Source: an uncultured Oscillospiraceae bacterium
Lineage (GTDB): Bacteria > Bacillota > Clostridia > Oscillospirales > Acutalibacteraceae
Length of the DNA stretch: 64,000 nucleotides
Assembly (NCBI GenBank): GCA_949292425.1
Contig: CASEZK010000039.1
Location: 1-64,000, forward strand
Reading direction: 5' to 3'
A model generated the notes under the pieces. It was not told the DNA's origin and did not search any database. It worked only from the letters and a program-made list of their open reading frames with translations. Shown here one piece after another: positions 1 through 64,000 of the stretch; the first letter of the stretch is position 1; the number at the start of each line of letters is the position of its first letter. The position numbers and the translations under genes were made by a program.

Positions 1-2227
1 TTAATTTCAGAAATTTTACACTTTGAGGCTTTACTGCGGATTAAAGCGATATCTATTAAATTTAGGACAGGTCTGGGAGGAGAAGAAAACCTATCGATTA
101 ATTCATCGGTAATGTCGCTTGCGTCTTGAATCTAGATAATAAAGAAATTCTAACAGGAAAATTATCAAATCTTTTTACAATGTTTTGATAATGTTGCCAA
201 GCCAAAATGGTAGTAGGTACCAATATAGCGCATTGTTTAGAATCGGCAACGCACTTAAATGCTGCTCGTAGGGCAACTTCAGTTTTACCAAAGCCTATGT
301 CTCCGCAAAGCAACCTGTCCATAGGATGAAGACTCTGCATATCTTTTTTTACTTCTTCTATGCATTTTAACTGATCCTCAGTTTCCTCATATTCAAAATG
401 TGCATCAAAGTCATGTTGCAGCTCATTGTCTTCGCTGAAAGCGTAACCTTTTGTGTTCATCCTTTCAGAGTATAGTTTTATAAGCTCTTTGGCAATACTT
501 TTAGCAGCGAGCTTCACCTTATTTTTAGAGTTTTGCCAGTCGTTTGACCCGAGCCAGTTTAATTTCACATTAATATTTTCCTTAGGCCCGATATATTTGT
601 CTACCATATCAAGCTGTGTAACGGGGACATACAGCGTATCTTTTTTTGCGTATTCAATTTTGATGTAATCTTTTTCAATATTTTGAACTTTAACTTTATG
701 AATGCCTTTAAAAATGCCTATGCCATGCAAAGAATGAACAACGTAATCGCCAATATTTATATCTGCCAAGCTGTAAAGTTTTTTTGTATTTTTCTTTTTT
801 TGGTAAGTTTTACTTTTCTTGAAGCCTTGTACACCTAACGTAAAAACAGAAAAATTAATATTAGGGTATTCAAATCCCTTGGTTAAATGGCCAGAAGTGA
901 CATAGATTTTACCGTCTTGTATGGAATCTATACTGATTTTATACTCGCTTGATATGCCTATTTTGTTTAGGTCGTCGCTTATAGAAACAGCGGTTTTGTC
1001 GTTTCCCGCTAAGATAACGACAGCCGATTTATTTTCTACTTTTTCTTTTAAGTTTTCCTGAAGGCTTGACAACGTACCTGATAAAGGTGGCAAAGTATTT
1101 GCTGATACGCTTAAAGTCTTATATGGGGCTGTAGGGTAACTGTTGTGGGAAAATGTATCTAAGTAAACAACTTTTTTATTATTTAAACTATTTTTGAAAA
1201 AGCAATCATCTTCGCTAAATGCTCCTAGCTCAGTGCAGAATATGCCATCTTCGATAAAGCTTTTAATATCTTCATTTTGTTGCCACGATGTACCTTTAAG
1301 CCTATCTAAAACCTTTATAGATTCGTCTATAAATATTGCAGAATCTTTAAAGTAATCGAACAATGTGGTTTTCTCATATAATAAATTTATAAATTTATCT
1401 GACATTGGTAACTCGCAGGAAGAAATAAGAAGCTCTTTTTCGTGTTTCAATGCTTCAACAGCCTTTGGAGGGACTATCTTTCTGGATGATAATTTTTCTA
1501 CGATTTTATCAATGTCACATATAAGTTTTTTGGGGTCTTTAATAATAACTTCTTTAGCCTGAGGAATAATCACATGCTTTATGGACTTTAATCGGCGCTG
1601 TGAGTAAGGGTCAAATTGAGATATAGAATCAATTTCATCGCTCCAATATTCAACTCTTACAGGAAATGCGGAACCCACGGGAAAAACATCTAAAATGCAG
1701 CCTCTTTGAGAAATTTGCCCCGGACCTTCTACTTCATGACTTTTTTCATATCCGCAGGAAATTAAACTGCCTACGATATCATCGATAGGAAAGACCTGTG
1801 CTTCAGATAAAGTGACTAAATTATCATTTAAAACATTTACAGGAACGGTGTGTTGCAAAGCGGCGTCTATGGGTGCGATAACTATATCCGCTAAACCTTT
1901 TTTAATTCCGACAAGTGCGTTTAACCTTTCATGCTCATATTCTGAGGATTTTCCTTCAATATCATAAAACACGAAATCTCTGCTAGGATAACAGAATATT
2001 CGTCTGCCAAATGGTTTCAAACATTCAAATAAATTTTGCATAGATGCTTCATTTGGAACTAAAATTAAGCTAGGGCAACTCAATTTTGAAGATATTGCAT
2101 TTATGAAACTTGCTTTGTGAATATCAGAAAGACCCGTCAAACTGACGGGTAGAGAGTGATTTTCCATGCTTTGTATAAGTTCTTTAAACTCAGGGAGTTC
2201 GCCTATTTTTTTAAGAATAAAATCCAT
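1..2227 (-). pseudogene. mfd: Transcription-repair coupling factor Mfd, internally deleted and running off the left edge
   Basis: Mfd is the ATP-driven translocase that removes stalled RNA polymerase and recruits UvrA. The start is the ATG at 2227, behind AAGGAG, rather than the upstream TTG at 2260. The first ~700 residues look normal: a UvrB-like N-terminal module, the RNA-polymerase interaction domain (VVHSLHGIGIFKGI), then Walker A (GDIGFGKTE) and the next helicase motif (LVPTTIL). After LLSRFKT the frame hits a stop at 98. In another frame, positions 124 down to 1 read DASDITDELIDRF, then PVLNLIDIALIR, which is the Mfd C-terminal domain. Roughly 300 residues (motifs II to VI and the translocation motif) are missing between the two parts. 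Full-length family members have about 1,150 residues. The protein should be inactive as a translocase. Misassembly is the main alternative to a true deletion. Confidence 0.85.
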
Positions 2228-2256
2228 ACTTATCTCCTTGTTGGCAAATGGATCAA

Positions 2257-2880
2257 TCAATTAAAGATTTTTCTGTTTGCTAAATTCATAGCTTTTTCTA
2301 TTTCCCCGTTTAGCATTAATCTCAAAGCGGCGTATGAATTTTCCACGGCCTTATATAGCAGTTTTAAATTTTCATCAGAAAATTTTGAAGTTACCCAGTC
2401 TGCCAAGTCCCAGTCAGTCGGTTTTGCACCTATTCCTATTTTTATTCTGGGGAAATTGTCCGTCTTAGCTAGTTGTATTATGTTTCTCATACCGTTGTGG
2501 CCGCCATGACTACCGCTTCGTTTTACTCTAAGATTTCCTGGGGCAAGTGATATATCATCAAAAAGAATAATAACATTTTCACTTGGAATTTTGTAAAACG
2601 ACATAAATTGAACGACAGATTCGCCACTTAAATTCATAAAAGTTTGAGGCTTTATGAGCAAAATTCTTTTGCCATCTATAACAGCTTCTGAAAAAAGTGC
2701 GTCAAATTTAGATTTATTAAAATCTACATTTAACTGATTTGCTATATAATCAAGCGCTATGAACCCGGCGTTGTGGCGTGTGTTTTCATATTTAGAGCCA
2801 GGGTTACCAAGCCCTACAACTAAATGTTCAATAGGGTCATTTTTTCGGTTTGCTGTGAGTTTTTTAAATATATCAAACAT
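2257..2880 (-). CDS. pth: Peptidyl-tRNA hydrolase
   Basis: Recycles peptidyl-tRNA released by stalled ribosomes by hydrolysing the ester bond. The 207 residues match the usual length. Visible signatures are VVGLGNPGSKYENTRHNAG near the start (catalytic His in TRHNAG), KPQTFMNLSG, and the conserved FDDISLAPG...SGSHGGHNGM stretch, with catalytic Asp and glycine-rich loop. It lies between prs and mfd in the order common to Firmicutes. Its stop lies about 30 nt upstream of the mfd start, so the two are probably co-transcribed. Confidence 0.96.
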   Translation of the reverse strand: MFDIFKKLTANRKNDPIEHLVVGLGNPGSKYENTRHNAGFIALDYIANQLNVDFNKSKFDALFSEAVIDGKRILLIKPQTFMNLSGESVVQFMSFYKIPSENVIILFDDISLAPGNLRVKRSGSHGGHNGMRNIIQLAKTDNFPRIKIGIGAKPTDWDLADWVTSKFSDENLKLLYKAVENSYAALRLMLNGEIEKAMNLANRKIFN

Positions 2881-2930
2881 AATTTTTTCCTTTCTTAAAA
2901 GTAGACATTTAACTGAGTCATAATGGCGGG

Positions 2931-3863
2931 CTACCCGTGAATTTTTTCTATAGCTTTGGCGAAAAATGAAGCTGTAGGAAGGACTTTTATTTTGCTTAAA
3001 AACTTTTCTTGAGGTAAAGGAACGGTATCTAAAATGTATAACTCTTCTATGTAACTATTTTGGAGCTTTACCACAGCGTCGCCAGATAAAATAGGGTGTG
3101 TGGCGCAAGCAATAACTTCGGCGGCCTTTCCCTTTTCAATAACAGCTTTAGCGGCGTTATGTAAGGTGCCGGCAGTGTCTACTATATCGTCAATTAAAAT
3201 TACTTTTTTGCCTTTTACTTCACCAATAATATTTACAACTTTGGAAACGTTTGCTGTAGACCGTATTTTATCGATTATAGCGAAAGGCACTCCCAAAATT
3301 TTGGAAAAATCTCTAGCTCTAGTAACAGAGCCGAGATCCGGAGAGACAACAATGTAATGATCTTTGTGATTTTTTATTTTGTCTTTTATAAATGAAGCCA
3401 AAACCTGGTATCCTTCTAAGTGATCTATTGGAATATTGAAAAAGCCTTGGATTTGAGGGGAATGTAAATCCATAGTCAAAATACTATTAGCACCTGCAAC
3501 AGTTAAGAGGTCGGCGACAAGTTTTGCAGATATTGGGCCACCAGCATGTACTTTTCTGTCCTGTCTGGAGTACCCAAAATAAGGAATAACGGCAGTTATT
3601 CTGGCAGCGCATGCCCTTTTCATGGCGTCTATCATTATTAAAAGTTCCATTAAATTATCATTGACTGGGTTGCAGATAGATTGTACTATAAAGCAATCAG
3701 AGTTTCTTACAGATTCACAGATAGATACGGCAATTTCGCCATTGTTAAAAGTTTTAATTTCAGCCTTGCCAAGAGGAAGTTCAAGATGTGAAGCGACGTT
3801 TTGAGCGAATATATAATTTGAACTGCCTGAAAAAATTTTAATTTCTGTGCCACGAAAACTCAT
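2931..3863 (-). CDS. prs: Ribose-phosphate pyrophosphokinase (PRPP synthetase)
   Basis: Makes PRPP from ribose-5-phosphate and ATP for purine, pyrimidine, His, Trp and NAD synthesis. At 310 residues it has the standard class I length. The ATP/flexible-loop region is RQDRKVHAGGPISAKL, the metal and ribose-phosphate sites are DLHSPQIQGFF and DLGSVTRARDF, and the PRPP-binding loop is VILIDDIVDTAGTL near residue 220. The ATG at 3863 follows AAAGGAGATTT. It is the second gene of the glmU-prs-pth-mfd block. Confidence 0.96.
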   Translation of the reverse strand: MSFRGTEIKIFSGSSNYIFAQNVASHLELPLGKAEIKTFNNGEIAVSICESVRNSDCFIVQSICNPVNDNLMELLIMIDAMKRACAARITAVIPYFGYSRQDRKVHAGGPISAKLVADLLTVAGANSILTMDLHSPQIQGFFNIPIDHLEGYQVLASFIKDKIKNHKDHYIVVSPDLGSVTRARDFSKILGVPFAIIDKIRSTANVSKVVNIIGEVKGKKVILIDDIVDTAGTLHNAAKAVIEKGKAAEVIACATHPILSGDAVVKLQNSYIEELYILDTVPLPQEKFLSKIKVLPTASFFAKAIEKIHG

Positions 3864-3915
3864 CTTAAATCTCCTTTATGTAAAAGTAAGAGTTAGAATT
3901 GAAAAATGATTTTAA

Positions 3916-4890
3916 CTAAATAGTGCAATTTTTAAGGTTTTTGAAGCTTAAGTTTTTATTATCCGTTACATTGCAGCTGTCAAGTAGCACGTTTGGCCCA
4001 ATAGTGCAGTTGTTTCCGATTATAGTTTTACCTTGGATTATTGTATTTGGCAAAATAGTTACGTCGGTTCCTATTCTTGCTTCATCACATATAACTACGC
4101 CATCTGAAAAGGGGATATTGACGCCTGATAGCATCAATTTGTTCAAAACTTTTTCTCGTGCTATTTTGTTTAATTGGTGAAGTTGAACTTTGTCGTTTGC
4201 CCCAAGAATAATATTTTCGTTTTCCACGACAAATGCATCGACATTTTTCCCGTTACTTATGAGTAATTCTATAGCGTCCGGCAAGTAGAATTCACTTTGT
4301 TCATTTTTATTTGATATGTTATAAATTACGCTTAGTAGATCCTTAACGTTAAACCAATAAACACTCGAATTTACTTCATCGATATAACTTGTTCTCTTGT
4401 CTGTATCTTTCTGCTCCACTATTTTTAAAAGTTTGTTATGTTCATCTCTTACAATCCTGCCGTACCCGAATGGGTTGTTAACTTTAGCAGAAAAAACCGT
4501 TGCACTATTTTGGTTTTGCCTGTGAAAGTTAAAGGATGCTATTATAGTTTCAGAGTCTATAAATGGTGCATCTCCGCATAAAACGAGCACGTCTTTTTCT
4601 ATGTTGTTTTTTAAGAAGTCACTCGCGGTAATTACTGCGTGTGCGGTGCCTAACTGCTCTTTTTGCAAAACACTGGAAAAGTTTGCATTTATGCTTTTAA
4701 GATATTCTTCAATCTGTTCGTGTTTATATCCGCATACAATGCAAACGTTGTCGATGCTTGAGCTAGATAAAGAATCTATAACCCAATGCAAAATTGGCTT
4801 AAACAGTACTTTAGATAAAACTTTTGGTGAATTTGATTTCATTCTTTTTCCTTCACCGGCTGCTAATATTATTGCGCAAGTATTTTCCAT
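3916..4890 (-). CDS. glmU: GlmU-type UDP-GlcNAc pyrophosphorylase with truncated acetyltransferase domain
   Basis: Makes UDP-GlcNAc from GlcNAc-1-phosphate and UTP for peptidoglycan. The nucleotidyltransferase domain is intact: ILAAGEGKRMKS near residue 8, then KEQLGTAHAV, LVLCGDAPF and NSSVYWF. The left-handed beta-helix is only begun (IGTDVTILPNTIIQG, IGNNCTIGPNVLL), and the protein ends at 324 residues, where bifunctional GlmU has about 450-460. The ending is a TAG with no acetyltransferase-like sequence in the ~50 bases before prs, so this is a clean loss rather than a visible frameshift. E. coli GlmU truncated near residue 331 is known to keep uridyltransferase activity but not acetyltransferase. 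The ATG follows TGGAGGTAAGCAA. Confidence 0.85.
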   Translation of the reverse strand: MENTCAIILAAGEGKRMKSNSPKVLSKVLFKPILHWVIDSLSSSSIDNVCIVCGYKHEQIEEYLKSINANFSSVLQKEQLGTAHAVITASDFLKNNIEKDVLVLCGDAPFIDSETIIASFNFHRQNQNSATVFSAKVNNPFGYGRIVRDEHNKLLKIVEQKDTDKRTSYIDEVNSSVYWFNVKDLLSVIYNISNKNEQSEFYLPDAIELLISNGKNVDAFVVENENIILGANDKVQLHQLNKIAREKVLNKLMLSGVNIPFSDGVVICDEARIGTDVTILPNTIIQGKTIIGNNCTIGPNVLLDSCNVTDNKNLSFKNLKNCTI

Positions 4891-5034
4891 TTGCTTACCT
4901 CCAGAAGACTAAAACATATTTCTTATTATCTCAATAATTATTATATTTTTCAAGGGGAAAATGAAAGATTATTAAATCTTATAACTTATAAAATAAGTTA
5001 ATCTTTTTACTTCGTGGAAGATTTAACAAAGTGA

Positions 5035-5063
5035 AGCAACCAGCACATTTATGCTGGTTGCGA
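5035..5063 (-). terminator. Hairpin downstream of the DUF378 gene
   Basis: A 9-bp stem (GCAACCAGC/GCTGGTTGC) around a short AT loop lies between glmU and the DUF378 gene. The T-rich tail on the minus strand is weak, so its role as the terminator of the DUF378 transcript is an inference from position. Confidence 0.5.
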
Positions 5064-5102
5064 TTATGAAAATTTGAACTTTTTAAGAGGATTTTAAAAT
5101 TT

Positions 5103-5309
5103 TTATGCTTCTGTTACCAGTTCGTCAGATTCTCTGAAAAGTAAAGAGATACACCATATTGCGGCTAAAGCAACTATTGTATAAACTATACGGCTTCCTA
5201 TTGAAGATTGGCCCGCGAAAATCCAAGAGATACAGTCAAATTGGAAAATACCGATTGAACCCCAGTTTAATCCACCTATTATCAGCAAAATTAACGCTAA
5301 TCTATCCAT
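5103..5309 (-). CDS. DUF378 (YuzA-like) small membrane protein
   Basis: 68 residues with two hydrophobic segments (about 5-24 and 41-61). The DUF378 hallmark LLIIGGLNWGSIG lies in the first helix. The family is widespread in Firmicutes and its function is unknown. It lies alone, with its own upstream AT-rich region and a downstream hairpin, so it is probably monocistronic. The ATG at 5309 is preceded by GAAGGTGAAACA. Confidence 0.85.
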   Translation of the reverse strand: MDRLALILLIIGGLNWGSIGIFQFDCISWIFAGQSSIGSRIVYTIVALAAIWCISLLFRESDELVTEA

Positions 5310-5514
5310 AATTGTTTCACCTTCTTTAGTTAATAATGCGATTATCTCGCAATTTTATTTTTTACACTTTGCTTTGATATTATGCAAGAAAGCTGTACAT
5401 AGTAAATTTAATATTGGTCATAATAATAACGTAGAGTTTATCGCAATGAAGAATTGAATGGAGAATTATATTATGAAAATAAAAAATATTTTATCGATGT
5501 GGAGGATTTTATGT

Positions 5515-5694
5515 ATGTTTAAAAGTGGAGTAAGTACCGCCAAGAGCACAATTTGTGGATTGATTTCAGGGTTTGTAATCGGAGTAACGTTGAGCTGTAT
5601 GATGAAAAAACAAAAAAAAGTAAGACGAAAAGCGGACAAGGTGTTAAAATCTGTAGGAGATTTTATTGAACAAGTTCCTGGAGTATTCAAATAA
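5515..5694 (+). CDS. Small single-pass membrane protein, YtxH-like
   Basis: An in-frame reading can begin at 5458, but the best start is the ATG at 5515, nine bases after GGAGG, giving 59 residues. There is one hydrophobic segment (about residues 12-29, TICGLISGFVIGVTLSCMM). A lysine/arginine-rich cytoplasmic tail (KKQKKVRRKADK) and a short amphipathic end follow. The layout resembles YtxH-type small envelope proteins of Firmicutes, but I see no diagnostic motif. It is followed directly by a strong bidirectional terminator. Function unknown. Confidence 0.6.
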   Translation: MFKSGVSTAKSTICGLISGFVIGVTLSCMMKKQKKVRRKADKVLKSVGDFIEQVPGVFK

Positions 5695-5744
5695 CAGAAT
5701 GTTATAAATATTTTTAATATGAATTTTTACCATAACTGGTTATA

Positions 5745-5776
5745 AAAAACACCCAGCATAGCTGGGTATTTTTTTA
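5745..5776. terminator. Bidirectional rho-independent terminator
   Basis: A perfect 7-bp stem ACCCAGC/GCTGGGT with an ATA loop is flanked by a T-run on the right and an A-run on the left. It separates the convergent small membrane protein gene and the polysaccharide deacetylase gene and can serve both. Confidence 0.85.
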
Positions 5777-6742
5777 TGCGTATGGTTTAATCAACGAATA
5801 CGGTACAGGATATATTTCGTTTGAAAGTTTTTGGAAATAAAACCCTTGATTTCTAAGACCATCTATTAAAGCAGGCAATGCTTGTACAGTTGTAGTTTTA
5901 GGTTGTGCGTCGTGCATCAGGACGACGGCGTTATCGTATTTTGCTGAGTAATTCAAGACATTAGATAAGCACTTTTTAGCCGGAGTTAAACTTTTTTGGG
6001 CAGCATCACCCGTAGATAAGTTCCAATCGTAATAGTCAAATCCGCGGCGTGTCATTTCTGCGACTATTTCCCTATAGTTATTTTTATTGAAGCTGTTCTT
6101 AGAACCACCGGCAAATCTGAAAATTGTAGGTTTTACTCCGGTTGTTTCATAAATTAAAGTGTATATTTTGTTAAAGTCATTTAAGTAGGCTTCAACACTA
6201 GAATAAATAGATTTAAAATTATGTGTAAACGTATGGGGAGCTATAGTGTGACCCTCTTTAACAATTCGCTTCATATAAGTTTTACCGGTAGCCGAAGTGT
6301 TCCCTATAACGAAAAATGTAGCTTTAACATTCTTCTGTTTTAAAATATCAAGAATTTCTCCGGTTCTGACTGAAGGTCCGTCATCGAAAGTTAAAAATAT
6401 GGTCTTATTTGGAGAAACTTGCTTTTCAGGTCTTTTTACGTACATATCTGGATATAATTGAGTATAGTCTTTTTTCGGCTTTATTGTAGGATCTACAACG
6501 TTATTTATTTGGCTTTTGTTAGTGTTTTTATCGTTGTTCTCATCAGGTGGAGTTTCCTCAAGTTCAGTGTTTTCTTCTTCAGATGGCTTAACTTCCTTGA
6601 TATTTTCAGGGGTAGGTTCGATTTGAGCTCCGTTTTTACTGTTTAAATAAATTGCGCTTAATGCTGCAGTGCATGCTAAGACCAACAAAACGAAAAAAGA
6701 AATCCAAATTATCTTTTTTGAAGGTTTTTTCACAAACGACAT
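5774..6742 (-). CDS. Membrane-anchored polysaccharide deacetylase (NodB domain)
   Basis: Probable peptidoglycan or polysaccharide N-deacetylase acting outside the membrane. Residues 10-32 form an N-terminal anchor, and a low-complexity acidic linker (about 40-75) is followed by a NodB domain from about 110. Catalytic and metal motifs are visible: TIFLTFDDGPS (Asp-Asp of motif 1), HTFTHNF (motif 2 His pair), FRFAGG (motif 3, where RxPxG is usual), DWNLSTGDA (motif 4) and VVLMHDA (motif 5). It faces a second deacetylase gene transcribed divergently. The linker-plus-anchor design resembles the PdaA/PgdA group, but the substrate cannot be read from sequence. Confidence 0.88.
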   Translation of the reverse strand: MSFVKKPSKKIIWISFFVLLVLACTAALSAIYLNSKNGAQIEPTPENIKEVKPSEEENTELEETPPDENNDKNTNKSQINNVVDPTIKPKKDYTQLYPDMYVKRPEKQVSPNKTIFLTFDDGPSVRTGEILDILKQKNVKATFFVIGNTSATGKTYMKRIVKEGHTIAPHTFTHNFKSIYSSVEAYLNDFNKIYTLIYETTGVKPTIFRFAGGSKNSFNKNNYREIVAEMTRRGFDYYDWNLSTGDAAQKSLTPAKKCLSNVLNYSAKYDNAVVLMHDAQPKTTTVQALPALIDGLRNQGFYFQKLSNEIYPVPYSLIKPYA

Positions 6743-6860
6743 TTTAATCCTCCCTAAAGACTGTAATACAATTATATTAACACGTTATTTATAGAAAAAT
6801 CAAGAAAAGCATAAAAGTATTCATGATTTCATATTTTCTTCAGAATGGGTGTGCTGATAA

Positions 6861-7739
6861 ATGTATTTTAATGTAAGAATCAAACGAATAGTAGTATTGC
6901 TCGTCTGTGTTATAGTAAATTCATTTTTGATATTTTCTGTTTTGGCAAATAGAAGCTACGCTTTAACAGATTTAAAAAACATAGACAACGATAGCGTGAA
7001 AGTTCCTATAATAATGTATCATTCTGTTATGGAGATCAGAAAATCTCTTGGAAAATTTGTAATCTCACCAAATGAATTTGAGTCAGACTTGAAATATTTA
7101 AAGGAAAAATCATACAACACGATATTGATGAATGACTTGATTGCATATACGAAAGGAGAAAAAGATTTACCCGAAAATCCAATTATGCTAACTTTTGACG
7201 ACGGATATTATAATAATTATCTTTATGTGTTCCCGCTGTTGAAACAGTACGAAAGCAAAATAGTTTTAGCTCCGATAGGCGTAGAAGTAGACAGGTACAC
7301 TGAAAGCGAGGATAGAAACCCAGGCTATGCTCACATAACCTGGAACGATGCAAAAGAAATGATGGATTCGGGTTTAGTAGAAATACAAAATCATTCGTAT
7401 AACATGCATAAGATCTCAAGAAAGAGAAGAGGTACTAAAAAAAACAAGGGGGAATCGCTAGATAAGTATAAAAAGGAATTTGAATGTGATATCAAGCTGA
7501 TGCAAGACAAAGTTACTGAAAATTTAGGGATTACTCCTACAACGTTTGTTTTTCCTTTTGGAGCTATAAGCAACTGTTCGATTGACATTTTAAAAGAAAT
7601 GGGATTTTTGGCGACTTTCAGCTGTGAAAATAGAATCAATACTATAAAAAGATCACCGGACAGTCTTTTTGGCCTGTGTAGAATCTTGCGGCCTTCCGGA
7701 ATATCAAGTGAATCTTTTTTTAAAAAGAGTTTAGGTTAA
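6861..7739 (+). CDS. Secreted/anchored polysaccharide deacetylase, second copy
   Basis: 292 residues with an N-terminal hydrophobic segment (about 10-30), then VPIIMYHSV, the typical opening of the PgaB/IcaB-like deacetylase branch. MLTFDDGYYNNY carries the metal-binding Asp pair, and EIQNHSYNMH carries the His motif. TFVFPFGAIS matches motif 3. It is diverged from the neighbouring deacetylase at 5774-6742 and is not a tandem copy. The start is the ATG at 6861. Its likely role is cell-wall or exopolysaccharide modification; the substrate is unknown. Confidence 0.85.
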   Translation: MYFNVRIKRIVVLLVCVIVNSFLIFSVLANRSYALTDLKNIDNDSVKVPIIMYHSVMEIRKSLGKFVISPNEFESDLKYLKEKSYNTILMNDLIAYTKGEKDLPENPIMLTFDDGYYNNYLYVFPLLKQYESKIVLAPIGVEVDRYTESEDRNPGYAHITWNDAKEMMDSGLVEIQNHSYNMHKISRKRRGTKKNKGESLDKYKKEFECDIKLMQDKVTENLGITPTTFVFPFGAISNCSIDILKEMGFLATFSCENRINTIKRSPDSLFGLCRILRPSGISSESFFKKSLG

Positions 7740-7746
7740 AGTAATG

Positions 7747-8730
7747 TTATGTATTAGGCAAATTTTCACTATCTTCGTATGGTATTTTAACGTAAAAAGG
7801 TAATATAGGCAACCCACAGCATGGCTTGTAGTGGCTGTTTAGGAACGTATTGATGGAAGCGTTGGCCCTTTTTAAGTTGACCCAAAAGCCTTTGAGTTTA
7901 GAATGAATAATATGTTCTTTTAAAATACAGTAAAAAACCTGAATTTTTAATCGGAGGGAGTATGTTTTAAATGTAAGTTTATATTTTTTATAAATATTTT
8001 TTTCTTCTAAAAAATTTCTGTTTATGCCGAAAGATAAAATTAAATCATTTATTTTTTTGTCTGTCATCAAAGATATTATACTATCGTTATGGCGGCGATA
8101 GTAGTAAAGCGCTTTTGAAGTGACAGCTATTTTGTTTGCACAGAAGAAAAGTCTCGGGCACGTGGCTATGTCCTCATAGTACATATCTGGAAATTCTATG
8201 CGGTTTTCGGTAAATAAGCTTCTGCTGAATAGTTTATTCCATGCGAAATGGTGCATTGTTATATCTAAAATTAATTTATTGAGAGCTTTTTTCCTTGAGT
8301 ATACTCCTGACTTTGCAGTGAATGGCATGTAAGAAGTGAACCCAGACTTGTTTTTATAAATATAAAAGTTACAGTAAGCAATATCGGCTTGGTTTTCTGA
8401 AGCTAGTTTGTAGAGCTCTTTTAAAAAGTCTGGTGACAAATAGTCGTCACTGTCAAAGAATGCAATGTACCGTCCCGTAGCTGCAGTTATTCCGGCGTTC
8501 CTTGCAGCACTTAAACCTTTATTGTCTTGATTGATAACTCTAAAAGACTTATTTTTTGCAACAAAACTGTCGATAATTTTGCCGCTGTTGTCTGTTGATC
8601 CATCATTTATAATTATAGCTTCAAAATCTTTAAATGTCTGATTCTCAACAGATTTTAAAGCTTCAGCTAAAAATTTTTCGGTATTATAAACGGGAATGAT
8701 TAAACTTATTTTAGGTGCTTTGTTGTTCAA
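7747..8730 (-). CDS. Family 2 glycosyltransferase
   Basis: 327 residues of GT-A fold. The opening ISLIIPVYNTEKFL, IIINDGSTDNSG, the DXD region FFDSDDY near residue 97 and LSAARNAG are classic GT2 signatures. A basic, poorly conserved C-terminal part follows, without clear membrane helices. It converges on the deacetylase at 6861-7739 with only 7 bp between stops. It probably acts in surface polysaccharide or teichoic-type polymer assembly; donor and acceptor are unknown. Confidence 0.88.
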   Translation of the reverse strand: MNNKAPKISLIIPVYNTEKFLAEALKSVENQTFKDFEAIIINDGSTDNSGKIIDSFVAKNKSFRVINQDNKGLSAARNAGITAATGRYIAFFDSDDYLSPDFLKELYKLASENQADIAYCNFYIYKNKSGFTSYMPFTAKSGVYSRKKALNKLILDITMHHFAWNKLFSRSLFTENRIEFPDMYYEDIATCPRLFFCANKIAVTSKALYYYRRHNDSIISLMTDKKINDLILSFGINRNFLEEKNIYKKYKLTFKTYSLRLKIQVFYCILKEHIIHSKLKGFWVNLKRANASINTFLNSHYKPCCGLPILPFYVKIPYEDSENLPNT

Positions 8731-8822
8731 AATATATTCTCCTTATCTTAAACAAACTATCTATAATTATTTAGTATATCATAAGTATAATTGAAATAAA
8801 AGTTTTAAATTTTTCTCTGGGT

Positions 8823-8851
8823 TTGACAACGCGAAAATAAAGCAATATAAT
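8823..8851 (+). promoter_or_regulatory. Sigma-A promoter of alr
   Basis: TTGACA at 8823-8828 and TATAAT at 8846-8851 are both perfect, with a 17-bp spacer. Transcription should begin near 8858, so a start codon at 8859 is unlikely. Confidence 0.9.
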
Positions 8852-8882
8852 AAATTATTTGGATAGGAGTGACAAAATAAAA

Positions 8883-10079
8883 TTGAAAAATTTTTTAAAA
8901 AGAACATGGGCAAAAGTAGATTTAGATGCAATTGAAAATAATTTTTGGGAAATAAAGAAAGCTCTGAACTATGGTACGAAGATAATGTGCGTGCTAAAGG
9001 CTGACGCGTACGGACACGGAGCGGAAGCTCTAGCGCATTTGTATGAAGAGCTTGGAGCGAACTGGTTTGCGGTATCTAATATAGAAGAAGCGATTCAGTT
9101 GCGCGGTGATGGTATAACGACTCCGATTTTAATATTGGGCTACACCCCTGTAAATGAGGCTGTAAAGTTAAATGAAAATAATATTTCGCAGGCGGTTTTT
9201 TCAAAGAAATACGCTATGGATCTTTCTAATGAAGCAAAAAGCAAGAATGTGAAAGTTAATGTACACATAAAATTAGATACTGGTATGAGTAGGTTAGGCT
9301 TTTTATTTCAAGACGAAAACCGTGATAAATTGGCACTCGACGAGATAGAGTCTGTTGCAAAGCTGCCTAATTTGAATTTAGAGGGAATATTTACTCATTT
9401 TGCAGTATCCGATGAACCCGGTTTTGGAGAAGAAAAAACTGTCGAGCAGTACCGTTTATTTAAGTTAGCTGTTGATAAACTTGAAGAAAGAAATGTACAT
9501 ATACTGCTGAAACACTGCAGCAATAGCGCTGGTATATTGAATTATAAAAATATGAATTTTGATATGGTGAGGGCCGGGATAATCTTATATGGGTTATATC
9601 CATCAAACTTCAGAAAAACGGAGTTAAACTTAGTACCGGCTATGACATTAAAATCGGTAATTTCGCTTATAAAAAAAGTTCCAGCGGGAACGAAAATAAG
9701 CTATGGGTGCACATATATCACTAAGCGCGATACAAAAATAGCAACTGTACCTATAGGTTACGCAGATGGATACTTGAGGCTGTTTTCCGGCAAAGCACAT
9801 ATTCTGGTTGACGGAAAAAGGGCAGCAATTATAGGTAGAATTTGCATGGATCAGATGATGGTTGATGTTACAGATGTAGAAAATGTAAGTGAAAACAGCG
9901 AGGCTATCATTTTTGGAGGAGAAAAAGAAAAAGCTGTAACTTTAGATGAACTTGCAAAAATAGCAAATACTATAAATTATGAATTGCTATGCATTTTAAG
10001 CAAACGAGTACCGCGAATATATGTAAGAAAAAATCAGCTTGTAGATCAGCTAAATTATATATGTCCGAATAAAATATAA
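8883..10079 (+). CDS. alr: Alanine racemase
   Basis: PLP enzyme making D-alanine for peptidoglycan. The PLP lysine lies in MCVLKADAYGHGAEA. The partner catalytic tyrosine lies in the SYGCTYITKRDTKIATVPIG region, and VRAGIILYG and ICMDQMMVDVT are also conserved. Length is about 398 residues. The reading frame is open from a TTG at 8859, but that base sits at the predicted transcription start. TAGGAG at 8863-8867 then points to the TTG at 8883 as start, although the spacing is long. No partner gene is obviously co-transcribed except the VOC gene 36 bp downstream. Confidence 0.93.
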   Translation: MKNFLKRTWAKVDLDAIENNFWEIKKALNYGTKIMCVLKADAYGHGAEALAHLYEELGANWFAVSNIEEAIQLRGDGITTPILILGYTPVNEAVKLNENNISQAVFSKKYAMDLSNEAKSKNVKVNVHIKLDTGMSRLGFLFQDENRDKLALDEIESVAKLPNLNLEGIFTHFAVSDEPGFGEEKTVEQYRLFKLAVDKLEERNVHILLKHCSNSAGILNYKNMNFDMVRAGIILYGLYPSNFRKTELNLVPAMTLKSVISLIKKVPAGTKISYGCTYITKRDTKIATVPIGYADGYLRLFSGKAHILVDGKRAAIIGRICMDQMMVDVTDVENVSENSEAIIFGGEKEKAVTLDELAKIANTINYELLCILSKRVPRIYVRKNQLVDQLNYICPNKI

Positions 10080-10115
10080 AAGAGTGAATATACGAAATTA
10101 TGGAGGTTTGTAACT

Positions 10116-10496
10116 TTGGGAATTTTACATATGTCACACTGCGTATTTCCTACGCCAGATATTGATAAAACAGCGGAATATTATAAAAAAGTATTGGGTT
10201 TTTCTAGGGTAGACTATCTAGATGCAAATGAGCCACACATTTGTTTATATCGTGATGGTATAGAACTGATTCTGACTGATTCTAAAGGCCGTAAAGTTGT
10301 ACCAAATAGAGAACTGTATGGTTATGGCTATGATGCATATTTTATTGCGGAAGGTCAAGATGCTTTACAGTCTGAGTTTTTAAACAATGGTGCCACAATA
10401 ATAAGAAAACTATGTACAACCGATTATGACAACCGAGAATTTGTTTTGCAGGATGTCGATGGTCGTTGGATAGGACTTGGAATGAAGAAGAGTTAA
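10116..10496 (+). CDS. VOC (glyoxalase/bleomycin-resistance) superfamily protein
   Basis: 126 residues starting at TTG 10116, behind ATGGAGGTTTG. The single-domain VOC fold is indicated by MSHCVFPTPDIDKTAEYYKKVLGF at the start, EPHICLYRDGIELIL in the middle and EFVLQDVDGRWIGLG at the end. The family covers glyoxalases, dioxygenases and drug-binding proteins, and no subfamily is recognisable. It follows alr closely and may share its transcript. Confidence 0.8.
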   Translation: MGILHMSHCVFPTPDIDKTAEYYKKVLGFSRVDYLDANEPHICLYRDGIELILTDSKGRKVVPNRELYGYGYDAYFIAEGQDALQSEFLNNGATIIRKLCTTDYDNREFVLQDVDGRWIGLGMKKS

Positions 10497-10515
10497 AAAT
10501 TTTTTAATGATATTT

Positions 10516-10556
10516 TACTTAAGCTATGTTCACTAACAATGAATATAGCTTTTTAT
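10516..10556 (+). terminator. Rho-independent terminator after the VOC gene
   Basis: AAGCTATGTTC pairs imperfectly with GAATATAGCTT, followed by TTTTATT. Confidence 0.65.
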
Positions 10557-10641
10557 TATTGTGGATGGATATTTGACAGCTATTGTTATGTGAAGGCTTT
10601 ATTGATATAATTATAGCTATGCTTTAAAAAGAGGAGATTTT

Positions 10642-11291
10642 ATGGAACGAAAAAATTTACCGAACCCAAATTTAATTTTTCCTGTGCCGAATGTAAAAAC
10701 CGTAACATATGTAAGACCAACGATTAAAAATCCTAATATTATAGTTGGAGATTTTACGTATTTCAGCGACGTTGATTTTGAAGAGCACGTTACTCATCAT
10801 TACGACTTCTATGGCGATAAACTTTTAATAGGTAAGTTCTGCCAAATTGCAGCAGGTGTAAACTTTGTTATGAATGGCGCAAATCACAAGATGAACTCAG
10901 TAAGTACGTATCCATTTTATATATTTGAAGGTTGGAACCAAAATCCGCCGTCGATAACTGATTTACCTTACAAAGGAGATACAATCATAGGGAACGATGT
11001 TTGGATTGGGCAGGATGCTACGATAATGCCAGGAGTAAAAATTGGAGATGGAGCGATAATTGGGGCAAACAGCACAGTTGCTAGCAATGTAGATAATTTT
11101 ACTATAGTGGTGGGAAACCCTGCAAAACCAATACGAAAGAGGTTTGATGAAGAGTTGATAGGCTTGCTGGAAGATTTAAAGTGGTGGATTTGAACATAGA
11201 GGAGATAAGAGAACTTTTGCCTATACTGTATGAAAGCAATTTAGATAAAGTAAAAGTGGAAATAAGAGATTTTTTAAATAAACAAGGTTAG
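10642..11291 (+). pseudogene. Vat/CatB-type hexapeptide acetyltransferase, frameshifted near the 3' end
   Basis: Left-handed beta-helix acetyltransferase of the xenobiotic (streptogramin/chloramphenicol) family, transferring acetyl from CoA. IGKFCQIAAGVNFVMNGANHKM carries the family's catalytic His, followed by GNDVWIGQDATIMPGV and VVGNPAKPIRKRF. The frame stops at 11193 after LKWWI, but the next frame continues at once as DLNIEEIRELLPIL and on to a TAG at 11289. Adding one G to GTGGTGGATT (11181-11190) restores the normal KWWD...C-terminus of about 216 residues. The lost segment is the C-terminal helix that packs on the trimer, so the truncated 183-residue product could still be partly active. 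SD is GAGGAG before the ATG. Confidence 0.82.
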
Positions 11292-11317
11292 AAATTTTAA
11301 GATGGAGGACTGATTTT

Positions 11318-11884
11318 ATGATTGATAATAAAAAAATAGAGAAGGCTATAGAGGAAATATTAGAGGCAATAGGCGAAGACAAAAATAGGGAAGGGCTGAA
11401 GGAAACTCCACAGCGTGTAACAAAAATGTTTAACGAGATTTTTTCAGGATATGAGGAAACAGCGGACAATCTTGTGAAAATATTTAACGAAAAATATAGA
11501 TCAGATGAAATAATAGCTGTAACTGATATACCTTTTTGCTCTATGTGTGAACATCACATGATGCCTTTTTATGGGAAAGTAAGTATAGCATATTTACCAA
11601 AGGACGAAAAAATTATTGGGATATCGAAATTTTCCAGAATAATAAATTACTTTTCAAAGAGGCTTCAAGTACAGGAACGCTTAACAAAGCAAATCTCAGA
11701 CTTCTTGTATGAAAAACTTGACCCATTTGGAATTATAGTTATCATTGAAGCCGAACATATGTGCATGACTATGAGGGGTGTGAATGCTCTTAACAGCAAA
11801 ACGAGAACAATAGTGACAAATGGCGTTTTAAAAGAAGATAGCGCATTGAGAAGTGAATCGTTAGCAATGTTAGGGAGATCTTAA
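11318..11884 (+). CDS. folE: GTP cyclohydrolase I
   Basis: First step of folate synthesis: GTP to dihydroneopterin triphosphate. At 188 residues it has the FolE type I length. Zinc and catalytic residues are visible in FCSMCEHHMMPF (Cys and His pair) and in EAEHMCMTMRGV (second Cys, His). KLQETPQ-like GLKETPQRVTKMF lies near the N-terminus. SD ATGGAGGA precedes the ATG at 11318. It opens the cluster folE-folP-folB-folK-radical SAM, all on the plus strand with short gaps or overlaps. Confidence 0.97.
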   Translation: MIDNKKIEKAIEEILEAIGEDKNREGLKETPQRVTKMFNEIFSGYEETADNLVKIFNEKYRSDEIIAVTDIPFCSMCEHHMMPFYGKVSIAYLPKDEKIIGISKFSRIINYFSKRLQVQERLTKQISDFLYEKLDPFGIIVIIEAEHMCMTMRGVNALNSKTRTIVTNGVLKEDSALRSESLAMLGRS

Positions 11885-11906
11885 AATTTTAGATAGGAAG
11901 ATTTAT

Positions 11907-12701
11907 ATGTGTGTGTTTAAAGCAGGAAAGTACGAATTTTTCTTAAAAGAAAGAACTTACGTGATGGGCATATTAAATGTTACGCCAGATTCATTTTTTG
12001 ACGGTAACAATTACATGGAACCGTCACTGGCTGTGGCGCGTGCCATTCAACTGCAAGCGGAAGGAGCAGATATTGTAGATATAGGGGCACAGTCTACTAT
12101 ACCCGGATATAAAGAAATTTCGCCAGAAGAAGAATTGGAGCGACTCATTCCGGTATTAAAAGCGTTAAGAGGGAAATTACACGTGCCGGTTTCAGTTGAC
12201 ACATATTACCCGCTGGTAGCTGACAAAGCTTTGGAGCAAGGAGCTTCTATAATAAACGATGTGCATGGACTTAAAGATAAAAAAATGCTGGAGTCTGTGG
12301 TAAGCTCAGACTGTGGTGTAGTAGTTATGCATGATGGGCCAATGAATAAAGCTAAAGATTTTTTTGAAGAAAGACTAATGGCATTGGGAGACTATAATAT
12401 ACAAAAAGACAGAATTTGCTTTGACCCTGGCATAGGATTTGGAAAAGTTTATAATGAAGACATTTTTGCCATTAAGAACATTCAAAACTACCGTTTAGAA
12501 GAATTTCCGATACTTATTGGGCTTTCTAATAAAAGAGTAATAAAAAACGCGTCCGGAGCAAGCCTACTGAAAGATAGGCTGTATGGCACAATAGCTGCAA
12601 ACATTTTAGCAGTACAAAATGGAGCAAATTTTATTAGAGTTCATGACGTGAAGGCTCACGTTTTGGCGCTTAATTCTTATAGAAATATACTGAAGGGTTA
12701 A
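11907..12701 (+). CDS. folP: Dihydropteroate synthase
   Basis: Condenses 6-hydroxymethyl-dihydropterin pyrophosphate with p-aminobenzoate. MGILNVTPDSFFDG near residue 22 and the DIGAQSTIPG loop (usually DIGGESTRPG) are the two DHPS signatures. SVDTYY, INDVHG, CFDPGIGFGK and a final FIRVHDVKAH follow in family order. 264 residues. The second loop differs (AQSTIPG for GESTRPG), which may affect pABA binding, but the fold appears intact. It sits 22 bp after folE. Confidence 0.93.
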   Translation: MCVFKAGKYEFFLKERTYVMGILNVTPDSFFDGNNYMEPSLAVARAIQLQAEGADIVDIGAQSTIPGYKEISPEEELERLIPVLKALRGKLHVPVSVDTYYPLVADKALEQGASIINDVHGLKDKKMLESVVSSDCGVVVMHDGPMNKAKDFFEERLMALGDYNIQKDRICFDPGIGFGKVYNEDIFAIKNIQNYRLEEFPILIGLSNKRVIKNASGASLLKDRLYGTIAANILAVQNGANFIRVHDVKAHVLALNSYRNILKG

Positions 12702-12713
12702 AATTTAATTTTT

Positions 12714-13085
12714 ATGGACAAGATTATAATTAAAAATTTAAAGGTTTATTCTTACCACGGGGTGAATGATGAAGAAAAAGTCAAGGGGCAAGAATTTGCA
12801 GTAGATGCCATTTTAGAGCTTGATTTATCGACCGCGTGTGACAGTGATGATGTAAACGATACGGTAAGCTACGCAAAGGTAATAAAGACGATAGGAAAAG
12901 TTATGGGTAGAGAAAGCTATAACTTACTTTAGAAGTTGGCTATGCAAATTATAAAAGAAATTTTTTTATTGTATACAGCTGTTGAAAGTGTAGAAATCTT
13001 TGTGAAAAAACCAATGGCGCCTATTAAAGCGAATTTCGACTACGTTGCGGTTAACTTAAAAAGATGTAGGAGTGATATACTATAA
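12714..13085 (+). pseudogene. folB: Dihydroneopterin aldolase interrupted by an in-frame TAG
   Basis: FolB converts dihydroneopterin to 6-hydroxymethyl-dihydropterin. The first 72 codons (KNLKVYSYHGVNDEEK, DTVSYAKVIKTI, ESYNLL) are followed by TAG at 12930-12932. Reading on in the same frame gives KLAMQIIKEIFLL, VESVEIFVKKP, then APIKANFDYVAVNL, ending at TAA 13083. That is the whole FolB C-terminal half, for a total near 123 residues, the normal length. The TAG stands where the family has Glu (YNLLEKLA), so GAG to TAG is the simplest change. TAG ends other genes here, so recoding is unlikely. As it stands folate synthesis would be blocked unless readthrough or a second folB exists. Confidence 0.85.
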
Positions 13086-13090
13086 AAAAG

Positions 13091-13600
13091 GTGATATTAT
13101 CGATTGGAACGAATCTAGGAGATAAGTTGGAAAACTTAAAACTTGCGGTTAAAGCGCTTGATAATTTGTGCAAAACTAAAGTTGTAGAAATATCAAGCGT
13201 CTATGAAACAGAACCATTTGGGGTACTTGAAAAGCAAGAAAATTACTATAATTGCTGTTTGATTTTAGAAACAAGTTTGCAGCTAAGTACGCTATTGGGT
13301 GCGGCTTTGGGAATAGAATCTGCTTTGGGGAGAAAACGAAGTCATAAAAACGCTTCAAGGATAATTGACATAGATTTAATTTACGCGGAGGGTGAAGCAA
13401 TTTCGACTGAAGACTTGGTGTTGCCTCACCCCCGAGCTTTACAAAGGGCGTTTGTATTGGTACCTATTTACGAAATGATAGGCGAAAAAGAACTTTTAAA
13501 TTTTGACTTTTATGGTAGCTTAAAAAAGCTAGATACTTCTACAGTAAAACTGTTGTGCACTCTTTCTCTGAAAGGGTTTATTGGTGAGGCTCAACTATGA
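13091..13600 (+). CDS. folK: 2-amino-4-hydroxy-6-hydroxymethyldihydropteridine pyrophosphokinase
   Basis: Transfers pyrophosphate from ATP to hydroxymethyl-dihydropterin. Signatures are ILSIGTNLGDKLENL, VYETEPFG, ENYYNCCL, LGRKRSHKNASRIIDIDLIY (metal and ATP site) and LPHPRALQRAFVL. The usual N-terminus is M-K-K-V-I-L-S; here that frame begins at ATA 13082 (ATA AAA AAG GTG), so the normal ATG seems lost. The first standard start is GTG 13091, which would remove two to three residues of strand 1 and is poorly spaced from AGGAG at 13069. Its stop overlaps the next gene as ATGA. Confidence 0.88.
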   Translation: MILSIGTNLGDKLENLKLAVKALDNLCKTKVVEISSVYETEPFGVLEKQENYYNCCLILETSLQLSTLLGAALGIESALGRKRSHKNASRIIDIDLIYAEGEAISTEDLVLPHPRALQRAFVLVPIYEMIGEKELLNFDFYGSLKKLDTSTVKLLCTLSLKGFIGEAQL

Positions 13601-14289
13601 AAAGTTTGAACAGATATGCTGTCATAAATAAAAAATTGCAAAGAGAAATGGTGTTGTTAGTAGGGAATGGGTGCAAGTGGAGAAAATGCACGTTTTGCGA
13701 TTATCATAAAGATACATCTAGAAACACATATGAAGTGAATAAGGAAGTTTTAAAAAGGGTAACGGGTCAATATGGTGTGCTGGATGTAATAAATTCTGGT
13801 TCTTGTTTTGAGCTAGATGAAAAAACTATAAGTCTTATTAGAAAAATATCTTGTGAAAAAAGTTTACAAATGCTTTGGTTTGAAGCACATTAGATGTATC
13901 ATAAAAATCTGAACGATTTTAAAGAATTGTTTAATGGAAAAGAAGTGAAATTTAGAGCTGGTATAGAAACTTTTAATATAAAAATTAGAAATTTATGGCG
14001 AAAAGGTATACCAGATATTGTAACAGCAGAGGAAATATCTCAATATTTTCAAGGCGTTTGTCTTTTAGTAGGAGTAAAAGGTCAAACTAGAGAAATGATA
14101 TTAAAAGATATTGAAATTGCTGATAAGTATTTTGAATATTTTAGTGTAAATGTTTTTAATGAAAATACTACATATGTGAAACCTGACAAAAAGTTAATAG
14201 ATTGGTTTGTAAGGGAAATAGCTCCTAAGTTAGAAAATAACCAAAAAGTTGAGGTATTAATTCAAAATACAGATTTAGGTTTGGGATAA
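13597..14289 (+). pseudogene. Radical SAM protein of the folate operon, interrupted by an in-frame TAG
   Basis: The cluster motif is CKWRKCTFC (CxxxCxxC, about residues 26-34). The first 98 codons end LWFEAH, then TAG at 13891-13893. The same frame continues as MYHKNLNDFKELF, VKFRAGIETFN and QGVCLLVGVKGQT, ending VLIQNTDLGLG at 14289, so a ~230-residue protein is rebuilt by one codon. Related radical SAM proteins have a bulky residue (probably Trp, TGG) at the TAG. The ATG overlaps the folK stop, so it belongs to the operon. The exact reaction is unknown to me; a role in pterin or queuosine-type metabolism is only a guess from context. There is no second domain. Confidence 0.75.
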
Positions 14290-14330
14290 ATGTCTAAAAA
14301 ATATGCATAAATTTACACGCACAGTGGCTG

Positions 14331-14359
14331 TTGATTTTTATATTATATAAGTGTATAAT
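14331..14359 (+). promoter_or_regulatory. Sigma-A promoter of sdaAB-sdaAA
   Basis: TTGATT at 14331 and TATAAT at 14354 with a 17-bp spacer, about 60 bp before the sdaAB start. Confidence 0.75.
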
Positions 14360-14419
14360 ATAATTATGAAAGACACGAATATTGTTTTGTGCTTTTAATA
14401 TAATATTAAGGAGGCAATT

Positions 14420-15085
14420 ATGGGAAGAGGATTATTTGGAGTACTTGGGCCCTCTATGATTGGACCGTCTAGCTCACATACTGCTGGTGCTGCTAGAATA
14501 GGTCTAATGTGCAGGTCTGTAGCGCAATGTGATGTATCGGAAGTTACATTCTTTTTGCATGGGTCATTTGCAACTACATATAAAGGGCATGGTACTGACA
14601 GGGCATTAGTTGGCGGACTTTTGGGCATGCAAACTGATGACGAAAGAATAATTCACTCACTTGAAATTGCGAAACAAAAAGGAATAAAAGTAAATTTTGT
14701 AAAAACTGATTTAGGAAACGTACATCCAAACACTGTAGAAGCAGTTATGACGAACAAAAATGGAGAAACTTCAAGTGTAGTAGCGTCGTCTGTTGGTGGA
14801 GGCGAAATAAATCTAGTTTCGGTTAATGGTTTTCATGCGGATCTTTCTGGATACTACAATGCGTTGATTATTAGGCATCTTGATAAGGTTGGTATGATAA
14901 GTAAAATTACAGCTCTTTTTGAAAAACATGATATTAACATAGTTTCATTGTCGAACAACCGCGAAGGAAAAGGCAAAATAGCAATCACTATAATCGAGAT
15001 GGACGGTGAATCAAATAAAGAATTACTCTCAGAGCTTTCGAGTATAGAGGACGTTTATACTGTTTCTAATATAAATAAGATATAG
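14420..15085 (+). CDS. sdaAB: L-serine dehydratase, iron-sulfur-dependent, beta subunit
   Basis: With the alpha subunit it deaminates L-serine to pyruvate and ammonia. GVLGPSMIGPSSSHTAGAAR at the N-terminus is the family signature, and HGSFATTYKGHGTDRALVGG follows. A C-terminal ACT domain (about residues 150-221: KVGMISKITALFEKHDINI) probably senses amino acids. The ATG at 14420 follows AAGGAGGCAATT. The stop is 13 bp from sdaAA. Confidence 0.95.
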   Translation: MGRGLFGVLGPSMIGPSSSHTAGAARIGLMCRSVAQCDVSEVTFFLHGSFATTYKGHGTDRALVGGLLGMQTDDERIIHSLEIAKQKGIKVNFVKTDLGNVHPNTVEAVMTNKNGETSSVVASSVGGGEINLVSVNGFHADLSGYYNALIIRHLDKVGMISKITALFEKHDINIVSLSNNREGKGKIAITIIEMDGESNKELLSELSSIEDVYTVSNINKI

Positions 15086-15098
15086 GGAGTTAAAGGCT

Positions 15099-15971
15099 AT
15101 GTATAATAATGCTAACGAATTAAAGGCTTTATGCGAGGAGAGAAACCAGAAAATTTGTGACGTTGCTATAGAAGAAGAAGCAAAGTTAAATGAATCAACA
15201 GTAGAACAGATTTATCAAAAGTTCAGAGAAAACATACAAATAATGAAACAAGCATGCAATAAAACTTTGGAAAAAGAGATACCGTCAATAAGCGGGCTTA
15301 CTTCAGGAATGGCTAAAAAGTTGTTTGATTATATGAAAAAAGGAAGTACCGTTTTATCTGGAGATGTTTTAAAAGGTGTTGCATACTCTTTGTCATGCTT
15401 TGAAGTGAATACATCTATGGGACGAATAGTTGCAGCACCTACAGCTGGTTCTTGTGGGATTTTACCGGCTTGCTTATTTATGTTGGCGGAAAAAATAAAT
15501 GCCGATGAAGATAAATTGATAAAAGCCTTTGCTACAGCGGCATCTATTGGAACTATAATTGAAAAAAATGCGACACTCTCTGGCGCAGAAGGCGGATGTC
15601 AAGCCGAATGTGGCAGTGCTTCTGCTATGGCAGCGGCAGCTATGACGGAAATGCTTGGTGGCTGTGTGGACCAATGTCTGCATGCGGCATCTATGACTAT
15701 AACTAACGTTATGGGGCAGGTGTGTGACCCAATAGCTGGCTTGGTGGAAATACCTTGTGCAAAGCGCAACGCGATAGGAGTAGTAAATGCTTTATTGTGT
15801 ACAGACTTGGCAATGGCAGGAATAAAGTGTTTTGTCCCGCTTGACGAAGTAATTGATGCAATGTACGAAGTAGGAAAGTCATTGCCTCCAGAACTAAGGG
15901 AAACGGGTCTTGGCGGATTAGCTGGTACACCTACAGGTATTGCTACAAGAAAAAGGATATTTGGAGAATAA
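15099..15971 (+). CDS. sdaAA: L-serine dehydratase, iron-sulfur-dependent, alpha subunit
   Basis: Catalytic subunit binding an oxygen-labile [4Fe-4S] cluster. APTAGSCGILP and AEGGCQAECGSASAMAAAA carry conserved cysteines, and CDPIAGLVEIPC a third. The C-terminus is LGGLAGTPTGIATRKRIFG. 290 residues, normal for the two-subunit Firmicute enzyme. Translated with sdaAB, followed by a terminator. Presence of this enzyme fits an anaerobic amino-acid-using Clostridia. Confidence 0.96.
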   Translation: MYNNANELKALCEERNQKICDVAIEEEAKLNESTVEQIYQKFRENIQIMKQACNKTLEKEIPSISGLTSGMAKKLFDYMKKGSTVLSGDVLKGVAYSLSCFEVNTSMGRIVAAPTAGSCGILPACLFMLAEKINADEDKLIKAFATAASIGTIIEKNATLSGAEGGCQAECGSASAMAAAAMTEMLGGCVDQCLHAASMTITNVMGQVCDPIAGLVEIPCAKRNAIGVVNALLCTDLAMAGIKCFVPLDEVIDAMYEVGKSLPPELRETGLGGLAGTPTGIATRKRIFGE

Positions 15972-16013
15972 ATTTTTTATGAATAAAAATTAATTGGTGT
16001 AATTATATGTTAA

Positions 16014-16043
16014 AAATGGCATCTCGTAAGAGATGTCATTTTA
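16014..16043 (+). terminator. Rho-independent terminator after sdaAA
   Basis: ATGGCATCTC pairs with GAGATGTCAT (one wobble) around GTAA, followed by TTTAT. Confidence 0.75.
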
Positions 16044-16112
16044 TGTTACTTGTTATCATTTATCAGTGCAAAGTATTATAAATTCTGTGTGATGTTAATT
16101 TTATAAAGAACC

Positions 16113-16877
16113 TTAGTATTCTGCACATAGAAACGTGATGTATTCTTCTAAGCATAAATCATTTTCCTTCATTTTTTGTGCGTTTTCCTTTCCTACGTAG
16201 CGAAAATGCCATGGTTCATATATCTTCCCCGTAATGCTTTGTTTGTTGTTATCATATCTTAAAATGAAACCGTAATTTTGTGAATTTTCCATTAACCATT
16301 GGTACTCATTGCTGTAACAAAAGTCATCTTTTACACCATTTAGGTCAACAGCTATACCGATGTTATGTTCACTCATTCCGGGTTTTGCAATAATGCCTTG
16401 TGCTAAGTTTGTAGAATCTGCATCGGTATAAACTTTATTCTTATATTCATTTATTTTCTTTGAAAACAACTCACCTTGTTTTTCTAATGACCTATACCCT
16501 GATGACACCCACAGCTTTATGTTTTGTAGAATGGCATCATTTATCATATCTCCCAAGCTCTCTCTTATTCTTGCATCAATCAAAACATTGTTATATTCTT
16601 TCAGATTTAGTTTATAGTCTGGAGGAACCTCATTTTGATTATTTATTACTATCAATTCCCAATCACAGATATTATTCCATTCAGTAAAATCTGATTTAAC
16701 TAGATCTTTTTTATCTATAATTTCTACGTTTTTGCTTCCTGCTGACTCACTTTCTGATTTGTGAGGTATGTTGTTAGCTGATACGAGTAACAAAAATAAA
16801 ACTATTAAGGATATTATTGAGATCAAAAAAGATAAATATGCTATAGTTAAAAAGTATTTTGTTTTCTGTCTATGCAT
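16113..16877 (-). CDS. VanY-type D-Ala-D-Ala carboxypeptidase (peptidase M15B)
   Basis: Zinc peptidase trimming peptidoglycan stem peptides. The frame extends to 16940, but the ATG at 16877 follows CTGGAGGTAAAC and gives 254 residues. A signal-anchor (about residues 10-32) comes first. The M15B core is WVSSGYRSLEKQGELF, then KPGMSEHNIGIAVDLNG (zinc His and Asp) and YEPWHFRYVG (catalytic Glu and second His, EPWHxRYVG). Length matches single-domain VanY/DdcB proteins. No vancomycin-resistance genes are nearby, so a housekeeping wall-remodelling role is likely. Confidence 0.92.
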   Translation of the reverse strand: MHRQKTKYFLTIAYLSFLISIISLIVLFLLLVSANNIPHKSESESAGSKNVEIIDKKDLVKSDFTEWNNICDWELIVINNQNEVPPDYKLNLKEYNNVLIDARIRESLGDMINDAILQNIKLWVSSGYRSLEKQGELFSKKINEYKNKVYTDADSTNLAQGIIAKPGMSEHNIGIAVDLNGVKDDFCYSNEYQWLMENSQNYGFILRYDNNKQSITGKIYEPWHFRYVGKENAQKMKENDLCLEEYITFLCAEY

Positions 16878-17219
16878 TTTTATGTTTACCTCCAGCGACT
16901 TTATAATATAATATTTCCCTTTTTTAACTTTAATAAACAAATGGTCAAGCGGTGGCAGTCTTGTTAGCTCAATTAAATTTGTAAACTTATTGATTATTTT
17001 ATGTCTGAAATTTTAGTTAGATATTCTTTTTTATCAAATCTTATGTAAATCTTGATTAAAAAATTTTTTGTAGTATAATAAAGTAAACTAAAATATAAAT
17101 TTAATTAAATGGGCTTTGTGATTTTTTTTAATTTTTTAGTAAAAAAACTAGCTTTTTTATTTATTTTATGTTATCATATATCGTAGCTATTTTTTCTTAA
17201 AAGAAAGGATGTAACTTAA
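16878..17219. other. Divergent AT-rich control region between vanY-like gene and secA
   Basis: About 340 bp without a gene. Possible secA promoter elements are TTGATT at 17053 and TATAAT at 17074, but the 15-bp spacer is short, so this is weak. AAAAAACTAGCTTTTTTA near 17144-17162 could form a small hairpin in the secA leader. The rest is AT-rich with no coding signal that I can see. Confidence 0.4.
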
Positions 17220-19964
17220 ATGAATGTTTTAAAGGCAATGTTCGGGAATTATAGTAAAAGAGAAATAAATAGAATTCGTCCTAAATGTGACGCTATATTG
17301 GCATTGGAAGATACCTACAGAAAAATGAGCGACGCTGAATTAAAAAACCAGACTAAAATTTTCAGGGAAAAGTTAGCAAATGGTTCCACAACTGACGACA
17401 TTTTAGTAGAAGCTTTTGCTACTTGCCGGGAAGCAGCTACTAGAGTATTGGGCATGACGCACTTCCCTGTACAGATTCTTGGAGGAATAATCTTACATCA
17501 AGGAAGAGTCAGCGAAATGGGCACTGGTGAAGGTAAAACTCTAGTTGAAACTTTACCGGCTTATTTGAACGGCTTGACAGGTAAAGGTGTTCACATTGTT
17601 ACTGTCAACGATTACCTTGCAAAACGTGACTCTGAACTTATGGGTAAGCTGTATAGATTTTTAGGGCTTACAGTAGGTTTACTTTCGCATGATGCAGATA
17701 ATGCTCAAAGGAAACAAGCATATGCAGCTGATATCACATACTGTACAAATAATGAACTTGGTTTTGACTACTTAAGGGACAACATGGTTACTTACAAAGA
17801 AAACCGTGTTCAACGTGGGCACAATTTCGCGATTGTCGACGAAGTTGACTCTATACTAATAGACGAGGCAAGAACTCCACTTATTATTTCTGGACAGGGT
17901 GATAAATCAACAGAGCTTTATCATGTAGCTGATAATTTCGCAAGGACACTTAAAATGGTTAAGGTTGCGGAGTTGAACGAAAAAGAGGATGCAGATGAAG
18001 TTCACGAAGATGCAGACTATATAGTAGATGAAAAAGCTAAAACAGCTACATTGACTAAAAACGGCGTGAAAAAAGCAGAAGAATTTTTCCATGTTGAGAA
18101 TTTGACTGATATTGAAAATACTACCATACAGCATCATATAAACCAGGCAATAAAAGCACATGGCGTTATGCAAAATGAAATTGATTATGTTGTAAAAGAT
18201 GGTGAGGTTGTAATAGTAGACGAATTTACAGGCCGTTTGATGTTTGGACGTCGTTACAATGAAGGCTTGCACCAAGCTATAGAAGCTAAAGAAGGAGTAA
18301 AAGTTGCTAGAGAATCTAAAACATTAGCTGCTATTACGTTCCAAAATTACTTTAAGCTATATAAGAAATTGTCCGGTATGAGCGGTACTGTTATGACTGA
18401 AGAAAACGAATTCCGTGAAATTTATAAGCTAGACGTTGTTGCGATACCTACCAACAAACCTATTCAAAGAATAGACCATCATGATGCAGTTTTCAAAACT
18501 GAAAGAGGAAAATATAAAGCGGCTATCAGAGATTTGGTAGAGTACCACAAGAAAGGACAGCCTGTTCTTGTTGGAACCATATCTATTGAAAAATCAGAAC
18601 TTTTAAGTAAGCTTCTAAAAGAAGAAGGCATCAAGCATACAGTGTTGAACGCTAAGTATCACGAAAAAGAAGCTGAGATTATTGCTCAAGCGGGTAAAAA
18701 AGGAGCAGTTACCATTGCTACCAACATGGCCGGCCGTGGAACTGATATTAAGCTTGGTGGTAACTCAGAGTACTTGGCTATTGCGGAAATGCGTAAAATG
18801 GGAATAAGCGAAGATGTCATAGTGGAGGCTACAGGCTTTGCTGATACCGATAATGAGGAAATTTTGAATGCAAGACAGACTTTCAGTGATCTTAGAAAAA
18901 AATATGACGAAAGTATAAAGAAAGATGCGGATGAAGTTAAGGCTCTTGGTGGACTTGTCATTATGGGTACGGAAAGAGCAGAAACACGTCGTATAGATAA
19001 CCAGCTAAGAGGCCGTGCTGGTAGACAAGGAGACCCTGGTGAAACGAAATTTTATCTTTCACTTGAAGATGACTTGATGAGGCTCTTTAATGGTGATAGA
19101 GTAAAAGCTATTATGGATAGGCTGAATGTGGAAGAAGATATGCCTATAGACAGCAAAATGATTTCAAGTGTTATTGAAAACTCGCAGAAGAAAGTTGAAG
19201 GCCGCGACTTTGGAATCAGAAAGAGCGTTTTCCAATACGACAATGTTATGGATCGTCAACGTGAAGTTATCTATGACCAAAGGAACAAAGTTCTTGATGG
19301 AGAAGACTTAAGCGAACAGATTGTTAAGATGATCAAGGGCTCTATAGATAAAACTGTCAGGAAGTACTTGCCTGAACATGAAGATCGGAAAAGCTGGAAT
19401 TTAGCGGGACTTAAAGACTATTATCTTGGCTGGGGTGTAACTGAGAACAGCCTTAACTTTACTGAGGATGAGCTTAAAAAAGTTACTATAGACTCGATAG
19501 TTGAGGAAATACAAAAAAATGCTTTGGAAATATACCAAGAAAAAGAAAACGAGTTCGGCAAAGAAATGCTGCGTGAAATCGAGCGAGTTATTCTTCTCAA
19601 GAATGTAGATAACCATTGGATGGATCACATAGATGCGATGGAAGAACTAAAGAAAGGCATTAGACTGCGCGCATATGCTCAACGTGACCCGGTTATGGAA
19701 TACCGTACAGAAGGCTTTGATATGTTTGACGAAATGATTGACAATATACGCGATGATACTGTTAAGGTTTTATTGAACTTTAGAACTCCTGGCAGAGCTG
19801 CACCAAAACGAGAAGGTGCTATAAACGAAGGTCCTATGTTAACGAATGTGAGGGTAAATTCTTCTGGCACGAGCAAAACGATAAGGAATACTGAAAAAGT
19901 CGGCAGAAATGATCCCTGTCCATGTGGCAGCGGCAAAAAATATAAAAAATGCTGTGGTAAATAA
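17220..19964 (+). CDS. secA: Preprotein translocase ATPase SecA
   Basis: ATP motor driving proteins through SecYEG. 914 residues. In order: Walker A MGTGEGKTLVETLPAYL, DEAD-type VDEVDSILIDEARTPLIISG, the preprotein-binding region, IATNMAGRGTDIKLGG, the GTERAETRRIDNQLRGRAGRQGDPG helicase motif, and a C-terminal zinc-binding NDPCPCGSGKKYKKC. All key motifs are intact, in contrast with several neighbours. ATG follows AAAGGATGTAACTTAA. Monocistronic with its own terminator. Confidence 0.99.
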   Translation: MNVLKAMFGNYSKREINRIRPKCDAILALEDTYRKMSDAELKNQTKIFREKLANGSTTDDILVEAFATCREAATRVLGMTHFPVQILGGIILHQGRVSEMGTGEGKTLVETLPAYLNGLTGKGVHIVTVNDYLAKRDSELMGKLYRFLGLTVGLLSHDADNAQRKQAYAADITYCTNNELGFDYLRDNMVTYKENRVQRGHNFAIVDEVDSILIDEARTPLIISGQGDKSTELYHVADNFARTLKMVKVAELNEKEDADEVHEDADYIVDEKAKTATLTKNGVKKAEEFFHVENLTDIENTTIQHHINQAIKAHGVMQNEIDYVVKDGEVVIVDEFTGRLMFGRRYNEGLHQAIEAKEGVKVARESKTLAAITFQNYFKLYKKLSGMSGTVMTEENEFREIYKLDVVAIPTNKPIQRIDHHDAVFKTERGKYKAAIRDLVEYHKKGQPVLVGTISIEKSELLSKLLKEEGIKHTVLNAKYHEKEAEIIAQAGKKGAVTIATNMAGRGTDIKLGGNSEYLAIAEMRKMGISEDVIVEATGFADTDNEEILNARQTFSDLRKKYDESIKKDADEVKALGGLVIMGTERAETRRIDNQLRGRAGRQGDPGETKFYLSLEDDLMRLFNGDRVKAIMDRLNVEEDMPIDSKMISSVIENSQKKVEGRDFGIRKSVFQYDNVMDRQREVIYDQRNKVLDGEDLSEQIVKMIKGSIDKTVRKYLPEHEDRKSWNLAGLKDYYLGWGVTENSLNFTEDELKKVTIDSIVEEIQKNALEIYQEKENEFGKEMLREIERVILLKNVDNHWMDHIDAMEELKKGIRLRAYAQRDPVMEYRTEGFDMFDEMIDNIRDDTVKVLLNFRTPGRAAPKREGAINEGPMLTNVRVNSSGTSKTIRNTEKVGRNDPCPCGSGKKYKKCCGK

Positions 19965-20002
19965 TAAGGATAGTAATGTTATCTTTAAAAAGGATAACAA
20001 AA

Positions 20003-20031
20003 AAGCCTCGTTTTAAATGAGGCTTTTTTTA
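20003..20031 (+). terminator. Rho-independent terminator of secA
   Basis: AGCCTC/GAGGCT stem with AT-rich extension, followed by seven T. Confidence 0.9.
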
Positions 20032-20097
20032 TATATTAGTTACGACTAAGACGAGATTATTAAGAATACAAGGGGGAAAATATCCTCCCTGGCCAAA

Positions 20098-20382
20098 TTA
20101 TTCAGCGGCGGTATAAACGCAAGCACGTTTTCTATCTCTACCGAACCTTTCAAATCTAACTGTACCGCTGGTTAACGCGAATAGAGTGTCATCAGATCCA
20201 CGGCCTACGTTTTTGCCAGGATGGATGTGTGTGCCTCTTTGTTTAACTAAAATGTTACCCGCTAAAACAAATTGCCCATCGGCCCTTTTAACGCCAAGCC
20301 TTTTAGATTCAGAATCTCTACCATTCTTGGTCGAACCCATTCCTTTTTTATGAGCAAACAATTGTATATTAATTTTAAGCAT
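20098..20382 (-). CDS. rpmA: 50S ribosomal protein L27 (precursor with Prp cleavage site)
   Basis: 94 residues. The N-terminal extension [10 protein letters not shown] precedes [14 protein letters not shown]. In Firmicutes the cysteine protease Prp removes this extension so that the mature N-terminus can reach the peptidyl-transferase centre. The IQLFA/H site is typical. [14 protein letters not shown] is also conserved. It closes the rplU-prp-rpmA operon. Confidence 0.98.
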
Positions 20383-20386
20383 ATTA

Positions 20387-20710
20387 TTACACCTCCATAT
20401 AATTTACAACAATATTTTCAGGGTATAATTCTTCTAAAGCAATTAAGTGTAACTTTAGACCTTGAAGTATATCTTTGCAAGGATTATAATCCTTTTTTTT
20501 TATTTTAAGAAACATTTTTCCACTATTATCGACGCTAACATCAGCAGCAATTTTAATAATATCGGTAATTGTATTAGTTGCCATGTAAGCGGCTGAAGAA
20601 ACGGCGGCACAAATTACATCTGGCTGGCTGTTAATGTAGTTAGCGTGGCCAGAAATTTGAAATCCCAAAATTGAACCAGATTCATTTACTAAAAAAGTAG
20701 CATTTATCAT
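20387..20710 (-). CDS. prp: Ribosomal-processing cysteine protease Prp
   Basis: 107 residues between rplU and rpmA, the usual place. The catalytic His lies in FQISGHANY and the catalytic Cys in [18 protein letters not shown]. It cleaves the L27 extension. It starts one base inside the end of rplU, so translation is coupled. Confidence 0.95.
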
Positions 20711-21027
20711 TATGCGTTGATATTTTCGATTTGCACTTTGGTGTAAGGTTGTCTGTGACCTAACTTGCGCTTTTCACTCTTTTTAGGTTTGTAAGTAAAT
20801 ACTGTTATTTTTTTACCTTTACCGTTCTTAAGAACCTTAGCACTAACTTTAGCAGAATCAACATATGGAGTACCTAAAGAAAGACTGCCATCATTTGAAA
20901 TAGCAACAACTTTAAAGTCAACGGTAGAGCCTTCTTCAGCGGTTAACTTTTCAACGAAAATAACGTCGCCTTGCTCAACTTTATATTGTTTTCCACCGGT
21001 TTCAATAATTGCGTACATATTTGGCAC
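20710..21027 (-). CDS. rplU: 50S ribosomal protein L21
   Basis: 105 residues beginning with [18 protein letters not shown] after a short MPN extension; the first of these Met codons is the start at 21027. [21 protein letters not shown] is the conserved basic end. Expressed from the leader and promoter immediately upstream. Confidence 0.98.
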
Positions 21028-21105
21028 CTGCCCTTTTTATAAAACTCGCTACTTACAGGCGAAAACGAATGTTTTCTTAAAGAGCCTGCAATATGCGGTA
21101 AAATA
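21028..21105 (-). ncRNA. L21 ribosomal leader RNA
   Basis: The transcribed region between the promoter and rplU contains GCCTGTAGG paired with repeated GCCTG/CAGGC blocks (TTGCAGGCTC, CGCCTGTAAG). This is the arrangement of the Firmicute L21 leader, which lets the ribosomal protein control its own operon. Assigned from position and visible pairing; a covariance search was not possible. Confidence 0.7.
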
Positions 21106-21134
21106 ATCTTACCACAACCTACAGGCTTTGTCAA
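21106..21134 (-). promoter_or_regulatory. Sigma-A promoter of rplU-prp-rpmA
   Basis: On the minus strand TTGACA (21134-21129), a 17-bp spacer and TAAGAT (21111-21106). Confidence 0.85.
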
Positions 21135-21138
21135 ATGT

Positions 21139-21999
21139 TTAGACTTCTTTTTCTAAAATCTCTTTGCAGTTCAAAACTAATTTTTCAGTATTTGTATTAT
21201 TTTTAGGATACTGGGGGTTTATTTCTTCCATTGTTTTTGTTAAGACCTCAGATACGAAATATCTAGCAAACCACTTTTTGTCAGCGGGTATGATGTACCA
21301 AGGGTTTGTGGGAGTTGCTGTTTTATTTATAGCATTTTCGTACGCCTCCATGTAAGTATCCCACAACGCGCGTTCTTTTATATCTGATTCAGATAATTTC
21401 CAGTTTTTGTTTTTGTTGTCTATCCTTTTGAAAAAGCGTTTTTTCTGTTCGTCTTTGGATATGCAGAAGAAAAATTTTAATACTCGCACGCCATTTTCCC
21501 ACAGATAGTCTTCAAAGTTTACAATCTGTTTATAACGCTTATTAATAACATCTTTTTTGCACCTATCCGGCATGTTGTAATTTTTATATAATTTATGGAC
21601 TTTTGCAATCAACACGTCCTCGTAATATGACCTGTTAAAAATGCCAATAATACCTTTTGATGGTAGTTTCTTTATACAGCGCCATAAATAGTCATGTGAA
21701 AGTTCTTCCGGGCTTGGCTGTTTAAAGTTGCTAACTTGTACGCCTTGAGGGTTAAGGCCGCTCATAACGTGCTTTATGGCGCCGTCTTTGCCTCCTGCAT
21801 CCATGGCTTGAAAAATTAAAAGCAAACTTTCCTTACCTTCAGCGTAAAACTTATCTTGAAATTGTCCTAACCTTTGTAGGTTTACTAAACTTTTATTTGC
21901 AATCTCAAATTTATCTAATTTTAACTTTTTAGCACCGGGGTCAAAATTTTTAAAGTCAAATTTTTTATTTCCAGAGATTTTAAACTCATCTAAATTCAT
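21139..21999 (-). CDS. Polyphosphate kinase 2 family phosphotransferase
   Basis: Transfers phosphate between polyphosphate and a nucleoside (di/mono)phosphate. The 286 residues are one PPK2 domain: Walker A-like FQAMDAGGKDGAIKHVMSGLNPQG, Walker B IGIFNRSYYEDVL (Arg-Ser-Tyr-Tyr-Glu), a lid region (CISKDEQKKRFFKR) and WYIIPADKKWFARY. PPK2 class cannot be fixed from sequence alone. It lies head-to-head with the L21 operon end and has its own leader, SD AGGAGG. Confidence 0.92.
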   Translation of the reverse strand: MNLDEFKISGNKKFDFKNFDPGAKKLKLDKFEIANKSLVNLQRLGQFQDKFYAEGKESLLLIFQAMDAGGKDGAIKHVMSGLNPQGVQVSNFKQPSPEELSHDYLWRCIKKLPSKGIIGIFNRSYYEDVLIAKVHKLYKNYNMPDRCKKDVINKRYKQIVNFEDYLWENGVRVLKFFFCISKDEQKKRFFKRIDNKNKNWKLSESDIKERALWDTYMEAYENAINKTATPTNPWYIIPADKKWFARYFVSEVLTKTMEEINPQYPKNNTNTEKLVLNCKEILEKEV

Positions 22000-22098
22000 T
22001 CTACATTCCTCCTGTTAAATTTAATATATAATAGCATATATGCATAAAAATGTCAATTAAATATTCTTTTAAATATCAAAAATATAAAATAAATTATT

Positions 22099-22128
22099 TT
22101 GGACTTATAGAATTTATTGTAATATAAT
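22099..22128 (+). promoter_or_regulatory. Sigma-A promoter of tmcAL
   Basis: TTGGAC at 22099 and TATAAT at 22123 with an 18-bp spacer, 28 bp before the start. Confidence 0.7.
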
Positions 22129-22155
22129 TAAAATAAAACTTACTGGAGGGTCTTT

Positions 22156-23361
22156 ATGCGCGTATGTGCTATAATTTGTGAATATAACCCTTTTCACAAC
22201 GGACATGCCTATTTAATATCTGAAGCGAATCAGATGGGTTTTACTCATATTGTTGCCATTATGTCTGGAAATTTTACGCAAAGAGGTGAATTTTCTATTA
22301 TTTCCAAGCTTGCAAAGACGAAAATGGCGCTTTTAAATAACGTGGATCTAGTGATAGAATTGCCGGCTGTATACTCGATATCTAGGGCAGAAATCTTTGC
22401 AAAATCAGCGATTTACTTAGCAAATTCACTAGGGTGTATAGATGCGTTAATTTTTGGTAGTGAATGTGGAAATATGGAGATGTTAAAGACAGCAACTGAA
22501 GCAACATCTTCTGAAACTGTAAGTGCTGAGATAAAAAAGTTTTTAAAAACAGGCATAACTTTTGCAAAAGCCAGAGCTTTGGCGATAGAAAAAGTTTATG
22601 GCAGCCGGGTTTCAAATATTTTTAATTTTCCAAATAATAATTTAGCTATTGAATACATAAAAGCTTTGAATGAGTTTGATTCGCGAATAAAGCCGTTACC
22701 GGTTTTGAGGGAACGAGTTTTGCACAATAGCATGGACTGTGCCGGAAACTTTGCAAGTTCATCATATATAAGAAGTTTAATTTTAAAAGGTCAAGATTAT
22801 TCGCAGTTTGTGCCGAGAGCCACTTTGGAAATTTTGAAGCAAGAAGTGGCTTTGGAGTTAGCCCCAGCAGATGTAAAAATGCTTGAAAGAGCATTTTTGT
22901 TTCAATTGAGAAAGTTAGAAATAGACGATATATTGATGGCTTCAGAAATAGGCGAAGGGCTTGAATTTAAGATATATAAAGAGATAAGGAGTTCATCGTC
23001 GTTTGAAGAGTTGTTAAATAAAGTAAAATCTAAAAGGTACACGCTCGCCAGAATAAAGCGTATTGTTTTATCATTGATACTTGGCATAGATAAAGAATTT
23101 CAAAATGTTTTGCCGTCCTACATAAGGATTTTAGGGTTTAGCGCTAAAGGTAAAGAAATTTTAAGTAAATTAAAAAAATCAGCTACTCTTCCTGTGTTCA
23201 CTAAATATTCAGAGGTTGAAAAATATAAAGATGAAAGCATTTTGAAAAAATTTGCTTTTGAGGCTAAGTTATCCGATATCTATTCTTTAGCTTTGCCTAA
23301 GATCTGTGAAATTGGACTTGACTACAAATTCAGCGTGGTGGATGTAGATAAAATAATTTGA
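22156..23361 (+). CDS. tmcAL: tRNA(Met) cytidine acetate ligase TmcAL (YlbM)
   Basis: Forms N4-acetylcytidine at the wobble base of elongator tRNA-Met using acetate and ATP. The nucleotidyltransferase-fold motif CEYNPFHNGH near residue 8 (HxGH-like), then VAIMSGNFTQRGEFSI and FGSECGN, are diagnostic. ALEYIKAL-like AIEYIKALNEF and SSSYIRSLIL follow. 401 residues. SD TGGAGGGTC before ATG 22156. Confidence 0.93.
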   Translation: MRVCAIICEYNPFHNGHAYLISEANQMGFTHIVAIMSGNFTQRGEFSIISKLAKTKMALLNNVDLVIELPAVYSISRAEIFAKSAIYLANSLGCIDALIFGSECGNMEMLKTATEATSSETVSAEIKKFLKTGITFAKARALAIEKVYGSRVSNIFNFPNNNLAIEYIKALNEFDSRIKPLPVLRERVLHNSMDCAGNFASSSYIRSLILKGQDYSQFVPRATLEILKQEVALELAPADVKMLERAFLFQLRKLEIDDILMASEIGEGLEFKIYKEIRSSSSFEELLNKVKSKRYTLARIKRIVLSLILGIDKEFQNVLPSYIRILGFSAKGKEILSKLKKSATLPVFTKYSEVEKYKDESILKKFAFEAKLSDIYSLALPKICEIGLDYKFSVVDVDKII

Positions 23362-23426
23362 GTTTTTGAATTTATTCATACATACCGGACAATTCTATTT
23401 ATTAGAACTGATTAGGTGGTATAAAT

Positions 23427-25042
23427 ATGAGCAAAAGAATTACGATATTTTTCATGACGCTTTTATTTTGTATATGTTTTTCTATTTTCCGTTTGTACAC
23501 TTTATCTCAAGGTGAGTATCTTCAAACGGCAGCTTTGCAAAATGGCATCTACAAGTTAAATGTGGCGTCAGCTAGGGGTATTATTTACGACTGTAAGAAA
23601 AGACCTTTGGTAAACTTACAGAAAAATACTATGATGTCGGTTTTCCCAAATGATTCTACACCAAAAACTTTAAGTCAGATAATGTCTTCTGGTGAAATGA
23701 ATGAAATCATTCCACTTTTGCAGACAAGAAAACCATTTTGTTTGAAAGTAAATAGTGAGCAGAACAGAATAATTTCAGAAGACGTTCAATATTTTAAAGT
23801 ACCTAAGAGATACTCCGATTTTCAACTAGCGTCGCATATTTTGGGATACTTAGACAGCAGTGGCAATGGAATTTGTGGTATAGAGAAGGCCTTCAACGAT
23901 TATTTAAATTCATCAAAAGGGAAAATAGAATTAAAATATAAGATTAATGCATTAGGGGAAATTTTAGATGGTAAGCAACTTAAAGTAGAGGATACGTTGT
24001 ATAAGCAGTCACAGGGAGTGGTTTTGACTATAGACAAGGACTTACAGAAAATTTCAGAGGAAGTTGCTGAAAAGTATTTAAAAAAAGGTGCGATTATAAT
24101 CACGCAGGTTCCGAACTGTGAAATCAGAGCTTTTGTTAGTACTCCGCAGTTTGACCCGAACAATGTATCTGCTTCTTTAAATAACGAGGATTCTCCACTT
24201 TTAAATAGAGGATTATCTTCATACAATTTGGGCTCGATTTTTAAGTTAGTAACTATTGCGGCGGCGATGGAGACTAGCACGAATTTGGATACAGAGTTTG
24301 ATTGTACAGGGTCAATTAATGTAAATGACGGAACGTACCACTGTTTTAATGGAAAAAGCCATGGGAGAGAGAGGATGCAAAGTTAGCTTTAGCATATTCG
24401 TGCAATACTTATTTTGTCAATTTAATGAAATATATGGATGCAGAAAAATTTATTGATTTTACTAAAAGTTTAGGCTTTAGTGAAAAGATAGAACTTGCAC
24501 CAGGACTTTTTTCTCAAAGTGGAAACTTGCCGAACTTAGATAGTTTAAAAGACCCAAAGTTAATGGCAAATTTGTCATTTGGACAAGGCAAGCTTATGGC
24601 AACGCCTATTCAAGTGTCAGCGCTAATAAATGCTATAGCATCGAAGGGAAAACTTGTTAAACCTAAGCTGATAGAGGGCCTTGTAGGAGAAAACCTAGAA
24701 TATATCAAGAGAAATTTTCAAAGGCCAGCCAAAAGAGCCTTTTCAAGGTATACGGCAGACTTTTTGAAAGAAGCGATGAAAATGTCAGCGGATATAGGAA
24801 CAGGTATTTTAGGAAAGCCCGAAGCATGTGAAGTTGCGGTAAAAACGGGTACAGCTCAGAGCGGAATAAAAGTGGGGGAACACTATGCGCAACAGGCGTG
24901 GTATGCTGGGTTTTTCCCGGAAAATGAACCTAAATATTCAGTTGTAGTTTTTGCAGAAGATGCAGAAAGTGGCTCAAAAAGCTGTGGCCCTGCATTTAAA
25001 AGAATTATTGAAGAGATATACAACAACCAATTGGAAAACTGA
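23427..25042 (+). pseudogene. Penicillin-binding transpeptidase (class B PBP), frameshifted
   Basis: Cell-wall transpeptidase with an N-terminal membrane anchor (residues 5-24), a dimerisation-type region, and a transpeptidase domain. All three active-site motifs are present but in two frames. SxxK (GSIFKLVT) lies in the first frame; S-C-N (AYSCNTY) and KTGT (VAVKTGTAQSG) lie in the second. The break is at 24363-24374, where GGGAGAGAGAGG holds an extra AG (or lacks one base). Removing AG gives a continuous GREDAKLALAYSCN. The first frame stops at 24386. Rebuilt length is about 538 residues. The divergent N-terminus suggests a sporulation- or division-specific PBP, but I cannot assign FtsI or SpoVD. 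Confidence 0.85.
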
Positions 25043-25071
25043 AGTTTAGAGATTGAGTAAAATAAAAAATG

Positions 25072-25105
25072 AATCAGGCTGTAGTAACCTGATTTATTTT
25101 TTTTT
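25072..25105 (+). terminator. Rho-independent terminator after the PBP gene
   Basis: AATCAGG/CCTGATT stem followed by TTATTTTTTTTT. Confidence 0.85.
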
Positions 25106-25151
25106 ATATATTGTAATAATAGAAATTTTTAAATTTACAGGAGGTTTACGT

Positions 25152-26981
25152 ATGTGTGGTATTGCTGGCTGGCTTGATTGGGAAAAAGATATCAGTGAAA
25201 GTGACTGCATTAGTGCAATGTCAGAGTCTTTGAGAAGAAGAGGACCGGATGAAAATGGCATTTACGTTGATAAAAATATTTGTTTAATACATAGAAGACT
25301 GATTGTGGTTGACCCTGAAAATGGAAAACAGCCAATGACATTTAACTTTAACAACAAAAAATATACTGTTGTGTACAATGGTGAGCTATATAATACAGAT
25401 GAGATAAGAAGAGAACTTGAAGGGTTGGGGCATAGCTTTAGAGGTCATTCAGATACGGAAGTGCTTTTAAAATCCTTTGTTCAGTGGGGCAAGGACTGTG
25501 TAAATAAATTAAACGGAATATTTGCATTTGCAGTTTGGGACGATTCAAACAAAGAGTTATTTTTAGCTAGGGATAGAATAGGCGTAAAACCACTATTTTT
25601 TTATTTTTACAATAATGGAATAATTTTTGCATCTGAAATAAAAACTTTACTTTGTAACCCGATAGTTAAACCTGTAGTAGATGAAGTTGGCCTGAAGGAG
25701 ATATTTTTTATGGGACCAGGGATAACACCTGGGAATGGCGTAATAAAAGGAGTAGAGGAGCTTAAGCCCGGAGAGTATATAGCTTTTTCGAAAAATAAAA
25801 CAATAAAAAATTTTTATTGGAAATTGCAAGCCAAAGAGTTTGAGGATAGCTTGAGTGTGGCTATAGAGAAAACGAGATTTTTAGTAACCGACTCTATAAA
25901 TAGACAGCTGGTATCCGATAAACCACTTTGTTGCTTTTTATCTGGAGGCCTTGACTCAAGCATAATATCAAAAGTAGCTTCAGATTACTATAGAAAAGAA
26001 AATAAAACGCTCTGTACGTATTCAGTAGATTACGTGGACAACGAGAAATATTTCAAAAAGAATAAATATCAGCCAAACTCTGACTTAGAGTACATAAATA
26101 TAATGGTAAATTATATAAAATCTAATCACAAAACGGTAACGCTTTCAAACGGCACTCTTGCCAACGCTTTGTATGACTCTACATTAGCAAGAGACCTTCC
26201 CGGCATGGCTGATATAGACTCATCACTTTTACTTTTTTGCAAAGAAATAAAAAAAGATTTTACTGTTGCATTGTCAGGTGAATGTGCCGATGAGATTTTT
26301 GGAGGATATCCTTGGTATCACGACAGAGAAATTTTATTTGATGAAACTTTTCCATGGCCAAGGCCTTTAAATATTAGGAGAAATATTCTTAAAGAAGGTT
26401 TTTTAAAGTCTGGCGAAAATTATGTGCAGGAAAAATACTTAAGTGCGATGAAAGACGTACCAAAACTAAATGGGGAATCGAAGTTGAACTCAAGAATGAG
26501 GGAAATGTTCATATTAAATATAAGGTGGTTCATGAAGACACTACTTGACAGAAAAGATAGGATGAGCATGTACAATGGCTTGGAAGTGAGAGTTCCTTTC
26601 TGCGATTATAGAATAGTAGAGTACGCTTTTAATATGCCATGGGAAATAAAAGCCTTGAATGGTAGGGAAAAAGGCGTTTTAAGAGAAGCAATGAAAGGCA
26701 TTTTGCCGTATGAGATAATATACAGGAAAAAAAGTCCGTATCCGAAAACTCATAACCCGGTATATATGAAAGCTGTAAGTGACAAAGTTAAGACCATATT
26801 GCAGGATAAAACTTCTGTGTTATCGTCAATACTTGATTACAACAAGGTTGTTGATCTAATAGAGAATGAAGAAAAGGTGAATGAAAACTGGTATGGACAA
26901 TTAATGCGGGTCCCTCAGATAATGGCGTACATTATACAAATAGACTGCTGGATAAAAAAATATAAAATTGATTTAATTTAA
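25152..26981 (+). CDS. asnB: Asparagine synthase (glutamine-hydrolysing)
   Basis: Makes asparagine from aspartate, ATP and glutamine. The frame is open upstream, but the enzyme must begin Met-Cys, and ATG 25152 (MCGIAGW) follows CAGGAGGTTTACGT. The N-terminal glutaminase domain has Cys2, RRGPDENG, LIHRRLIVVD and YNGELYN. The synthetase domain has the PP-loop LSGGLDSSI near residue 257, SGECADEIFGGYPWY, and RKDRMSMYNGLEVRVPF. About 609 residues. No insertion elements or frameshifts. Confidence 0.96.
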   Translation: MCGIAGWLDWEKDISESDCISAMSESLRRRGPDENGIYVDKNICLIHRRLIVVDPENGKQPMTFNFNNKKYTVVYNGELYNTDEIRRELEGLGHSFRGHSDTEVLLKSFVQWGKDCVNKLNGIFAFAVWDDSNKELFLARDRIGVKPLFFYFYNNGIIFASEIKTLLCNPIVKPVVDEVGLKEIFFMGPGITPGNGVIKGVEELKPGEYIAFSKNKTIKNFYWKLQAKEFEDSLSVAIEKTRFLVTDSINRQLVSDKPLCCFLSGGLDSSIISKVASDYYRKENKTLCTYSVDYVDNEKYFKKNKYQPNSDLEYINIMVNYIKSNHKTVTLSNGTLANALYDSTLARDLPGMADIDSSLLLFCKEIKKDFTVALSGECADEIFGGYPWYHDREILFDETFPWPRPLNIRRNILKEGFLKSGENYVQEKYLSAMKDVPKLNGESKLNSRMREMFILNIRWFMKTLLDRKDRMSMYNGLEVRVPFCDYRIVEYAFNMPWEIKALNGREKGVLREAMKGILPYEIIYRKKSPYPKTHNPVYMKAVSDKVKTILQDKTSVLSSILDYNKVVDLIENEEKVNENWYGQLMRVPQIMAYIIQIDCWIKKYKIDLI

Positions 26982-27046
26982 TAGTCATTTTTTTTACTAC
27001 AAGTTAATAAAATTTTTTTATAAAACAAAAAGGACGGTTGTCAACA

Positions 27047-28294
27047 ATGGATGATAAAAAAAATAAAGTAAAAAAGTATATACTAATGAAATTATTCTGT
27101 TTGTTTATGCTTATGCTTAGTGTTTTATATTCAGCTGCGAAGGAAAAATTTTTTCCGGCAGGCAAAAGTGTAAGCACTATAGTTAGTGCATCAAGTGCTG
27201 GAAAAACAGAAGAGATGAAAGCGGTTTGGGTTCCGTTTATGGACTTAGATTTAAAAGGAACTGATTATAGTGAAAGAGCTTTTAAAGAAAAATTTGATAA
27301 GATAGTTGATGATTGTAAAAACTTGAAATTAAATACTTTAATTGTCCATGTAAGGCCTTTTGGAGATGCTATGTATCTGTCAAAAATTTTTCCTAGTTCG
27401 CACATTGCGGTAGAAAAACAAGGCGATACATTGAAATTTGATCCGTTAAAATATATGATAGAAAAAACTCACAGTGAGAACATGCAATTTCACGCATGGG
27501 TAAATCCTTTAAGAATACAAATAGAGAATAAACCGGAATTTTTGGCTGAAAATAACCCATTTAACGCCTGGAAAAACAATATGGACCCTAAGACTGAAAA
27601 TTTTGTTGTGGATTTTGGCAATGAGAAGTATTATAACCCTGGGTATGCTGAAGTGAGGAAACTCATAATAGATGGCGTAAAAGAGGTTGTCTCGAATTAC
27701 GATGTGGACGGTATTCACTTTGATGATTATTTTTACACAGAAAATAAGCCGGACTTTGATGCCAAATGCTACAGTGAATATTTGAATCAAGCAACGCCGG
27801 GGGAGGCTTTACCTCTTGATAAATGGAGAATGGCAAATATAAATGCTTTAGTAGCAGGTACTTATAATGCTGTAAAATCGATAAAAAGCGATGTAGAATT
27901 TGGGATATCTCTGCAGTGTAACATGCTGAAGAACGCCGCAATAGGCGCAGATATTTATTCTTGGTGCCAATACAAGGGCTATGTTGATTACATTTGTCCG
28001 CAAATGTACGTAAATTTTGAGCATTGGTTTTTGCCATTTGACACGGCTATGAACGCCTGGAAAGATGTCCCTAGAAACAAGGACATAAAGCTTTACTGTG
28101 GGCTGGGAGTCTACAAAGCAGGTTCAGATGTCGACAGAGGAACGTGGAAGAACTCAAATGATATTTTGCAAAAAGAAGTGGAATATGCAAGAAAATCAGG
28201 CTGTGATGGGTTTATGCTATTTTGCTATGGATCATTGAAATTACCACAAAGCCAAGAGGAAGTTAACAATGTGATAAAGGCTCTTAACAGCTAG
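27047..28294 (+). CDS. GH10-like family hydrolase (GHL10, DUF187/YngK type)
   Basis: Secreted or anchored putative glycoside hydrolase. An N-terminal hydrophobic segment (about residues 13-30) precedes EMKAVWVPFMDLDL, LNTLIVHVRPFGDAMY, HAWVNPLRI, VDGIHFDDYFY (the conserved acidic motif of the family) and DYICPQMYVNF. ATG 27047 is preferred over TTG 27038 because AAAGGACGG is too close to the TTG. About 415 residues, one domain. The family is common in Clostridia; substrate is unknown, possibly cell-wall glycan. Confidence 0.85.
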   Translation: MDDKKNKVKKYILMKLFCLFMLMLSVLYSAAKEKFFPAGKSVSTIVSASSAGKTEEMKAVWVPFMDLDLKGTDYSERAFKEKFDKIVDDCKNLKLNTLIVHVRPFGDAMYLSKIFPSSHIAVEKQGDTLKFDPLKYMIEKTHSENMQFHAWVNPLRIQIENKPEFLAENNPFNAWKNNMDPKTENFVVDFGNEKYYNPGYAEVRKLIIDGVKEVVSNYDVDGIHFDDYFYTENKPDFDAKCYSEYLNQATPGEALPLDKWRMANINALVAGTYNAVKSIKSDVEFGISLQCNMLKNAAIGADIYSWCQYKGYVDYICPQMYVNFEHWFLPFDTAMNAWKDVPRNKDIKLYCGLGVYKAGSDVDRGTWKNSNDILQKEVEYARKSGCDGFMLFCYGSLKLPQSQEEVNNVIKALNS

Positions 28295-28295
28295 A

Positions 28296-29576
28296 CTATA
28301 GAACAACGCCAAAGCAGTGATTATTTTTTACACTTGCAAGTTTTACATTGTATATTTTACCAAGTAAATTTTTATCTGATTTGACAAGTACAGGAGTGTA
28401 GTTTTTTGAGTAACCTTCAATGAATTCTCCAATAGGCCGTTCAAACAAAACTTCTTCAATCTTATTTACTTGGCTTGCTAAGAATTCTGAATTTAACTTT
28501 TCTGCAATGGTAAGCATTGTTTTAGTCCGTGAGTTCTTAACTTGCGGGCTTATTTGATTTTTAAATTTTTCTGCACTTGTTCCAGGTCTTACAGAGTATG
28601 GAAAAACGTGAATTTTTGCAAAGTGAATTTTTTCTATAAAGTTAATAGATTTTAAAAATTCTTCGTCGCTTTCTCCTGAAAATCCAACCATCACGTCTGT
28701 AGTAACGGAAGGGTTTTCAAAGCTGTTTCTGAGATTTTGGACGATAGTTTCGTATTCTTTTGTAGTATAGTGTCGGTTCATCCTTTTTAAAGTTTCATCG
28801 CATCCACTTTGTAGCGACAAGTGAAACTGAGGGCATAGTTTTTCTATTTTTGCTAAATGCTTTATAAAATGTTCATCCATTTGTTCGGGTTCTAATGAAC
28901 CAAGTCGAACTCGTTTTATTTCTTTAACTGACGTAACAACTTCTATAGCGTCACAGAGGTTTTTGCCGATACCTTGGCCGTAACAAGAAAGATTTATGCC
29001 AACTAGCACAATTTCTTGATATCCATTTTTTGCAAGATTTTCTATTTCGTCTTTCAGCTTCTCAAGACTTTTTGACCTTACTCGACCCCTTGAGTACGGA
29101 ATGATACAATATGAGCAAAACCTGTTACATCCATCTTCAATCTTTACAAAAGCCCTTGTCCTGTCGTTAAAGTTTTCTATTTTGAAGTCATCGTATGTAT
29201 TCAAGAAATTTTCTATACGAGAGATTTTATCTCGAGAATCTACAAATTTCTTAACCGCATCTATTATATCGTTTTTGTTTGCGTTTCCTACTACTATATC
29301 GGCTTCTGGCCAAGCAGAAACCTTTTCAGGAAAAGCTTGTGGCATACAGCCTGTTAGTACTACTATGGATTTTGAATTTTCCTTTTTCACTTTATGTAAA
29401 ATCTTTCTAACTTTTTTATCGCTTTCAGCAGTGACAGTGCAAGAATTTACAATTATTATGTCTGATTCTTTTAAATCATTTGTTTTTTCAAATCCGTTTT
29501 TAATAAAATTTTCTAATATAGCTTGAGATTCATATTGATTTACTTTGCAACCGAGGGTAAAAATAAATACTTTCAT
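28296..29576 (-). CDS. mtaB: tRNA t6A37 methylthiotransferase MtaB
   Basis: Radical SAM enzyme adding a methylthio group to t6A37 of tRNA. The N-terminal domain has FTLGCKVNQYES (the MtaB-specific first Cys), VNSCTVT and LTGCMPQ. The radical SAM cluster is GCNRFCSYCIIPY; RGRVRSKS follows, and a C-terminal TRAM-like region. 426 residues, normal. It converges with the GH10-like gene with one base between stops (both TAG). Confidence 0.95.
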   Translation of the reverse strand: MKVFIFTLGCKVNQYESQAILENFIKNGFEKTNDLKESDIIIVNSCTVTAESDKKVRKILHKVKKENSKSIVVLTGCMPQAFPEKVSAWPEADIVVGNANKNDIIDAVKKFVDSRDKISRIENFLNTYDDFKIENFNDRTRAFVKIEDGCNRFCSYCIIPYSRGRVRSKSLEKLKDEIENLAKNGYQEIVLVGINLSCYGQGIGKNLCDAIEVVTSVKEIKRVRLGSLEPEQMDEHFIKHLAKIEKLCPQFHLSLQSGCDETLKRMNRHYTTKEYETIVQNLRNSFENPSVTTDVMVGFSGESDEEFLKSINFIEKIHFAKIHVFPYSVRPGTSAEKFKNQISPQVKNSRTKTMLTIAEKLNSEFLASQVNKIEEVLFERPIGEFIEGYSKNYTPVLVKSDKNLLGKIYNVKLASVKNNHCFGVVL

Positions 29577-29712
29577 TACTTTCTCCTAAAATTCGAGATT
29601 TTTTTGTTTTTTTTGTCAGTTCATATAAAGTTAGTTTTATAGGCTTGACCTAATGAACTAATGCTGCTAACATAGATATAAATACTGAGTTTTACATTTT
29701 GGGAGGCACGAT

Positions 29713-29946
29713 ATGTATAAAGAAGACATTATACTATCTGATATTGAAACCGTAAAAAACTTTGTCACTTTTGCCAATAAGTTTGATTTCCCTGTAAATT
29801 TAATTTCAGAACGGCATGTCATAAACGGCAAATCCATAATGGGAATATTCAGCTTAGATCTTTCACAGCCGCTACAGGTTGAAGTGGATGAAAGCTTTCC
29901 TGTTGAATTTAAAGAACAAATTAAAGCCTTTAGGGTAATAAAATAA
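29713..29946 (+). CDS. HPr-fold protein lacking the phosphorylation sites
   Basis: 77 residues. KNFVTFANKFDFPV and NGKSIMGIFSLDL align with HPr (QFVKEAKKFDSDI and NGKSASAKSLFKLQ). At the position of the phospho-accepting His15 there is Asp, the following Arg17 is Glu, and Ser46 is replaced by Gly. It therefore cannot take part in PTS phosphotransfer in the usual way. SD TTGGGAGG before the ATG. It may be a binding or regulatory homologue; function unknown. Confidence 0.7.
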   Translation: MYKEDIILSDIETVKNFVTFANKFDFPVNLISERHVINGKSIMGIFSLDLSQPLQVEVDESFPVEFKEQIKAFRVIK

Positions 29947-30096
29947 AAAATATAGTTGATTTTTGATTAGTTAAGCTGTTTTATTAAAACATAAAAACCT
30001 TATAAATTCAAATATTTTTCAGGAACATCACTTTGTACTTTAATTACAGGGTGGTGTTAAAATTTTATTTAATAAAAATTAAAATGTTTATTTTGC

Positions 30097-30125
30097 TTGA
30101 TTTTTAAATGTAATTATGATAAAAT
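30097..30125 (+). promoter_or_regulatory. Sigma-A promoter of the dockerin gene
   Basis: TTGATT at 30097 and TAAAAT at 30120 with a 17-bp spacer. Confidence 0.6.
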
Positions 30126-30157
30126 ATAGCAAGTTTATTTAAAAAGAAGGAATGTTT

Positions 30158-31654
30158 ATGAGGAAACCTAAAAAAGGTAAAGCTGTAATAACCTGTGTGG
30201 CACTTTTAGTAGCTCTCTGTTTTCACTTATTTGCAAACATCAAAACCACACCGAATTGCTCCGCAGGCGAGATAGATTCAAGTGCTTACTTTTCTTCAGA
30301 CAACTCTAAAATTGAATTGTTACCCGATAATTTAGGTGGTTTTTATATTGTTAGTGCAGACACCGCTAATACAAAATTATCTTACTTTGATGGTAATACC
30401 ATAAGCTCATCTCTTACTTTAGACTTTAAGTATATTTCTGCAGTCTCTGATGGCAATTATATTTATATTTTTCATAGTTTAGATAGGGGAAAAAAAGTTA
30501 AAAAATATAAGTATGAAAATGGTAAGTTTACAGGACCAGAAAGTGAGCTAACTGCAGATGATTGGATAAATTTTTCAGCTGCTAATAATTTCGTATTTTC
30601 TTTTGTTAGTTACAAAAACCAAAAGAAAGATTTGGTGGTATATGACAGAGAAGAAGGAATAAATAAAGTATTTGAAAACTGCAACCAATTTGCCATAAAC
30701 TCCTCCAAAAGCAAATTATATGTTCAAGAAAATGATAATAATTACCTATTAGCTTACAATATAGATGAAGCTGGCGTGTCATCTGAGAGCGAGAATATAG
30801 CTCCCAAAAATGGTAACAAAGATAATTTACCCGATAACCTTATGCATTTTTTAAGCGATGATATAGTGGCAACAAACACAGGGAAATATTTTAAATTGGA
30901 CAGTGAAAATTATACCATAGAGCACATTTTAAGTGTTAATGTTTTAGATTTGAGTGTGGACTTTTGTTCTGCTGTATATAAAGCTGATAGTAAAAATTAC
31001 ATAGCCGCACTGACAAGTAACAACATCGTCACTTTCTACGACATAGATGATAGTCTTACAGCAAAATATAAAGTGGAATTAGACACCCAGGATAAAATCG
31101 TATTTATCTGCACTTCTGGTTCTAAGACGATTTTAGTTTGGAAAAATGATGCCTACCTAAAAGCTAAAATACTAGACAAAAATAATCTAATAGAGATAAA
31201 AAATGATACAGACCCTGAGCCAGGCAATCCTTTGGACTTTGAGCCTGTTGTTAAAGCGTTAAACGATGCATACACTTTGAGTGAAAGTGAGCGCGTATAT
31301 ATTCCATTGTCTGAAACTATCAGCAAAGTAAAGGACAATTTAAATTTAAGTGGTTACAGTATAGAATTTAAAAATTATGTAGGAAAAGCTATCACGAGCG
31401 GGAAGCTTGGTACTGGCAGTGTCGCAATTTTCTCTAAAGATGGCAAAACTGCAGAGTTTATTTTCATAGTAAAAGGCGATATTACAGGTGAAGGTAACGC
31501 TAACAGCCGCGACGTTGATTGTATGTATAATCACATTTTTGGGAAATCTTCACTTAGCGAAATAAATTCAAAAGCTGCAGATATAAACAATGATGGTGTC
31601 GTCGATACTTTAGATTTATTGCTTTTAAGTAAAATGGTTTCCAGCTCATCCTAA
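30158..31654 (+). CDS. Secreted protein with C-terminal type I dockerin
   Basis: About 498 residues. ATG 30158 is preferred (AAGGA with 7-nt spacing) over the ATG six bases earlier. A signal peptide covers about 1-30. The centre (30-370) is Asp/Asn/Lys-rich with repeating short beta-strand patterns (YLVYDREE-type) that could form a propeller; no known domain is recognised. The end (about 440-498) is a dockerin: GDITGEGNANSRDVDCM and ADINNDGVVDTLDLLLLS are the paired calcium-binding repeats. Such proteins attach to cohesins of cellulosomes or related surface complexes. No cohesin gene lies in this window. Confidence 0.8.
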   Translation: MRKPKKGKAVITCVALLVALCFHLFANIKTTPNCSAGEIDSSAYFSSDNSKIELLPDNLGGFYIVSADTANTKLSYFDGNTISSSLTLDFKYISAVSDGNYIYIFHSLDRGKKVKKYKYENGKFTGPESELTADDWINFSAANNFVFSFVSYKNQKKDLVVYDREEGINKVFENCNQFAINSSKSKLYVQENDNNYLLAYNIDEAGVSSESENIAPKNGNKDNLPDNLMHFLSDDIVATNTGKYFKLDSENYTIEHILSVNVLDLSVDFCSAVYKADSKNYIAALTSNNIVTFYDIDDSLTAKYKVELDTQDKIVFICTSGSKTILVWKNDAYLKAKILDKNNLIEIKNDTDPEPGNPLDFEPVVKALNDAYTLSESERVYIPLSETISKVKDNLNLSGYSIEFKNYVGKAITSGKLGTGSVAIFSKDGKTAEFIFIVKGDITGEGNANSRDVDCMYNHIFGKSSLSEINSKAADINNDGVVDTLDLLLLSKMVSSSS

Positions 31655-31684
31655 TTTGAGAAAAAATATAAAGGAGAAATGAAA

Positions 31685-32869
31685 ATGGACTGTTTAATTA
31701 CACTTTACAATGACGAACAAATGTATAATTTAATAGTAATATTTTCATTTATGCCCAAAAAAGTCATCCTGCTTTACGATAAAAATTATACCGATAATAA
31801 AAATATGGAGAATTTAAAAAATGCTTGTAAGTCTAAAATACATAATATAGAATTTGAATGCGTAAATTTTGACAGCTCAAACATAGACAAAGTGGTAAAC
31901 ACTTGTACCTGGATAATCCACAGGAATACAAATTGCTATTTCGATATAACAGGTGCAAGTGAGCTGGGAGTTATTGGGGCATATTTGGCTTGTAAAAAAA
32001 CTTTTACACCCGTATTTAAAATACAACTCCTTGAAAATAAATTGATAAATATTTACGGTTGTCACTCTCTTGAAAAAAATTTTAAATACCCAAAATTGAC
32101 TATAGACACTGTTTTTGCCGCTAGAGGTGCATTTCTTTCTGGAAACAACCATCCCACTCCGCCACGTCATTTATTTAATAGCATATTGAACTTTTGTAAC
32201 GAGGTTTTTAAAGATATAGCTGCATGGAAAGACCTTTGTTATTACTTACAAACAGGAAGGGCAAAGTTTCCTCAAACCGGCAGGCCAAATTTTTTTGAAG
32301 CACCAAAAAGAATTAACATATCTAAAAGTAACGTAACTTTCTCAGGAGAAGCCCTGTTGAGAAAAGCTGAAAAATTAAGCCTTATACATCAATTAAATTT
32401 AAATAACCAAAAAGTATCGTTCTATTTTAAAAACGACACCATAAAAAGATATATGACAGACTTTGGAGTGTGGCTTGAGCTGTACTGTTTTATAAAACTT
32501 GAACAATGCGGTTTGTTTCATGATGTTCGCCTCAGTGTAAAAATAGACTGGAATAAATCTGAAAATAGTTTAATTGAAATCGTCAATGAAATTGACGTTA
32601 CGTTTTTTTATAAAACAAGGCCATGTTTTTTATCGTGCAAGTTATCCGAGCCTTCTTCTGATGCACTGCAAGAGTTAAGTGTATATCCTTTTTATTTCGG
32701 CGGCAAAAACTCAAGGTCCATTCTAACTGTCTTAAGCAATGTAAATAGGGGAAATTCGTACCTTTACAAACGTGCAAAAAGTATGCAAATTTCTATGATA
32801 GATGGCAATGATATAAAAAATAACAAATTTATCGATGCCATAAAAAAAGCTTTGTGTATAGAAGGATAA
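31685..32869 (+). CDS. CARF-nuclease of the Card1/Can2 (DUF1887) family
   Basis: About 394 residues. The N-terminal CARF-like fold shows CLITLYNDEQMYN and the ring-nucleotide motif CYFDITGASELGVIGAYLA (about 85-104). The C-terminal PD-(D/E)XK nuclease shows WLELYCF (Glu), EIVNEIDVTFF (Asp) and CFLSCK (Lys), followed by ALQELSVYPFYFGG. In Card1 these residues cut nucleic acid after cyclic tetra-adenylate binding. The usual E-x-K is S-C-K here, as in some relatives. No cas10, csm, cmr or CRISPR array is in the window. ATG 31685 fits AAGGAG better than ATG 31679. It sits just before tRNA-Leu. Confidence 0.78.
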   Translation: MDCLITLYNDEQMYNLIVIFSFMPKKVILLYDKNYTDNKNMENLKNACKSKIHNIEFECVNFDSSNIDKVVNTCTWIIHRNTNCYFDITGASELGVIGAYLACKKTFTPVFKIQLLENKLINIYGCHSLEKNFKYPKLTIDTVFAARGAFLSGNNHPTPPRHLFNSILNFCNEVFKDIAAWKDLCYYLQTGRAKFPQTGRPNFFEAPKRINISKSNVTFSGEALLRKAEKLSLIHQLNLNNQKVSFYFKNDTIKRYMTDFGVWLELYCFIKLEQCGLFHDVRLSVKIDWNKSENSLIEIVNEIDVTFFYKTRPCFLSCKLSEPSSDALQELSVYPFYFGGKNSRSILTVLSNVNRGNSYLYKRAKSMQISMIDGNDIKNNKFIDAIKKALCIEG

Positions 32870-32939
32870 TCTTATAAAAAAATCAAATAGCTATTGAAAT
32901 TTCAAAAAATCTGTTGTAAAATAAGCTTGTAATAATTTT

Positions 32940-33026
32940 GCCGGTGTGTTGGAATTGGCAGACGAGACGGACTCAAAATCCGTTGGTGGCAACACCGTGT
33001 GGGTTCGAGTCCCACCACCGGTACCA
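32940..33026 (+). tRNA. tRNA-Leu (anticodon CAA)
   Basis: 87 nt with encoded CCA. Acceptor GCCGGTG/CACCGGT, anticodon stem ACGGA/TCCGT with loop CTCAAAA, a long variable arm as in leucine tRNAs, and the T arm GTGGGTTCGAGTCCCAC. Confidence 0.96.
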
Positions 33027-33075
33027 CTGTGGAGTACTATAAGGGGCATGGAATGTTTTTATGGTTCTCCTTTTG

Positions 33076-33113
33076 AAGAGTAGATTGTTTAACAGGCCAT
33101 CTGCTCTTTTTTT
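33076..33113 (+). terminator. Terminator after tRNA-Leu
   Basis: AGAGTAGAT pairs with ATCTGCTCT, followed by seven T. Confidence 0.7.
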
Positions 33114-33178
33114 GTGCGTCCAAAAGATTTTTTGTAACCGTCTTTTTGTGGCCGGGTCAATTTTGGAATCTGCACTTG

Positions 33179-33364
33179 TCATAGCATATTATAATAAATC
33201 TCTATTTTTTGAACTTTTTCTCTGTGATGCACTACGATTTTGTCAATAAACTCATGCAGGATATCTGGTGTTAGTTCCTCTATGCTTGAATATTTTCTCA
33301 CAATTTGCAAGAAACCATCTGAATTCAACTCATGCTCTTTTTCTTCAGCAACTACTTTCTTCAT
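33179..33364 (-). pseudogene. Serine-recombinase C-terminal remnant (DUF4368 type)
   Basis: The 61 residues read GFLQIVRKYSSIEELTPDIL, then HEFIDKIVVHHREKVQKIEIYYNML. This matches the last part of large serine recombinases of mobile elements in Clostridia (ELT..IL..F(I/V)..I.VH......I.IYY). The resolvase catalytic domain is absent and no upstream continuation is visible, so it is a fragment. It lies between tRNA-Leu and the nitrogenase-like operon and marks a former mobile-element boundary. Confidence 0.7.
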
Positions 33365-33510
33365 GTGTTTTATTCGTATTTTTAAAAAGTTTTAAAAATC
33401 TAGTTTTACGATAAGTTACTTTATCATTTTAAATTCAAGTAAACATTAGTTGAATTATTTTACAGAAACTTGTTCTAATCCCTAAAGTTAATAATGTGAA
33501 CAGAGTTTTT

Positions 33511-34695
33511 TTAAGGCTTTCCTATCCACGTGCAAAGATAATCTATATGCACCAAAGATTTTTGAACTTTTGATCTACGATAATCCTGTGCAAACTTTCC
33601 ACTGTAGTCTCTTGGGCAATTTGGTTCTTTTACATATATATTTCGTTCATCGTTTTTAAGGTAATTTATCAAATAAGCACTTGCCGTACATCCACCACCA
33701 CATGTTTTTATTTTTTCGCAATCTTTGCAGCCTTCTATGTATTCAGGGTTTTTGTTTCTTCTTCTAAACTCTTTGAAAGGTTCTGACTGTATGATATCTA
33801 AGATATCGTCTTCTAAAAGGTTCCCGGCTTTGTAGTCGTGCAAGTAAACGCAAGGCGAAACTGGTATTTTGCCATCTGGAGTTATAGAGTGTATCCGTAA
33901 TGAAGTTCTTCCACAAGGGCACCTTTTAGACTCCTCACTATTTACCATCGAATTAAGCCGAGGTTCTGTTATATCTAAAGTTTCACATCTGCTCAGCAAG
34001 TAGCTGTAGTTTTCGTAAAAAGCATCCAAATCAACAATTTGGTCAACGTGCTCTTTTTTCACTGGCTTCAACATGTTGAATCTAATATTAGCGCCATATC
34101 TTTTAGCCAAATTTATTAGTTCATCAATCCTGTCTCTTGTAAAGTTCCACTTCATGGCACACATTATTATTGTTCTTTCCAAATTATGTTTCTTTGCTAT
34201 CTCTAAGGACCGAATCGCTAAATCGTACACAGACGCACCTCTGTTTTTATCGTGTTCCTCTTTTATGGGAGAGTCCAAACTCACATCTACGTCATTTAGC
34301 AAATCAAACGCTTCTTTGTCTTCCTCTAGAAGTTTAATGAGCGTGATACCTGCGGTTGTTATGCCTACATTAGCTCCTATAGATTTTAATTTTCTCAATA
34401 TGTACGGCAAAATTGATTTTCCATTAATTCCATTTGTGTACCACGGTTCGTTTCCACCCAGGTTAACGGTTTTTACATTTAGCTTCTCTATTTGGCTAAC
34501 TACTCTGTCTACCATTGCTTCCGATATATCCATACCCCTGTCCCTAACTGTTAAAGAATAGCATTGCTCACAGTTGCATGGACAAGCGTTACCTAAGCTC
34601 CAACCTATGTTGTTGATTTCACAATCGCATTCTTTTAGCTCCGGATGTTTAACTGCTTCCTCAAAGCCTTTTGTAGTAAATATCAAATTAATCAC
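33511..34695 (-). CDS. Radical SAM/SPASM enzyme, last gene of the nitrogenase-like operon
   Basis: 394 residues. The radical SAM cluster is CPCNCEQC (Cys38, 42, 45). VNLGGNEPWY is the position of the usual GGEP. A C-terminal SPASM region has RCPCGRTS, VSPCVYLHDY, GCKDCEKIKTCGGGC and NCPRDY, enough cysteines for two auxiliary [4Fe-4S] clusters. SPASM enzymes usually modify peptides (thioether, epimer or crosslink), but some act on other substrates. The start is probably GTG 34695, 11 bp after the NifK-like stop, with a weak SD. It is not NifB. Its function is unknown; context links it to the nitrogenase-like enzyme. Confidence 0.85.
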   Translation of the reverse strand: MINLIFTTKGFEEAVKHPELKECDCEINNIGWSLGNACPCNCEQCYSLTVRDRGMDISEAMVDRVVSQIEKLNVKTVNLGGNEPWYTNGINGKSILPYILRKLKSIGANVGITTAGITLIKLLEEDKEAFDLLNDVDVSLDSPIKEEHDKNRGASVYDLAIRSLEIAKKHNLERTIIMCAMKWNFTRDRIDELINLAKRYGANIRFNMLKPVKKEHVDQIVDLDAFYENYSYLLSRCETLDITEPRLNSMVNSEESKRCPCGRTSLRIHSITPDGKIPVSPCVYLHDYKAGNLLEDDILDIIQSEPFKEFRRRNKNPEYIEGCKDCEKIKTCGGGCTASAYLINYLKNDERNIYVKEPNCPRDYSGKFAQDYRRSKVQKSLVHIDYLCTWIGKP

Positions 34696-34706
34696 GACCT
34701 TTTCAA

Positions 34707-36038
34707 TTATTTTTTTAAGCTTTCCAGTTTTTTTATTACACTTTCTCTTCTAAGTGCTTTTTTGTTTAATAAATTAAATATTTGTGTGCTCATGTTAAGT
34801 ACTCCGTCAAATCCTAAAGTAGGTGAATTAAAGTTATAATGCTTTTCAAAAAGTGGCAAACTGTACTCCAAAGTTGGAATGTCTAGCTCGTCAAGATCTC
34901 TAGATTCTATTGAACTTCCAATGCAAAAATCTACGTAGTTGTCCCTTAAAGTTTCTTTTATCTGTCCTCTCGTACAAGCTTCAATAACAATAGGCTCATA
35001 CTGCAAAGTACTATTTTTTGCAATTAAGTCTAAGATTTTTTCTTTGCTTTCGTTTAAATTGGAATTATATATTCCTATAAGCACTGGTTCCATCCCAAAC
35101 TCTAAAATCATAGGCAATAAGCTTTTTATAGACTGCCAGTCTGACACTACCGCTACTTTTTTACCTGTCATCTTATGAATAGTATTTTGAACTTTCGGAA
35201 TAACTCTAGAAAGTTCTCTTTTTATGAAAATTTTTGCTGTTTCTTTTCTTTGTGTGGCATTTGCTATACAGTTTATGAAATCTATCGTTTTTTCTAAACC
35301 TATAGGCAAATCACAAAATATATTTTCTTGACCAACTTCATGCTGCAAATATTTTGAGCATTTTTCTCCATAAGGGAAAATAATATTATATTTAGCTTGC
35401 GAGAACTTTTCTAATTCTCCATAAGTATCTCCTGAAAAAAATACAGCGTTTACTTTTAAATCCAACTTGTCCAATATTTTTTTTAATTCCTCAATATTTC
35501 CGTTTTCATCTTCTTCATATCTTGAAAACATATACCCCACTATATTTACTCTGTCTGAGTACTTTTCCTTATGTATGGACAAAGATTTAACGGTTTCTAA
35601 GATTGTATCACTAAAACCTTCGTAAAAGTCACCTCGAAACCCGGGCGAATTAATCGGTATAATTTTTTTACTACTGTTTTTTACTTGCGGAATCACCAAG
35701 TTATAATCTATACCTACAATTTCAGGTGCACAGCTTGTTAATATAAACACAATTTTTCCATCGTAGCGAGTGCAAGTGTCTTCAACAAAATCTACAAGTT
35801 TATTTTCTGTTCCAAATACCACATCCTTATCTATCAAATTAGTCGACAGTGTAGCTTTAAAATTGTTTGAATTATCGTGCATGGACCAAAGGTATAATAT
35901 TCTTCTTTGGCAACCTGATGGAGTGTGCAAAACAATTATGCTATCCTTAATACCGTACGCTGCACAATAGGCTCCAAAGAAATAACAATAACTTACTGCA
36001 CTGTCGACATTATTTTGAAAGGCTAAATCTTGCATCAT
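34707..36038 (-). CDS. Nitrogenase component-1-like protein, K-type subunit
   Basis: About 443 residues. ATG 36038 overlaps the D-like stop as ATGA and follows AAGGAG. Equivalents of all three NifK P-cluster cysteines are seen: SYCYFFGAYC (Cys18), TPSGCQRR (Cys43) and LTSCAPEIVGID (Cys103, compare TTCMAEVIGDD). INSPGFRGDFYEGF matches the NifK HTPSFVGSH...GWDN region. As in NifK, no cofactor-ligating Cys/His pair is evident. It should pair with the D-like subunit as a heterotetramer with P-cluster-type centres. It could be NifN-like, but the partner has cofactor ligands typical of a catalytic D subunit. Confidence 0.85.
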   Translation of the reverse strand: MMQDLAFQNNVDSAVSYCYFFGAYCAAYGIKDSIIVLHTPSGCQRRILYLWSMHDNSNNFKATLSTNLIDKDVVFGTENKLVDFVEDTCTRYDGKIVFILTSCAPEIVGIDYNLVIPQVKNSSKKIIPINSPGFRGDFYEGFSDTILETVKSLSIHKEKYSDRVNIVGYMFSRYEEDENGNIEELKKILDKLDLKVNAVFFSGDTYGELEKFSQAKYNIIFPYGEKCSKYLQHEVGQENIFCDLPIGLEKTIDFINCIANATQRKETAKIFIKRELSRVIPKVQNTIHKMTGKKVAVVSDWQSIKSLLPMILEFGMEPVLIGIYNSNLNESKEKILDLIAKNSTLQYEPIVIEACTRGQIKETLRDNYVDFCIGSSIESRDLDELDIPTLEYSLPLFEKHYNFNSPTLGFDGVLNMSTQIFNLLNKKALRRESVIKKLESLKK

Positions 36039-37375
36039 AGGCAAAACTCCTTATATTTTTTATAAAATGGTTGATTCAATTCTTGCACTAAGTTAGCCGC
36101 AAGCGCTAGAAACCCATAGTAAAAATGGTACGGGTGCTCTACGTCCATAGATTCAGAAAAAGCAAGCCCCATATTATGAATTAGTTTTCTATTTGTATGC
36201 ACATCAAAAACTATATCAACTTCATTCTTCTTTATCACTTCCCAAAATTGCTTGCTGTCGGGGTAGGCTAAAACATCACAATGCAAATTTTCATTCTTTA
36301 TTAAATTTGAAAGTCTCTTAAAAGTCTTTCCGCTAATATTTGTTACCTTATCTCCTATTGTCTCGTGCAGTCTATAAAAGGAAATAACCTTTATATCTAA
36401 CTCCAGCTCAAGCAATGCTTCAATCAAGTCCAACGTGCGGTTAGCTCCTACAGCTACGGCTACTTTTTTGCCATTTAAGAGTCTTTTAAAATAATTCAAT
36501 TTTTTCTCAGTAAATAATCTATATTCATTTAAAATGAGCTTTTTTTCATCTCCCAAGTGAAAGTAATCTACAAGACTTTCAAAGAATAACGTCGTATTTT
36601 TTATTCCTACCGGTATTGGCAACTTTAAATATGGTACATCAAAGTTTTCTTCCATAAATTTAATAGTGCTGTAAGCCGATCCGGGACATCTCACTATATT
36701 TAAACTGGCTCTTGAAGCTTTTTCAATATCATTCAGCCCTAAATTAGATGTAAAAACTCCGTTTAACGTTATCCCTATGCTATTTAAAAGCTTTTCAAGT
36801 TCAAACATATCTCTGCCCGCACGGTAGTCAAACGGCCAACTGTACCCTATGTAATTTACACTGTTTGGAATTTTTTCTTGACTTTTTGTAAAACTTTTAA
36901 CTAATTCTGAAATCACCATATTATGTCCGTCAGACTGTGCCATGCCGGAAATACCTGAAGTATGTAAAACTAAGCACTTTTTTGACATCTTACTCTTTAT
37001 TTTGCTTACAAGTCCGTCAATATCTTCACCTATCAGCTCACTAGTGCAAGTTGTCAATACCACAATTAATGAAATTTTTTCTACATTATTAAGTTCAAAG
37101 AGCAGTTTTTCAAGTTTACTAAGCCCACCGGTTATCACATCCTTTTCGTTCATGTTTGTACAGTAAGTTCTTGCAACACCCCCTACATAGTCAAGTTTAA
37201 ATTCATTGTTGCATCCTTTAGGACCGTGTATCACTATAGCTACGTCATCCTTCATGCACTGAAGAGACCGCCAAGCCCCTCTCATGGAGCAGCCATAATT
37301 AACGTTGCCTGTTCCACAGTAATTTTGTACGCTTACATCGTTTATATTTTCAGAGCTAAAGCACAATCCTTTCAT
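36035..37375 (-). CDS. Nitrogenase component-1-like protein, D-type catalytic subunit
   Basis: About 446 residues; ATG 37375 with GGGGG upstream is preferred over ATG 37387. Compared with Azotobacter NifD: NYGCSMRG (Cys29 for Cys62), HGPKGC (Cys55 for Cys88), LTTCTSELIGEDI (Cys110 for Cys154), LNIVRC (Cys230 for the cofactor ligand Cys275), HPYHFYYGF (His417 for His442) and QSDGHN (Gln147 and His151 for Gln191 and His195). NEKDVITGG matches QEKDIVFGG. These are retained P-cluster and active-site residues, so this is a cofactor-bearing reductase subunit rather than a Bch/Cfb-type homologue. The substrate is unknown. Confidence 0.88.
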   Translation of the reverse strand: MKGLCFSSENINDVSVQNYCGTGNVNYGCSMRGAWRSLQCMKDDVAIVIHGPKGCNNEFKLDYVGGVARTYCTNMNEKDVITGGLSKLEKLLFELNNVEKISLIVVLTTCTSELIGEDIDGLVSKIKSKMSKKCLVLHTSGISGMAQSDGHNMVISELVKSFTKSQEKIPNSVNYIGYSWPFDYRAGRDMFELEKLLNSIGITLNGVFTSNLGLNDIEKASRASLNIVRCPGSAYSTIKFMEENFDVPYLKLPIPVGIKNTTLFFESLVDYFHLGDEKKLILNEYRLFTEKKLNYFKRLLNGKKVAVAVGANRTLDLIEALLELELDIKVISFYRLHETIGDKVTNISGKTFKRLSNLIKNENLHCDVLAYPDSKQFWEVIKKNEVDIVFDVHTNRKLIHNMGLAFSESMDVEHPYHFYYGFLALAANLVQELNQPFYKKYKEFCL

Positions 37376-37377
37376 AT

Positions 37378-38205
37378 TTACCCCCATCCATATTTTTGAT
37401 AAAGTTCATACATCTCGTTATCTGAAAGTGGTACCGGTACACGTGGCTCATCACACTTGTCTATATTATTTGCAAAATTGATAAATAAATTTGATACATC
37501 TGAATTTGGATACATTTCTATTACAGTTTTCTTTGCGATTTCGGCTCTATGAAAGCTATTATCTCTCGGAACAATAAGTGCTACTTTTGTCTCTATTGCT
37601 TTAGCAAATTCTGACACTATTTCTTCCTCATTCGGAATTCCTCTGCAGTTCAATATAAGTCCTTTTAGTGTAACAGAACCGTTTATTGCGTACTTCCTTA
37701 TGCATTTACAAATATTATTAGCTGCAAAAACCGACATGAACTCTCCTGAAGCAACCAGGTAAATTTCTTTTGCGTAGCCTTCTCGTATAGGTACCGCGAA
37801 GCCCCCGCACACCACATCACCTAAGACATCGTAAACTATATAGTCATCATTCCAGTCAAAGGCTCCTAGCTTCTTTAAGGTATCTATACTAAGAATGATG
37901 CCTCTTCCTGCACAGCCAACACCCGGTTCAGGGCCCCCGGATTCTACGCATTTTACTCCAGAAAAACCAACCTTAACAATATCATCTACATTTTCTATTT
38001 CGTTGTGATCTTGCAAGTATTCTAAAACTGAAATTATCTTTTTACCGCCCAACAATAGTTTTACTGAATCTTTTTTTGGGTCACAACCAATCTGCATTAC
38101 TTTTTTCCCAAGTGATGCTAATGCTGCACTTATGTTTGATGACATTGTAGACTTTCCTATGCCACCTTTTCCGTAAATTGCAACTTGTTTAGCCAATTTT
38201 CTCAT
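37378..38205 (-). CDS. NifH-like nitrogenase reductase (Fe protein)
   Basis: 275 residues. Walker [11 protein letters not shown], switch [25 protein letters not shown] (cluster Cys98, with Arg101 where NifH is ADP-ribosylated) and [17 protein letters not shown] (Cys133) are all conserved. The two cysteines bridge a [4Fe-4S] cluster in a homodimer that passes electrons with ATP hydrolysis. The frame allows ATG 38205, but GGGGG is adjacent to it; TTG 38196 ([11 protein letters not shown]) has better spacing. Overlaps the NifB gene and ends just before the D-like start. Confidence 0.93.
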
Positions 38206-38974
38206 CCCCCTTATTTATGTATCCATAGGCATCTGCTCTACACCTAGAGCAGGCTTCCTTTTGCAAAATATAATTTGCAGCTTCCTTTCTGAGTTCGTTT
38301 AATTTTTTAAAATCGACCTTACAGTTGCTAAATCTTCCGGAAGGTATAACCGGTATAATATTCATTATGTCCACATTCAGTCTGTTGCAAAGTTTAGCAA
38401 TCTGTAATATCTGATTATCGTTGACTCCAGGTATATAAACTGTATTTACTTTTAAGTTGATGTGCCTTTTTGCGGCTTTTTTCAGTCCTTTTAACTGCTT
38501 TTCAAGTAAAAGCTCCGCAGCGTCTGCACCAAAATATTTTTTATTCTTATATATAACATAACTATAAATTTTTTGTGAAACCTCTGTGTTGAGCGAATTT
38601 AAAGTTACCGATAAAAAGTTTAAATTTAGCGAAATAAGTTCGTCAATTTTCTCGTCCAACAGAAGCCCATTTGTGCAAAGACAAGTAGTACAATCTTTTA
38701 AAACATTCAAGCATTTGAAAGTTTCCTCGTTGTATAAAGCTTCTCCAGGTCCTGCTATCCCAAAAACGCATCTGTTTTTGTCTATACTTTTTATGTACTC
38801 TATTATTTCGTCAGACTTTAAAACTCTTTTAGTTACGCCGGGTTTGTTTACATGTGCACAAGTGATCTTTTTATCACAAAAATTACAATGTATATTACAC
38901 TCTCGTGCAACCGGCAGGTGCAGTCTTTTTATCTCGTTTATGCAAGTTTCGTTAAAGCATGGATGGTATCGCAT
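38189..38974 (-). CDS. nifB: NifB-type radical SAM cofactor synthase
   Basis: 261 residues with the full set of NifB marks: RYHPCFNE at the start, [13 protein letters not shown] (radical SAM cysteines 26, 30, 33), [68 protein letters not shown] and the terminal [10 protein letters not shown]. NifB inserts carbide and fuses two [4Fe-4S] units into the 8Fe core (NifB-co/L-cluster). It has no NifX fusion. Its start overlaps the methyltransferase stop (TAATG). This is the strongest sign that the locus makes a nitrogenase-type cofactor. Confidence 0.92.
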
Positions 38975-39630
38975 TATTCATCACCTTTCCTCAAATGTAT
39001 GGCATAGTGGAAAAACGTTTTGTCTTCATGAAACTCTTCTATTTGCTTTAATGAAATAATGTGAAATGACTTAAAAAGTTTGTATATATATTCTTCGTCT
39101 ACGAAAAAATGCGGCAATACGCTTCCATCTTCTTCTTTTTTCATCAATGTATTTTCAGCTATTAAAGATCCACTTCCGTCAAGAAAAGATTTATCGTTTT
39201 TCGAAAGCATAGTTATAAAAGCTTCGCCATTCGCTTTTAACACTCTTTTTATTTCGTAAATCGTTCTAATGAGACCATCGTAGTCTGTATGGTAAATTGA
39301 GTTATAGGCAACTACAAAGTCAAAACTTTGCGATGAAAAAGGAAGTCTGTTCATGTTGCCATTTACTAAATCTATTTCTAAATTAAGTTGATCAGCAAAA
39401 CTCTCTATTTTATCTAGTCCTTCCTTCGAAAAGTCAAATGCAGTAACGTCAAAACCATTTTTTGCAAATAACAGAGAATGCCTACCTATACCTGCGCCTA
39501 AGTCCAAAAGTTTTTTGTTTCTTTTTTCAGACCACAAATGCAGATAATAATAAATATCTTCTGATGGTTCGTTCCAATGCGTGCTGGTTATGTTGTTCCA
39601 GTTCCAAGCTTTTTCAATCACAAAAATCAC
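38974..39630 (-). CDS. Class I SAM-dependent methyltransferase
   Basis: 218 residues, Rossmann type. KLLDLGAGIGRHSLLFAK is motif I, TAFDFSKEGLDKI motif II, and FDFVVAYNSIYH motif IV; EIKRVLKANGEAFITML follows. The N-terminus WNNITSTHWNEPSEDI resembles TehB/small-molecule methyltransferases. GTG 39630 overlaps the upstream stop (GTGA), or GTG 39621 with GGAG is used. The substrate is unknown; within this operon it could methylate a product or a peptide. Confidence 0.85.
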   Translation of the reverse strand: MIFVIEKAWNWNNITSTHWNEPSEDIYYYLHLWSEKRNKKLLDLGAGIGRHSLLFAKNGFDVTAFDFSKEGLDKIESFADQLNLEIDLVNGNMNRLPFSSQSFDFVVAYNSIYHTDYDGLIRTIYEIKRVLKANGEAFITMLSKNDKSFLDGSGSLIAENTLMKKEEDGSVLPHFFVDEEYIYKLFKSFHIISLKQIEEFHEDKTFFHYAIHLRKGDE

Positions 39631-40736
39631 TCCGATCCAATTTTAATGTTCTTTTTCAGCTCATTAATTGAAAGATTTGTCGTCTCATGGCCGGCCGAAA
39701 CACCTGCTGCACTGTTATATCCTATAACGCCGGCATAAGCTTTTATCATCTTTTCGTAGTTAAACTCACATTTTTCAAGCTCATCGTACATATCCCACAA
39801 GAATTCCTCTAAAACCTTCTTGGTAAAGTAACAGTTCCTCAGGTCTAAACCTTCTTTATATCTTTTAATGCCATCGAAAAGGCAGCCGCCACCACATATG
39901 CCTATGGCTTCACAGTTTTTGCAATACCTTCTATGTATAGGTGTTCGCTTTACCCATCTGTCGTAATTATAACTTTTGTTGTTAAATGGAGGGTAGTTGA
40001 CACAGTTTGTGGTAGACCCGTCCGGATAAATTAAAATTTGTTCGCCCCCCGCTGTACAATCCATTATTCTAAAAGTTTCAAATATCAAGGGTTTCAGCTT
40101 TCGTGCAATTTGATCTATGTATATTTTTTCTTTTTTCGCGTAATAAAAAATTTTTATCAATTCATCCGTATATTTTTCTATGTCAACTTCAGAATCGTTG
40201 TACTTAGTAAAATGCGGAATATTGTAACCGAAACTGTCCACTTTTAATTTATCTCTTAAATTTTTAGTCATATCGTAGAGGTTTGAAACATTGTAATTAC
40301 CTGCCACTACAGACGCACCTACCGTACAACCTGCTTTTTTTGCGTTGCTATATCCATTCAATATTGCTTCGTAGGCTTCTTCTCCATTTAACAATTTTCT
40401 CATGGAGTTTTTACTTTTGGTGTCTCCATCCAGCGATAAAACTATAAGAACATTTTTTTCTTTCAGTTTTTTAGCTATTCTTTCGTTTATTAAAGAGCCG
40501 TTGGTTTGAATAATAAATTTCGCATCCACATTGTCTAAAAAGTATTCTACTGTTTGCCAATTAGTTAACGGTTCTCCACCAGTAAATAAGATAACGCCAT
40601 TTTTTATCCTGTCGTTATAAAAATCTATAACTTTCCCTGCCATCTCAATGCTCATTTTAGAGCTAGGAACTCTTTTTCTATTTTTATAAACCAAGCAATA
40701 TTCGCATCTAAAATTGCATTCTGTGGAAATTATCAC
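39627..40736 (-). CDS. Radical SAM/SPASM enzyme, first large gene of the nitrogenase-like operon
   Basis: 369 residues. It begins almost directly on the cluster motif ISTECNFRCEYC (Cys7, 11, 14), followed by ILFTGGEPLTNW, IIQTNGSLI and LSLDGD. The C-terminal SPASM region has MDCTAGGEQILIYPDGSTTNC, RRYCKNCEAIGICGGGC and LRNCYF. The GTG start at 40736 has no usable SD. The frame is continuous with the small ORF upstream except for TAA 40748-40746 and three codons, so this may be one protein split by a stop. It is typical of peptide-modifying SPASM enzymes, substrate unknown. Confidence 0.83.
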   Translation of the reverse strand: MIISTECNFRCEYCLVYKNRKRVPSSKMSIEMAGKVIDFYNDRIKNGVILFTGGEPLTNWQTVEYFLDNVDAKFIIQTNGSLINERIAKKLKEKNVLIVLSLDGDTKSKNSMRKLLNGEEAYEAILNGYSNAKKAGCTVGASVVAGNYNVSNLYDMTKNLRDKLKVDSFGYNIPHFTKYNDSEVDIEKYTDELIKIFYYAKKEKIYIDQIARKLKPLIFETFRIMDCTAGGEQILIYPDGSTTNCVNYPPFNNKSYNYDRWVKRTPIHRRYCKNCEAIGICGGGCLFDGIKRYKEGLDLRNCYFTKKVLEEFLWDMYDELEKCEFNYEKMIKAYAGVIGYNSAAGVSAGHETTNLSINELKKNIKIGSE

Positions 40737-40745
40737 CTTTATATT

Positions 40746-40940
40746 TTAAAGCTCAGGCTTTGATTTTTCATTTTTATTTATAATTAGATTAAAGTTTTTT
40801 TCAAGGTCCTCCTCGAAGCTTTCTTTAGTTGTAAAAACTTTTTTAAGGTTATATGGATTAAATAAAATTACCTTATTTCCTTTTTCAAAAGTAAAAATTC
40901 CTTTTTTCTTCAAATTTTCTTTTAAGCTAGTTTCTTCCAT
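40746..40940 (-). CDS. Small ORF: candidate N-terminal cap, partner or peptide substrate of the SPASM enzyme
   Basis: 64 residues from ATG 40940, with a strong SD (AAAGGAG). No cysteine, no signal peptide. GIFTFEKGNKVILFNPYN suggests a beta-hairpin, then a charged helix (TTKESFEEDLEKN). This looks like the N-terminal cap of many SPASM maturases, and it is in frame with the radical SAM gene across a single TAA. Alternatives are a separate recognition protein or a RiPP precursor. It lacks a typical leader/core split, so I favour the cap. Confidence 0.55.
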   Translation of the reverse strand: MEETSLKENLKKKGIFTFEKGNKVILFNPYNLKKVFTTKESFEEDLEKNFNLIINKNEKSKPEL

Positions 40941-41107
40941 CAAATTTCTCCTTTACTATACAAAACTTAACAAATGCTAATTTTTATCTTAAAATAAAAG
41001 AAACGCGAAATTTATCGTTTTTTGCAAAATTGAGATTAGCACGAAAATACTTTTAGGAGAGTTAAATATAGTAAGTTCATATAGTGATGTGATATGTAGT
41101 AATAAAT

Positions 41108-41148
41108 CAAATCATAAACAGCCACTAAATGTGGCTGTTTATGATTTG
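41108..41148. terminator. Perfect 18-bp inverted repeat between spoVT and the nitrogenase-like operon
   Basis: CAAATCATAAACAGCCAC and its exact complement are separated by TAAAT. It follows spoVT on the minus strand and precedes the operon promoter region. The U-tract is weak, so it may be a terminator or a protein-binding dyad. Confidence 0.6.
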
Positions 41149-41155
41149 AAATGTA

Positions 41156-41698
41156 TTATTCTTCCGTTTGCTTTCCTATAAATATGGCGGCTGTTTGCGC
41201 GATTTTAGCATCGGATTCTTCAGGAATGGTATCTTCGTCATTGCTTAGCATTATGACGGCCCCTGTAACGTCTCCTGAAGCAATGACAGGGTAAACTATA
41301 GCAGCTGTTCTTTCTATGCCTTCAATGGGATGGAAAGATGAATCATTTTTGTCTCTTAAAATGTAACTTTTTCTTGACTCCATTAGCTCTTCCAAGGCGG
41401 GAGTAATGCGTCTTTCCATATATTCTTTTTTAGAAGTACCTGCAACTGCTATTACATGATCTTTATCGCAAACTATTGTAGGGAAGCTTGACGTTCTTGC
41501 TAAAACTTCACAGTATGTTTCCGCGAAATCTGACATTTCTCCTACGGGTGAATATTTTTTAAAAATCACTCCACCTTCCGTGTCCGTATATATTTCAAGT
41601 GGGTCACCTTCACGAATGCGCAATGTTCTTCTTATTTCTTTAGGTATGACGACTCTACCCAAATCATCTATTCTTCTCACAATTCCTGTAGCTTTCAA
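41156..41698 (-). CDS. spoVT: Stage V sporulation transcriptional regulator SpoVT
   Basis: 180 residues. The N-terminal AbrB-type swapped-hairpin domain is TGIVRRIDDLGRVVIPKEIR, then REGDPLEIYTD. The C-terminal GAF-like domain follows (about 55-180). SpoVT controls forespore genes under sigma-G. The ATG at 41698 follows GAGGAGGTAAAAAA. It shares the strand with spoVAE upstream. Confidence 0.95.
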   Translation of the reverse strand: MKATGIVRRIDDLGRVVIPKEIRRTLRIREGDPLEIYTDTEGGVIFKKYSPVGEMSDFAETYCEVLARTSSFPTIVCDKDHVIAVAGTSKKEYMERRITPALEELMESRKSYILRDKNDSSFHPIEGIERTAAIVYPVIASGDVTGAVIMLSNDEDTIPEESDAKIAQTAAIFIGKQTEE

Positions 41699-41793
41699 TT
41701 TTTTACCTCCTCAAATTTTTCAATATAACTTTCCTTATTAAATTAAATATTTATAAACTGATATTACCAAAGAGTTACCAAAAATAAACAAAT

Positions 41794-42159
41794 TTAATTT
41801 TTATCGCCGGGCTTTGAAACTAACGCTGCTAAATATCCAAAGAATACTGCAGCAGTTATTCCGGCAGAGGCTGAGGAAAGCCCACCTGTTAAAATGCCGA
41901 TGGCACCTTTTTCATTGATAGATTCTAGCGTGCCTTTAGCCATAGTATAGCCAAAACCGGTTAAAGGTACAGTGGCGCCTGCACCTGCAAACTCAACTAT
42001 AGGCTCGTAAATCCCTAAAGCTGTTAAAATTACGCCCAATGTCACAAATGAAACTAATATACGCGCCGGTGTCATTTTAGTCCGGTCGATTAGAACTTGG
42101 CCGATAGCACAAATTAAACCGCCAACTACAAAAGCTTTTACAAATTCCAACCAATTCAA
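41794..42159 (-). CDS. spoVAE: Stage V sporulation protein AE (SpoVAE/AEB type)
   Basis: 121 residues with three or more membrane helices (about 5-23, 33-50, 92-114). VGGLICAIGQVLIDRTKMTPARILV and GLSSASAGITAAVFFGYLAAL are family marks. It is part of the dipicolinate channel used during sporulation and germination. spoVAC and spoVAD, usually adjacent, are not here. Confidence 0.9.
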   Translation of the reverse strand: MNWLEFVKAFVVGGLICAIGQVLIDRTKMTPARILVSFVTLGVILTALGIYEPIVEFAGAGATVPLTGFGYTMAKGTLESINEKGAIGILTGGLSSASAGITAAVFFGYLAALVSKPGDKN

Positions 42160-42223
42160 CTCCTTTTACAACTTTATTATTCCTGCATTTTAATAAACTT
42201 ATGTATTATTTATTGAATTTCTA

Positions 42224-42252
42224 TTGGTAATTTTTAAAAAATATATTATAAT
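42224..42252 (+). promoter_or_regulatory. Sigma-A promoter of the two-component operon
   Basis: TTGGTA at 42224 and TATAAT at 42247 with a 17-bp spacer. Confidence 0.6.
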
Positions 42253-42295
42253 ATAAATAAATTTGTTTTTATTATGTATAAAGGAGTTGATGTGA

Positions 42296-42973
42296 ATGGA
42301 AAAAATATTGATTGTAGACGACGATCTTAACATTTGTGAACTTTTGCGGTTATATATTGAAAAAGATGGATACAGCACAGTTGTTGCAAATGATGGAATT
42401 GAAGCGATAAAAAAATTTAAAGAGGAAAATCCGGCTTTAGTTTTGTTGGACTTAATGCTACCTGGAAAAGATGGACTGGAAGTGTGCAGAGAAATAAGAA
42501 AAGAATCTAACTGTCCTATAATAATGTTAACTGCTAAGGGTGAGGTCTTTGATAAAGTGTTAGGCTTAGAACTTGGCGCAGATGACTACATGGTTAAGCC
42601 TTTTGAGGGAAAAGAAGTTACAGCTAGAATTAAAGCTGTGTTGAGGCGCTCTGGGAATAAAGAGGAAACAATAAAAAAAATAGAGCTCGAGAATTTGCAG
42701 CTAGATATGTCGAAATATGAATTAAAAATAAAAGGGAAAAAAGTAGAAGCTCCGCCTAAAGAAAAAGAACTAATATATTATTTAGCGAGCCACCCGAATA
42801 GAGTATTTACGAGGGACCAACTTTTAAATGAAATTTGGGGATTTGATTATTTTGGAGATTCAAGGACTGTGGATGTGCATATAAAAAGGATTCGTGGAAA
42901 GCTAGAAGGAGTATCCGACAAATGGAAGCTAAAAACCGTATGGGGTGTAGGATATGAACTTGAGGTAAAATAA
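42296..42973 (+). CDS. OmpR-family response regulator
   Basis: 225 residues. The receiver domain has ILIVDDDLN, the phospho-acceptor in VLLDLMLPGKDG, and GADDYMVKPFEGKEV. The C-terminal winged helix has PPKEKELIYYLASHPNRVFTR and DSRTVDVHIKRIRGKL. It is translated one base before the kinase. It probably controls the downstream htrA gene in a cell-envelope stress response, as in other Firmicutes. Confidence 0.95.
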   Translation: MEKILIVDDDLNICELLRLYIEKDGYSTVVANDGIEAIKKFKEENPALVLLDLMLPGKDGLEVCREIRKESNCPIIMLTAKGEVFDKVLGLELGADDYMVKPFEGKEVTARIKAVLRRSGNKEETIKKIELENLQLDMSKYELKIKGKKVEAPPKEKELIYYLASHPNRVFTRDQLLNEIWGFDYFGDSRTVDVHIKRIRGKLEGVSDKWKLKTVWGVGYELEVK

Positions 42974-42974
42974 A

Positions 42975-44423
42975 ATGAAAAAAATTTTAAACCCAACAGT
43001 TTTGAAAAAATACTTAAGTGCATTTTTATTAATCTTATTTACAAGTTTCTTTACTCTAGGAATGATGCTGTACTTTTTTTTATCGAACTACAAAACAGAA
43101 GAGAAAAAAGAATTACTTACTAGAAACGTAAATAATATGGCGGTTACTATTTCGCGAGATGGTGTAGAAAAAACTGCGGATTCAAATTTGAGCTATAAGT
43201 TAAAAAATGAAACGTTCATAAAAAGCATATTAAATTCTACATCTGAAAACATAGGTGCAGACGTATTTATAACGGATCTTCAAGGAAAGATATTGCTTTA
43301 TTCAAACGACAGTGTTAATATGGAAATTGGAAATAAAATTCCGGGTTATATAATAGATCAGGTAAAAACAGGTCAATATGTGGGTGTTAGCACTTTGGGT
43401 TCAGTGTACAGTTACGACTGTTACTCTGTGGGCATACCTATAAAGTTTGACGAAACTACTGTTGGTACTATTTTTATATCGTCCAGCGCGAAAAATATGA
43501 ATAATTTCGGGAAAGAAGTTACGAAATTGTTTTTCCTCGCAGCATTAATAGCATGTCTGATTGCGTTTGTGATAATATGGCTATTATCGTACAAAATGGT
43601 AAGGCCAATAAAAAGTATGACTGTAGCGGCTAGAGCTTTTGGTAAAGGAGACTTTTCACAGAGGGTAAAAGTTAAAAATAAAGATGAACTTGGGGAACTA
43701 GCGCAATCTTTTAACAATATGGCAGATTCAATTGAACAGTCAGAAAAAGTTAGAAAAAATTTTATTGCAAATGTTTCGCATGAGTTAAAAACTCCTATGA
43801 CTACTATCTCAGGTTTCGTAGATGGTATGCTTGACGGTACTATAAAAGAAGAAAGATATACATATTACTTAAGTATAGTATCTGACGAAGTTAAAAGATT
43901 ATCACGGTTAGTGAGGTCGATGCTGAATTTATCCAAAATAGATGACGACAAAATAGAACTACGCAAGACTTCATTTGAAATATTAAGTTTAACATTGAAC
44001 ATCTTAGCTTTGTTTGAAGAAAAAATAGTAGAAAAAAATATAAGCATAAAAGGTCTGGAAGATTCGGTCAGCGTTTATATAAAAGCTGACTATGATATGA
44101 TTTATCAAGTAATTTATAATTTACTTGATAATGCGACAAAGTTTGTAAATGAAAAAGGGTATATAAAAATAAGTATATCTAAAGAAAAAGGGAATGTTAT
44201 TTTCTCTATAAGAAACAGTGGAGAAGGGATCTCGCAGGAAGATATAAAACTAGTTTTTGATAGATTTTATAAGACAGATAAATCTAGAAGTAAGGATAAG
44301 ACAGGTGTAGGCTTAGGCTTGTTTATAGTGAAGAAGATTATAAACTTGCATGGCGGAAACATAAAAGCTGAAAGTATAGAAGGGCAAGAGTGTAATTTTG
44401 AGTTTAACATTCCTATACAATAA
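42975..44423 (+). CDS. Sensor histidine kinase
   Basis: 482 residues. Two membrane helices (about 12-33 and 184-206) flank an extracytoplasmic sensor. HAMP follows (MVRPIKSMTVAARAFGKGDF), then the H-box ANVSHELKTPMTTI, N-box YNLLDNATKF, and GxG boxes GEGISQEDIKLVFDRFY and GVGLGLFIVKKI. Partner of the adjacent regulator. Confidence 0.94.
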   Translation: MKKILNPTVLKKYLSAFLLILFTSFFTLGMMLYFFLSNYKTEEKKELLTRNVNNMAVTISRDGVEKTADSNLSYKLKNETFIKSILNSTSENIGADVFITDLQGKILLYSNDSVNMEIGNKIPGYIIDQVKTGQYVGVSTLGSVYSYDCYSVGIPIKFDETTVGTIFISSSAKNMNNFGKEVTKLFFLAALIACLIAFVIIWLLSYKMVRPIKSMTVAARAFGKGDFSQRVKVKNKDELGELAQSFNNMADSIEQSEKVRKNFIANVSHELKTPMTTISGFVDGMLDGTIKEERYTYYLSIVSDEVKRLSRLVRSMLNLSKIDDDKIELRKTSFEILSLTLNILALFEEKIVEKNISIKGLEDSVSVYIKADYDMIYQVIYNLLDNATKFVNEKGYIKISISKEKGNVIFSIRNSGEGISQEDIKLVFDRFYKTDKSRSKDKTGVGLGLFIVKKIINLHGGNIKAESIEGQECNFEFNIPIQ

Positions 44424-44442
44424 TTAAAAAGGAGAGCCTAAA

Positions 44443-45732
44443 ATGGATAAAAATGAAAATTTGAGCAATAACATGGATAAAAATAAAGAAAATGAATCTA
44501 AAGTAGAACTTTTAGAAGAAACGTCTAATGAACAACAAAATCATGTAGAAGAATGTGATGTTAGCGTGCTAAACGAAGAGCAAAACAAAAAGCCTAAAAT
44601 GGATAAAGGCCTAAAAGTGTTTTTGTGGACATTTGGAGTAATAGTAGGGCTTGCGGTATTGTTTCTGCTTTCTGCCATAACGGCATCGTTCTTAAAGAAT
44701 AATAACATCAATCTATTTTCTTCGCAGGGCTCTCAAGTAAGTGGTAACACTCCTATATTAAACACGAAAGACCGAACAGAAGACGAAAACGCAATGTCCG
44801 CGCAAGAGGTTTACGCTAAAGTAGCACCATCAATTGTAGGAATAGTGACTTATAATCCAAGCAAAGGTTTAATTTCGTCTGGAGCAGGTCAAGGGTCCGG
44901 AATAATTATGACAGAAGACGGGTATATCATAACAAATGCGCACGTTATAGGCAATAGCGATAAGTACAATGTCACTGTCGTCATAGGTAATAAGGAATAT
45001 CAGGCTAAAGTGGTTGGCTTCGACATTAGAACAGATTTAGCTGTAGTAAAGATTGATGCAAATGGGCTAAGTCCTGCAGCTTTTGGAAATTCAGATCAGT
45101 TAGCAGTTGGCGAGTGGGTATTAGCAATAGGAAATCCTGGTGGTTTAGAGTTTTCAAATTCTTTAACTAGGGGTTTGGTATCAGCCCTAAACCGTTCGCT
45201 TAAGTCAGAAAATAGTTCAGTAAATAGTTCATCAAAGTTCATACAAACAGATGCTGCGATAAATCCGGGTAATTCCGGCGGTGCACTGGTAAATATGTAT
45301 GGGCAAGTAATAGGAATAAACACTGCAAAGGTGAAAGACTTTGAAGGAATGGGTTTTGCTATACCAATAAACACTGCTAAATCGGTAGTTGATGATATAA
45401 TAAATAAAGGGTATGTATCTGGCAGAGTAAAGTTGGGTATCTCCGTAAGACCTGTTTCGGCATATGAAGCACACATAAATGATGTTCCGCAAGGTATATT
45501 AATTTTAGAAATTAACGAAGGCAACAATCTTATAAGTCAAGGCGTTAAAGTGGGGGACATAATTACAAAGATAGATGGCATGAACACAACAAATACATCC
45601 GACTTATATGGAGAATTAAATAAGCATAAAGCCGGTGACACTGTTAATCTTACACTTTATAGACGGTCAGCATTAAACAGTCAAAGTACCACTCTCGATG
45701 TAAAAGTTACGCTTCAAGAGGATAAGGGATAA
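44443..45732 (+). CDS. Membrane-anchored HtrA/DegP-type serine protease
   Basis: 429 residues. A low-complexity acidic N-terminus is followed by a membrane segment (about 65-87). The trypsin-like domain shows His in TNAHVIGN, Asp in DIRTDLAVVKI, and Ser in NPGNSGGALVN. A single PDZ domain ends the protein (RVKLGISVRPV, GDIITKIDGM). HtrA in Firmicutes is often under control of a neighbouring two-component system. Confidence 0.94.
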   Translation: MDKNENLSNNMDKNKENESKVELLEETSNEQQNHVEECDVSVLNEEQNKKPKMDKGLKVFLWTFGVIVGLAVLFLLSAITASFLKNNNINLFSSQGSQVSGNTPILNTKDRTEDENAMSAQEVYAKVAPSIVGIVTYNPSKGLISSGAGQGSGIIMTEDGYIITNAHVIGNSDKYNVTVVIGNKEYQAKVVGFDIRTDLAVVKIDANGLSPAAFGNSDQLAVGEWVLAIGNPGGLEFSNSLTRGLVSALNRSLKSENSSVNSSSKFIQTDAAINPGNSGGALVNMYGQVIGINTAKVKDFEGMGFAIPINTAKSVVDDIINKGYVSGRVKLGISVRPVSAYEAHINDVPQGILILEINEGNNLISQGVKVGDIITKIDGMNTTNTSDLYGELNKHKAGDTVNLTLYRRSALNSQSTTLDVKVTLQEDKG

Positions 45733-45804
45733 GTTAGTGTACTTAAATTTGTTAATTTGATTTTTATTTATTTTTGCTGCGTCATGCCTAATGCTTGTAT
45801 AAAA

Positions 45805-45840
45805 AAGCTGTGTCAAGTTTTAAAAATGACACGGCTTTTT
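45805..45840. terminator. Bidirectional terminator between htrA and the hexapeptide protein gene
   Basis: AGCTGTGTCA/TGACACGGCT stem with A-run on the left and T-run on the right. It overlaps the last codons of the minus-strand gene. Confidence 0.85.
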
Positions 45841-46503
45841 CTTTATACAATTATCTTTGGACTTATATATGCTACCTTCTGGTATCATGCCTCGCACGCT
45901 AGACACTGGATAAACGATGCTGTTTCTTCCTATTATCGTTCCGGGATTCAAAACAGCATTACATCCAACTTCTGCAAAATCTCCTACTATTGCGCCAAAC
46001 TTTTTAAGTCCTGTTTTTATTTTTTCAGATGCTGCGCAAACCATGACCTCGCTTTTATCTGATTTAACATTTGAAGTAATGGCTCCTGCTCCTAAATGCG
46101 ACTTGTAGCCTAAAATTGAATCTCCTATGTAATTGTAGTGTGGCACTTGAACGTTGTCGAAAAGTATAACATTTTTTAGTTCAGTAGAGTTCCCAACAAC
46201 AGAGTCTTTTCCAATTATTACGTTTTTTCTTATAAACGCACAGTGTCTAATTTCTACGTTTTCATCAATAATTAAAGGCCCATTCAAACTTGCGGTGTCG
46301 GATATTTGAGCCGTTTTTGAAATCCAAATATTTTCACCTATCTTTTCAAACTTATCGCATGGTAGTTTTGAGCCTGTACGTAAGATGAAATCATGTATAT
46401 TATTTAGCGATTCCCACGGATATTTTGTTCCTTCGAAGATAGCTGCTGCGATCGTCTTATTTAAATCTAAAAGTTTTCTAGTAAATAACTCCTTAAAATC
46501 CAT
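45820..46503 (-). CDS. GlmU acetyltransferase-like hexapeptide protein
   Basis: About 227 residues; ATG 46503 follows GAGGAG. The N-terminal ~70 residues (KYPWESLNNIHDFI) precede left-handed beta-helix turns: ISKTAQISDTASLNGPLII, IIGKDSVVGNSTELKNVIL. HYNYIGDSILG aligns with HLTYLGDAEIG of GlmU, keeping the catalytic His and following Tyr. GAGAITSN matches GAGTITCN. This resembles a free-standing acetyltransferase domain. It could complement the truncated GlmU, but many Clostridia carry such a protein alongside full GlmU, so the role is uncertain. Confidence 0.75.
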   Translation of the reverse strand: MDFKELFTRKLLDLNKTIAAAIFEGTKYPWESLNNIHDFILRTGSKLPCDKFEKIGENIWISKTAQISDTASLNGPLIIDENVEIRHCAFIRKNVIIGKDSVVGNSTELKNVILFDNVQVPHYNYIGDSILGYKSHLGAGAITSNVKSDKSEVMVCAASEKIKTGLKKFGAIVGDFAEVGCNAVLNPGTIIGRNSIVYPVSSVRGMIPEGSIYKSKDNCIKKKPCHF

Positions 46504-46575
46504 AAATCTATTCTCCTCTTTATACTTACGCACAATTATATCAATTTATTGGCAAAATATCAAGTTAATGTCGTT

Positions 46576-48102
46576 TTAGCACTTAACCCTTTTTAAAAAC
46601 CAGCTTATCTCCTCTCTTTTTATACATTCGGTAAACAGTAAAACTGTTAAATATGTTATTAGCGAAAAGGTTATTTCTAAGATTAAAACTAGTATTCCTG
46701 AGTTTAAGTTTAGCAGTGCCATTAAGATTTTTACAAACAGACCCGAAAACGTTATGCTCAAAAGAGGTTTTATAAGCCAATTTGAAAAGTCAAATTTCAC
46801 TTGAGTAACTTTTAACAGTCGTCTTATGCTCAGCAAAGAGTTTAAAATCGTACTTACAAACATCATTATCAAAATCCCCCGTATCCCTAAAATTGGTGCT
46901 AATATAAATATCAAAACCACCCGAGTAGCTGAATCTAGTATATTGTAAGACAAATAACTAAGTTGCTCATTTAAGCCTTTTAACATGCCGTCTACTACCT
47001 TGTCAAGGTACATTAGTAAAACGGGAGGCGACAAAATCTTTATGTACATTCCACTTTCATCACTGGAATAAATAACCCTCCCTAATTCGCTTGAGAAGAA
47101 ATAAAATATTCCCATAACCGCAACTGAAAATATACTCGTTATTTTTAATACTCTTGTCGCTATACATCTTATGCCTGCCTTGTGTCCAACCGCGTAAGCT
47201 TCAGACATTTCGGGAATTAACAACATAGAAAAAGATAGTAAAAATAAATTCGGAAAGCTTATAACAGGCAAAACCATGCCCATTATTACACCATAACTGG
47301 AGAGCGCCTTTTGGCTAGATGCTCCATATTTTTTAAGCCCGGAAGGTATCAGCACATTCTCCACAGTACTAAGTCCCGCCCTTAAAGATGCACTTGCCGT
47401 TAGAGGAAAAAAGATCTTAATTATGCTACTTATGAAATGAAATTCTTTATTTTCGCCTTTGCTATACTTTTTTACATCAAGTTCATAAAGTACGTAAGAA
47501 TAAACGCAAGACAAAATTTCTGAAACTGTAGTACCTATAACAATTGCGCACAGTGCATACTCTATACCTTTTGGTGCTAAATGTCCTATTAATATCATGA
47601 ATATGGCAATTTCTAAGATTTGTTCAAAAAGCTGTTCACCGGCCGTATAAGCTACTTTTCTTACCGCATAAAAATAACCTCTATATGTTGAAGATATAGC
47701 TATAAACGGAAGCGCAGGAGCTAAAATTTTAAGAGAAAGTATGACCCTAGTATCTTTCAAGATTTCTTTTCCGATAAAATTTGAAAATATGTAAAGTACA
47801 ATCCCACATGCAAGGCCTATAACAGTGCCGAAAAGTAAACACTTTTTAGTTAACCTGTTTACTTTGTTGTACTCCTTTTTGGCTATAAAATCTGTCACCA
47901 ACCTTGTGACAGTTAAGCTTATGCCTGAAGTAGAAAAAGTCGCTGCAAAAAAGTAAATCGAACTTATTAACTGATAAAGCCCGATAGCTTCTGAGCCCAC
48001 TTTATTTGACATATATATTCTAAACAAAATTCCAATTGACATATTTACAAACGACACAGCTGTCAATACACATGCGTTTTTTATAAATACCTTTACCTTC
48101 AT
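46576..48102 (-). CDS. SpoVB/MurJ-type polysaccharide flippase (MVF superfamily)
   Basis: 508 residues with about 14 membrane helices. SFVNMSIGILFRIYMSNKVGSEAIGLYQL is typical of SpoVB-like proteins; AISSTYRGYFYAVRK and FLLSFSMLLIPEMSEAYAVG follow. SpoVB moves lipid-linked cell-wall precursors during cortex synthesis. Start ATG 48102. Overlap with MurJ roles cannot be excluded. Confidence 0.88.
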   Translation of the reverse strand: MKVKVFIKNACVLTAVSFVNMSIGILFRIYMSNKVGSEAIGLYQLISSIYFFAATFSTSGISLTVTRLVTDFIAKKEYNKVNRLTKKCLLFGTVIGLACGIVLYIFSNFIGKEILKDTRVILSLKILAPALPFIAISSTYRGYFYAVRKVAYTAGEQLFEQILEIAIFMILIGHLAPKGIEYALCAIVIGTTVSEILSCVYSYVLYELDVKKYSKGENKEFHFISSIIKIFFPLTASASLRAGLSTVENVLIPSGLKKYGASSQKALSSYGVIMGMVLPVISFPNLFLLSFSMLLIPEMSEAYAVGHKAGIRCIATRVLKITSIFSVAVMGIFYFFSSELGRVIYSSDESGMYIKILSPPVLLMYLDKVVDGMLKGLNEQLSYLSYNILDSATRVVLIFILAPILGIRGILIMMFVSTILNSLLSIRRLLKVTQVKFDFSNWLIKPLLSITFSGLFVKILMALLNLNSGILVLILEITFSLITYLTVLLFTECIKREEISWFLKRVKC

Positions 48103-48218
48103 AATAATTTCACCACCCTCACCTTTAAAATATACTTTAAAAGTGGGGAATTTATGTACTAGATAAAATTTGTTATATGTGCTAAAATAAAATTAAAATA
48201 ATTATTTAGGAGTAAAAA

Positions 48219-49082
48219 ATGCAAGACTACATTATATTTACAGATTCCGCTGCAGGTATTCCAGAGCATATCGTTAAAGACTTTTCTATTAAAGTTATAC
48301 CAATAGAACTGACTTTGGACGGCGAACATTATGTTAAAGATACTGAGATTTCTCCAAAGGAGTTTTATAGCCAAATAAGAAAAGGAAAATTACCAAAAAC
48401 GACTTGTATAAATCAAACTACCTATGTTGAATATTTTGAACCTTTCTTGAAAGCGAGAAAAGATATATTATACATATCTTTTTCCAGCGGCTTAAGTTCA
48501 CTTTATAACGTCGCGTTAAACACATCCAAAATTCTCGAGCAAAAATATCCGGACAATAAATTAGTTGTGGTAGATTCTAGAGCAGCATCTATGGGGCAAG
48601 GCTTGCTTGTATATTACGCAGCTAAAGAAAAAGAAAGCGGAAAAAGCCTTGTAGAAGTCGCTGCTTGGTTAGAAGTAAACAAAAATAAAATGAATCATTG
48701 GTTTACTGTAGATGATTTGTTCCACTTAAAAAGAGGTGGCCGTGTTTCTTCCGCTGCTGCCATTGTCGGAGGAATGCTCAACATAAAGCCTGTTTTATAT
48801 ATTAATTTAGAAGGTAAGCTTGTCCCTATAAGTAAAGTCCGTGGCCGAAAAGCTGCACTATTAGAGCTTTTAAATAAAATGGAAGAACTCTTTGAGCTTG
48901 ACAAAAACGAGGTTGTATACATCTCTCACGCAGACGCACCGGACGATGCACAGTGGTTGGCAGAAAAAATCAATGAAAGGTTTAACATAAAAGTAGAGTT
49001 AAGTTACATAACCCCCGTTATTGGCTCACACGTAGGAAATGGTACAGTTGCTCTATTTTTCTTTGGGAAAAATAAGTGCTAG
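48219..49082 (+). CDS. degV: DegV family fatty-acid-binding protein
   Basis: 287 residues. TDSAAGIPEHIVKDFSIKVIPI at the N-terminus, ILYISFSSGLSSLYNVAL, VDSRAASMGQGLLV and LFHLKRGGRVS are family marks. DegV/FakB proteins bind fatty acids for the FakA kinase. SD TTAGGAG before ATG 48219. Confidence 0.92.
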   Translation: MQDYIIFTDSAAGIPEHIVKDFSIKVIPIELTLDGEHYVKDTEISPKEFYSQIRKGKLPKTTCINQTTYVEYFEPFLKARKDILYISFSSGLSSLYNVALNTSKILEQKYPDNKLVVVDSRAASMGQGLLVYYAAKEKESGKSLVEVAAWLEVNKNKMNHWFTVDDLFHLKRGGRVSSAAAIVGGMLNIKPVLYINLEGKLVPISKVRGRKAALLELLNKMEELFELDKNEVVYISHADAPDDAQWLAEKINERFNIKVELSYITPVIGSHVGNGTVALFFFGKNKC

Positions 49083-49224
49083 GGTATGAAAATAATTACA
49101 TTTAGATGTTTATTACTAATATTTGTTTATATATGGAGCAAAAAATGACAACATTAGCTTAGTACTACAACATACGCCAAAGATGTAGATAAAATACAAA
49201 ATCATATTCATTACACAAACTTAA

Positions 49225-49510
49225 AATCGCTTGAAAATAGACTAATGGCAAGTAACTGTGAACTTTGGGAGAGATGATAACTGAAATACATCATAAGTGA
49301 ACAAATTAAAAAATCTTAAAAGCAAAGGCCAGTGTGATTGTAAGAAAACTTAACCCACTGGTTGTTTGTAAAGAATGTCACGAGAAAATACACCATTTGT
49401 CATAAATAGAAGTTAAGATCCGTGTACATTGAAAAGTGTAAGCACGGTTCAGAGAGGATTGTGCAAAGCCTGACACAGTAATGTGAAAAGGTGGTAATTT
49501 CCTACTCTAC
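49225..49510 (+). mobile_element. Dead group II intron: maturase tail and domains V-VI
   Basis: The last part of an intron-encoded maturase survives in several frames: NRLMASNCELWER, then an HNH-type LVVCKECHEKIH at about 49359-49395. Domain V is at 49417-49450: CCGTG/CACGG and TACA/TGTA stems with a GAAA loop and AG bulge. Its 5' strand reads GATCC where active introns have GAGCC, so the catalytic AGC is lost. Domain VI-like sequence ends CCTACTCTAC. The reverse transcriptase portion and 5' end were not found. Confidence 0.7.
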
Positions 49511-49922
49511 ATTTTGAAGGTTGCGACGCCCCTGTGCGCGACTGTACAGTAGCAAAAAAAGAGTAGTAGAATACACAAGAGGAGCAGAAAAGATACCATA
49601 TGAACATAAGCTCTAAAAAATTAAAATAATATCAGGAAAAAATCAAAAATATTTCCTGCAAAAATATTGTATATATGGAACGGTAATCAACACGTATATT
49701 TACCATTTCGTATGTGATAAACTATGTATGTCATTCACTTTGAATGTCCTCCTTTTGATGTTTCTTTTAGCAGTTTCCAGACCGCTTATCTATTCTACAT
49801 CTAAAGGAGTTTTTTGTCTCTATTACTTCGCTTAAGCTACCACTGAACCTCGCGACTATCGCCTGGTTTTCTGCATACAATAACCACCAGCGGGGAGCTG
49901 GTAGTTATTGTTATATAAAGAT
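49511..49922. other. Non-coding tract with a terminator-like dyad
   Basis: No gene seen. A 15-bp stem (49877-49891 with 49897-49911, one mismatch, loop GGGGA) follows ytfJ on the minus strand and probably ends its operon, although the U-tract is poor. AAAGGAGTTTTTTG at 49812-49825 and a similar block near 49750 look like leftovers of older sequence. Confidence 0.45.
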
Positions 49923-50297
49923 TTATTTATCTTTTCTCTTAAATGTACTGCTAATTTTATCTATAGTGCCTGGGAGCATATCTATAACTCTGTCTACAGA
50001 ACTGTTTGAAGGTTCTACTCTGAGGATACTTACTGTACCGTTAGTTACGCTTAGAAAAGCTACAGGAGAGATAGTAACACCTGCGCCACTTCCTCCACCA
50101 AAAAGAGGATTTTCTTCAGCCTTTTTAGGAGAAAACTCAGATCCTCCGGAAGCAAAGCCATAAGTCACTTTAGATATGGGAATAATAGTGGTATCGTCTA
50201 CTTTGATAGGATCCCCGATTATAGTATTGATATCCACCATTTCCTTTATTTTTTGCATAGTTTTGTCCAACATATTATCAATTGGTCTTTCGCTCAT
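49923..50297 (-). CDS. ytfJ: Sporulation protein YtfJ (GerW family)
   Basis: 124 residues. NTIIGDPIKVDDTTIIPISKVTYGFASGGSEF and GGGSGAGVTISPVAFLSV are the GerW signature. In Bacillus it is a forespore protein needed for germination. Last gene of the operon M50-scpA-scpB-DUF2953-ytfJ. Confidence 0.95.
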   Translation of the reverse strand: MSERPIDNMLDKTMQKIKEMVDINTIIGDPIKVDDTTIIPISKVTYGFASGGSEFSPKKAEENPLFGGGSGAGVTISPVAFLSVTNGTVSILRVEPSNSSVDRVIDMLPGTIDKISSTFKRKDK

Positions 50298-50300
50298 ATT

Positions 50301-50927
50301 TTACACCTTCCTGTTATTTATTTTCTTCAATGAAATGAAAGTTTTTATAAACTTAAAAAATGCAATAATGCCACATTTTAAGATATATATAATCCTGATT
50401 TTAAATCTTGTGTGAAAAAGCACAGAAGATTTTTTTTCATTAAAATCAGGGGATATTTTAATTTTGTAAGGTTTGTATATCTTCGACTTAAACAGCAAAC
50501 TAATTGCAGGGTAAACGATAGAACAAGCTTGTCCGTATTTTATAGCGGTTTGTGCTGAGTCTTCCTGCGAAACTTTTATATCTAAATCTAATTTTTTAAC
50601 TTTAATGTGCTTTATCAAATAGGCTATAGTATTCTTCGCAATAATTGTAAAATCTTTTAAAATTTTCAAAAAGCCGGACAATCCTTCAGCTTTATGAATT
50701 TCTTTTGATTTTGATAAAAGAACATTTTGCTTATCATCTTTTTTATTTTGTGCACACTCTTGTGGTTTTATGTTATCGTTATTTTTTTTTTGAGGTGCCA
50801 CAATGTTAAATTTAAAAATCAAATACCTACATTGTATAACAAAGCTGTCTTTAAAGTAAATATAAAATTCTAAATTTGTAGAAAGCAAAATCCATAATAC
50901 CAAAGCAATAATAAGCAAAATCTTCAT
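50301..50927 (-). CDS. DUF2953 membrane-anchored protein
   Basis: 208 residues. N-terminal hydrophobic segment (about 3-20), charged middle, then QTAIKYGQACSIVYPAISLL, a DUF2953 mark. The family regularly sits between scpB and ytfJ in Clostridia. Function unknown, probably sporulation-linked by location. Confidence 0.8.
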   Translation of the reverse strand: MKILLIIALVLWILLSTNLEFYIYFKDSFVIQCRYLIFKFNIVAPQKKNNDNIKPQECAQNKKDDKQNVLLSKSKEIHKAEGLSGFLKILKDFTIIAKNTIAYLIKHIKVKKLDLDIKVSQEDSAQTAIKYGQACSIVYPAISLLFKSKIYKPYKIKISPDFNEKKSSVLFHTRFKIRIIYILKCGIIAFFKFIKTFISLKKINNRKV

Positions 50928-50946
50928 TTTTTCTCCTTAGCAGCTT

Positions 50947-51468
50947 TTACGCATCATTTTTTTGCGGTAGTGGTGGCAGTTCGTCTAAAGAATTTATACC
51001 AAAACATTTTAAAAAATTCAAGGTTGTGCCATACAAAAGTGGCTTACCGGGCAATTCTAATCTTCCTTTTTCTTCTAGCAAGTTTTTATTTATGAGACTA
51101 GATATGCTACCAGAGCAATCTACACCCCTTATTTGTTCTATGAATGCTTTTGTAACGGGCTGATTATAAGCGACTATTGCTAGCACTTCCATAGCAGCAG
51201 AAGACAGCGGCACATTGCGCCTTAAATCCATAGTTTTTCTGATGTACTCAGCATAATGTGATTTAGCACACATCTGATATTGGTCATTTAATTTAATTAT
51301 ACATATTCCGCTGCTTTCTTTATCGAATTTATCGATGATCCCTTCGAGAAGGCTAGCCAAGGTGGTTTTTTCTATTTCCAACACAGAAGATAACCGGTCT
51401 AAGCTCAATGGTTCAGCATTTGCAAACAAAATGGCTTCAATAGCTGCTTGAGTTTTTCTTATTTCCAT
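50947..51468 (-). CDS. scpB: Segregation and condensation protein B
   Basis: 173 residues, two winged helices. AAIEAILFANAEPLSLDRL at the start, then LSSAAMEVLAIVAYNQPVTK and IRGVDCSGSISSLINKNLL. Partners ScpA as kleisin-binding subunit of the SMC complex. Confidence 0.95.
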   Translation of the reverse strand: MEIRKTQAAIEAILFANAEPLSLDRLSSVLEIEKTTLASLLEGIIDKFDKESSGICIIKLNDQYQMCAKSHYAEYIRKTMDLRRNVPLSSAAMEVLAIVAYNQPVTKAFIEQIRGVDCSGSISSLINKNLLEEKGRLELPGKPLLYGTTLNFLKCFGINSLDELPPLPQKNDA

Positions 51469-51472
51469 TTCA

Positions 51473-52171
51473 TCACTGCCTTTTTAAGAGTTTAACCTTT
51501 TTATTGTCATCTGAAATTACAACTTTTTTGCCCTTTATTAATTCTAATATTGCCAGAAAGGTCGCAACTTTATCGGACTTAGAAGTGGTATTTTCAAAGA
51601 ATGAATTGTATTCTGTTTCGTTGCTTTTATAAAGCTTTCTGAGTACAGTTAACGCCTTTGAAAACACAGAAACTATTTTTCTAGATACAATCTGTGAGAA
51701 CGATTCAATAGTAGGGGGTAAGTTTCTTTTATCTTTACCGATAGCATCTACATATGAATAAAATATATCTAAAGGACTGTGCAGCCTTTTATAAGAAGAA
51801 TCGTTCGGTATGTCTAGTGGCTGCCTTGAAATAAAGTCTAAATTTAAGTTCCCAAAAAGCAAATTTGCAACTCTTTTACATTCCTGATACTCCAACAATT
51901 GTCCGGTTAACTCCTCTTTAAGCTTTTCTGCCTCTTCGTTTTTTGGCAATAAAGAAGCTGTCTTTATATACACAAGCCTAGCTGCCATTTCTAGAAATTC
52001 GCTTTCAACATTCATATTGTTTTCTTTCATCAAGTTGATCTGTATCATGTATTGCTCGAGCAATTCTGAAATTTTTATATCGTAAATATTTAGTTTATTT
52101 TTAGAAATAAGCTGCAAGAGTAAATCTAAAGGTCCTTCAAACTCTTCGAGTTTATATATCAAACTTTCCAT
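51473..52171 (-). CDS. scpA: Segregation and condensation protein A
   Basis: About 232 residues. Kleisin: LEEFEGPLDLLLQLISKNKL near residue 8, EFLEMAARLVYIKTASLLP, and a winged-helix end SKSDKVATFLAILELIKGKK. ATG 52171 or TTG 52180, overlapping the M50 protease stop. Confidence 0.95.
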   Translation of the reverse strand: MESLIYKLEEFEGPLDLLLQLISKNKLNIYDIKISELLEQYMIQINLMKENNMNVESEFLEMAARLVYIKTASLLPKNEEAEKLKEELTGQLLEYQECKRVANLLFGNLNLDFISRQPLDIPNDSSYKRLHSPLDIFYSYVDAIGKDKRNLPPTIESFSQIVSRKIVSVFSKALTVLRKLYKSNETEYNSFFENTTSKSDKVATFLAILELIKGKKVVISDDNKKVKLLKRQ

Positions 52172-52172
52172 A

Positions 52173-52853
52173 TCATACAAACCAGCTGGTTTTGAAAGGC
52201 AGCGCTGTTATATTTATGATCCATCTAAACAGATTCATGTTAATGGTGGACAGGGGTCTGTTTAGAAGACCGATAAATATCAAGACAAAGAGAACGATAG
52301 AAGCTACTCTCTCATATTTGAAATATTTACTTAGTACATTATTTGGTAAAAAAGCAGATAATATTCTAAAACCGTCAAGTGGCGGAATAGGGATTAAATT
52401 GAACACAGCCAAGCCTATATTTATCATTATAAAAAAGCTCCAAAAAGTTTCTGTTTCATATAAAAACTTGTTGTAGTTTAAATTGTATCCAGAGAATGTA
52501 GCATTTAAAATTAGTCCTCCTAAAACAGCTGCTAATAAATTTGACAAAGGACCAGCTAGAGCTACAAGGGCTGTATCTCTTTTTGGATTCTTGAAATTTC
52601 TTTGATCGATTGGCACAGGTTTAGCCCACCCGATTCCCAATAATAGTATTAAAACAGCACCTAGTGGGTCGATGTGGTGAAGTGGGTTAATCGAAAGTCT
52701 GCCAGCGTATTTAGCAGTGTAGTCTCCGAGCTTGTATGCAACAAAGCTATGTGCAAACTCGTGAAGAGGCATAATTAAGAATATGACAATCAAAGAAGCA
52801 AGGATCTTAAGTATGGCATATCCTAAACTTATATTTGGATCTGTAAACCACAT
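52173..52853 (-). CDS. Site-2 protease family membrane protease (peptidase M50)
   Basis: About 226 residues with several helices. Zinc motif PLHEFAHSFVAYKLGD (HExxH) and NLIPIPPLDGFRI (the conserved NPxPPLDGG-type motif). This short SpoIVFB-like/YwhC type is found beside scpA in Clostridia. ATG 52853 follows AGGTG; GTG 52862 is the alternative. Substrate unknown. Confidence 0.92.
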   Translation of the reverse strand: MWFTDPNISLGYAILKILASLIVIFLIMPLHEFAHSFVAYKLGDYTAKYAGRLSINPLHHIDPLGAVLILLLGIGWAKPVPIDQRNFKNPKRDTALVALAGPLSNLLAAVLGGLILNATFSGYNLNYNKFLYETETFWSFFIMINIGLAVFNLIPIPPLDGFRILSAFLPNNVLSKYFKYERVASIVLFVLIFIGLLNRPLSTINMNLFRWIINITALPFKTSWFV

Positions 52854-53177
52854 ATTTATCACCTAATTTTAAATTTTTTATTATGTAAATTTATTATATA
52901 TTAATTTTGAAGCTGTTGCAAGAAAATGGATTGAATTTTTGTAGTAAATACATTAGAATAAAAATTCACTAAAATGGAATAGGCAAAACAGCATATTAAA
53001 CTTCTAAAAAATTTAAATTAATAGTATTAAATTGACTATTACAATAAATAAAATTGCAAAAATAATTTTATTTTAGAATATTTTTCAAAAAGTTATTGCA
53101 ATCTTTTTTCCTTTAATGTATAATATCCATAGTTAATGTTATATTTTACATTATTTTTTGTGAAGGAGAAGGGATTT
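52854..53177. other. AT-rich intergenic tract
   Basis: About 320 bp with no gene. Long A/T runs; a weak TATAAT (53119-53124) lies upstream of the regulator gene, with no convincing -35. Confidence 0.4.
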
Positions 53178-53432
53178 ATGAGGTTACGTACACATGATTT
53201 AGGTAACAGTAATTTAATAGGGGCAAGCTTAAACAAGAAAAGAAAAGCAATGGGTTTAAAACAAAAAGAATTTATTGTACAACTGCAGATAAACGGTATA
53301 GACATAAGTACATCAGCTCTGCCAAAAATAGAAGGACAACATAGAATTGTAACGGATAAAGAGCTTTCTGCCATTGCGGATGTGCTAAATGTTACGACAG
53401 ATTCTTTGTTGGGTCGTAAAAGAATCATTTAA
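53178..53432 (+). CDS. XRE-type helix-turn-helix regulator
   Basis: 84 residues from ATG 53178 (GGAGAAGGG upstream). GASLNKKRKAMGLKQKEFIVQLQ is the HTH start, ISTSALPKIEGQHR the recognition segment, and ELSAIADVLNVTTDSLLG the end. It heads a stretch of decayed DNA and is probably a leftover of an element; the target is unknown. Confidence 0.8.
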   Translation: MRLRTHDLGNSNLIGASLNKKRKAMGLKQKEFIVQLQINGIDISTSALPKIEGQHRIVTDKELSAIADVLNVTTDSLLGRKRII

Positions 53433-54226
53433 GGTGTTATAAATGAGCAAAATGATTTTTAAGATGAATTAGCTTAAGCAAAATGGAGTAAAAAAAGCAT
53501 CTTTAAAGCAAGTAGAAAAACTAATGCCATGGAAGAAGAAGGGGATAGGCATAATAATAAAGGGAGAGCGACAAAATAAGTCCTACGACCTATGTTAGTG
53601 CTTCGGATTTACTTTCTGTAACACCTAATACGATTTATTCAGGTATGATGATAATGACAGAAATAATAGACGGACTCTAGCCTTTTCGGAACGAGGTTCC
53701 GGAGGGAGGATATCATCGGAGGATTTAGCAACATTTTAGTAAAAAATGGCATACGGATGAATCTGTTTTTGAAGGTAGTAGAAATACTGAAACGAAAAGA
53801 TATCATTGCTAATTTAACAATTATTTCAGCACATTTCTATCCAAAATAAGGAGGAAATGGCTTGATATGATATTTGCCCTAGAAAATTTTTATTTGGCTA
53901 TTGGATGACGGAAACTTTCTGTTAGCTTAATTGGGAGTTGCGTTTATACCATCATTGCTGCTGTCTTCTTTGTATTATTTTGAAAAGTTCCGTACACTAC
54001 TACACACTGCGAAGGTATGCATTTCTACACATTCCGAATCTAGACCCTTAATTTTCTACTGATGGCTAGACTTTTCTATCATTTTCATCATTGCTTCCGG
54101 ACAGTTTTTGTGTTAATATATTAACTTACGTTCACTCTTTACCACCTTCATAGAGCTTTATACAAATCTCTATTGCGCGGTTTTTGAGCTGCCTAAAGCG
54201 TAGTTCTCTAAGTTAAAACATAACCG
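53433..54226. other. Decayed accessory DNA, no intact gene
   Basis: About 790 bp following the XRE gene. Short coding-like pieces occur in different frames, for example VKKASLKQVEKLMPWKKKG near 53485-53541 and MNLFLKVVEILKRKDIIANL near 53757-53816. Neither is recognised. A ribosome-binding-like AAGGAGG is at 53849. It reads as a degraded small element. Confidence 0.5.
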
Positions 54227-54257
54227 AAAAGATCTTAGATTAATCTAAGATCTTTTT
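54226..54257. terminator. Bidirectional terminator next to serS
   Basis: Palindrome AAAAGATCTTAGATT/AATCTAAGATCTTTTT with T-run on the right and A-run on the left. Confidence 0.85.
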
Positions 54258-54282
54258 AGTTACGTTTTCTTTTGCATAAAAA

Positions 54283-55587
54283 TTAAATATTTTTTCTAGA
54301 AATAAGTTTAGGTGTGCCGCCCATATAAGGCTGTAAAGCTTTTGGAATGAGTACACTGTAATGTGAGCCGTCAAACCTTAGGTTATTTTCAAGGAAAGCG
54401 ATTAGCATACGAGGAGGGGCGACTACTGTGTTATTGAGTGTATGTGCTAAATATTTTTTACCATCTTTTCCTTTTATTTTTATGTTTAGCCTACGAGCTT
54501 GGGCTTCACCGAGATTTGAACACGAACAAACTTCAAAATATTTTTTTTGTCTAGGAGACCAAGCTTCTACATCGTATGATTTTACCTTAAGATCAGCGAG
54601 GTCGCCGGTGCAGCATTCAAGAGTCCTTACAGGAATATCCATACTACGGAAAAGCTCAACGGAATAATTCCACATCTTGTTAAACCAATTCATGCTGTCT
54701 TCAGGCTTACAAATGACTATCATTTCCTGCTTTTCAAATTGATGAATTCGATATATGCCACGTTCTTCTATACCGTGCGCACCTTTTTCTTTACGAAAAC
54801 ATGGTGAGTAGCTAGTAAGTGTAAGTGGTAAATTTTCTTCAATGGTGACACTGTCGATAAATTTCCCTATCATGGAATGTTCAGATGTACCGATAAGGTA
54901 AAGGTCTTCACCTTCGATTTTGTACATCATAGCGTCCATTTCCTCAAAGCTCATAACTCCAGTAACAACCTTGCTTCTTATCATGTAAGGAGGTACACAA
55001 TAAGTAAACCCTTTATTTATCATGAAGTCTCTCGCATATGCCAAAATAGCAGAATGCAACCTAGCAATATCGCCCATAAGATAATAAAAACCTTCGCCAG
55101 CTACTCTACCGGCAGCGTCTTTATCAATTCCGTCAAACAGCATCATAATATCTGTATGGTAAGGGATTTCAAAATCAGGAGTAAACTTTTCGCCAAACTG
55201 TTCCACTTCGACATTTTCACTGTCGTCTTTTCCTACAGGAACGCTGGGGTCTACAATATTAGGAATGTTCATCTGAATTTTAGTGATGCGTTGTTGCAGA
55301 TTAGTTTCTTGCTCCTCTAAATTTTTTAATTTTTCAGCTTGTTCATTTACAAGCTGCTTCATTTTTGCAGCTTCGCTGTTTTTGCCCTGAGCTATTAATG
55401 TTCCAATTTGTTTGCTTATTTTATTTCTGTTTGCCCTAAGCTCGCTAGCGCAGCTGCTAACAGAACATTTTTCATTATACAGAGAGATAATTTCGTCAAC
55501 GAGTGGGAGCTTATTATCTTTAAATTTCTTTTTTATGTTGTTTTTTACAAGTTCCGGATTGTCACGTATAAATTTAATATCCAACAT
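54283..55587 (-). CDS. serS: Seryl-tRNA synthetase
   Basis: 434 residues. Coiled-coil arm (about 30-100), then class II core: TSEHSMIGKFI, motif 2 FRKEKGAHGIEERGIYRIHQF, and motif 3-like NTVVAPPRMLIAFLEN. Its promoter overlaps the end of murC. No T-box leader is visible. Confidence 0.98.
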   Translation of the reverse strand: MLDIKFIRDNPELVKNNIKKKFKDNKLPLVDEIISLYNEKCSVSSCASELRANRNKISKQIGTLIAQGKNSEAAKMKQLVNEQAEKLKNLEEQETNLQQRITKIQMNIPNIVDPSVPVGKDDSENVEVEQFGEKFTPDFEIPYHTDIMMLFDGIDKDAAGRVAGEGFYYLMGDIARLHSAILAYARDFMINKGFTYCVPPYMIRSKVVTGVMSFEEMDAMMYKIEGEDLYLIGTSEHSMIGKFIDSVTIEENLPLTLTSYSPCFRKEKGAHGIEERGIYRIHQFEKQEMIVICKPEDSMNWFNKMWNYSVELFRSMDIPVRTLECCTGDLADLKVKSYDVEAWSPRQKKYFEVCSCSNLGEAQARRLNIKIKGKDGKKYLAHTLNNTVVAPPRMLIAFLENNLRFDGSHYSVLIPKALQPYMGGTPKLISRKNI

Positions 55588-55631
55588 TTCTAAGTGGTTC
55601 CTCCTTAATTTTGGTTAAACTTTTGATTATA

Positions 55632-55661
55632 AGTATATAGCATATACTTTTTTTTTGTCAA
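55632..55661 (-). promoter_or_regulatory. Sigma-A promoter of serS
   Basis: Minus strand TTGACA (55661-55656), 18-bp spacer, TATACT (55637-55632). Confidence 0.65.
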
Positions 55662-55664
55662 ACT

Positions 55665-57038
55665 TTATACTGTTTCTTTTGTTAACATATTTGCGCACTC
55701 ATACACATTACCGCCACCCATAGTCAAGATCAAGTCACCTGGTTTGGCGATTTCCTCTATATAATTAACTATGTCTTCAAAAGTCTTACGGTAAACTCCT
55801 CCGTCTATTTTTTCTACTAAGTCTGTTGCGTAGATGTTGTAAGTATTTACTTCTCTTACAGCTAAAATTTCCGAAACGATAGCGATGTCTGCGATTGATA
55901 AAGCCCTTGCAAAATCATTTAAAAACAGAGATGTCCTAGAATACGTATGCGGTTGGAAAATGCAAATTACACGGTTGTATCCCATTTTTTTAGCTGCATT
56001 TAAAGTATTTTCTATTTCCGTCGGGTGATGTGCAAAATCATCAGCTATGGTGATGCCGTTTTTCTTACTCAATATTTCAAACCTTCTATGAACTCCACTG
56101 AACTCAGAAATAGCTTCTTTTATTTTTTCTATGTCAATTTTCATATAATCTGCTACAGCTATTGCTGCCATAGCATTGTAAAGATTATATTTTCCAGGTA
56201 CTTTTAGTGAAAATGTACCCAAGTATTTCCCGTCTTTTACAACTGTAAATTCCTCATAAATGCCATATTTTTCAACTATCTTCTCAGCTCGGTAGTTGTT
56301 ATTTTCACCCAAGCCAAAAGTTATAACAGGTACGTTTGCATTTTTTGTAGCCTCAACGCTATTTTTGTCATCGCCATTTAAAACGACAAGCTCAGTGGCC
56401 TTGCAAGCAAACTTTTTAAATGAGTTTACTACTCCTTCTAAGTTTTTGAAATAATCTAAGTGATCTGCTTCAACGTTTAAAATTACAGCAATATTGGGTG
56501 TAAGCTTTAAAAATGTATCTACATACTCGCAGGCCTCACAAACTATATTTTGAGAATTTCCAATACGGCTATTTCCTCCTATGAACGGCAATTTTCCTCC
56601 TATAACAGCTGTTGGATTGGCCCCACCTACAGCCAATATTTGCGTAAGCATAGCCGTTGTAGTAGTTTTACCGTGTGTTCCCGCTATCGCTACTAGATTT
56701 TTATATTGAGAGCAAACTAATCCCAAAAGATCTGAGCGTTCCATTATTGGTACGTTTAATTTTTTCGCAGCCAAAATTTCTGGATTCTCTTGCTTTATGG
56801 CTGCTGAGTAAACTACCAACTCAGCATCACCTATATTTTTTTCATCGTGGCCTATGTGGACATCAAAGCCTCTATCTATTATCCTCTCCAATGTGTCTGA
56901 CATATAATTGTCCGACCCGGAAATTATATATCCTTTATTATGTAGGATATTTGCAAGCGGACACATACCTGACCCGCCTATGCCGATGAAATGTATTTTC
57001 TTTATACTTTTTAATATATCATTATTCAAAATAAGCAC
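55665..57038 (-). CDS. murC: UDP-N-acetylmuramate-L-alanine ligase
   Basis: 457 residues. HFIGIGGSGMCPLANIL (UDP-binding), GTHGKTTTTAMLTQ (ATP), CEYVDTFL, VEADHLDYF and DDFAHHPTEI are the Mur-ligase motifs. Adds L-Ala to UDP-MurNAc. Intact. Confidence 0.97.
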   Translation of the reverse strand: MLILNNDILKSIKKIHFIGIGGSGMCPLANILHNKGYIISGSDNYMSDTLERIIDRGFDVHIGHDEKNIGDAELVVYSAAIKQENPEILAAKKLNVPIMERSDLLGLVCSQYKNLVAIAGTHGKTTTTAMLTQILAVGGANPTAVIGGKLPFIGGNSRIGNSQNIVCEACEYVDTFLKLTPNIAVILNVEADHLDYFKNLEGVVNSFKKFACKATELVVLNGDDKNSVEATKNANVPVITFGLGENNNYRAEKIVEKYGIYEEFTVVKDGKYLGTFSLKVPGKYNLYNAMAAIAVADYMKIDIEKIKEAISEFSGVHRRFEILSKKNGITIADDFAHHPTEIENTLNAAKKMGYNRVICIFQPHTYSRTSLFLNDFARALSIADIAIVSEILAVREVNTYNIYATDLVEKIDGGVYRKTFEDIVNYIEEIAKPGDLILTMGGGNVYECANMLTKETV

Positions 57039-57128
57039 TCCTCATAAAAATTTTCCTATAATTATAGTATATTACTATTTGGACACAAAATAAATAGGTT
57101 TTTTATTTTACAGCAATCTTAAAGAGTA

Positions 57129-57156
57129 ACCTGTACTTTTTAAGTCCCATATAATA
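57129..57156 (+). promoter_or_regulatory. Sigma-K-like promoter of dpaAB
   Basis: AC at 57129-57130, a 17-bp gap, then CATATAATA at 57148-57156, matching the AC-17-CATAnnnTA pattern of late mother-cell promoters. 34 bp before the dpaA start. Confidence 0.65.
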
Positions 57157-57189
57157 TTTTGTATGAATAAAATATTCGGAGGCCAAAAA

Positions 57190-58056
57190 ATGAATAACAT
57201 TATAAACATAGGTATATTGGGCGGTGATAAAAGACAAATTGAACTGGCTAACAGTCTATATGAAGATGGCCAAAATGTATTTACAACAGGCTTTGACAAA
57301 GCTTTAGATAAAGTAAAAGTTTTAAATTTAAATATAGATCAAATGCTTAAAAATAGCGAATATATAGTACTTCCCATTCCCTCAACTAGGGACGGCTTGT
57401 ACTTTTTTACTCCATTTTCGGAATTTAAAACTCCAATAAATGATGTTTTTATAAGAAAAATAAAAAATAAAACTGTGTTTTGCTACGGAGCTGACAGTTT
57501 AATAAAATTATGTCCTAACTTCTCAAACTGTAATTTTTACGATTACTCTGCAAAGGAAAACTTTTTACAATATAATGCAAAAATAACTGCCGATTGTGCA
57601 ATTGAACTTGCAAAAGATAAATTTGGGAATTCGTTTTGTAATAAAAAGGTTCTAGTGTGTGGGTATGGAAGAATTGGAAAATATTTAGTGGAGCTTCTAG
57701 TAAGGGAAAATACCGAATTATTTGTAAGCGTTAGAAATAAAAATCATTTTGCTAAATTAGAAAAAATGAAAGTTCAGCCTATTTTAACTTACAAGCTAAA
57801 AGAATATACAGACTTCGATATAATTTTCAACACTGTACCAAGTTTAATATTTGATTTTGATACTTTGGAAAAAACTTCAAAACATGCACTGTTAATAGAT
57901 TTAGCCTCAAAACCCGGAGGGGTAGATAAACTTTCAGCAGAGCAATTAAACATAAATTTAATTCACGCTTTAGGTCTGCCTGGTAAAATGGCTCCGATCA
58001 AAGCAGCTGAAGCTATAAAAAATACAATTTATAATTTCATAGAAGAAAAGGAGTGA
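57190..58056 (+). CDS. dpaA: Dipicolinate synthase subunit A
   Basis: About 288 residues; ATG 57190 follows GGAGGCC rather than ATG 57163. NINIGILGGDKRQIELANSL-type N-terminus (IGILGGDKRQIEL), then NAD-binding VLVCGYGRIGKYLVELL, and LIHALGLPGKMAPIKAAE. With DpaB it makes dipicolinic acid in the mother cell. Confidence 0.95.
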   Translation: MNNIINIGILGGDKRQIELANSLYEDGQNVFTTGFDKALDKVKVLNLNIDQMLKNSEYIVLPIPSTRDGLYFFTPFSEFKTPINDVFIRKIKNKTVFCYGADSLIKLCPNFSNCNFYDYSAKENFLQYNAKITADCAIELAKDKFGNSFCNKKVLVCGYGRIGKYLVELLVRENTELFVSVRNKNHFAKLEKMKVQPILTYKLKEYTDFDIIFNTVPSLIFDFDTLEKTSKHALLIDLASKPGGVDKLSAEQLNINLIHALGLPGKMAPIKAAEAIKNTIYNFIEEKE

Positions 58057-58062
58057 GTATTT

Positions 58063-58644
58063 ATGAATAAAGTTCGAGTTGGATACGCCATGTGTGGGTC
58101 ATTTTGTACAATCAAAAAGTCTATAGAACAAATGAAAAATTTAATAAATACAGGTTATGAAGTTATTCCTATAATGTCGAAAAACTTGTATGAAACAGAT
58201 ACTAAATTCGGTGAAGCTAAAGCCATAATAGATGAAGTTGAAAGCATCTGCTTAAAAAAAGTCATAAACGAAATTACAATTGCTGAGCCGATCGGGCCTA
58301 AAAACATGACCGATATAATGGTAGTTTCCCCGTGCACAGGAAACACGTTGAGTAAACTTGCAAGAGCTATCACTGACACTCCTGTAACCATGGCAGTTAA
58401 GTCACATCTAAGGGGCCAAAAGCCTGTATTAATTGCACTTGCTACGAACGATGCACTAAGCAATAGTGCAAAAAATTTAGGAGCTATGTTGAACGTAAAA
58501 AACATTTATTTTGTTCCAATGTATCAAGACGATATATTAAACAAACCAAACTCGTTAGTAGCTAGATTTGATTTGCTTTTGCCTTCAGTCGAACAAGCCT
58601 TAAAAGGCAATCAGATGGAACCCATATTTAATAGCCTGACCTAA
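58063..58644 (+). CDS. dpaB: Dipicolinate synthase subunit B
   Basis: 193 residues, flavoprotein-like. VGYAMCGSFCTIKKSIEQM, then DIMVVSPCTGNTLSKLARAITDTPVTM and NLGAMLNVKNIYFVPM. Six bases after dpaA. Confidence 0.95.
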   Translation: MNKVRVGYAMCGSFCTIKKSIEQMKNLINTGYEVIPIMSKNLYETDTKFGEAKAIIDEVESICLKKVINEITIAEPIGPKNMTDIMVVSPCTGNTLSKLARAITDTPVTMAVKSHLRGQKPVLIALATNDALSNSAKNLGAMLNVKNIYFVPMYQDDILNKPNSLVARFDLLLPSVEQALKGNQMEPIFNSLT

Positions 58645-58702
58645 AGTTAATTTTTTCCGTGTCAATAAGTATTGACTGAATTGATTTTTTCTTAGTTTTC
58701 TC

Positions 58703-58732
58703 TTTACAAAACGTTTAATTATGTGCTATAAT
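58703..58732 (+). promoter_or_regulatory. Sigma-A promoter of rpsO
   Basis: TTTACA at 58703, TATAAT at 58727, 18-bp spacer. Confidence 0.8.
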
Positions 58733-58740
58733 ACATCATT

Positions 58741-58840
58741 AGTTGCAGCATTCTCGGTTTGAGGAAACAGCCTTTTCTTAAGGTAAACACCTACCTCATT
58801 CTGTGTTTGTTTTGCAATGTATTGAAAGGTGGTAATCTTA
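58741..58840 (+). ncRNA. Probable S15 leader RNA
   Basis: The ~100-nt leader before rpsO has paired segments (GGTTTGAGG with CCTCATTC-type, GGTAAACACCTACC). S15 represses its own mRNA in many bacteria through such leaders. Assigned by position; no covariance search was made. Confidence 0.5.
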
Positions 58841-59104
58841 ATGTTAAAAGAAGAAAAAAGAGAAATAATAGAACAATATGCTACTCATGAGGGAGATACA
58901 GGCTCACCGGAAGTGCAAATCGCTGTTCTTACAAAGAGAATCAACGATTTAAATGAACACTTTAAGATTCACAAAAAAGATCATCATTCAAAACGTGGCT
59001 TGTTCAAGATGGTTGGTAGAAGAAGGAACCTATTGAATTACTTAAAGAAATCTGACATTGAAAGATATCGTTCTATAATCTCAAAATTAGGTATTCGTAA
59101 ATAA
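58841..59104 (+). CDS. rpsO: 30S ribosomal protein S15
   Basis: 87 residues from ATG 58841 (AAAGGTGG upstream). [38 protein letters not shown] are S15 marks. Leads into pnp, the usual pairing. Confidence 0.98.
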
Positions 59105-59181
59105 GATTTCAGATTTAAGCAGGCGATATGTTGCGTCTGCTCATTTTACTTTTTATATTTTATCTCATAGGAGGAGTTTTA

Positions 59182-61269
59182 GTGTTTGAAAATTACAAGG
59201 TTTTTAAGACGGATTTCGCCGGCCGCCCTTTAGTAGTAGAAACCGGTAAAATTGCTGGTTTAGCTAATGGAGCTTGTTTGGTGCGCTATGGCGAAACAGT
59301 TGTAAATGTCGCAGTTACCGCAGCGTCAAAGCCACGAGATGGAATAGATTTTTTCCCACTATCTGTAGATTATGAAGAAAAACTTTATGCTGTAGGCAAA
59401 ATACCTGGTTCTTTCCTTAAAAGAGAAGGAAGACCATCTGAAAAAGCTATATTGACTTCCAGAGTAATAGACAGGCCAATACGTCCACTTTTCCCGAAAG
59501 ATATGCGCAATGACGTGTCTATAGTTTGTACGGTTATGTCGGTCGACCCAGACTGCTCACCAGAAGTAACGGCAATGATAGGAACATCAGTTGCGTTGAG
59601 TATATCTGATATACCCTGGAATGGTCCCATTTCCGGCGTAAGTGTAGGATTTGTAGACGGAGAATATGTTATAAATCCAAACGCAAAACAAAAAGAAGTG
59701 TCTACTATGGCTGTGACAGTTGCCTCTACGGAAAAACTGGTAGCCATGATCGAGGCCGGGGCCAACGAAGTTTCTGATGATGAAATGTTTAATGCTATAA
59801 TGAAAGGCCATGAAGCTAATCAAAGCATTATTGAATTTATTAGGTCAATTCAAGATGAAATAGGCAAAACTAAATTTTCGTATGTATCGAGCAACCCTTC
59901 TGAAGATATGCTGTCGAAAGTAAATGAACTTGCCGCTGAAGATTTAAAATTTGCACTCGACACTAACGACAAAGTAGTTAGAGAAGAAAGGCTAAAGCCA
60001 ATTTACGAAAAGGTACACACCGCTTTAGATGATATTTATCCTGACGAAATCTCAAAAATTGATGAGTGTATGTATAAGATACAAAAAAATATCGTAAGGC
60101 GTTGGCTGCTTGACGAACAAAAGCGTGTAGACGGTAGAAAATTGGACGAGCTAAGACCGTTAGATGCTGAAGTTGCACTTTTACCCAGAGCCCACGGATC
60201 TGGACTTTTCACAAGAGGACAAACACAAGTTCTCACTGTTGCGACACTTGGTCCAATCAGTGATGAGCAGCTACTTGACGGGCTGGACGGAGAAACTGTC
60301 AAGAGGTATATACATCACTATAATTTCCCATCTTATTCAGTTGGGGAAACTAGGCCATCGAGAGGCCCCGGCAGACGCGAAATAGGCCATGGTGCATTGG
60401 CTGAGAGAGCTTTAGTTCCTGTAATACCGAAAAGCGAGGACTTTCCATATACCATAAGGCTTGTCTCTGAAGTTGTTTCGTCTAACGGATCTACTTCTCA
60501 AGGATCTATATGTGGCTCAACCTTAGCCTTGATGGACGCTGGTGTACAGATAAAAGCTCCTGTTGCGGGCATTTCATGTGGGCTTGTTACTGAAGGTGAA
60601 AGATGGTTGACTATGGTAGACATTCAAGGGCTCGAGGATTTCTTTGGAGATATGGACTTTAAAGTTGCCGGCACTCACAAAGGCATAACCGCTATACAGA
60701 TGGACTTGAAGATTGATGGGCTTACTCCAGAAATGATCAAAGAAGCCTTACAAAAAACACATAAAGCTAGAATTTATATACTCGATAAAGTTATACTGAA
60801 AACTATAGACAAGCCTAGGACTGAACTTTCAAAGTATGCACCTAAAATGCTTACTATAAATATAGATGTTGAGAAGATTAAAGATGTCATTGGCAGCGGG
60901 GGGAAGGTTGTACAAAAAATTTGCGCCGATTGTGATGTCAGGGTAGATATAGAAGAAGACGGCAGAGTGTTCATTTCTGGAACGGATGTAGATAACTGCA
61001 AAAAAGCTTTAAACATCATAAAGTCAATAGTTACAGATCCTGAGGTAGGAGCTATATATAAAGGTAAAGTTACCAGATTGATGGATTTTGGTGCTTTCAT
61101 AGAAATCTCCCCAGGCAGAGAGGGGCTTTGTCACATATCTCAGCTCAACAGCAAAAGAACAGAAAAAGTGACCGATGTTGTAAACATCGGAGATGAAGTT
61201 CTTGTCAAGGTAACTGAAATATATGATAAAGGAAGAATAAACTTATCTAGGAAAGCCGCATTAACTTAA
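59182..61269 (+). CDS. pnp: Polyribonucleotide nucleotidyltransferase (PNPase)
   Basis: 695 residues from GTG 59182, behind AGGAGGAG; an upstream in-frame ATG at 59128 adds an unlikely hydrophobic stretch. Two RNase PH cores (YGETVVNVAVTA, FSVGETRPSRGPGRREIGHG-type SVGETRPSRGPGRREIGHG), KH (IDVEKIKDVIGSGGKV) and S1 (GAIYKGKVTRLMDFGAFIEI). 3'-5' phosphorolytic RNA decay. Confidence 0.98.
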   Translation: MFENYKVFKTDFAGRPLVVETGKIAGLANGACLVRYGETVVNVAVTAASKPRDGIDFFPLSVDYEEKLYAVGKIPGSFLKREGRPSEKAILTSRVIDRPIRPLFPKDMRNDVSIVCTVMSVDPDCSPEVTAMIGTSVALSISDIPWNGPISGVSVGFVDGEYVINPNAKQKEVSTMAVTVASTEKLVAMIEAGANEVSDDEMFNAIMKGHEANQSIIEFIRSIQDEIGKTKFSYVSSNPSEDMLSKVNELAAEDLKFALDTNDKVVREERLKPIYEKVHTALDDIYPDEISKIDECMYKIQKNIVRRWLLDEQKRVDGRKLDELRPLDAEVALLPRAHGSGLFTRGQTQVLTVATLGPISDEQLLDGLDGETVKRYIHHYNFPSYSVGETRPSRGPGRREIGHGALAERALVPVIPKSEDFPYTIRLVSEVVSSNGSTSQGSICGSTLALMDAGVQIKAPVAGISCGLVTEGERWLTMVDIQGLEDFFGDMDFKVAGTHKGITAIQMDLKIDGLTPEMIKEALQKTHKARIYILDKVILKTIDKPRTELSKYAPKMLTINIDVEKIKDVIGSGGKVVQKICADCDVRVDIEEDGRVFISGTDVDNCKKALNIIKSIVTDPEVGAIYKGKVTRLMDFGAFIEISPGREGLCHISQLNSKRTEKVTDVVNIGDEVLVKVTEIYDKGRINLSRKAALT

Positions 61270-61275
61270 TAAAAT

Positions 61276-61315
61276 AAAGCATAGAGTCACAGCTGTGTTT
61301 CTCTGTGCTTTTCTG
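61276..61315 (+). terminator. Terminator after pnp
   Basis: AAAGCATAGAG pairs with CTCTGTGCTTT around a TCACAGCTGTGTTT loop, then TTTCTG. Confidence 0.7.
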
Positions 61316-61389
61316 TAATTCAGCAAAAAATGAAAGTTACTTTCACCCATTGTAAATTAACCCCAGCCATGTTATAATTTGTTTATTAT

Positions 61390-61466
61390 CCGCCTGTAGC
61401 GAAGCTGGATATCGCAACAGATTCCGATTCTGGAGATCGGGGGTTCAAGTCCCTCCAGGCGGGCCA
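61390..61466 (+). tRNA. tRNA-Arg (anticodon CCG)
   Basis: 77 nt with encoded CCA. Acceptor CCGCCTG/CAGGCGG, anticodon loop TTCCGAT, T arm GGGGGTTCAAGTCCCTC. One mismatch at the top of the anticodon stem. Confidence 0.93.
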
Positions 61467-61494
61467 AAAATTTTGTTTTAGGAGTGATTTAAAA

Positions 61495-62490
61495 GTGATA
61501 GAAATCAAAAACCTTACAAAAAGATATGGGGAAAAAATCGCACTTGATAATATAAGTTTTTCTGTAAAACCTGGTGAAATTTTAGGGTTTCTCGGTTCAA
61601 ATGGAGCAGGTAAATCTACAACTATGAACATAATAACAGGGTATTTATCGTCAGATGAGGGAAGTGTTTCTATAGATAATGATGAAATATTTGAAAATCC
61701 CGTCGCTGTAAAGAGTAAAATAGGGTATTTGCCAGAAATTCCACCACTTTACCCTGACATGACTGTGAAAGGTTATCTCGAATTTATTTTTGACTTAAAA
61801 AGAGCTAAGCTTAAAAATCTAGATAAACATATTCACGTTGAGGAAGTTTGCTCAAAAGTAAACATATCAAATGTCAGCTTAAGAATAATAAAGCATCTTT
61901 CGAAAGGTTATAAGCAAAGAGTTGGGATTGCCGCTGCATTAATAGGTAATCCTCCGGTTTTGATTTTTGATGAACCAACTGTTGGGCTTGACCCAAAGCA
62001 AATAATAGAGATGCGTGAATTTATAAAAAAACTGGGAGAAAAACATACGGTTATTTTGTCATCTCACATATTGTCTGAGGTACAGGCGGTTTGTGACAGG
62101 ATTATCGTCATAAATAACGGTAAAATAGTGGCTGACGATACGCCTAAAAATTTGGCAGAGCAATTTTCCGGTCAAGATAAAATTATTTTGCAAGTAGAGG
62201 GAGACAAAACGAAAATAAGGCCGTTTTTGGTAGATGTGCCTGGTATAAGCAAAATAACTCCAGGGAAAAAAGTAAGTGAAAATGTTTATGAATTTACAAT
62301 AGATGCAAGTAAGGATTTCTCCGTCCGTAAAGGCATATTTAAGGTTTGCGCTGAAAATGCTTTCCCGATATTTACTATGAAAATGGCTGAGGCAAACCTT
62401 GAAGATGTGTTCTTGCAACTTACCAAAGACGATATACAAGCAAACTCTGATAACGAATCTTTTATTGCAAATAAGGAGGTAAAAATATGA
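61495..62490 (+). CDS. ABC transporter ATP-binding protein, Gld/ABC-2 type
   Basis: 331 residues from GTG 61495. Walker A LGSNGAGKSTTMN, signature HLSKGYKQRVGIAAAL, Walker B VLIFDEPTVGLDP, and SSHILSEVQAVCDR. A C-terminal ~90-residue extension ends in NLEDVFLQLT. First gene of a three-gene exporter; the permease starts four bases before its end. Confidence 0.93.
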   Translation: MIEIKNLTKRYGEKIALDNISFSVKPGEILGFLGSNGAGKSTTMNIITGYLSSDEGSVSIDNDEIFENPVAVKSKIGYLPEIPPLYPDMTVKGYLEFIFDLKRAKLKNLDKHIHVEEVCSKVNISNVSLRIIKHLSKGYKQRVGIAAALIGNPPVLIFDEPTVGLDPKQIIEMREFIKKLGEKHTVILSSHILSEVQAVCDRIIVINNGKIVADDTPKNLAEQFSGQDKIILQVEGDKTKIRPFLVDVPGISKITPGKKVSENVYEFTIDASKDFSVRKGIFKVCAENAFPIFTMKMAEANLEDVFLQLTKDDIQANSDNESFIANKEVKI

Positions 62491-63191
62491 ACACAATATT
62501 AAAAAGAGAGTTTTTATCGTACTTTTCGTCCCCCATTGGGTACATAGTTATGGCGGCATTTTTTGCATTTGGTGGGTTTTATTTTTATATTACATGTCTT
62601 GTCGCAAACTCAGCAAATATATCTTACACTTTTAGCAATTTGTTTATCATTACTATATTTTTAATTCCGATTTTAACGATGAGATTATTTAGCGAAGAGA
62701 AAAAACAGCAAACTGAAGTAGCCCTTTTAACAGCACCCGTAAAGCTTACAGCGGTAGTGTTGGGGAAATATTTAGCAGCGACTTTTATGTTTTTTATTTG
62801 CATTTCTATAACGCTTATTTTCACAGTTGTGATATCGTTTTTTACAAAACCTGATCTAGCATCAGCATTTGGAAACTTTTTTGGGCTGTTTTTACTTAGT
62901 GCATCTTTAATTTCAATAGGTCTATTCCTTTCATCCATAACTGAAAATCAAATTATAGCAGCGATTAGCAGCATAGGTGCAGGTCTGTTTATTATGCTTT
63001 TCGACACACTTTCAAATGTAATCCCAGTTAAGTTTGTAAGCACTTTATTTCAAAAAATTTCGTTCATGTCTAAATACAATAACTTCACGTTGGGTATGCT
63101 GAACCTTTCGGATATTGTGTTTTTTCTGAGCGTTTGTGCATTGTTTATATTCTTAACAGTGCGAGTTTTTGAAAAAAAGAGATGGGCTTAA
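62487..63191 (+). CDS. ABC-2 transporter permease (GldF-like)
   Basis: 234 residues with six membrane helices. LKREFLSYFSSPIGYIVMAAFF at the start, ILTMRLFSEEKKQQTEVALLTAPV (cytoplasmic loop). The order ATPase-permease-GldG-like is known from Bacteroidetes gliding genes, but it is also common in Firmicutes with unknown substrate. Confidence 0.88.
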   Translation: MNTILKREFLSYFSSPIGYIVMAAFFAFGGFYFYITCLVANSANISYTFSNLFIITIFLIPILTMRLFSEEKKQQTEVALLTAPVKLTAVVLGKYLAATFMFFICISITLIFTVVISFFTKPDLASAFGNFFGLFLLSASLISIGLFLSSITENQIIAAISSIGAGLFIMLFDTLSNVIPVKFVSTLFQKISFMSKYNNFTLGMLNLSDIVFFLSVCALFIFLTVRVFEKKRWA

Positions 63192-63215
63192 AACTTAAAA
63201 AAGGAGAACAGTTTC

Positions 63216-64000
63216 ATGGAAAAGAGAGAAAAAAAAGATTTTTATAATAAATTAAAATTAGACAGAATAAAAGCATATTTTAATAGAAGAAAATTTAAGA
63301 GAGGTAGTTTAGCTAGTTGTATCACAATATTAGTCATAGCAGCTATAGTCATTTTAAATGTTGTGACTTCAGTATGCGCTGAAAAGTTTCCATTGAGCTG
63401 GGACCTGACTAGCAACAAAGTTTTTACGCTAACGGATCAATCAAAAAACTTTTTAAATACTCTAGATAAAGATGTTGAAATAACGCTTTTGAATGACGAA
63501 AATTCTTTTTCGGATAAAAACGAATACTTTAAACAAGCGAACACTGTTTTAAAACAATATGCTAAACTTTCAAGCAAAGTAAAAATAAACTATGTAGATG
63601 TAGTGAAAAATCCCACATACATACAAAACAATTATCCAAATGAAAACCTCAACACAAATAGTATAATTGTAAGATGCCAGAACAAATACAAGGTTATAAC
63701 TATAAATGATATTTTCGACATAAGCTATAATTATTACGGCAGCTCAGGCGTTACGGCTTCAAAGGCTGAACAAGAGCTTACAGCTGCAGTAATGTATGTT
63801 ACTTCTGAACAGCAAAACTTGATTGTTATTGTAAAGGGCTATGGAGAACAAGACTATTCTGCATTTTCAGAGGTTTTAAAGAAAAATAATTACAACATTG
63901 TAGAAGTTTCTATTTTAACTGAAGACATTCCAGAATCTGCCGACGCTGTTTTAATTTTTGCTCCTGAGCGAGATTATGACAACACAGGCAAAGAAAAATT
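63216..64000 (+). CDS. GldG-like ABC auxiliary protein, partial (runs off right edge)
   Basis: At least 261 residues, open to the last base. ATG 63216 follows AAGGAGAACAG. Cytoplasmic basic N-terminus (about 1-28), one helix (about 32-52), then SWDLTSNKVFTLTDQSKNFL, the GldG opening, and a periplasmic-type domain (NYVDVVKNPTYIQ, KAEQELTAAVMYVTSE). The C-terminus is outside the window. Confidence 0.85.
   Translation, partial: MEKREKKDFYNKLKLDRIKAYFNRRKFKRGSLASCITILVIAAIVILNVVTSVCAEKFPLSWDLTSNKVFTLTDQSKNFLNTLDKDVEITLLNDENSFSDKNEYFKQANTVLKQYAKLSSKVKINYVDVVKNPTYIQNNYPNENLNTNSIIVRCQNKYKVITINDIFDISYNYYGSSGVTASKAEQELTAAVMYVTSEQQNLIVIVKGYGEQDYSAFSEVLKKNNYNIVEVSILTEDIPESADAVLIFAPERDYDNTGKEK

What the first reader, a model, noticed from the sequence alone, without database searches (positions are those of the whole stretch)
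36035..37375. D-like subunit keeps P-cluster and active-site ligands of true nitrogenase
Aligned by eye to Azotobacter NifD, equivalents of Cys62, Cys88, Cys154 (P-cluster), Cys275 and His442 (cofactor ligands), Gln191 and His195 (active site) are all present. Many nitrogenase-like enzymes lose the cofactor ligands. This argues for a complex iron-sulfur cofactor in the active site. Arg96 does not seem conserved, so the pocket differs.
Basis: partly seen in the sequence, partly recalled or inferred. Interest (0 to 1): 0.8.

Follow-up and report, generated by a model that had tools for sequence, protein, structure and literature searches.

The report
Nitrogenase-like enzyme with mixed active site
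A tiny-genome rumen-type bacterium carries a compact nitrogenase-like enzyme whose active site mixes features of nitrogen-fixing nitrogenase and of a sulfur-compound reductase; it very likely holds a large iron-sulfur cofactor but probably does not make its living by fixing nitrogen.

Summary
The D-like ORF is real (36035-37387, minus) and sits in a seven-gene operon: SPASM radical SAM, methyltransferase, NifB, NifH, D, K, SPASM radical SAM. However, His397 falls on the distal cofactor ligand of methylthio-alkane reductase (MarD His429, 'Loop I'). So a complex [Fe8S9C]-type cofactor remains likely, by another route, helped by a NifB, a NifH and all six P-cluster cysteines; the genome shows no NifEN, homocitrate synthase, NifX or ModA. 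The pocket is a mosaic: Nif-like Gln/His side, Mar-like distal histidine, 5 of nitrogenase's 10 invariant residues. The protein is a distinct D lineage, joined neither to NifD or NifE nor to core MarD, found only in two genomes of one genus. AlphaFold models were too poor for an overlay, so the ligand assignment rests on sequence. Substrate unknown. A homocitrate-free, L-cluster-type reductase is the best reading; N2 fixation is unlikely.

The parts
36035..37387 (-). D-like (component 1 alpha-type) subunit, 450 aa
   Evidence: distinct D lineage in tree
37289..37291 (-). Cys33 = Av NifD Cys62 (P-cluster)
37211..37213 (-). Cys59 = Av NifD Cys88 (P-cluster)
37046..37048 (-). Cys114 = Av NifD Cys154 (P-cluster)
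36923..36937 (-). Gln151...His155 = Av NifD Gln191...His195
36686..36688 (-). Cys234 = Av NifD Cys275 = MarD Cys270 (cofactor Fe1 ligand)
   Evidence: MarD numbering from PMC12552129
36197..36199 (-). His397, candidate distal cofactor ligand at the MarD His429 (Loop I) position
36125..36127 (-).
   Evidence: PMC10745740
34707..36044 (-). K-like (beta-type) subunit with P-cluster Cys20/Cys45/Cys105
37378..38205 (-). NifH-type Fe protein, 275 aa, with the conserved Cys-containing motifs
   Evidence: 1cp2, 292 bits
38189..38974 (-). NifB-type radical SAM enzyme without NifX domain, 261 aa
   Evidence: (7bi7, 226 bits)
38974..39630 (-). SAM-dependent methyltransferase (Methyltransf_25/11)
39627..40736 (-). 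Radical SAM/SPASM-type enzyme 1; probable true start at 40940 with an in-frame TAA at 40746-40748
33511..34695 (-). Radical SAM/SPASM enzyme 2

Best explanation
The locus encodes an ATP-dependent two-component reductase of the nitrogenase superfamily that carries a NifB-made, homocitrate-free and Mo-free [Fe8S9C] (L-type) cluster. Inferred working: the NifH-type Fe protein passes electrons to a P-cluster held by three cysteines each of D and K, then to the [Fe8S9C] cluster in D, anchored by Cys234 at one end and most likely by His397 in Loop I at the other, as in methylthio-alkane reductase. Gln151 and His155 stay beside the reactive belt sulfide as in nitrogenase, so binding and proton delivery should be more Nif-like than Mar-like. 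Substrate: unknown; with two SPASM-type radical SAM enzymes and a methyltransferase in the operon and no transporter, I favour reduction of a C=C, C-S or similar bond in a small molecule or peptide during its biosynthesis over N2 fixation. Shown by computation: the genes, the operon, the residues, the lineage and the missing accessory genes. Inferred: the cluster type, His397 as ligand, the electron path and the substrate class.
For: P-cluster cysteines all present: D C33/C59/C114, K C20/C45/C105. Cys275 equivalent C234 conserved. His397: a MarD profile HMM puts it under the MarD ligand His; it lies at Asp+6, the same spacing as in 7/7 MarD-like proteins and in 0/12 NifD/NifE. One of those, L041, is a true MarD (820 bits to 9d9u_A/9fmg_A) whose 'IRH' is Arg428-His429, the ligand seen by cryo-EM (PMC12552129). 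H397 is invariant between window and L033, whereas H418 is not. NifB aligns to the solved NifBs 7bi7/7jma at 226 bits with the NifB motifs. NifH 292 bits to C. pasteurianum Fe protein. No NifEN (only two PF00148 proteins), no NifV or any relative where all 14 controls ring, no NifX, no ModA. Purifying selection: pN 0.14-0.25 against pS 0.73-0.87 across the operon genes measured, K only in its N-terminal part. Foldseek/VIA place even the poor model in the nitrogenase component-1 fold.
Against: No structure: pLDDT at residues 396-421 is under 50, so His397 facing the cavity is not shown. MarD's hallmark Arg428 is Val396 here, and MarD has one more residue in the loop. Only two independent D sequences exist, so 'conserved' is weak. 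The window's radical SAM 1 and the L033 K gene each carry an in-frame stop, which could be decay or assembly error. Absence calls depend on a 97.9%-complete MAG.
Confidence: 0.6

Rival explanations
1. It is a minimal nitrogenase that fixes N2, using an L-cluster or scavenged FeMo-co, with Gln191/His195 kept for that reason.
For: Gln151/His155, Cys234, Ser237, Gly314 kept; NifB, NifH, D and K present; L-cluster-loaded NifB and NifEN are reported to reduce N2 (PMC13245594); one Roseiflexus nitrogenase works without NifEN (PMC11573651, title and abstract).
Against: Lost: Val70, Arg277, Phe381, Gly424, His442 of the ten invariant residues (list in PMC10745740), and Arg96. No homocitrate synthase, NifX or ModA. 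No PII-type gene between H and D, which overlap. AU test rejects the query with NifD (p 0.021). The [Fe8S9C] cluster in Mar does not reduce N2 (PMC12552129, section title).
Confidence: 0.1
2. It is a methylthio-alkane reductase or close functional equivalent (C-S cleavage for sulfur assimilation).
For: BHDK gene set; Loop-I His at the MarD His429 position.
Against: AU test rejects the query with core MarD (p 0.0003). MarD Trp195, Phe199 and Arg428 are Gln, His and Val here (PMC12552129). No sulfur-compound gene among the neighbours read. A relative in the same family has a genuine, separate MarD.
Confidence: 0.15
3. It holds no large cofactor: a [4Fe-4S] reductase like DPOR/CfbD, with NifB present for another reason.
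For: Model too poor to show a cavity. The isethionate reductase IsrD, a nitrogenase-like enzyme with its own radical SAM gene, lacks both cofactor ligands (PMC11423573).
Against: Cys275 equivalent kept, unlike IsrD; NifB-type enzyme in the same operon; all six P-cluster Cys.
Confidence: 0.1
4. The operon is a decaying relic and makes no working enzyme.
For: In-frame TAA in window radical SAM 1 and in-frame TAG in L033 K; truncated recombinase fragment and tRNA-Leu beside it.
Against: The two stops are in different genes; in the genes measured pN is far below saturated pS; frames stay open after the stops.
Confidence: 0.1

Closest known systems
NifD (Mo-nitrogenase alpha subunit, TIGR01282/TIGR01862)
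   Same: Fold, P-cluster Cys, Cys275, Gln191, His195, Ser278, Arg359 and His383 equivalents; best profile hit 170 bits
   Different: Far below the curated cut-offs (170 of 486 and 143 of 654 bits); 5 of 10 invariant residues lost including His442; separate lineage
MarD (methylthio-alkane reductase, PDB 9FMG/9D9U)
   Same: P-cluster Cys, Cys270, Loop-I His429 position, BHDK gene set, no homocitrate
   Different: Arg428, Trp195 and Phe199 not shared; about 20% identity; clade rejected; extra SPASM radical SAM and methyltransferase genes
NifE (cofactor scaffold)
   Same: P-cluster-site Cys, Cys275 column, Gly277-Ser278; profile 151 bits
   Different: NifE here has Lys/Tyr at 191/195 and keeps the His442-column His and Gly424; the query has neither; AU p 0.023
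NifB (7BI7, 7JMA, 6Y1X)
   Same: The operon's NifB-like protein aligns over its length with the archaeal NifBs (226 bits)
   Different: Scores 207 bits against a curated NifB cut-off of 344, in part because it lacks the C-terminal NifX domain

Membership tests
Nitrogenase component 1 superfamily (PF00148) | Profile match over the whole domain | tested here: met
   D 218.6 bits, K 244.2 bits; cut-off 28.6
Nitrogenase (NifD/VnfD/AnfD) | Score above the curated NifD/N2-ase alpha cut-offs | tested here: not met
   143 of 653.6 and 170 of 486 bits
Nitrogenase (NifD/VnfD/AnfD) | Cofactor ligands Cys275 and His442 | tested here: not met
   Cys met (C234), His442 not (gap or Met414)
Nitrogenase (NifD/VnfD/AnfD) | Ten invariant active-site residues (PMC10745740) | tested here: not met
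   5 of 10; seven NifDs score 10 of 10
Nitrogenase (NifD/VnfD/AnfD) | Homocitrate supply and NifEN scaffold in the genome | tested here: not met
   genome 97.9% complete
Methylthio-alkane reductase (MarD) | Arg428-His429 hallmark in Loop I | tested here: not met
   His yes (H397, Asp+6), Arg no (V396)
Methylthio-alkane reductase (MarD) | Groups with MarD in a tree | tested here: not met
   AU p 0.0003 for query + core MarD
Methylthio-alkane reductase (MarD) | C-S cleavage activity | not testable with these tools
   needs purified enzyme
NifE scaffold | Groups with NifE; NifE pocket residues | tested here: not met
   AU p 0.023; residues differ
P-cluster-containing component 1 | Three Cys in D and three in K | tested here: met
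[Fe8S9C]-cluster enzyme | Cofactor seen by spectroscopy or structure | not testable with these tools
   AlphaFold models too poor; inferred only
NifB | NifB motifs around the radical SAM and K-cluster sites | tested here: met
   [24 protein letters not shown], CxxCRADA in alignment with solved NifBs
NifB | Score above the curated NifB cut-off | tested here: not met
   207 of 343.7 bits; the query lacks the C-terminal domain in that 441-position model

The most novel reading that the evidence does not exclude
A third, deep-branching class of [Fe8S9C]-cluster reductase whose D subunit combines nitrogenase's Gln191/His195 catalytic side with methylthio-alkane reductase's Loop-I histidine anchor, working with dedicated SPASM radical SAM enzymes and a methyltransferase on an unknown substrate.
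Probability: 0.45. Interest if true: 0.8.

Novelty: new variant of a known kind. Interest (0 to 1): 0.62.

Why it matters
The MarD study could reconstruct the ancestral P-cluster and Cys ligands but not the distal histidine, because nitrogenases and Mar use different loops (PMC12552129). A further D lineage with the Mar-type histidine position and the Nif-type Gln/His pair bears directly on which arrangement is older and which residues are needed for N2 against other substrates. It also offers a NifB-H-D-K set with no NifEN, homocitrate or Mo genes detected. If real, it adds a nitrogenase-type metallocluster enzyme to reduced-genome gut bacteria.

Tried and rejected
Structural overlay: AlphaFold2 with 4 rows (pLDDT 55.5) and 2 rows (43.8); loops 396-421 under pLDDT 50, so no distance was measured. 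Deeper alignment for folding: three scans of viral contigs found no relative; the one genome-contig scan found one. Foldseek and VIA place the fold but cannot tell NifD, NifK, NifE and MarD apart at this quality. Broader homologue search: about 1,485 genome searches up to phylum level with D gave only the congener; the next-best profile hit (G1238) is a NifE-like protein of an ordinary nif operon. SPASM enzymes searched in 250 family genomes each: congener only, so no operon context hints at substrate. RiPP idea: no precursor-like small ORF was recognised beside the operon, so not claimed. My dN/dS for the C-terminal part of K was out of frame and is discarded (K_C). Considered and dropped: H418 as ligand (Gln in L033). 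AU p values are uncorrected for the five tests made; the unstarred sister position to NifD/NifE (76/68) is not claimed.

Full report
WHAT IS THERE. The ORF is intact on the minus strand, 36035-37387, 450 aa. It lies in a tight, mostly overlapping operon reading 40736 to 33511: SPASM-type radical SAM, methyltransferase, NifB-like, NifH-like, D, K, SPASM radical SAM. D and K are the only PF00148 proteins of a 1.02-Mb, 97.9%-complete genome.

CHECK OF THE NAMED RESIDUES. I compared D with Av NifD and more than 60 component-1 ORFs, then with curated sets of NifD, NifE and MarD/Group-IV D proteins. In phmmer, MAFFT and profile-HMM alignments, Av Cys62, Cys88, Cys154, Gln191, His195 and Cys275 fall on C33, C59, C114, Q151, H155 and C234. 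Av His442 falls on a gap or Met414. Clostridial NifDs show the difference cleanly, with His442 in 'LHSYDYSGPYAG' and Ala at 451. His451 is not a resting-state ligand. It takes part in a histidine quartet seen when the cofactor is disturbed, and mutating it lowers cofactor accumulation (PMC10745740; PMC11612016). The Av NifD reference letters used in the scripts were typed in from my own knowledge; they agree with the chain printed by the PDB search over residues 61-475, and the named residues land on their published numbers.

A BETTER CANDIDATE LIGAND. MarD anchors its [Fe8S9C] cluster with Cys270 and His429. That His lies in Loop I and was missed by earlier sequence comparison, because it is not where nitrogenases carry theirs (PMC12552129). 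L041 is a true MarD (820 bits to 9d9u_A) and fixes the register: its 'IRH' is Arg428-His429. A MarD profile aligns the query 'DIVFDVHTN' with 'DlllsRhag', H397 under the ligand. The His is at Asp+6 in the query, in L033 and in all seven MarD-like proteins, and absent from all twelve NifD/NifE. H397 is identical in the window and L033; H418 is not. This is an alignment argument, not a structural one.

MOSAIC POCKET. Of the ten alpha-subunit residues called strictly conserved in nitrogenases (PMC10745740), the query keeps five: Gln191, His195, Cys275, Ser278 and Gly356. It has Ser, Gly, Arg and Val for Val70, Arg277, Phe381 and Gly424, and no His442. NifDs score 10, NifEs 6, MarD-like proteins 2. 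Compared with MarD it lacks Trp195, Phe199 and Arg428. The Gln/His pair is not unique to NifD: a NifE-like protein in L070 has it too.

COFACTOR SUPPLY. The NifB-like protein aligns over 254 residues with solved NifBs (226 bits) and has the NifB motifs. The Fe protein is close to NifH. K has the other three P-cluster cysteines. The genome shows no NifV relative (all 14 control genomes ring), no NifX and no ModA. Together this points to NifB-co/L-cluster as the final cofactor, as in Mar. It remains an inference.

LINEAGE. In a careful tree the query pair falls outside NifD+NifE (100/98) and outside the MarD/Group-IV clade (96/92), inside D-type proteins (100/99). AU tests reject grouping with NifD (0.021), NifE (0.023) and core MarD (0.0003). 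They do not reject grouping with the whole Group-IV set (0.10) or a position outside both (0.40). Exact placement is open. VnfD and AnfD were not in the tree; they score lower than NifD against the query.

DISTRIBUTION AND CONSTRAINT. D-guided searches of about 1,485 genomes in the phylum, and a scan of GTDB contigs, found the operon only in the congener, a roe-deer rumen MAG. Between the two, nonsynonymous change is low and synonymous change saturated in the genes measured, K only in its N-terminal part: long-term purifying selection. Each genome nevertheless has one in-frame stop in a different operon gene.

FUNCTION. Most likely an ATP-driven reductase with P-cluster and L-type cluster, substrate unknown. 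I put N2 fixation at about 0.1 and Mar-type C-S cleavage at 0.15. The SPASM enzymes and methyltransferase suggest a tailoring or biosynthetic pathway, but nothing tested here shows it.

Noticed in passing
window 40746-40748 (minus): In-frame TAA interrupts radical SAM 1, whose ATG with a good ribosome-binding site is at 40940; the L033 homologue reads Ser there.
   Followed up: partly
L033 about 5244-5246: In-frame TAG interrupts the K gene of the roe-deer rumen MAG where the window has Tyr; frame open on both sides.
   Followed up: partly
window 32940-33364: tRNA-Leu(CAA) next to a truncated recombinase C-terminus (DUF4368) at the operon's 3' end; possible trace of an integrative element. GC content does not differ.
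   Followed up: partly
L033 7673-8085: Repeated reading frames that look like short zinc-ribbon or insertion-sequence pieces beside the operon end; not matched by Pfam.
   Followed up: no
window 31679-32869 (plus): Card1-like CARF nuclease beside the operon; no CRISPR array looked for.
   Followed up: no
window 30152-31654 (plus): Protein with a dockerin type I domain, suggesting a cellulosome-like attachment.
   Followed up: no
L041 (G473): A same-family genome carries a true MarD, 820 bits to the solved R. rubrum enzyme, so Mar-type sulfur chemistry probably occurs in this clostridial family.
   Followed up: partly
L070 8676-9989 (G1238): NifE-like protein in an ordinary nif operon that has the NifD-type Gln/His pair.
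   Followed up: no
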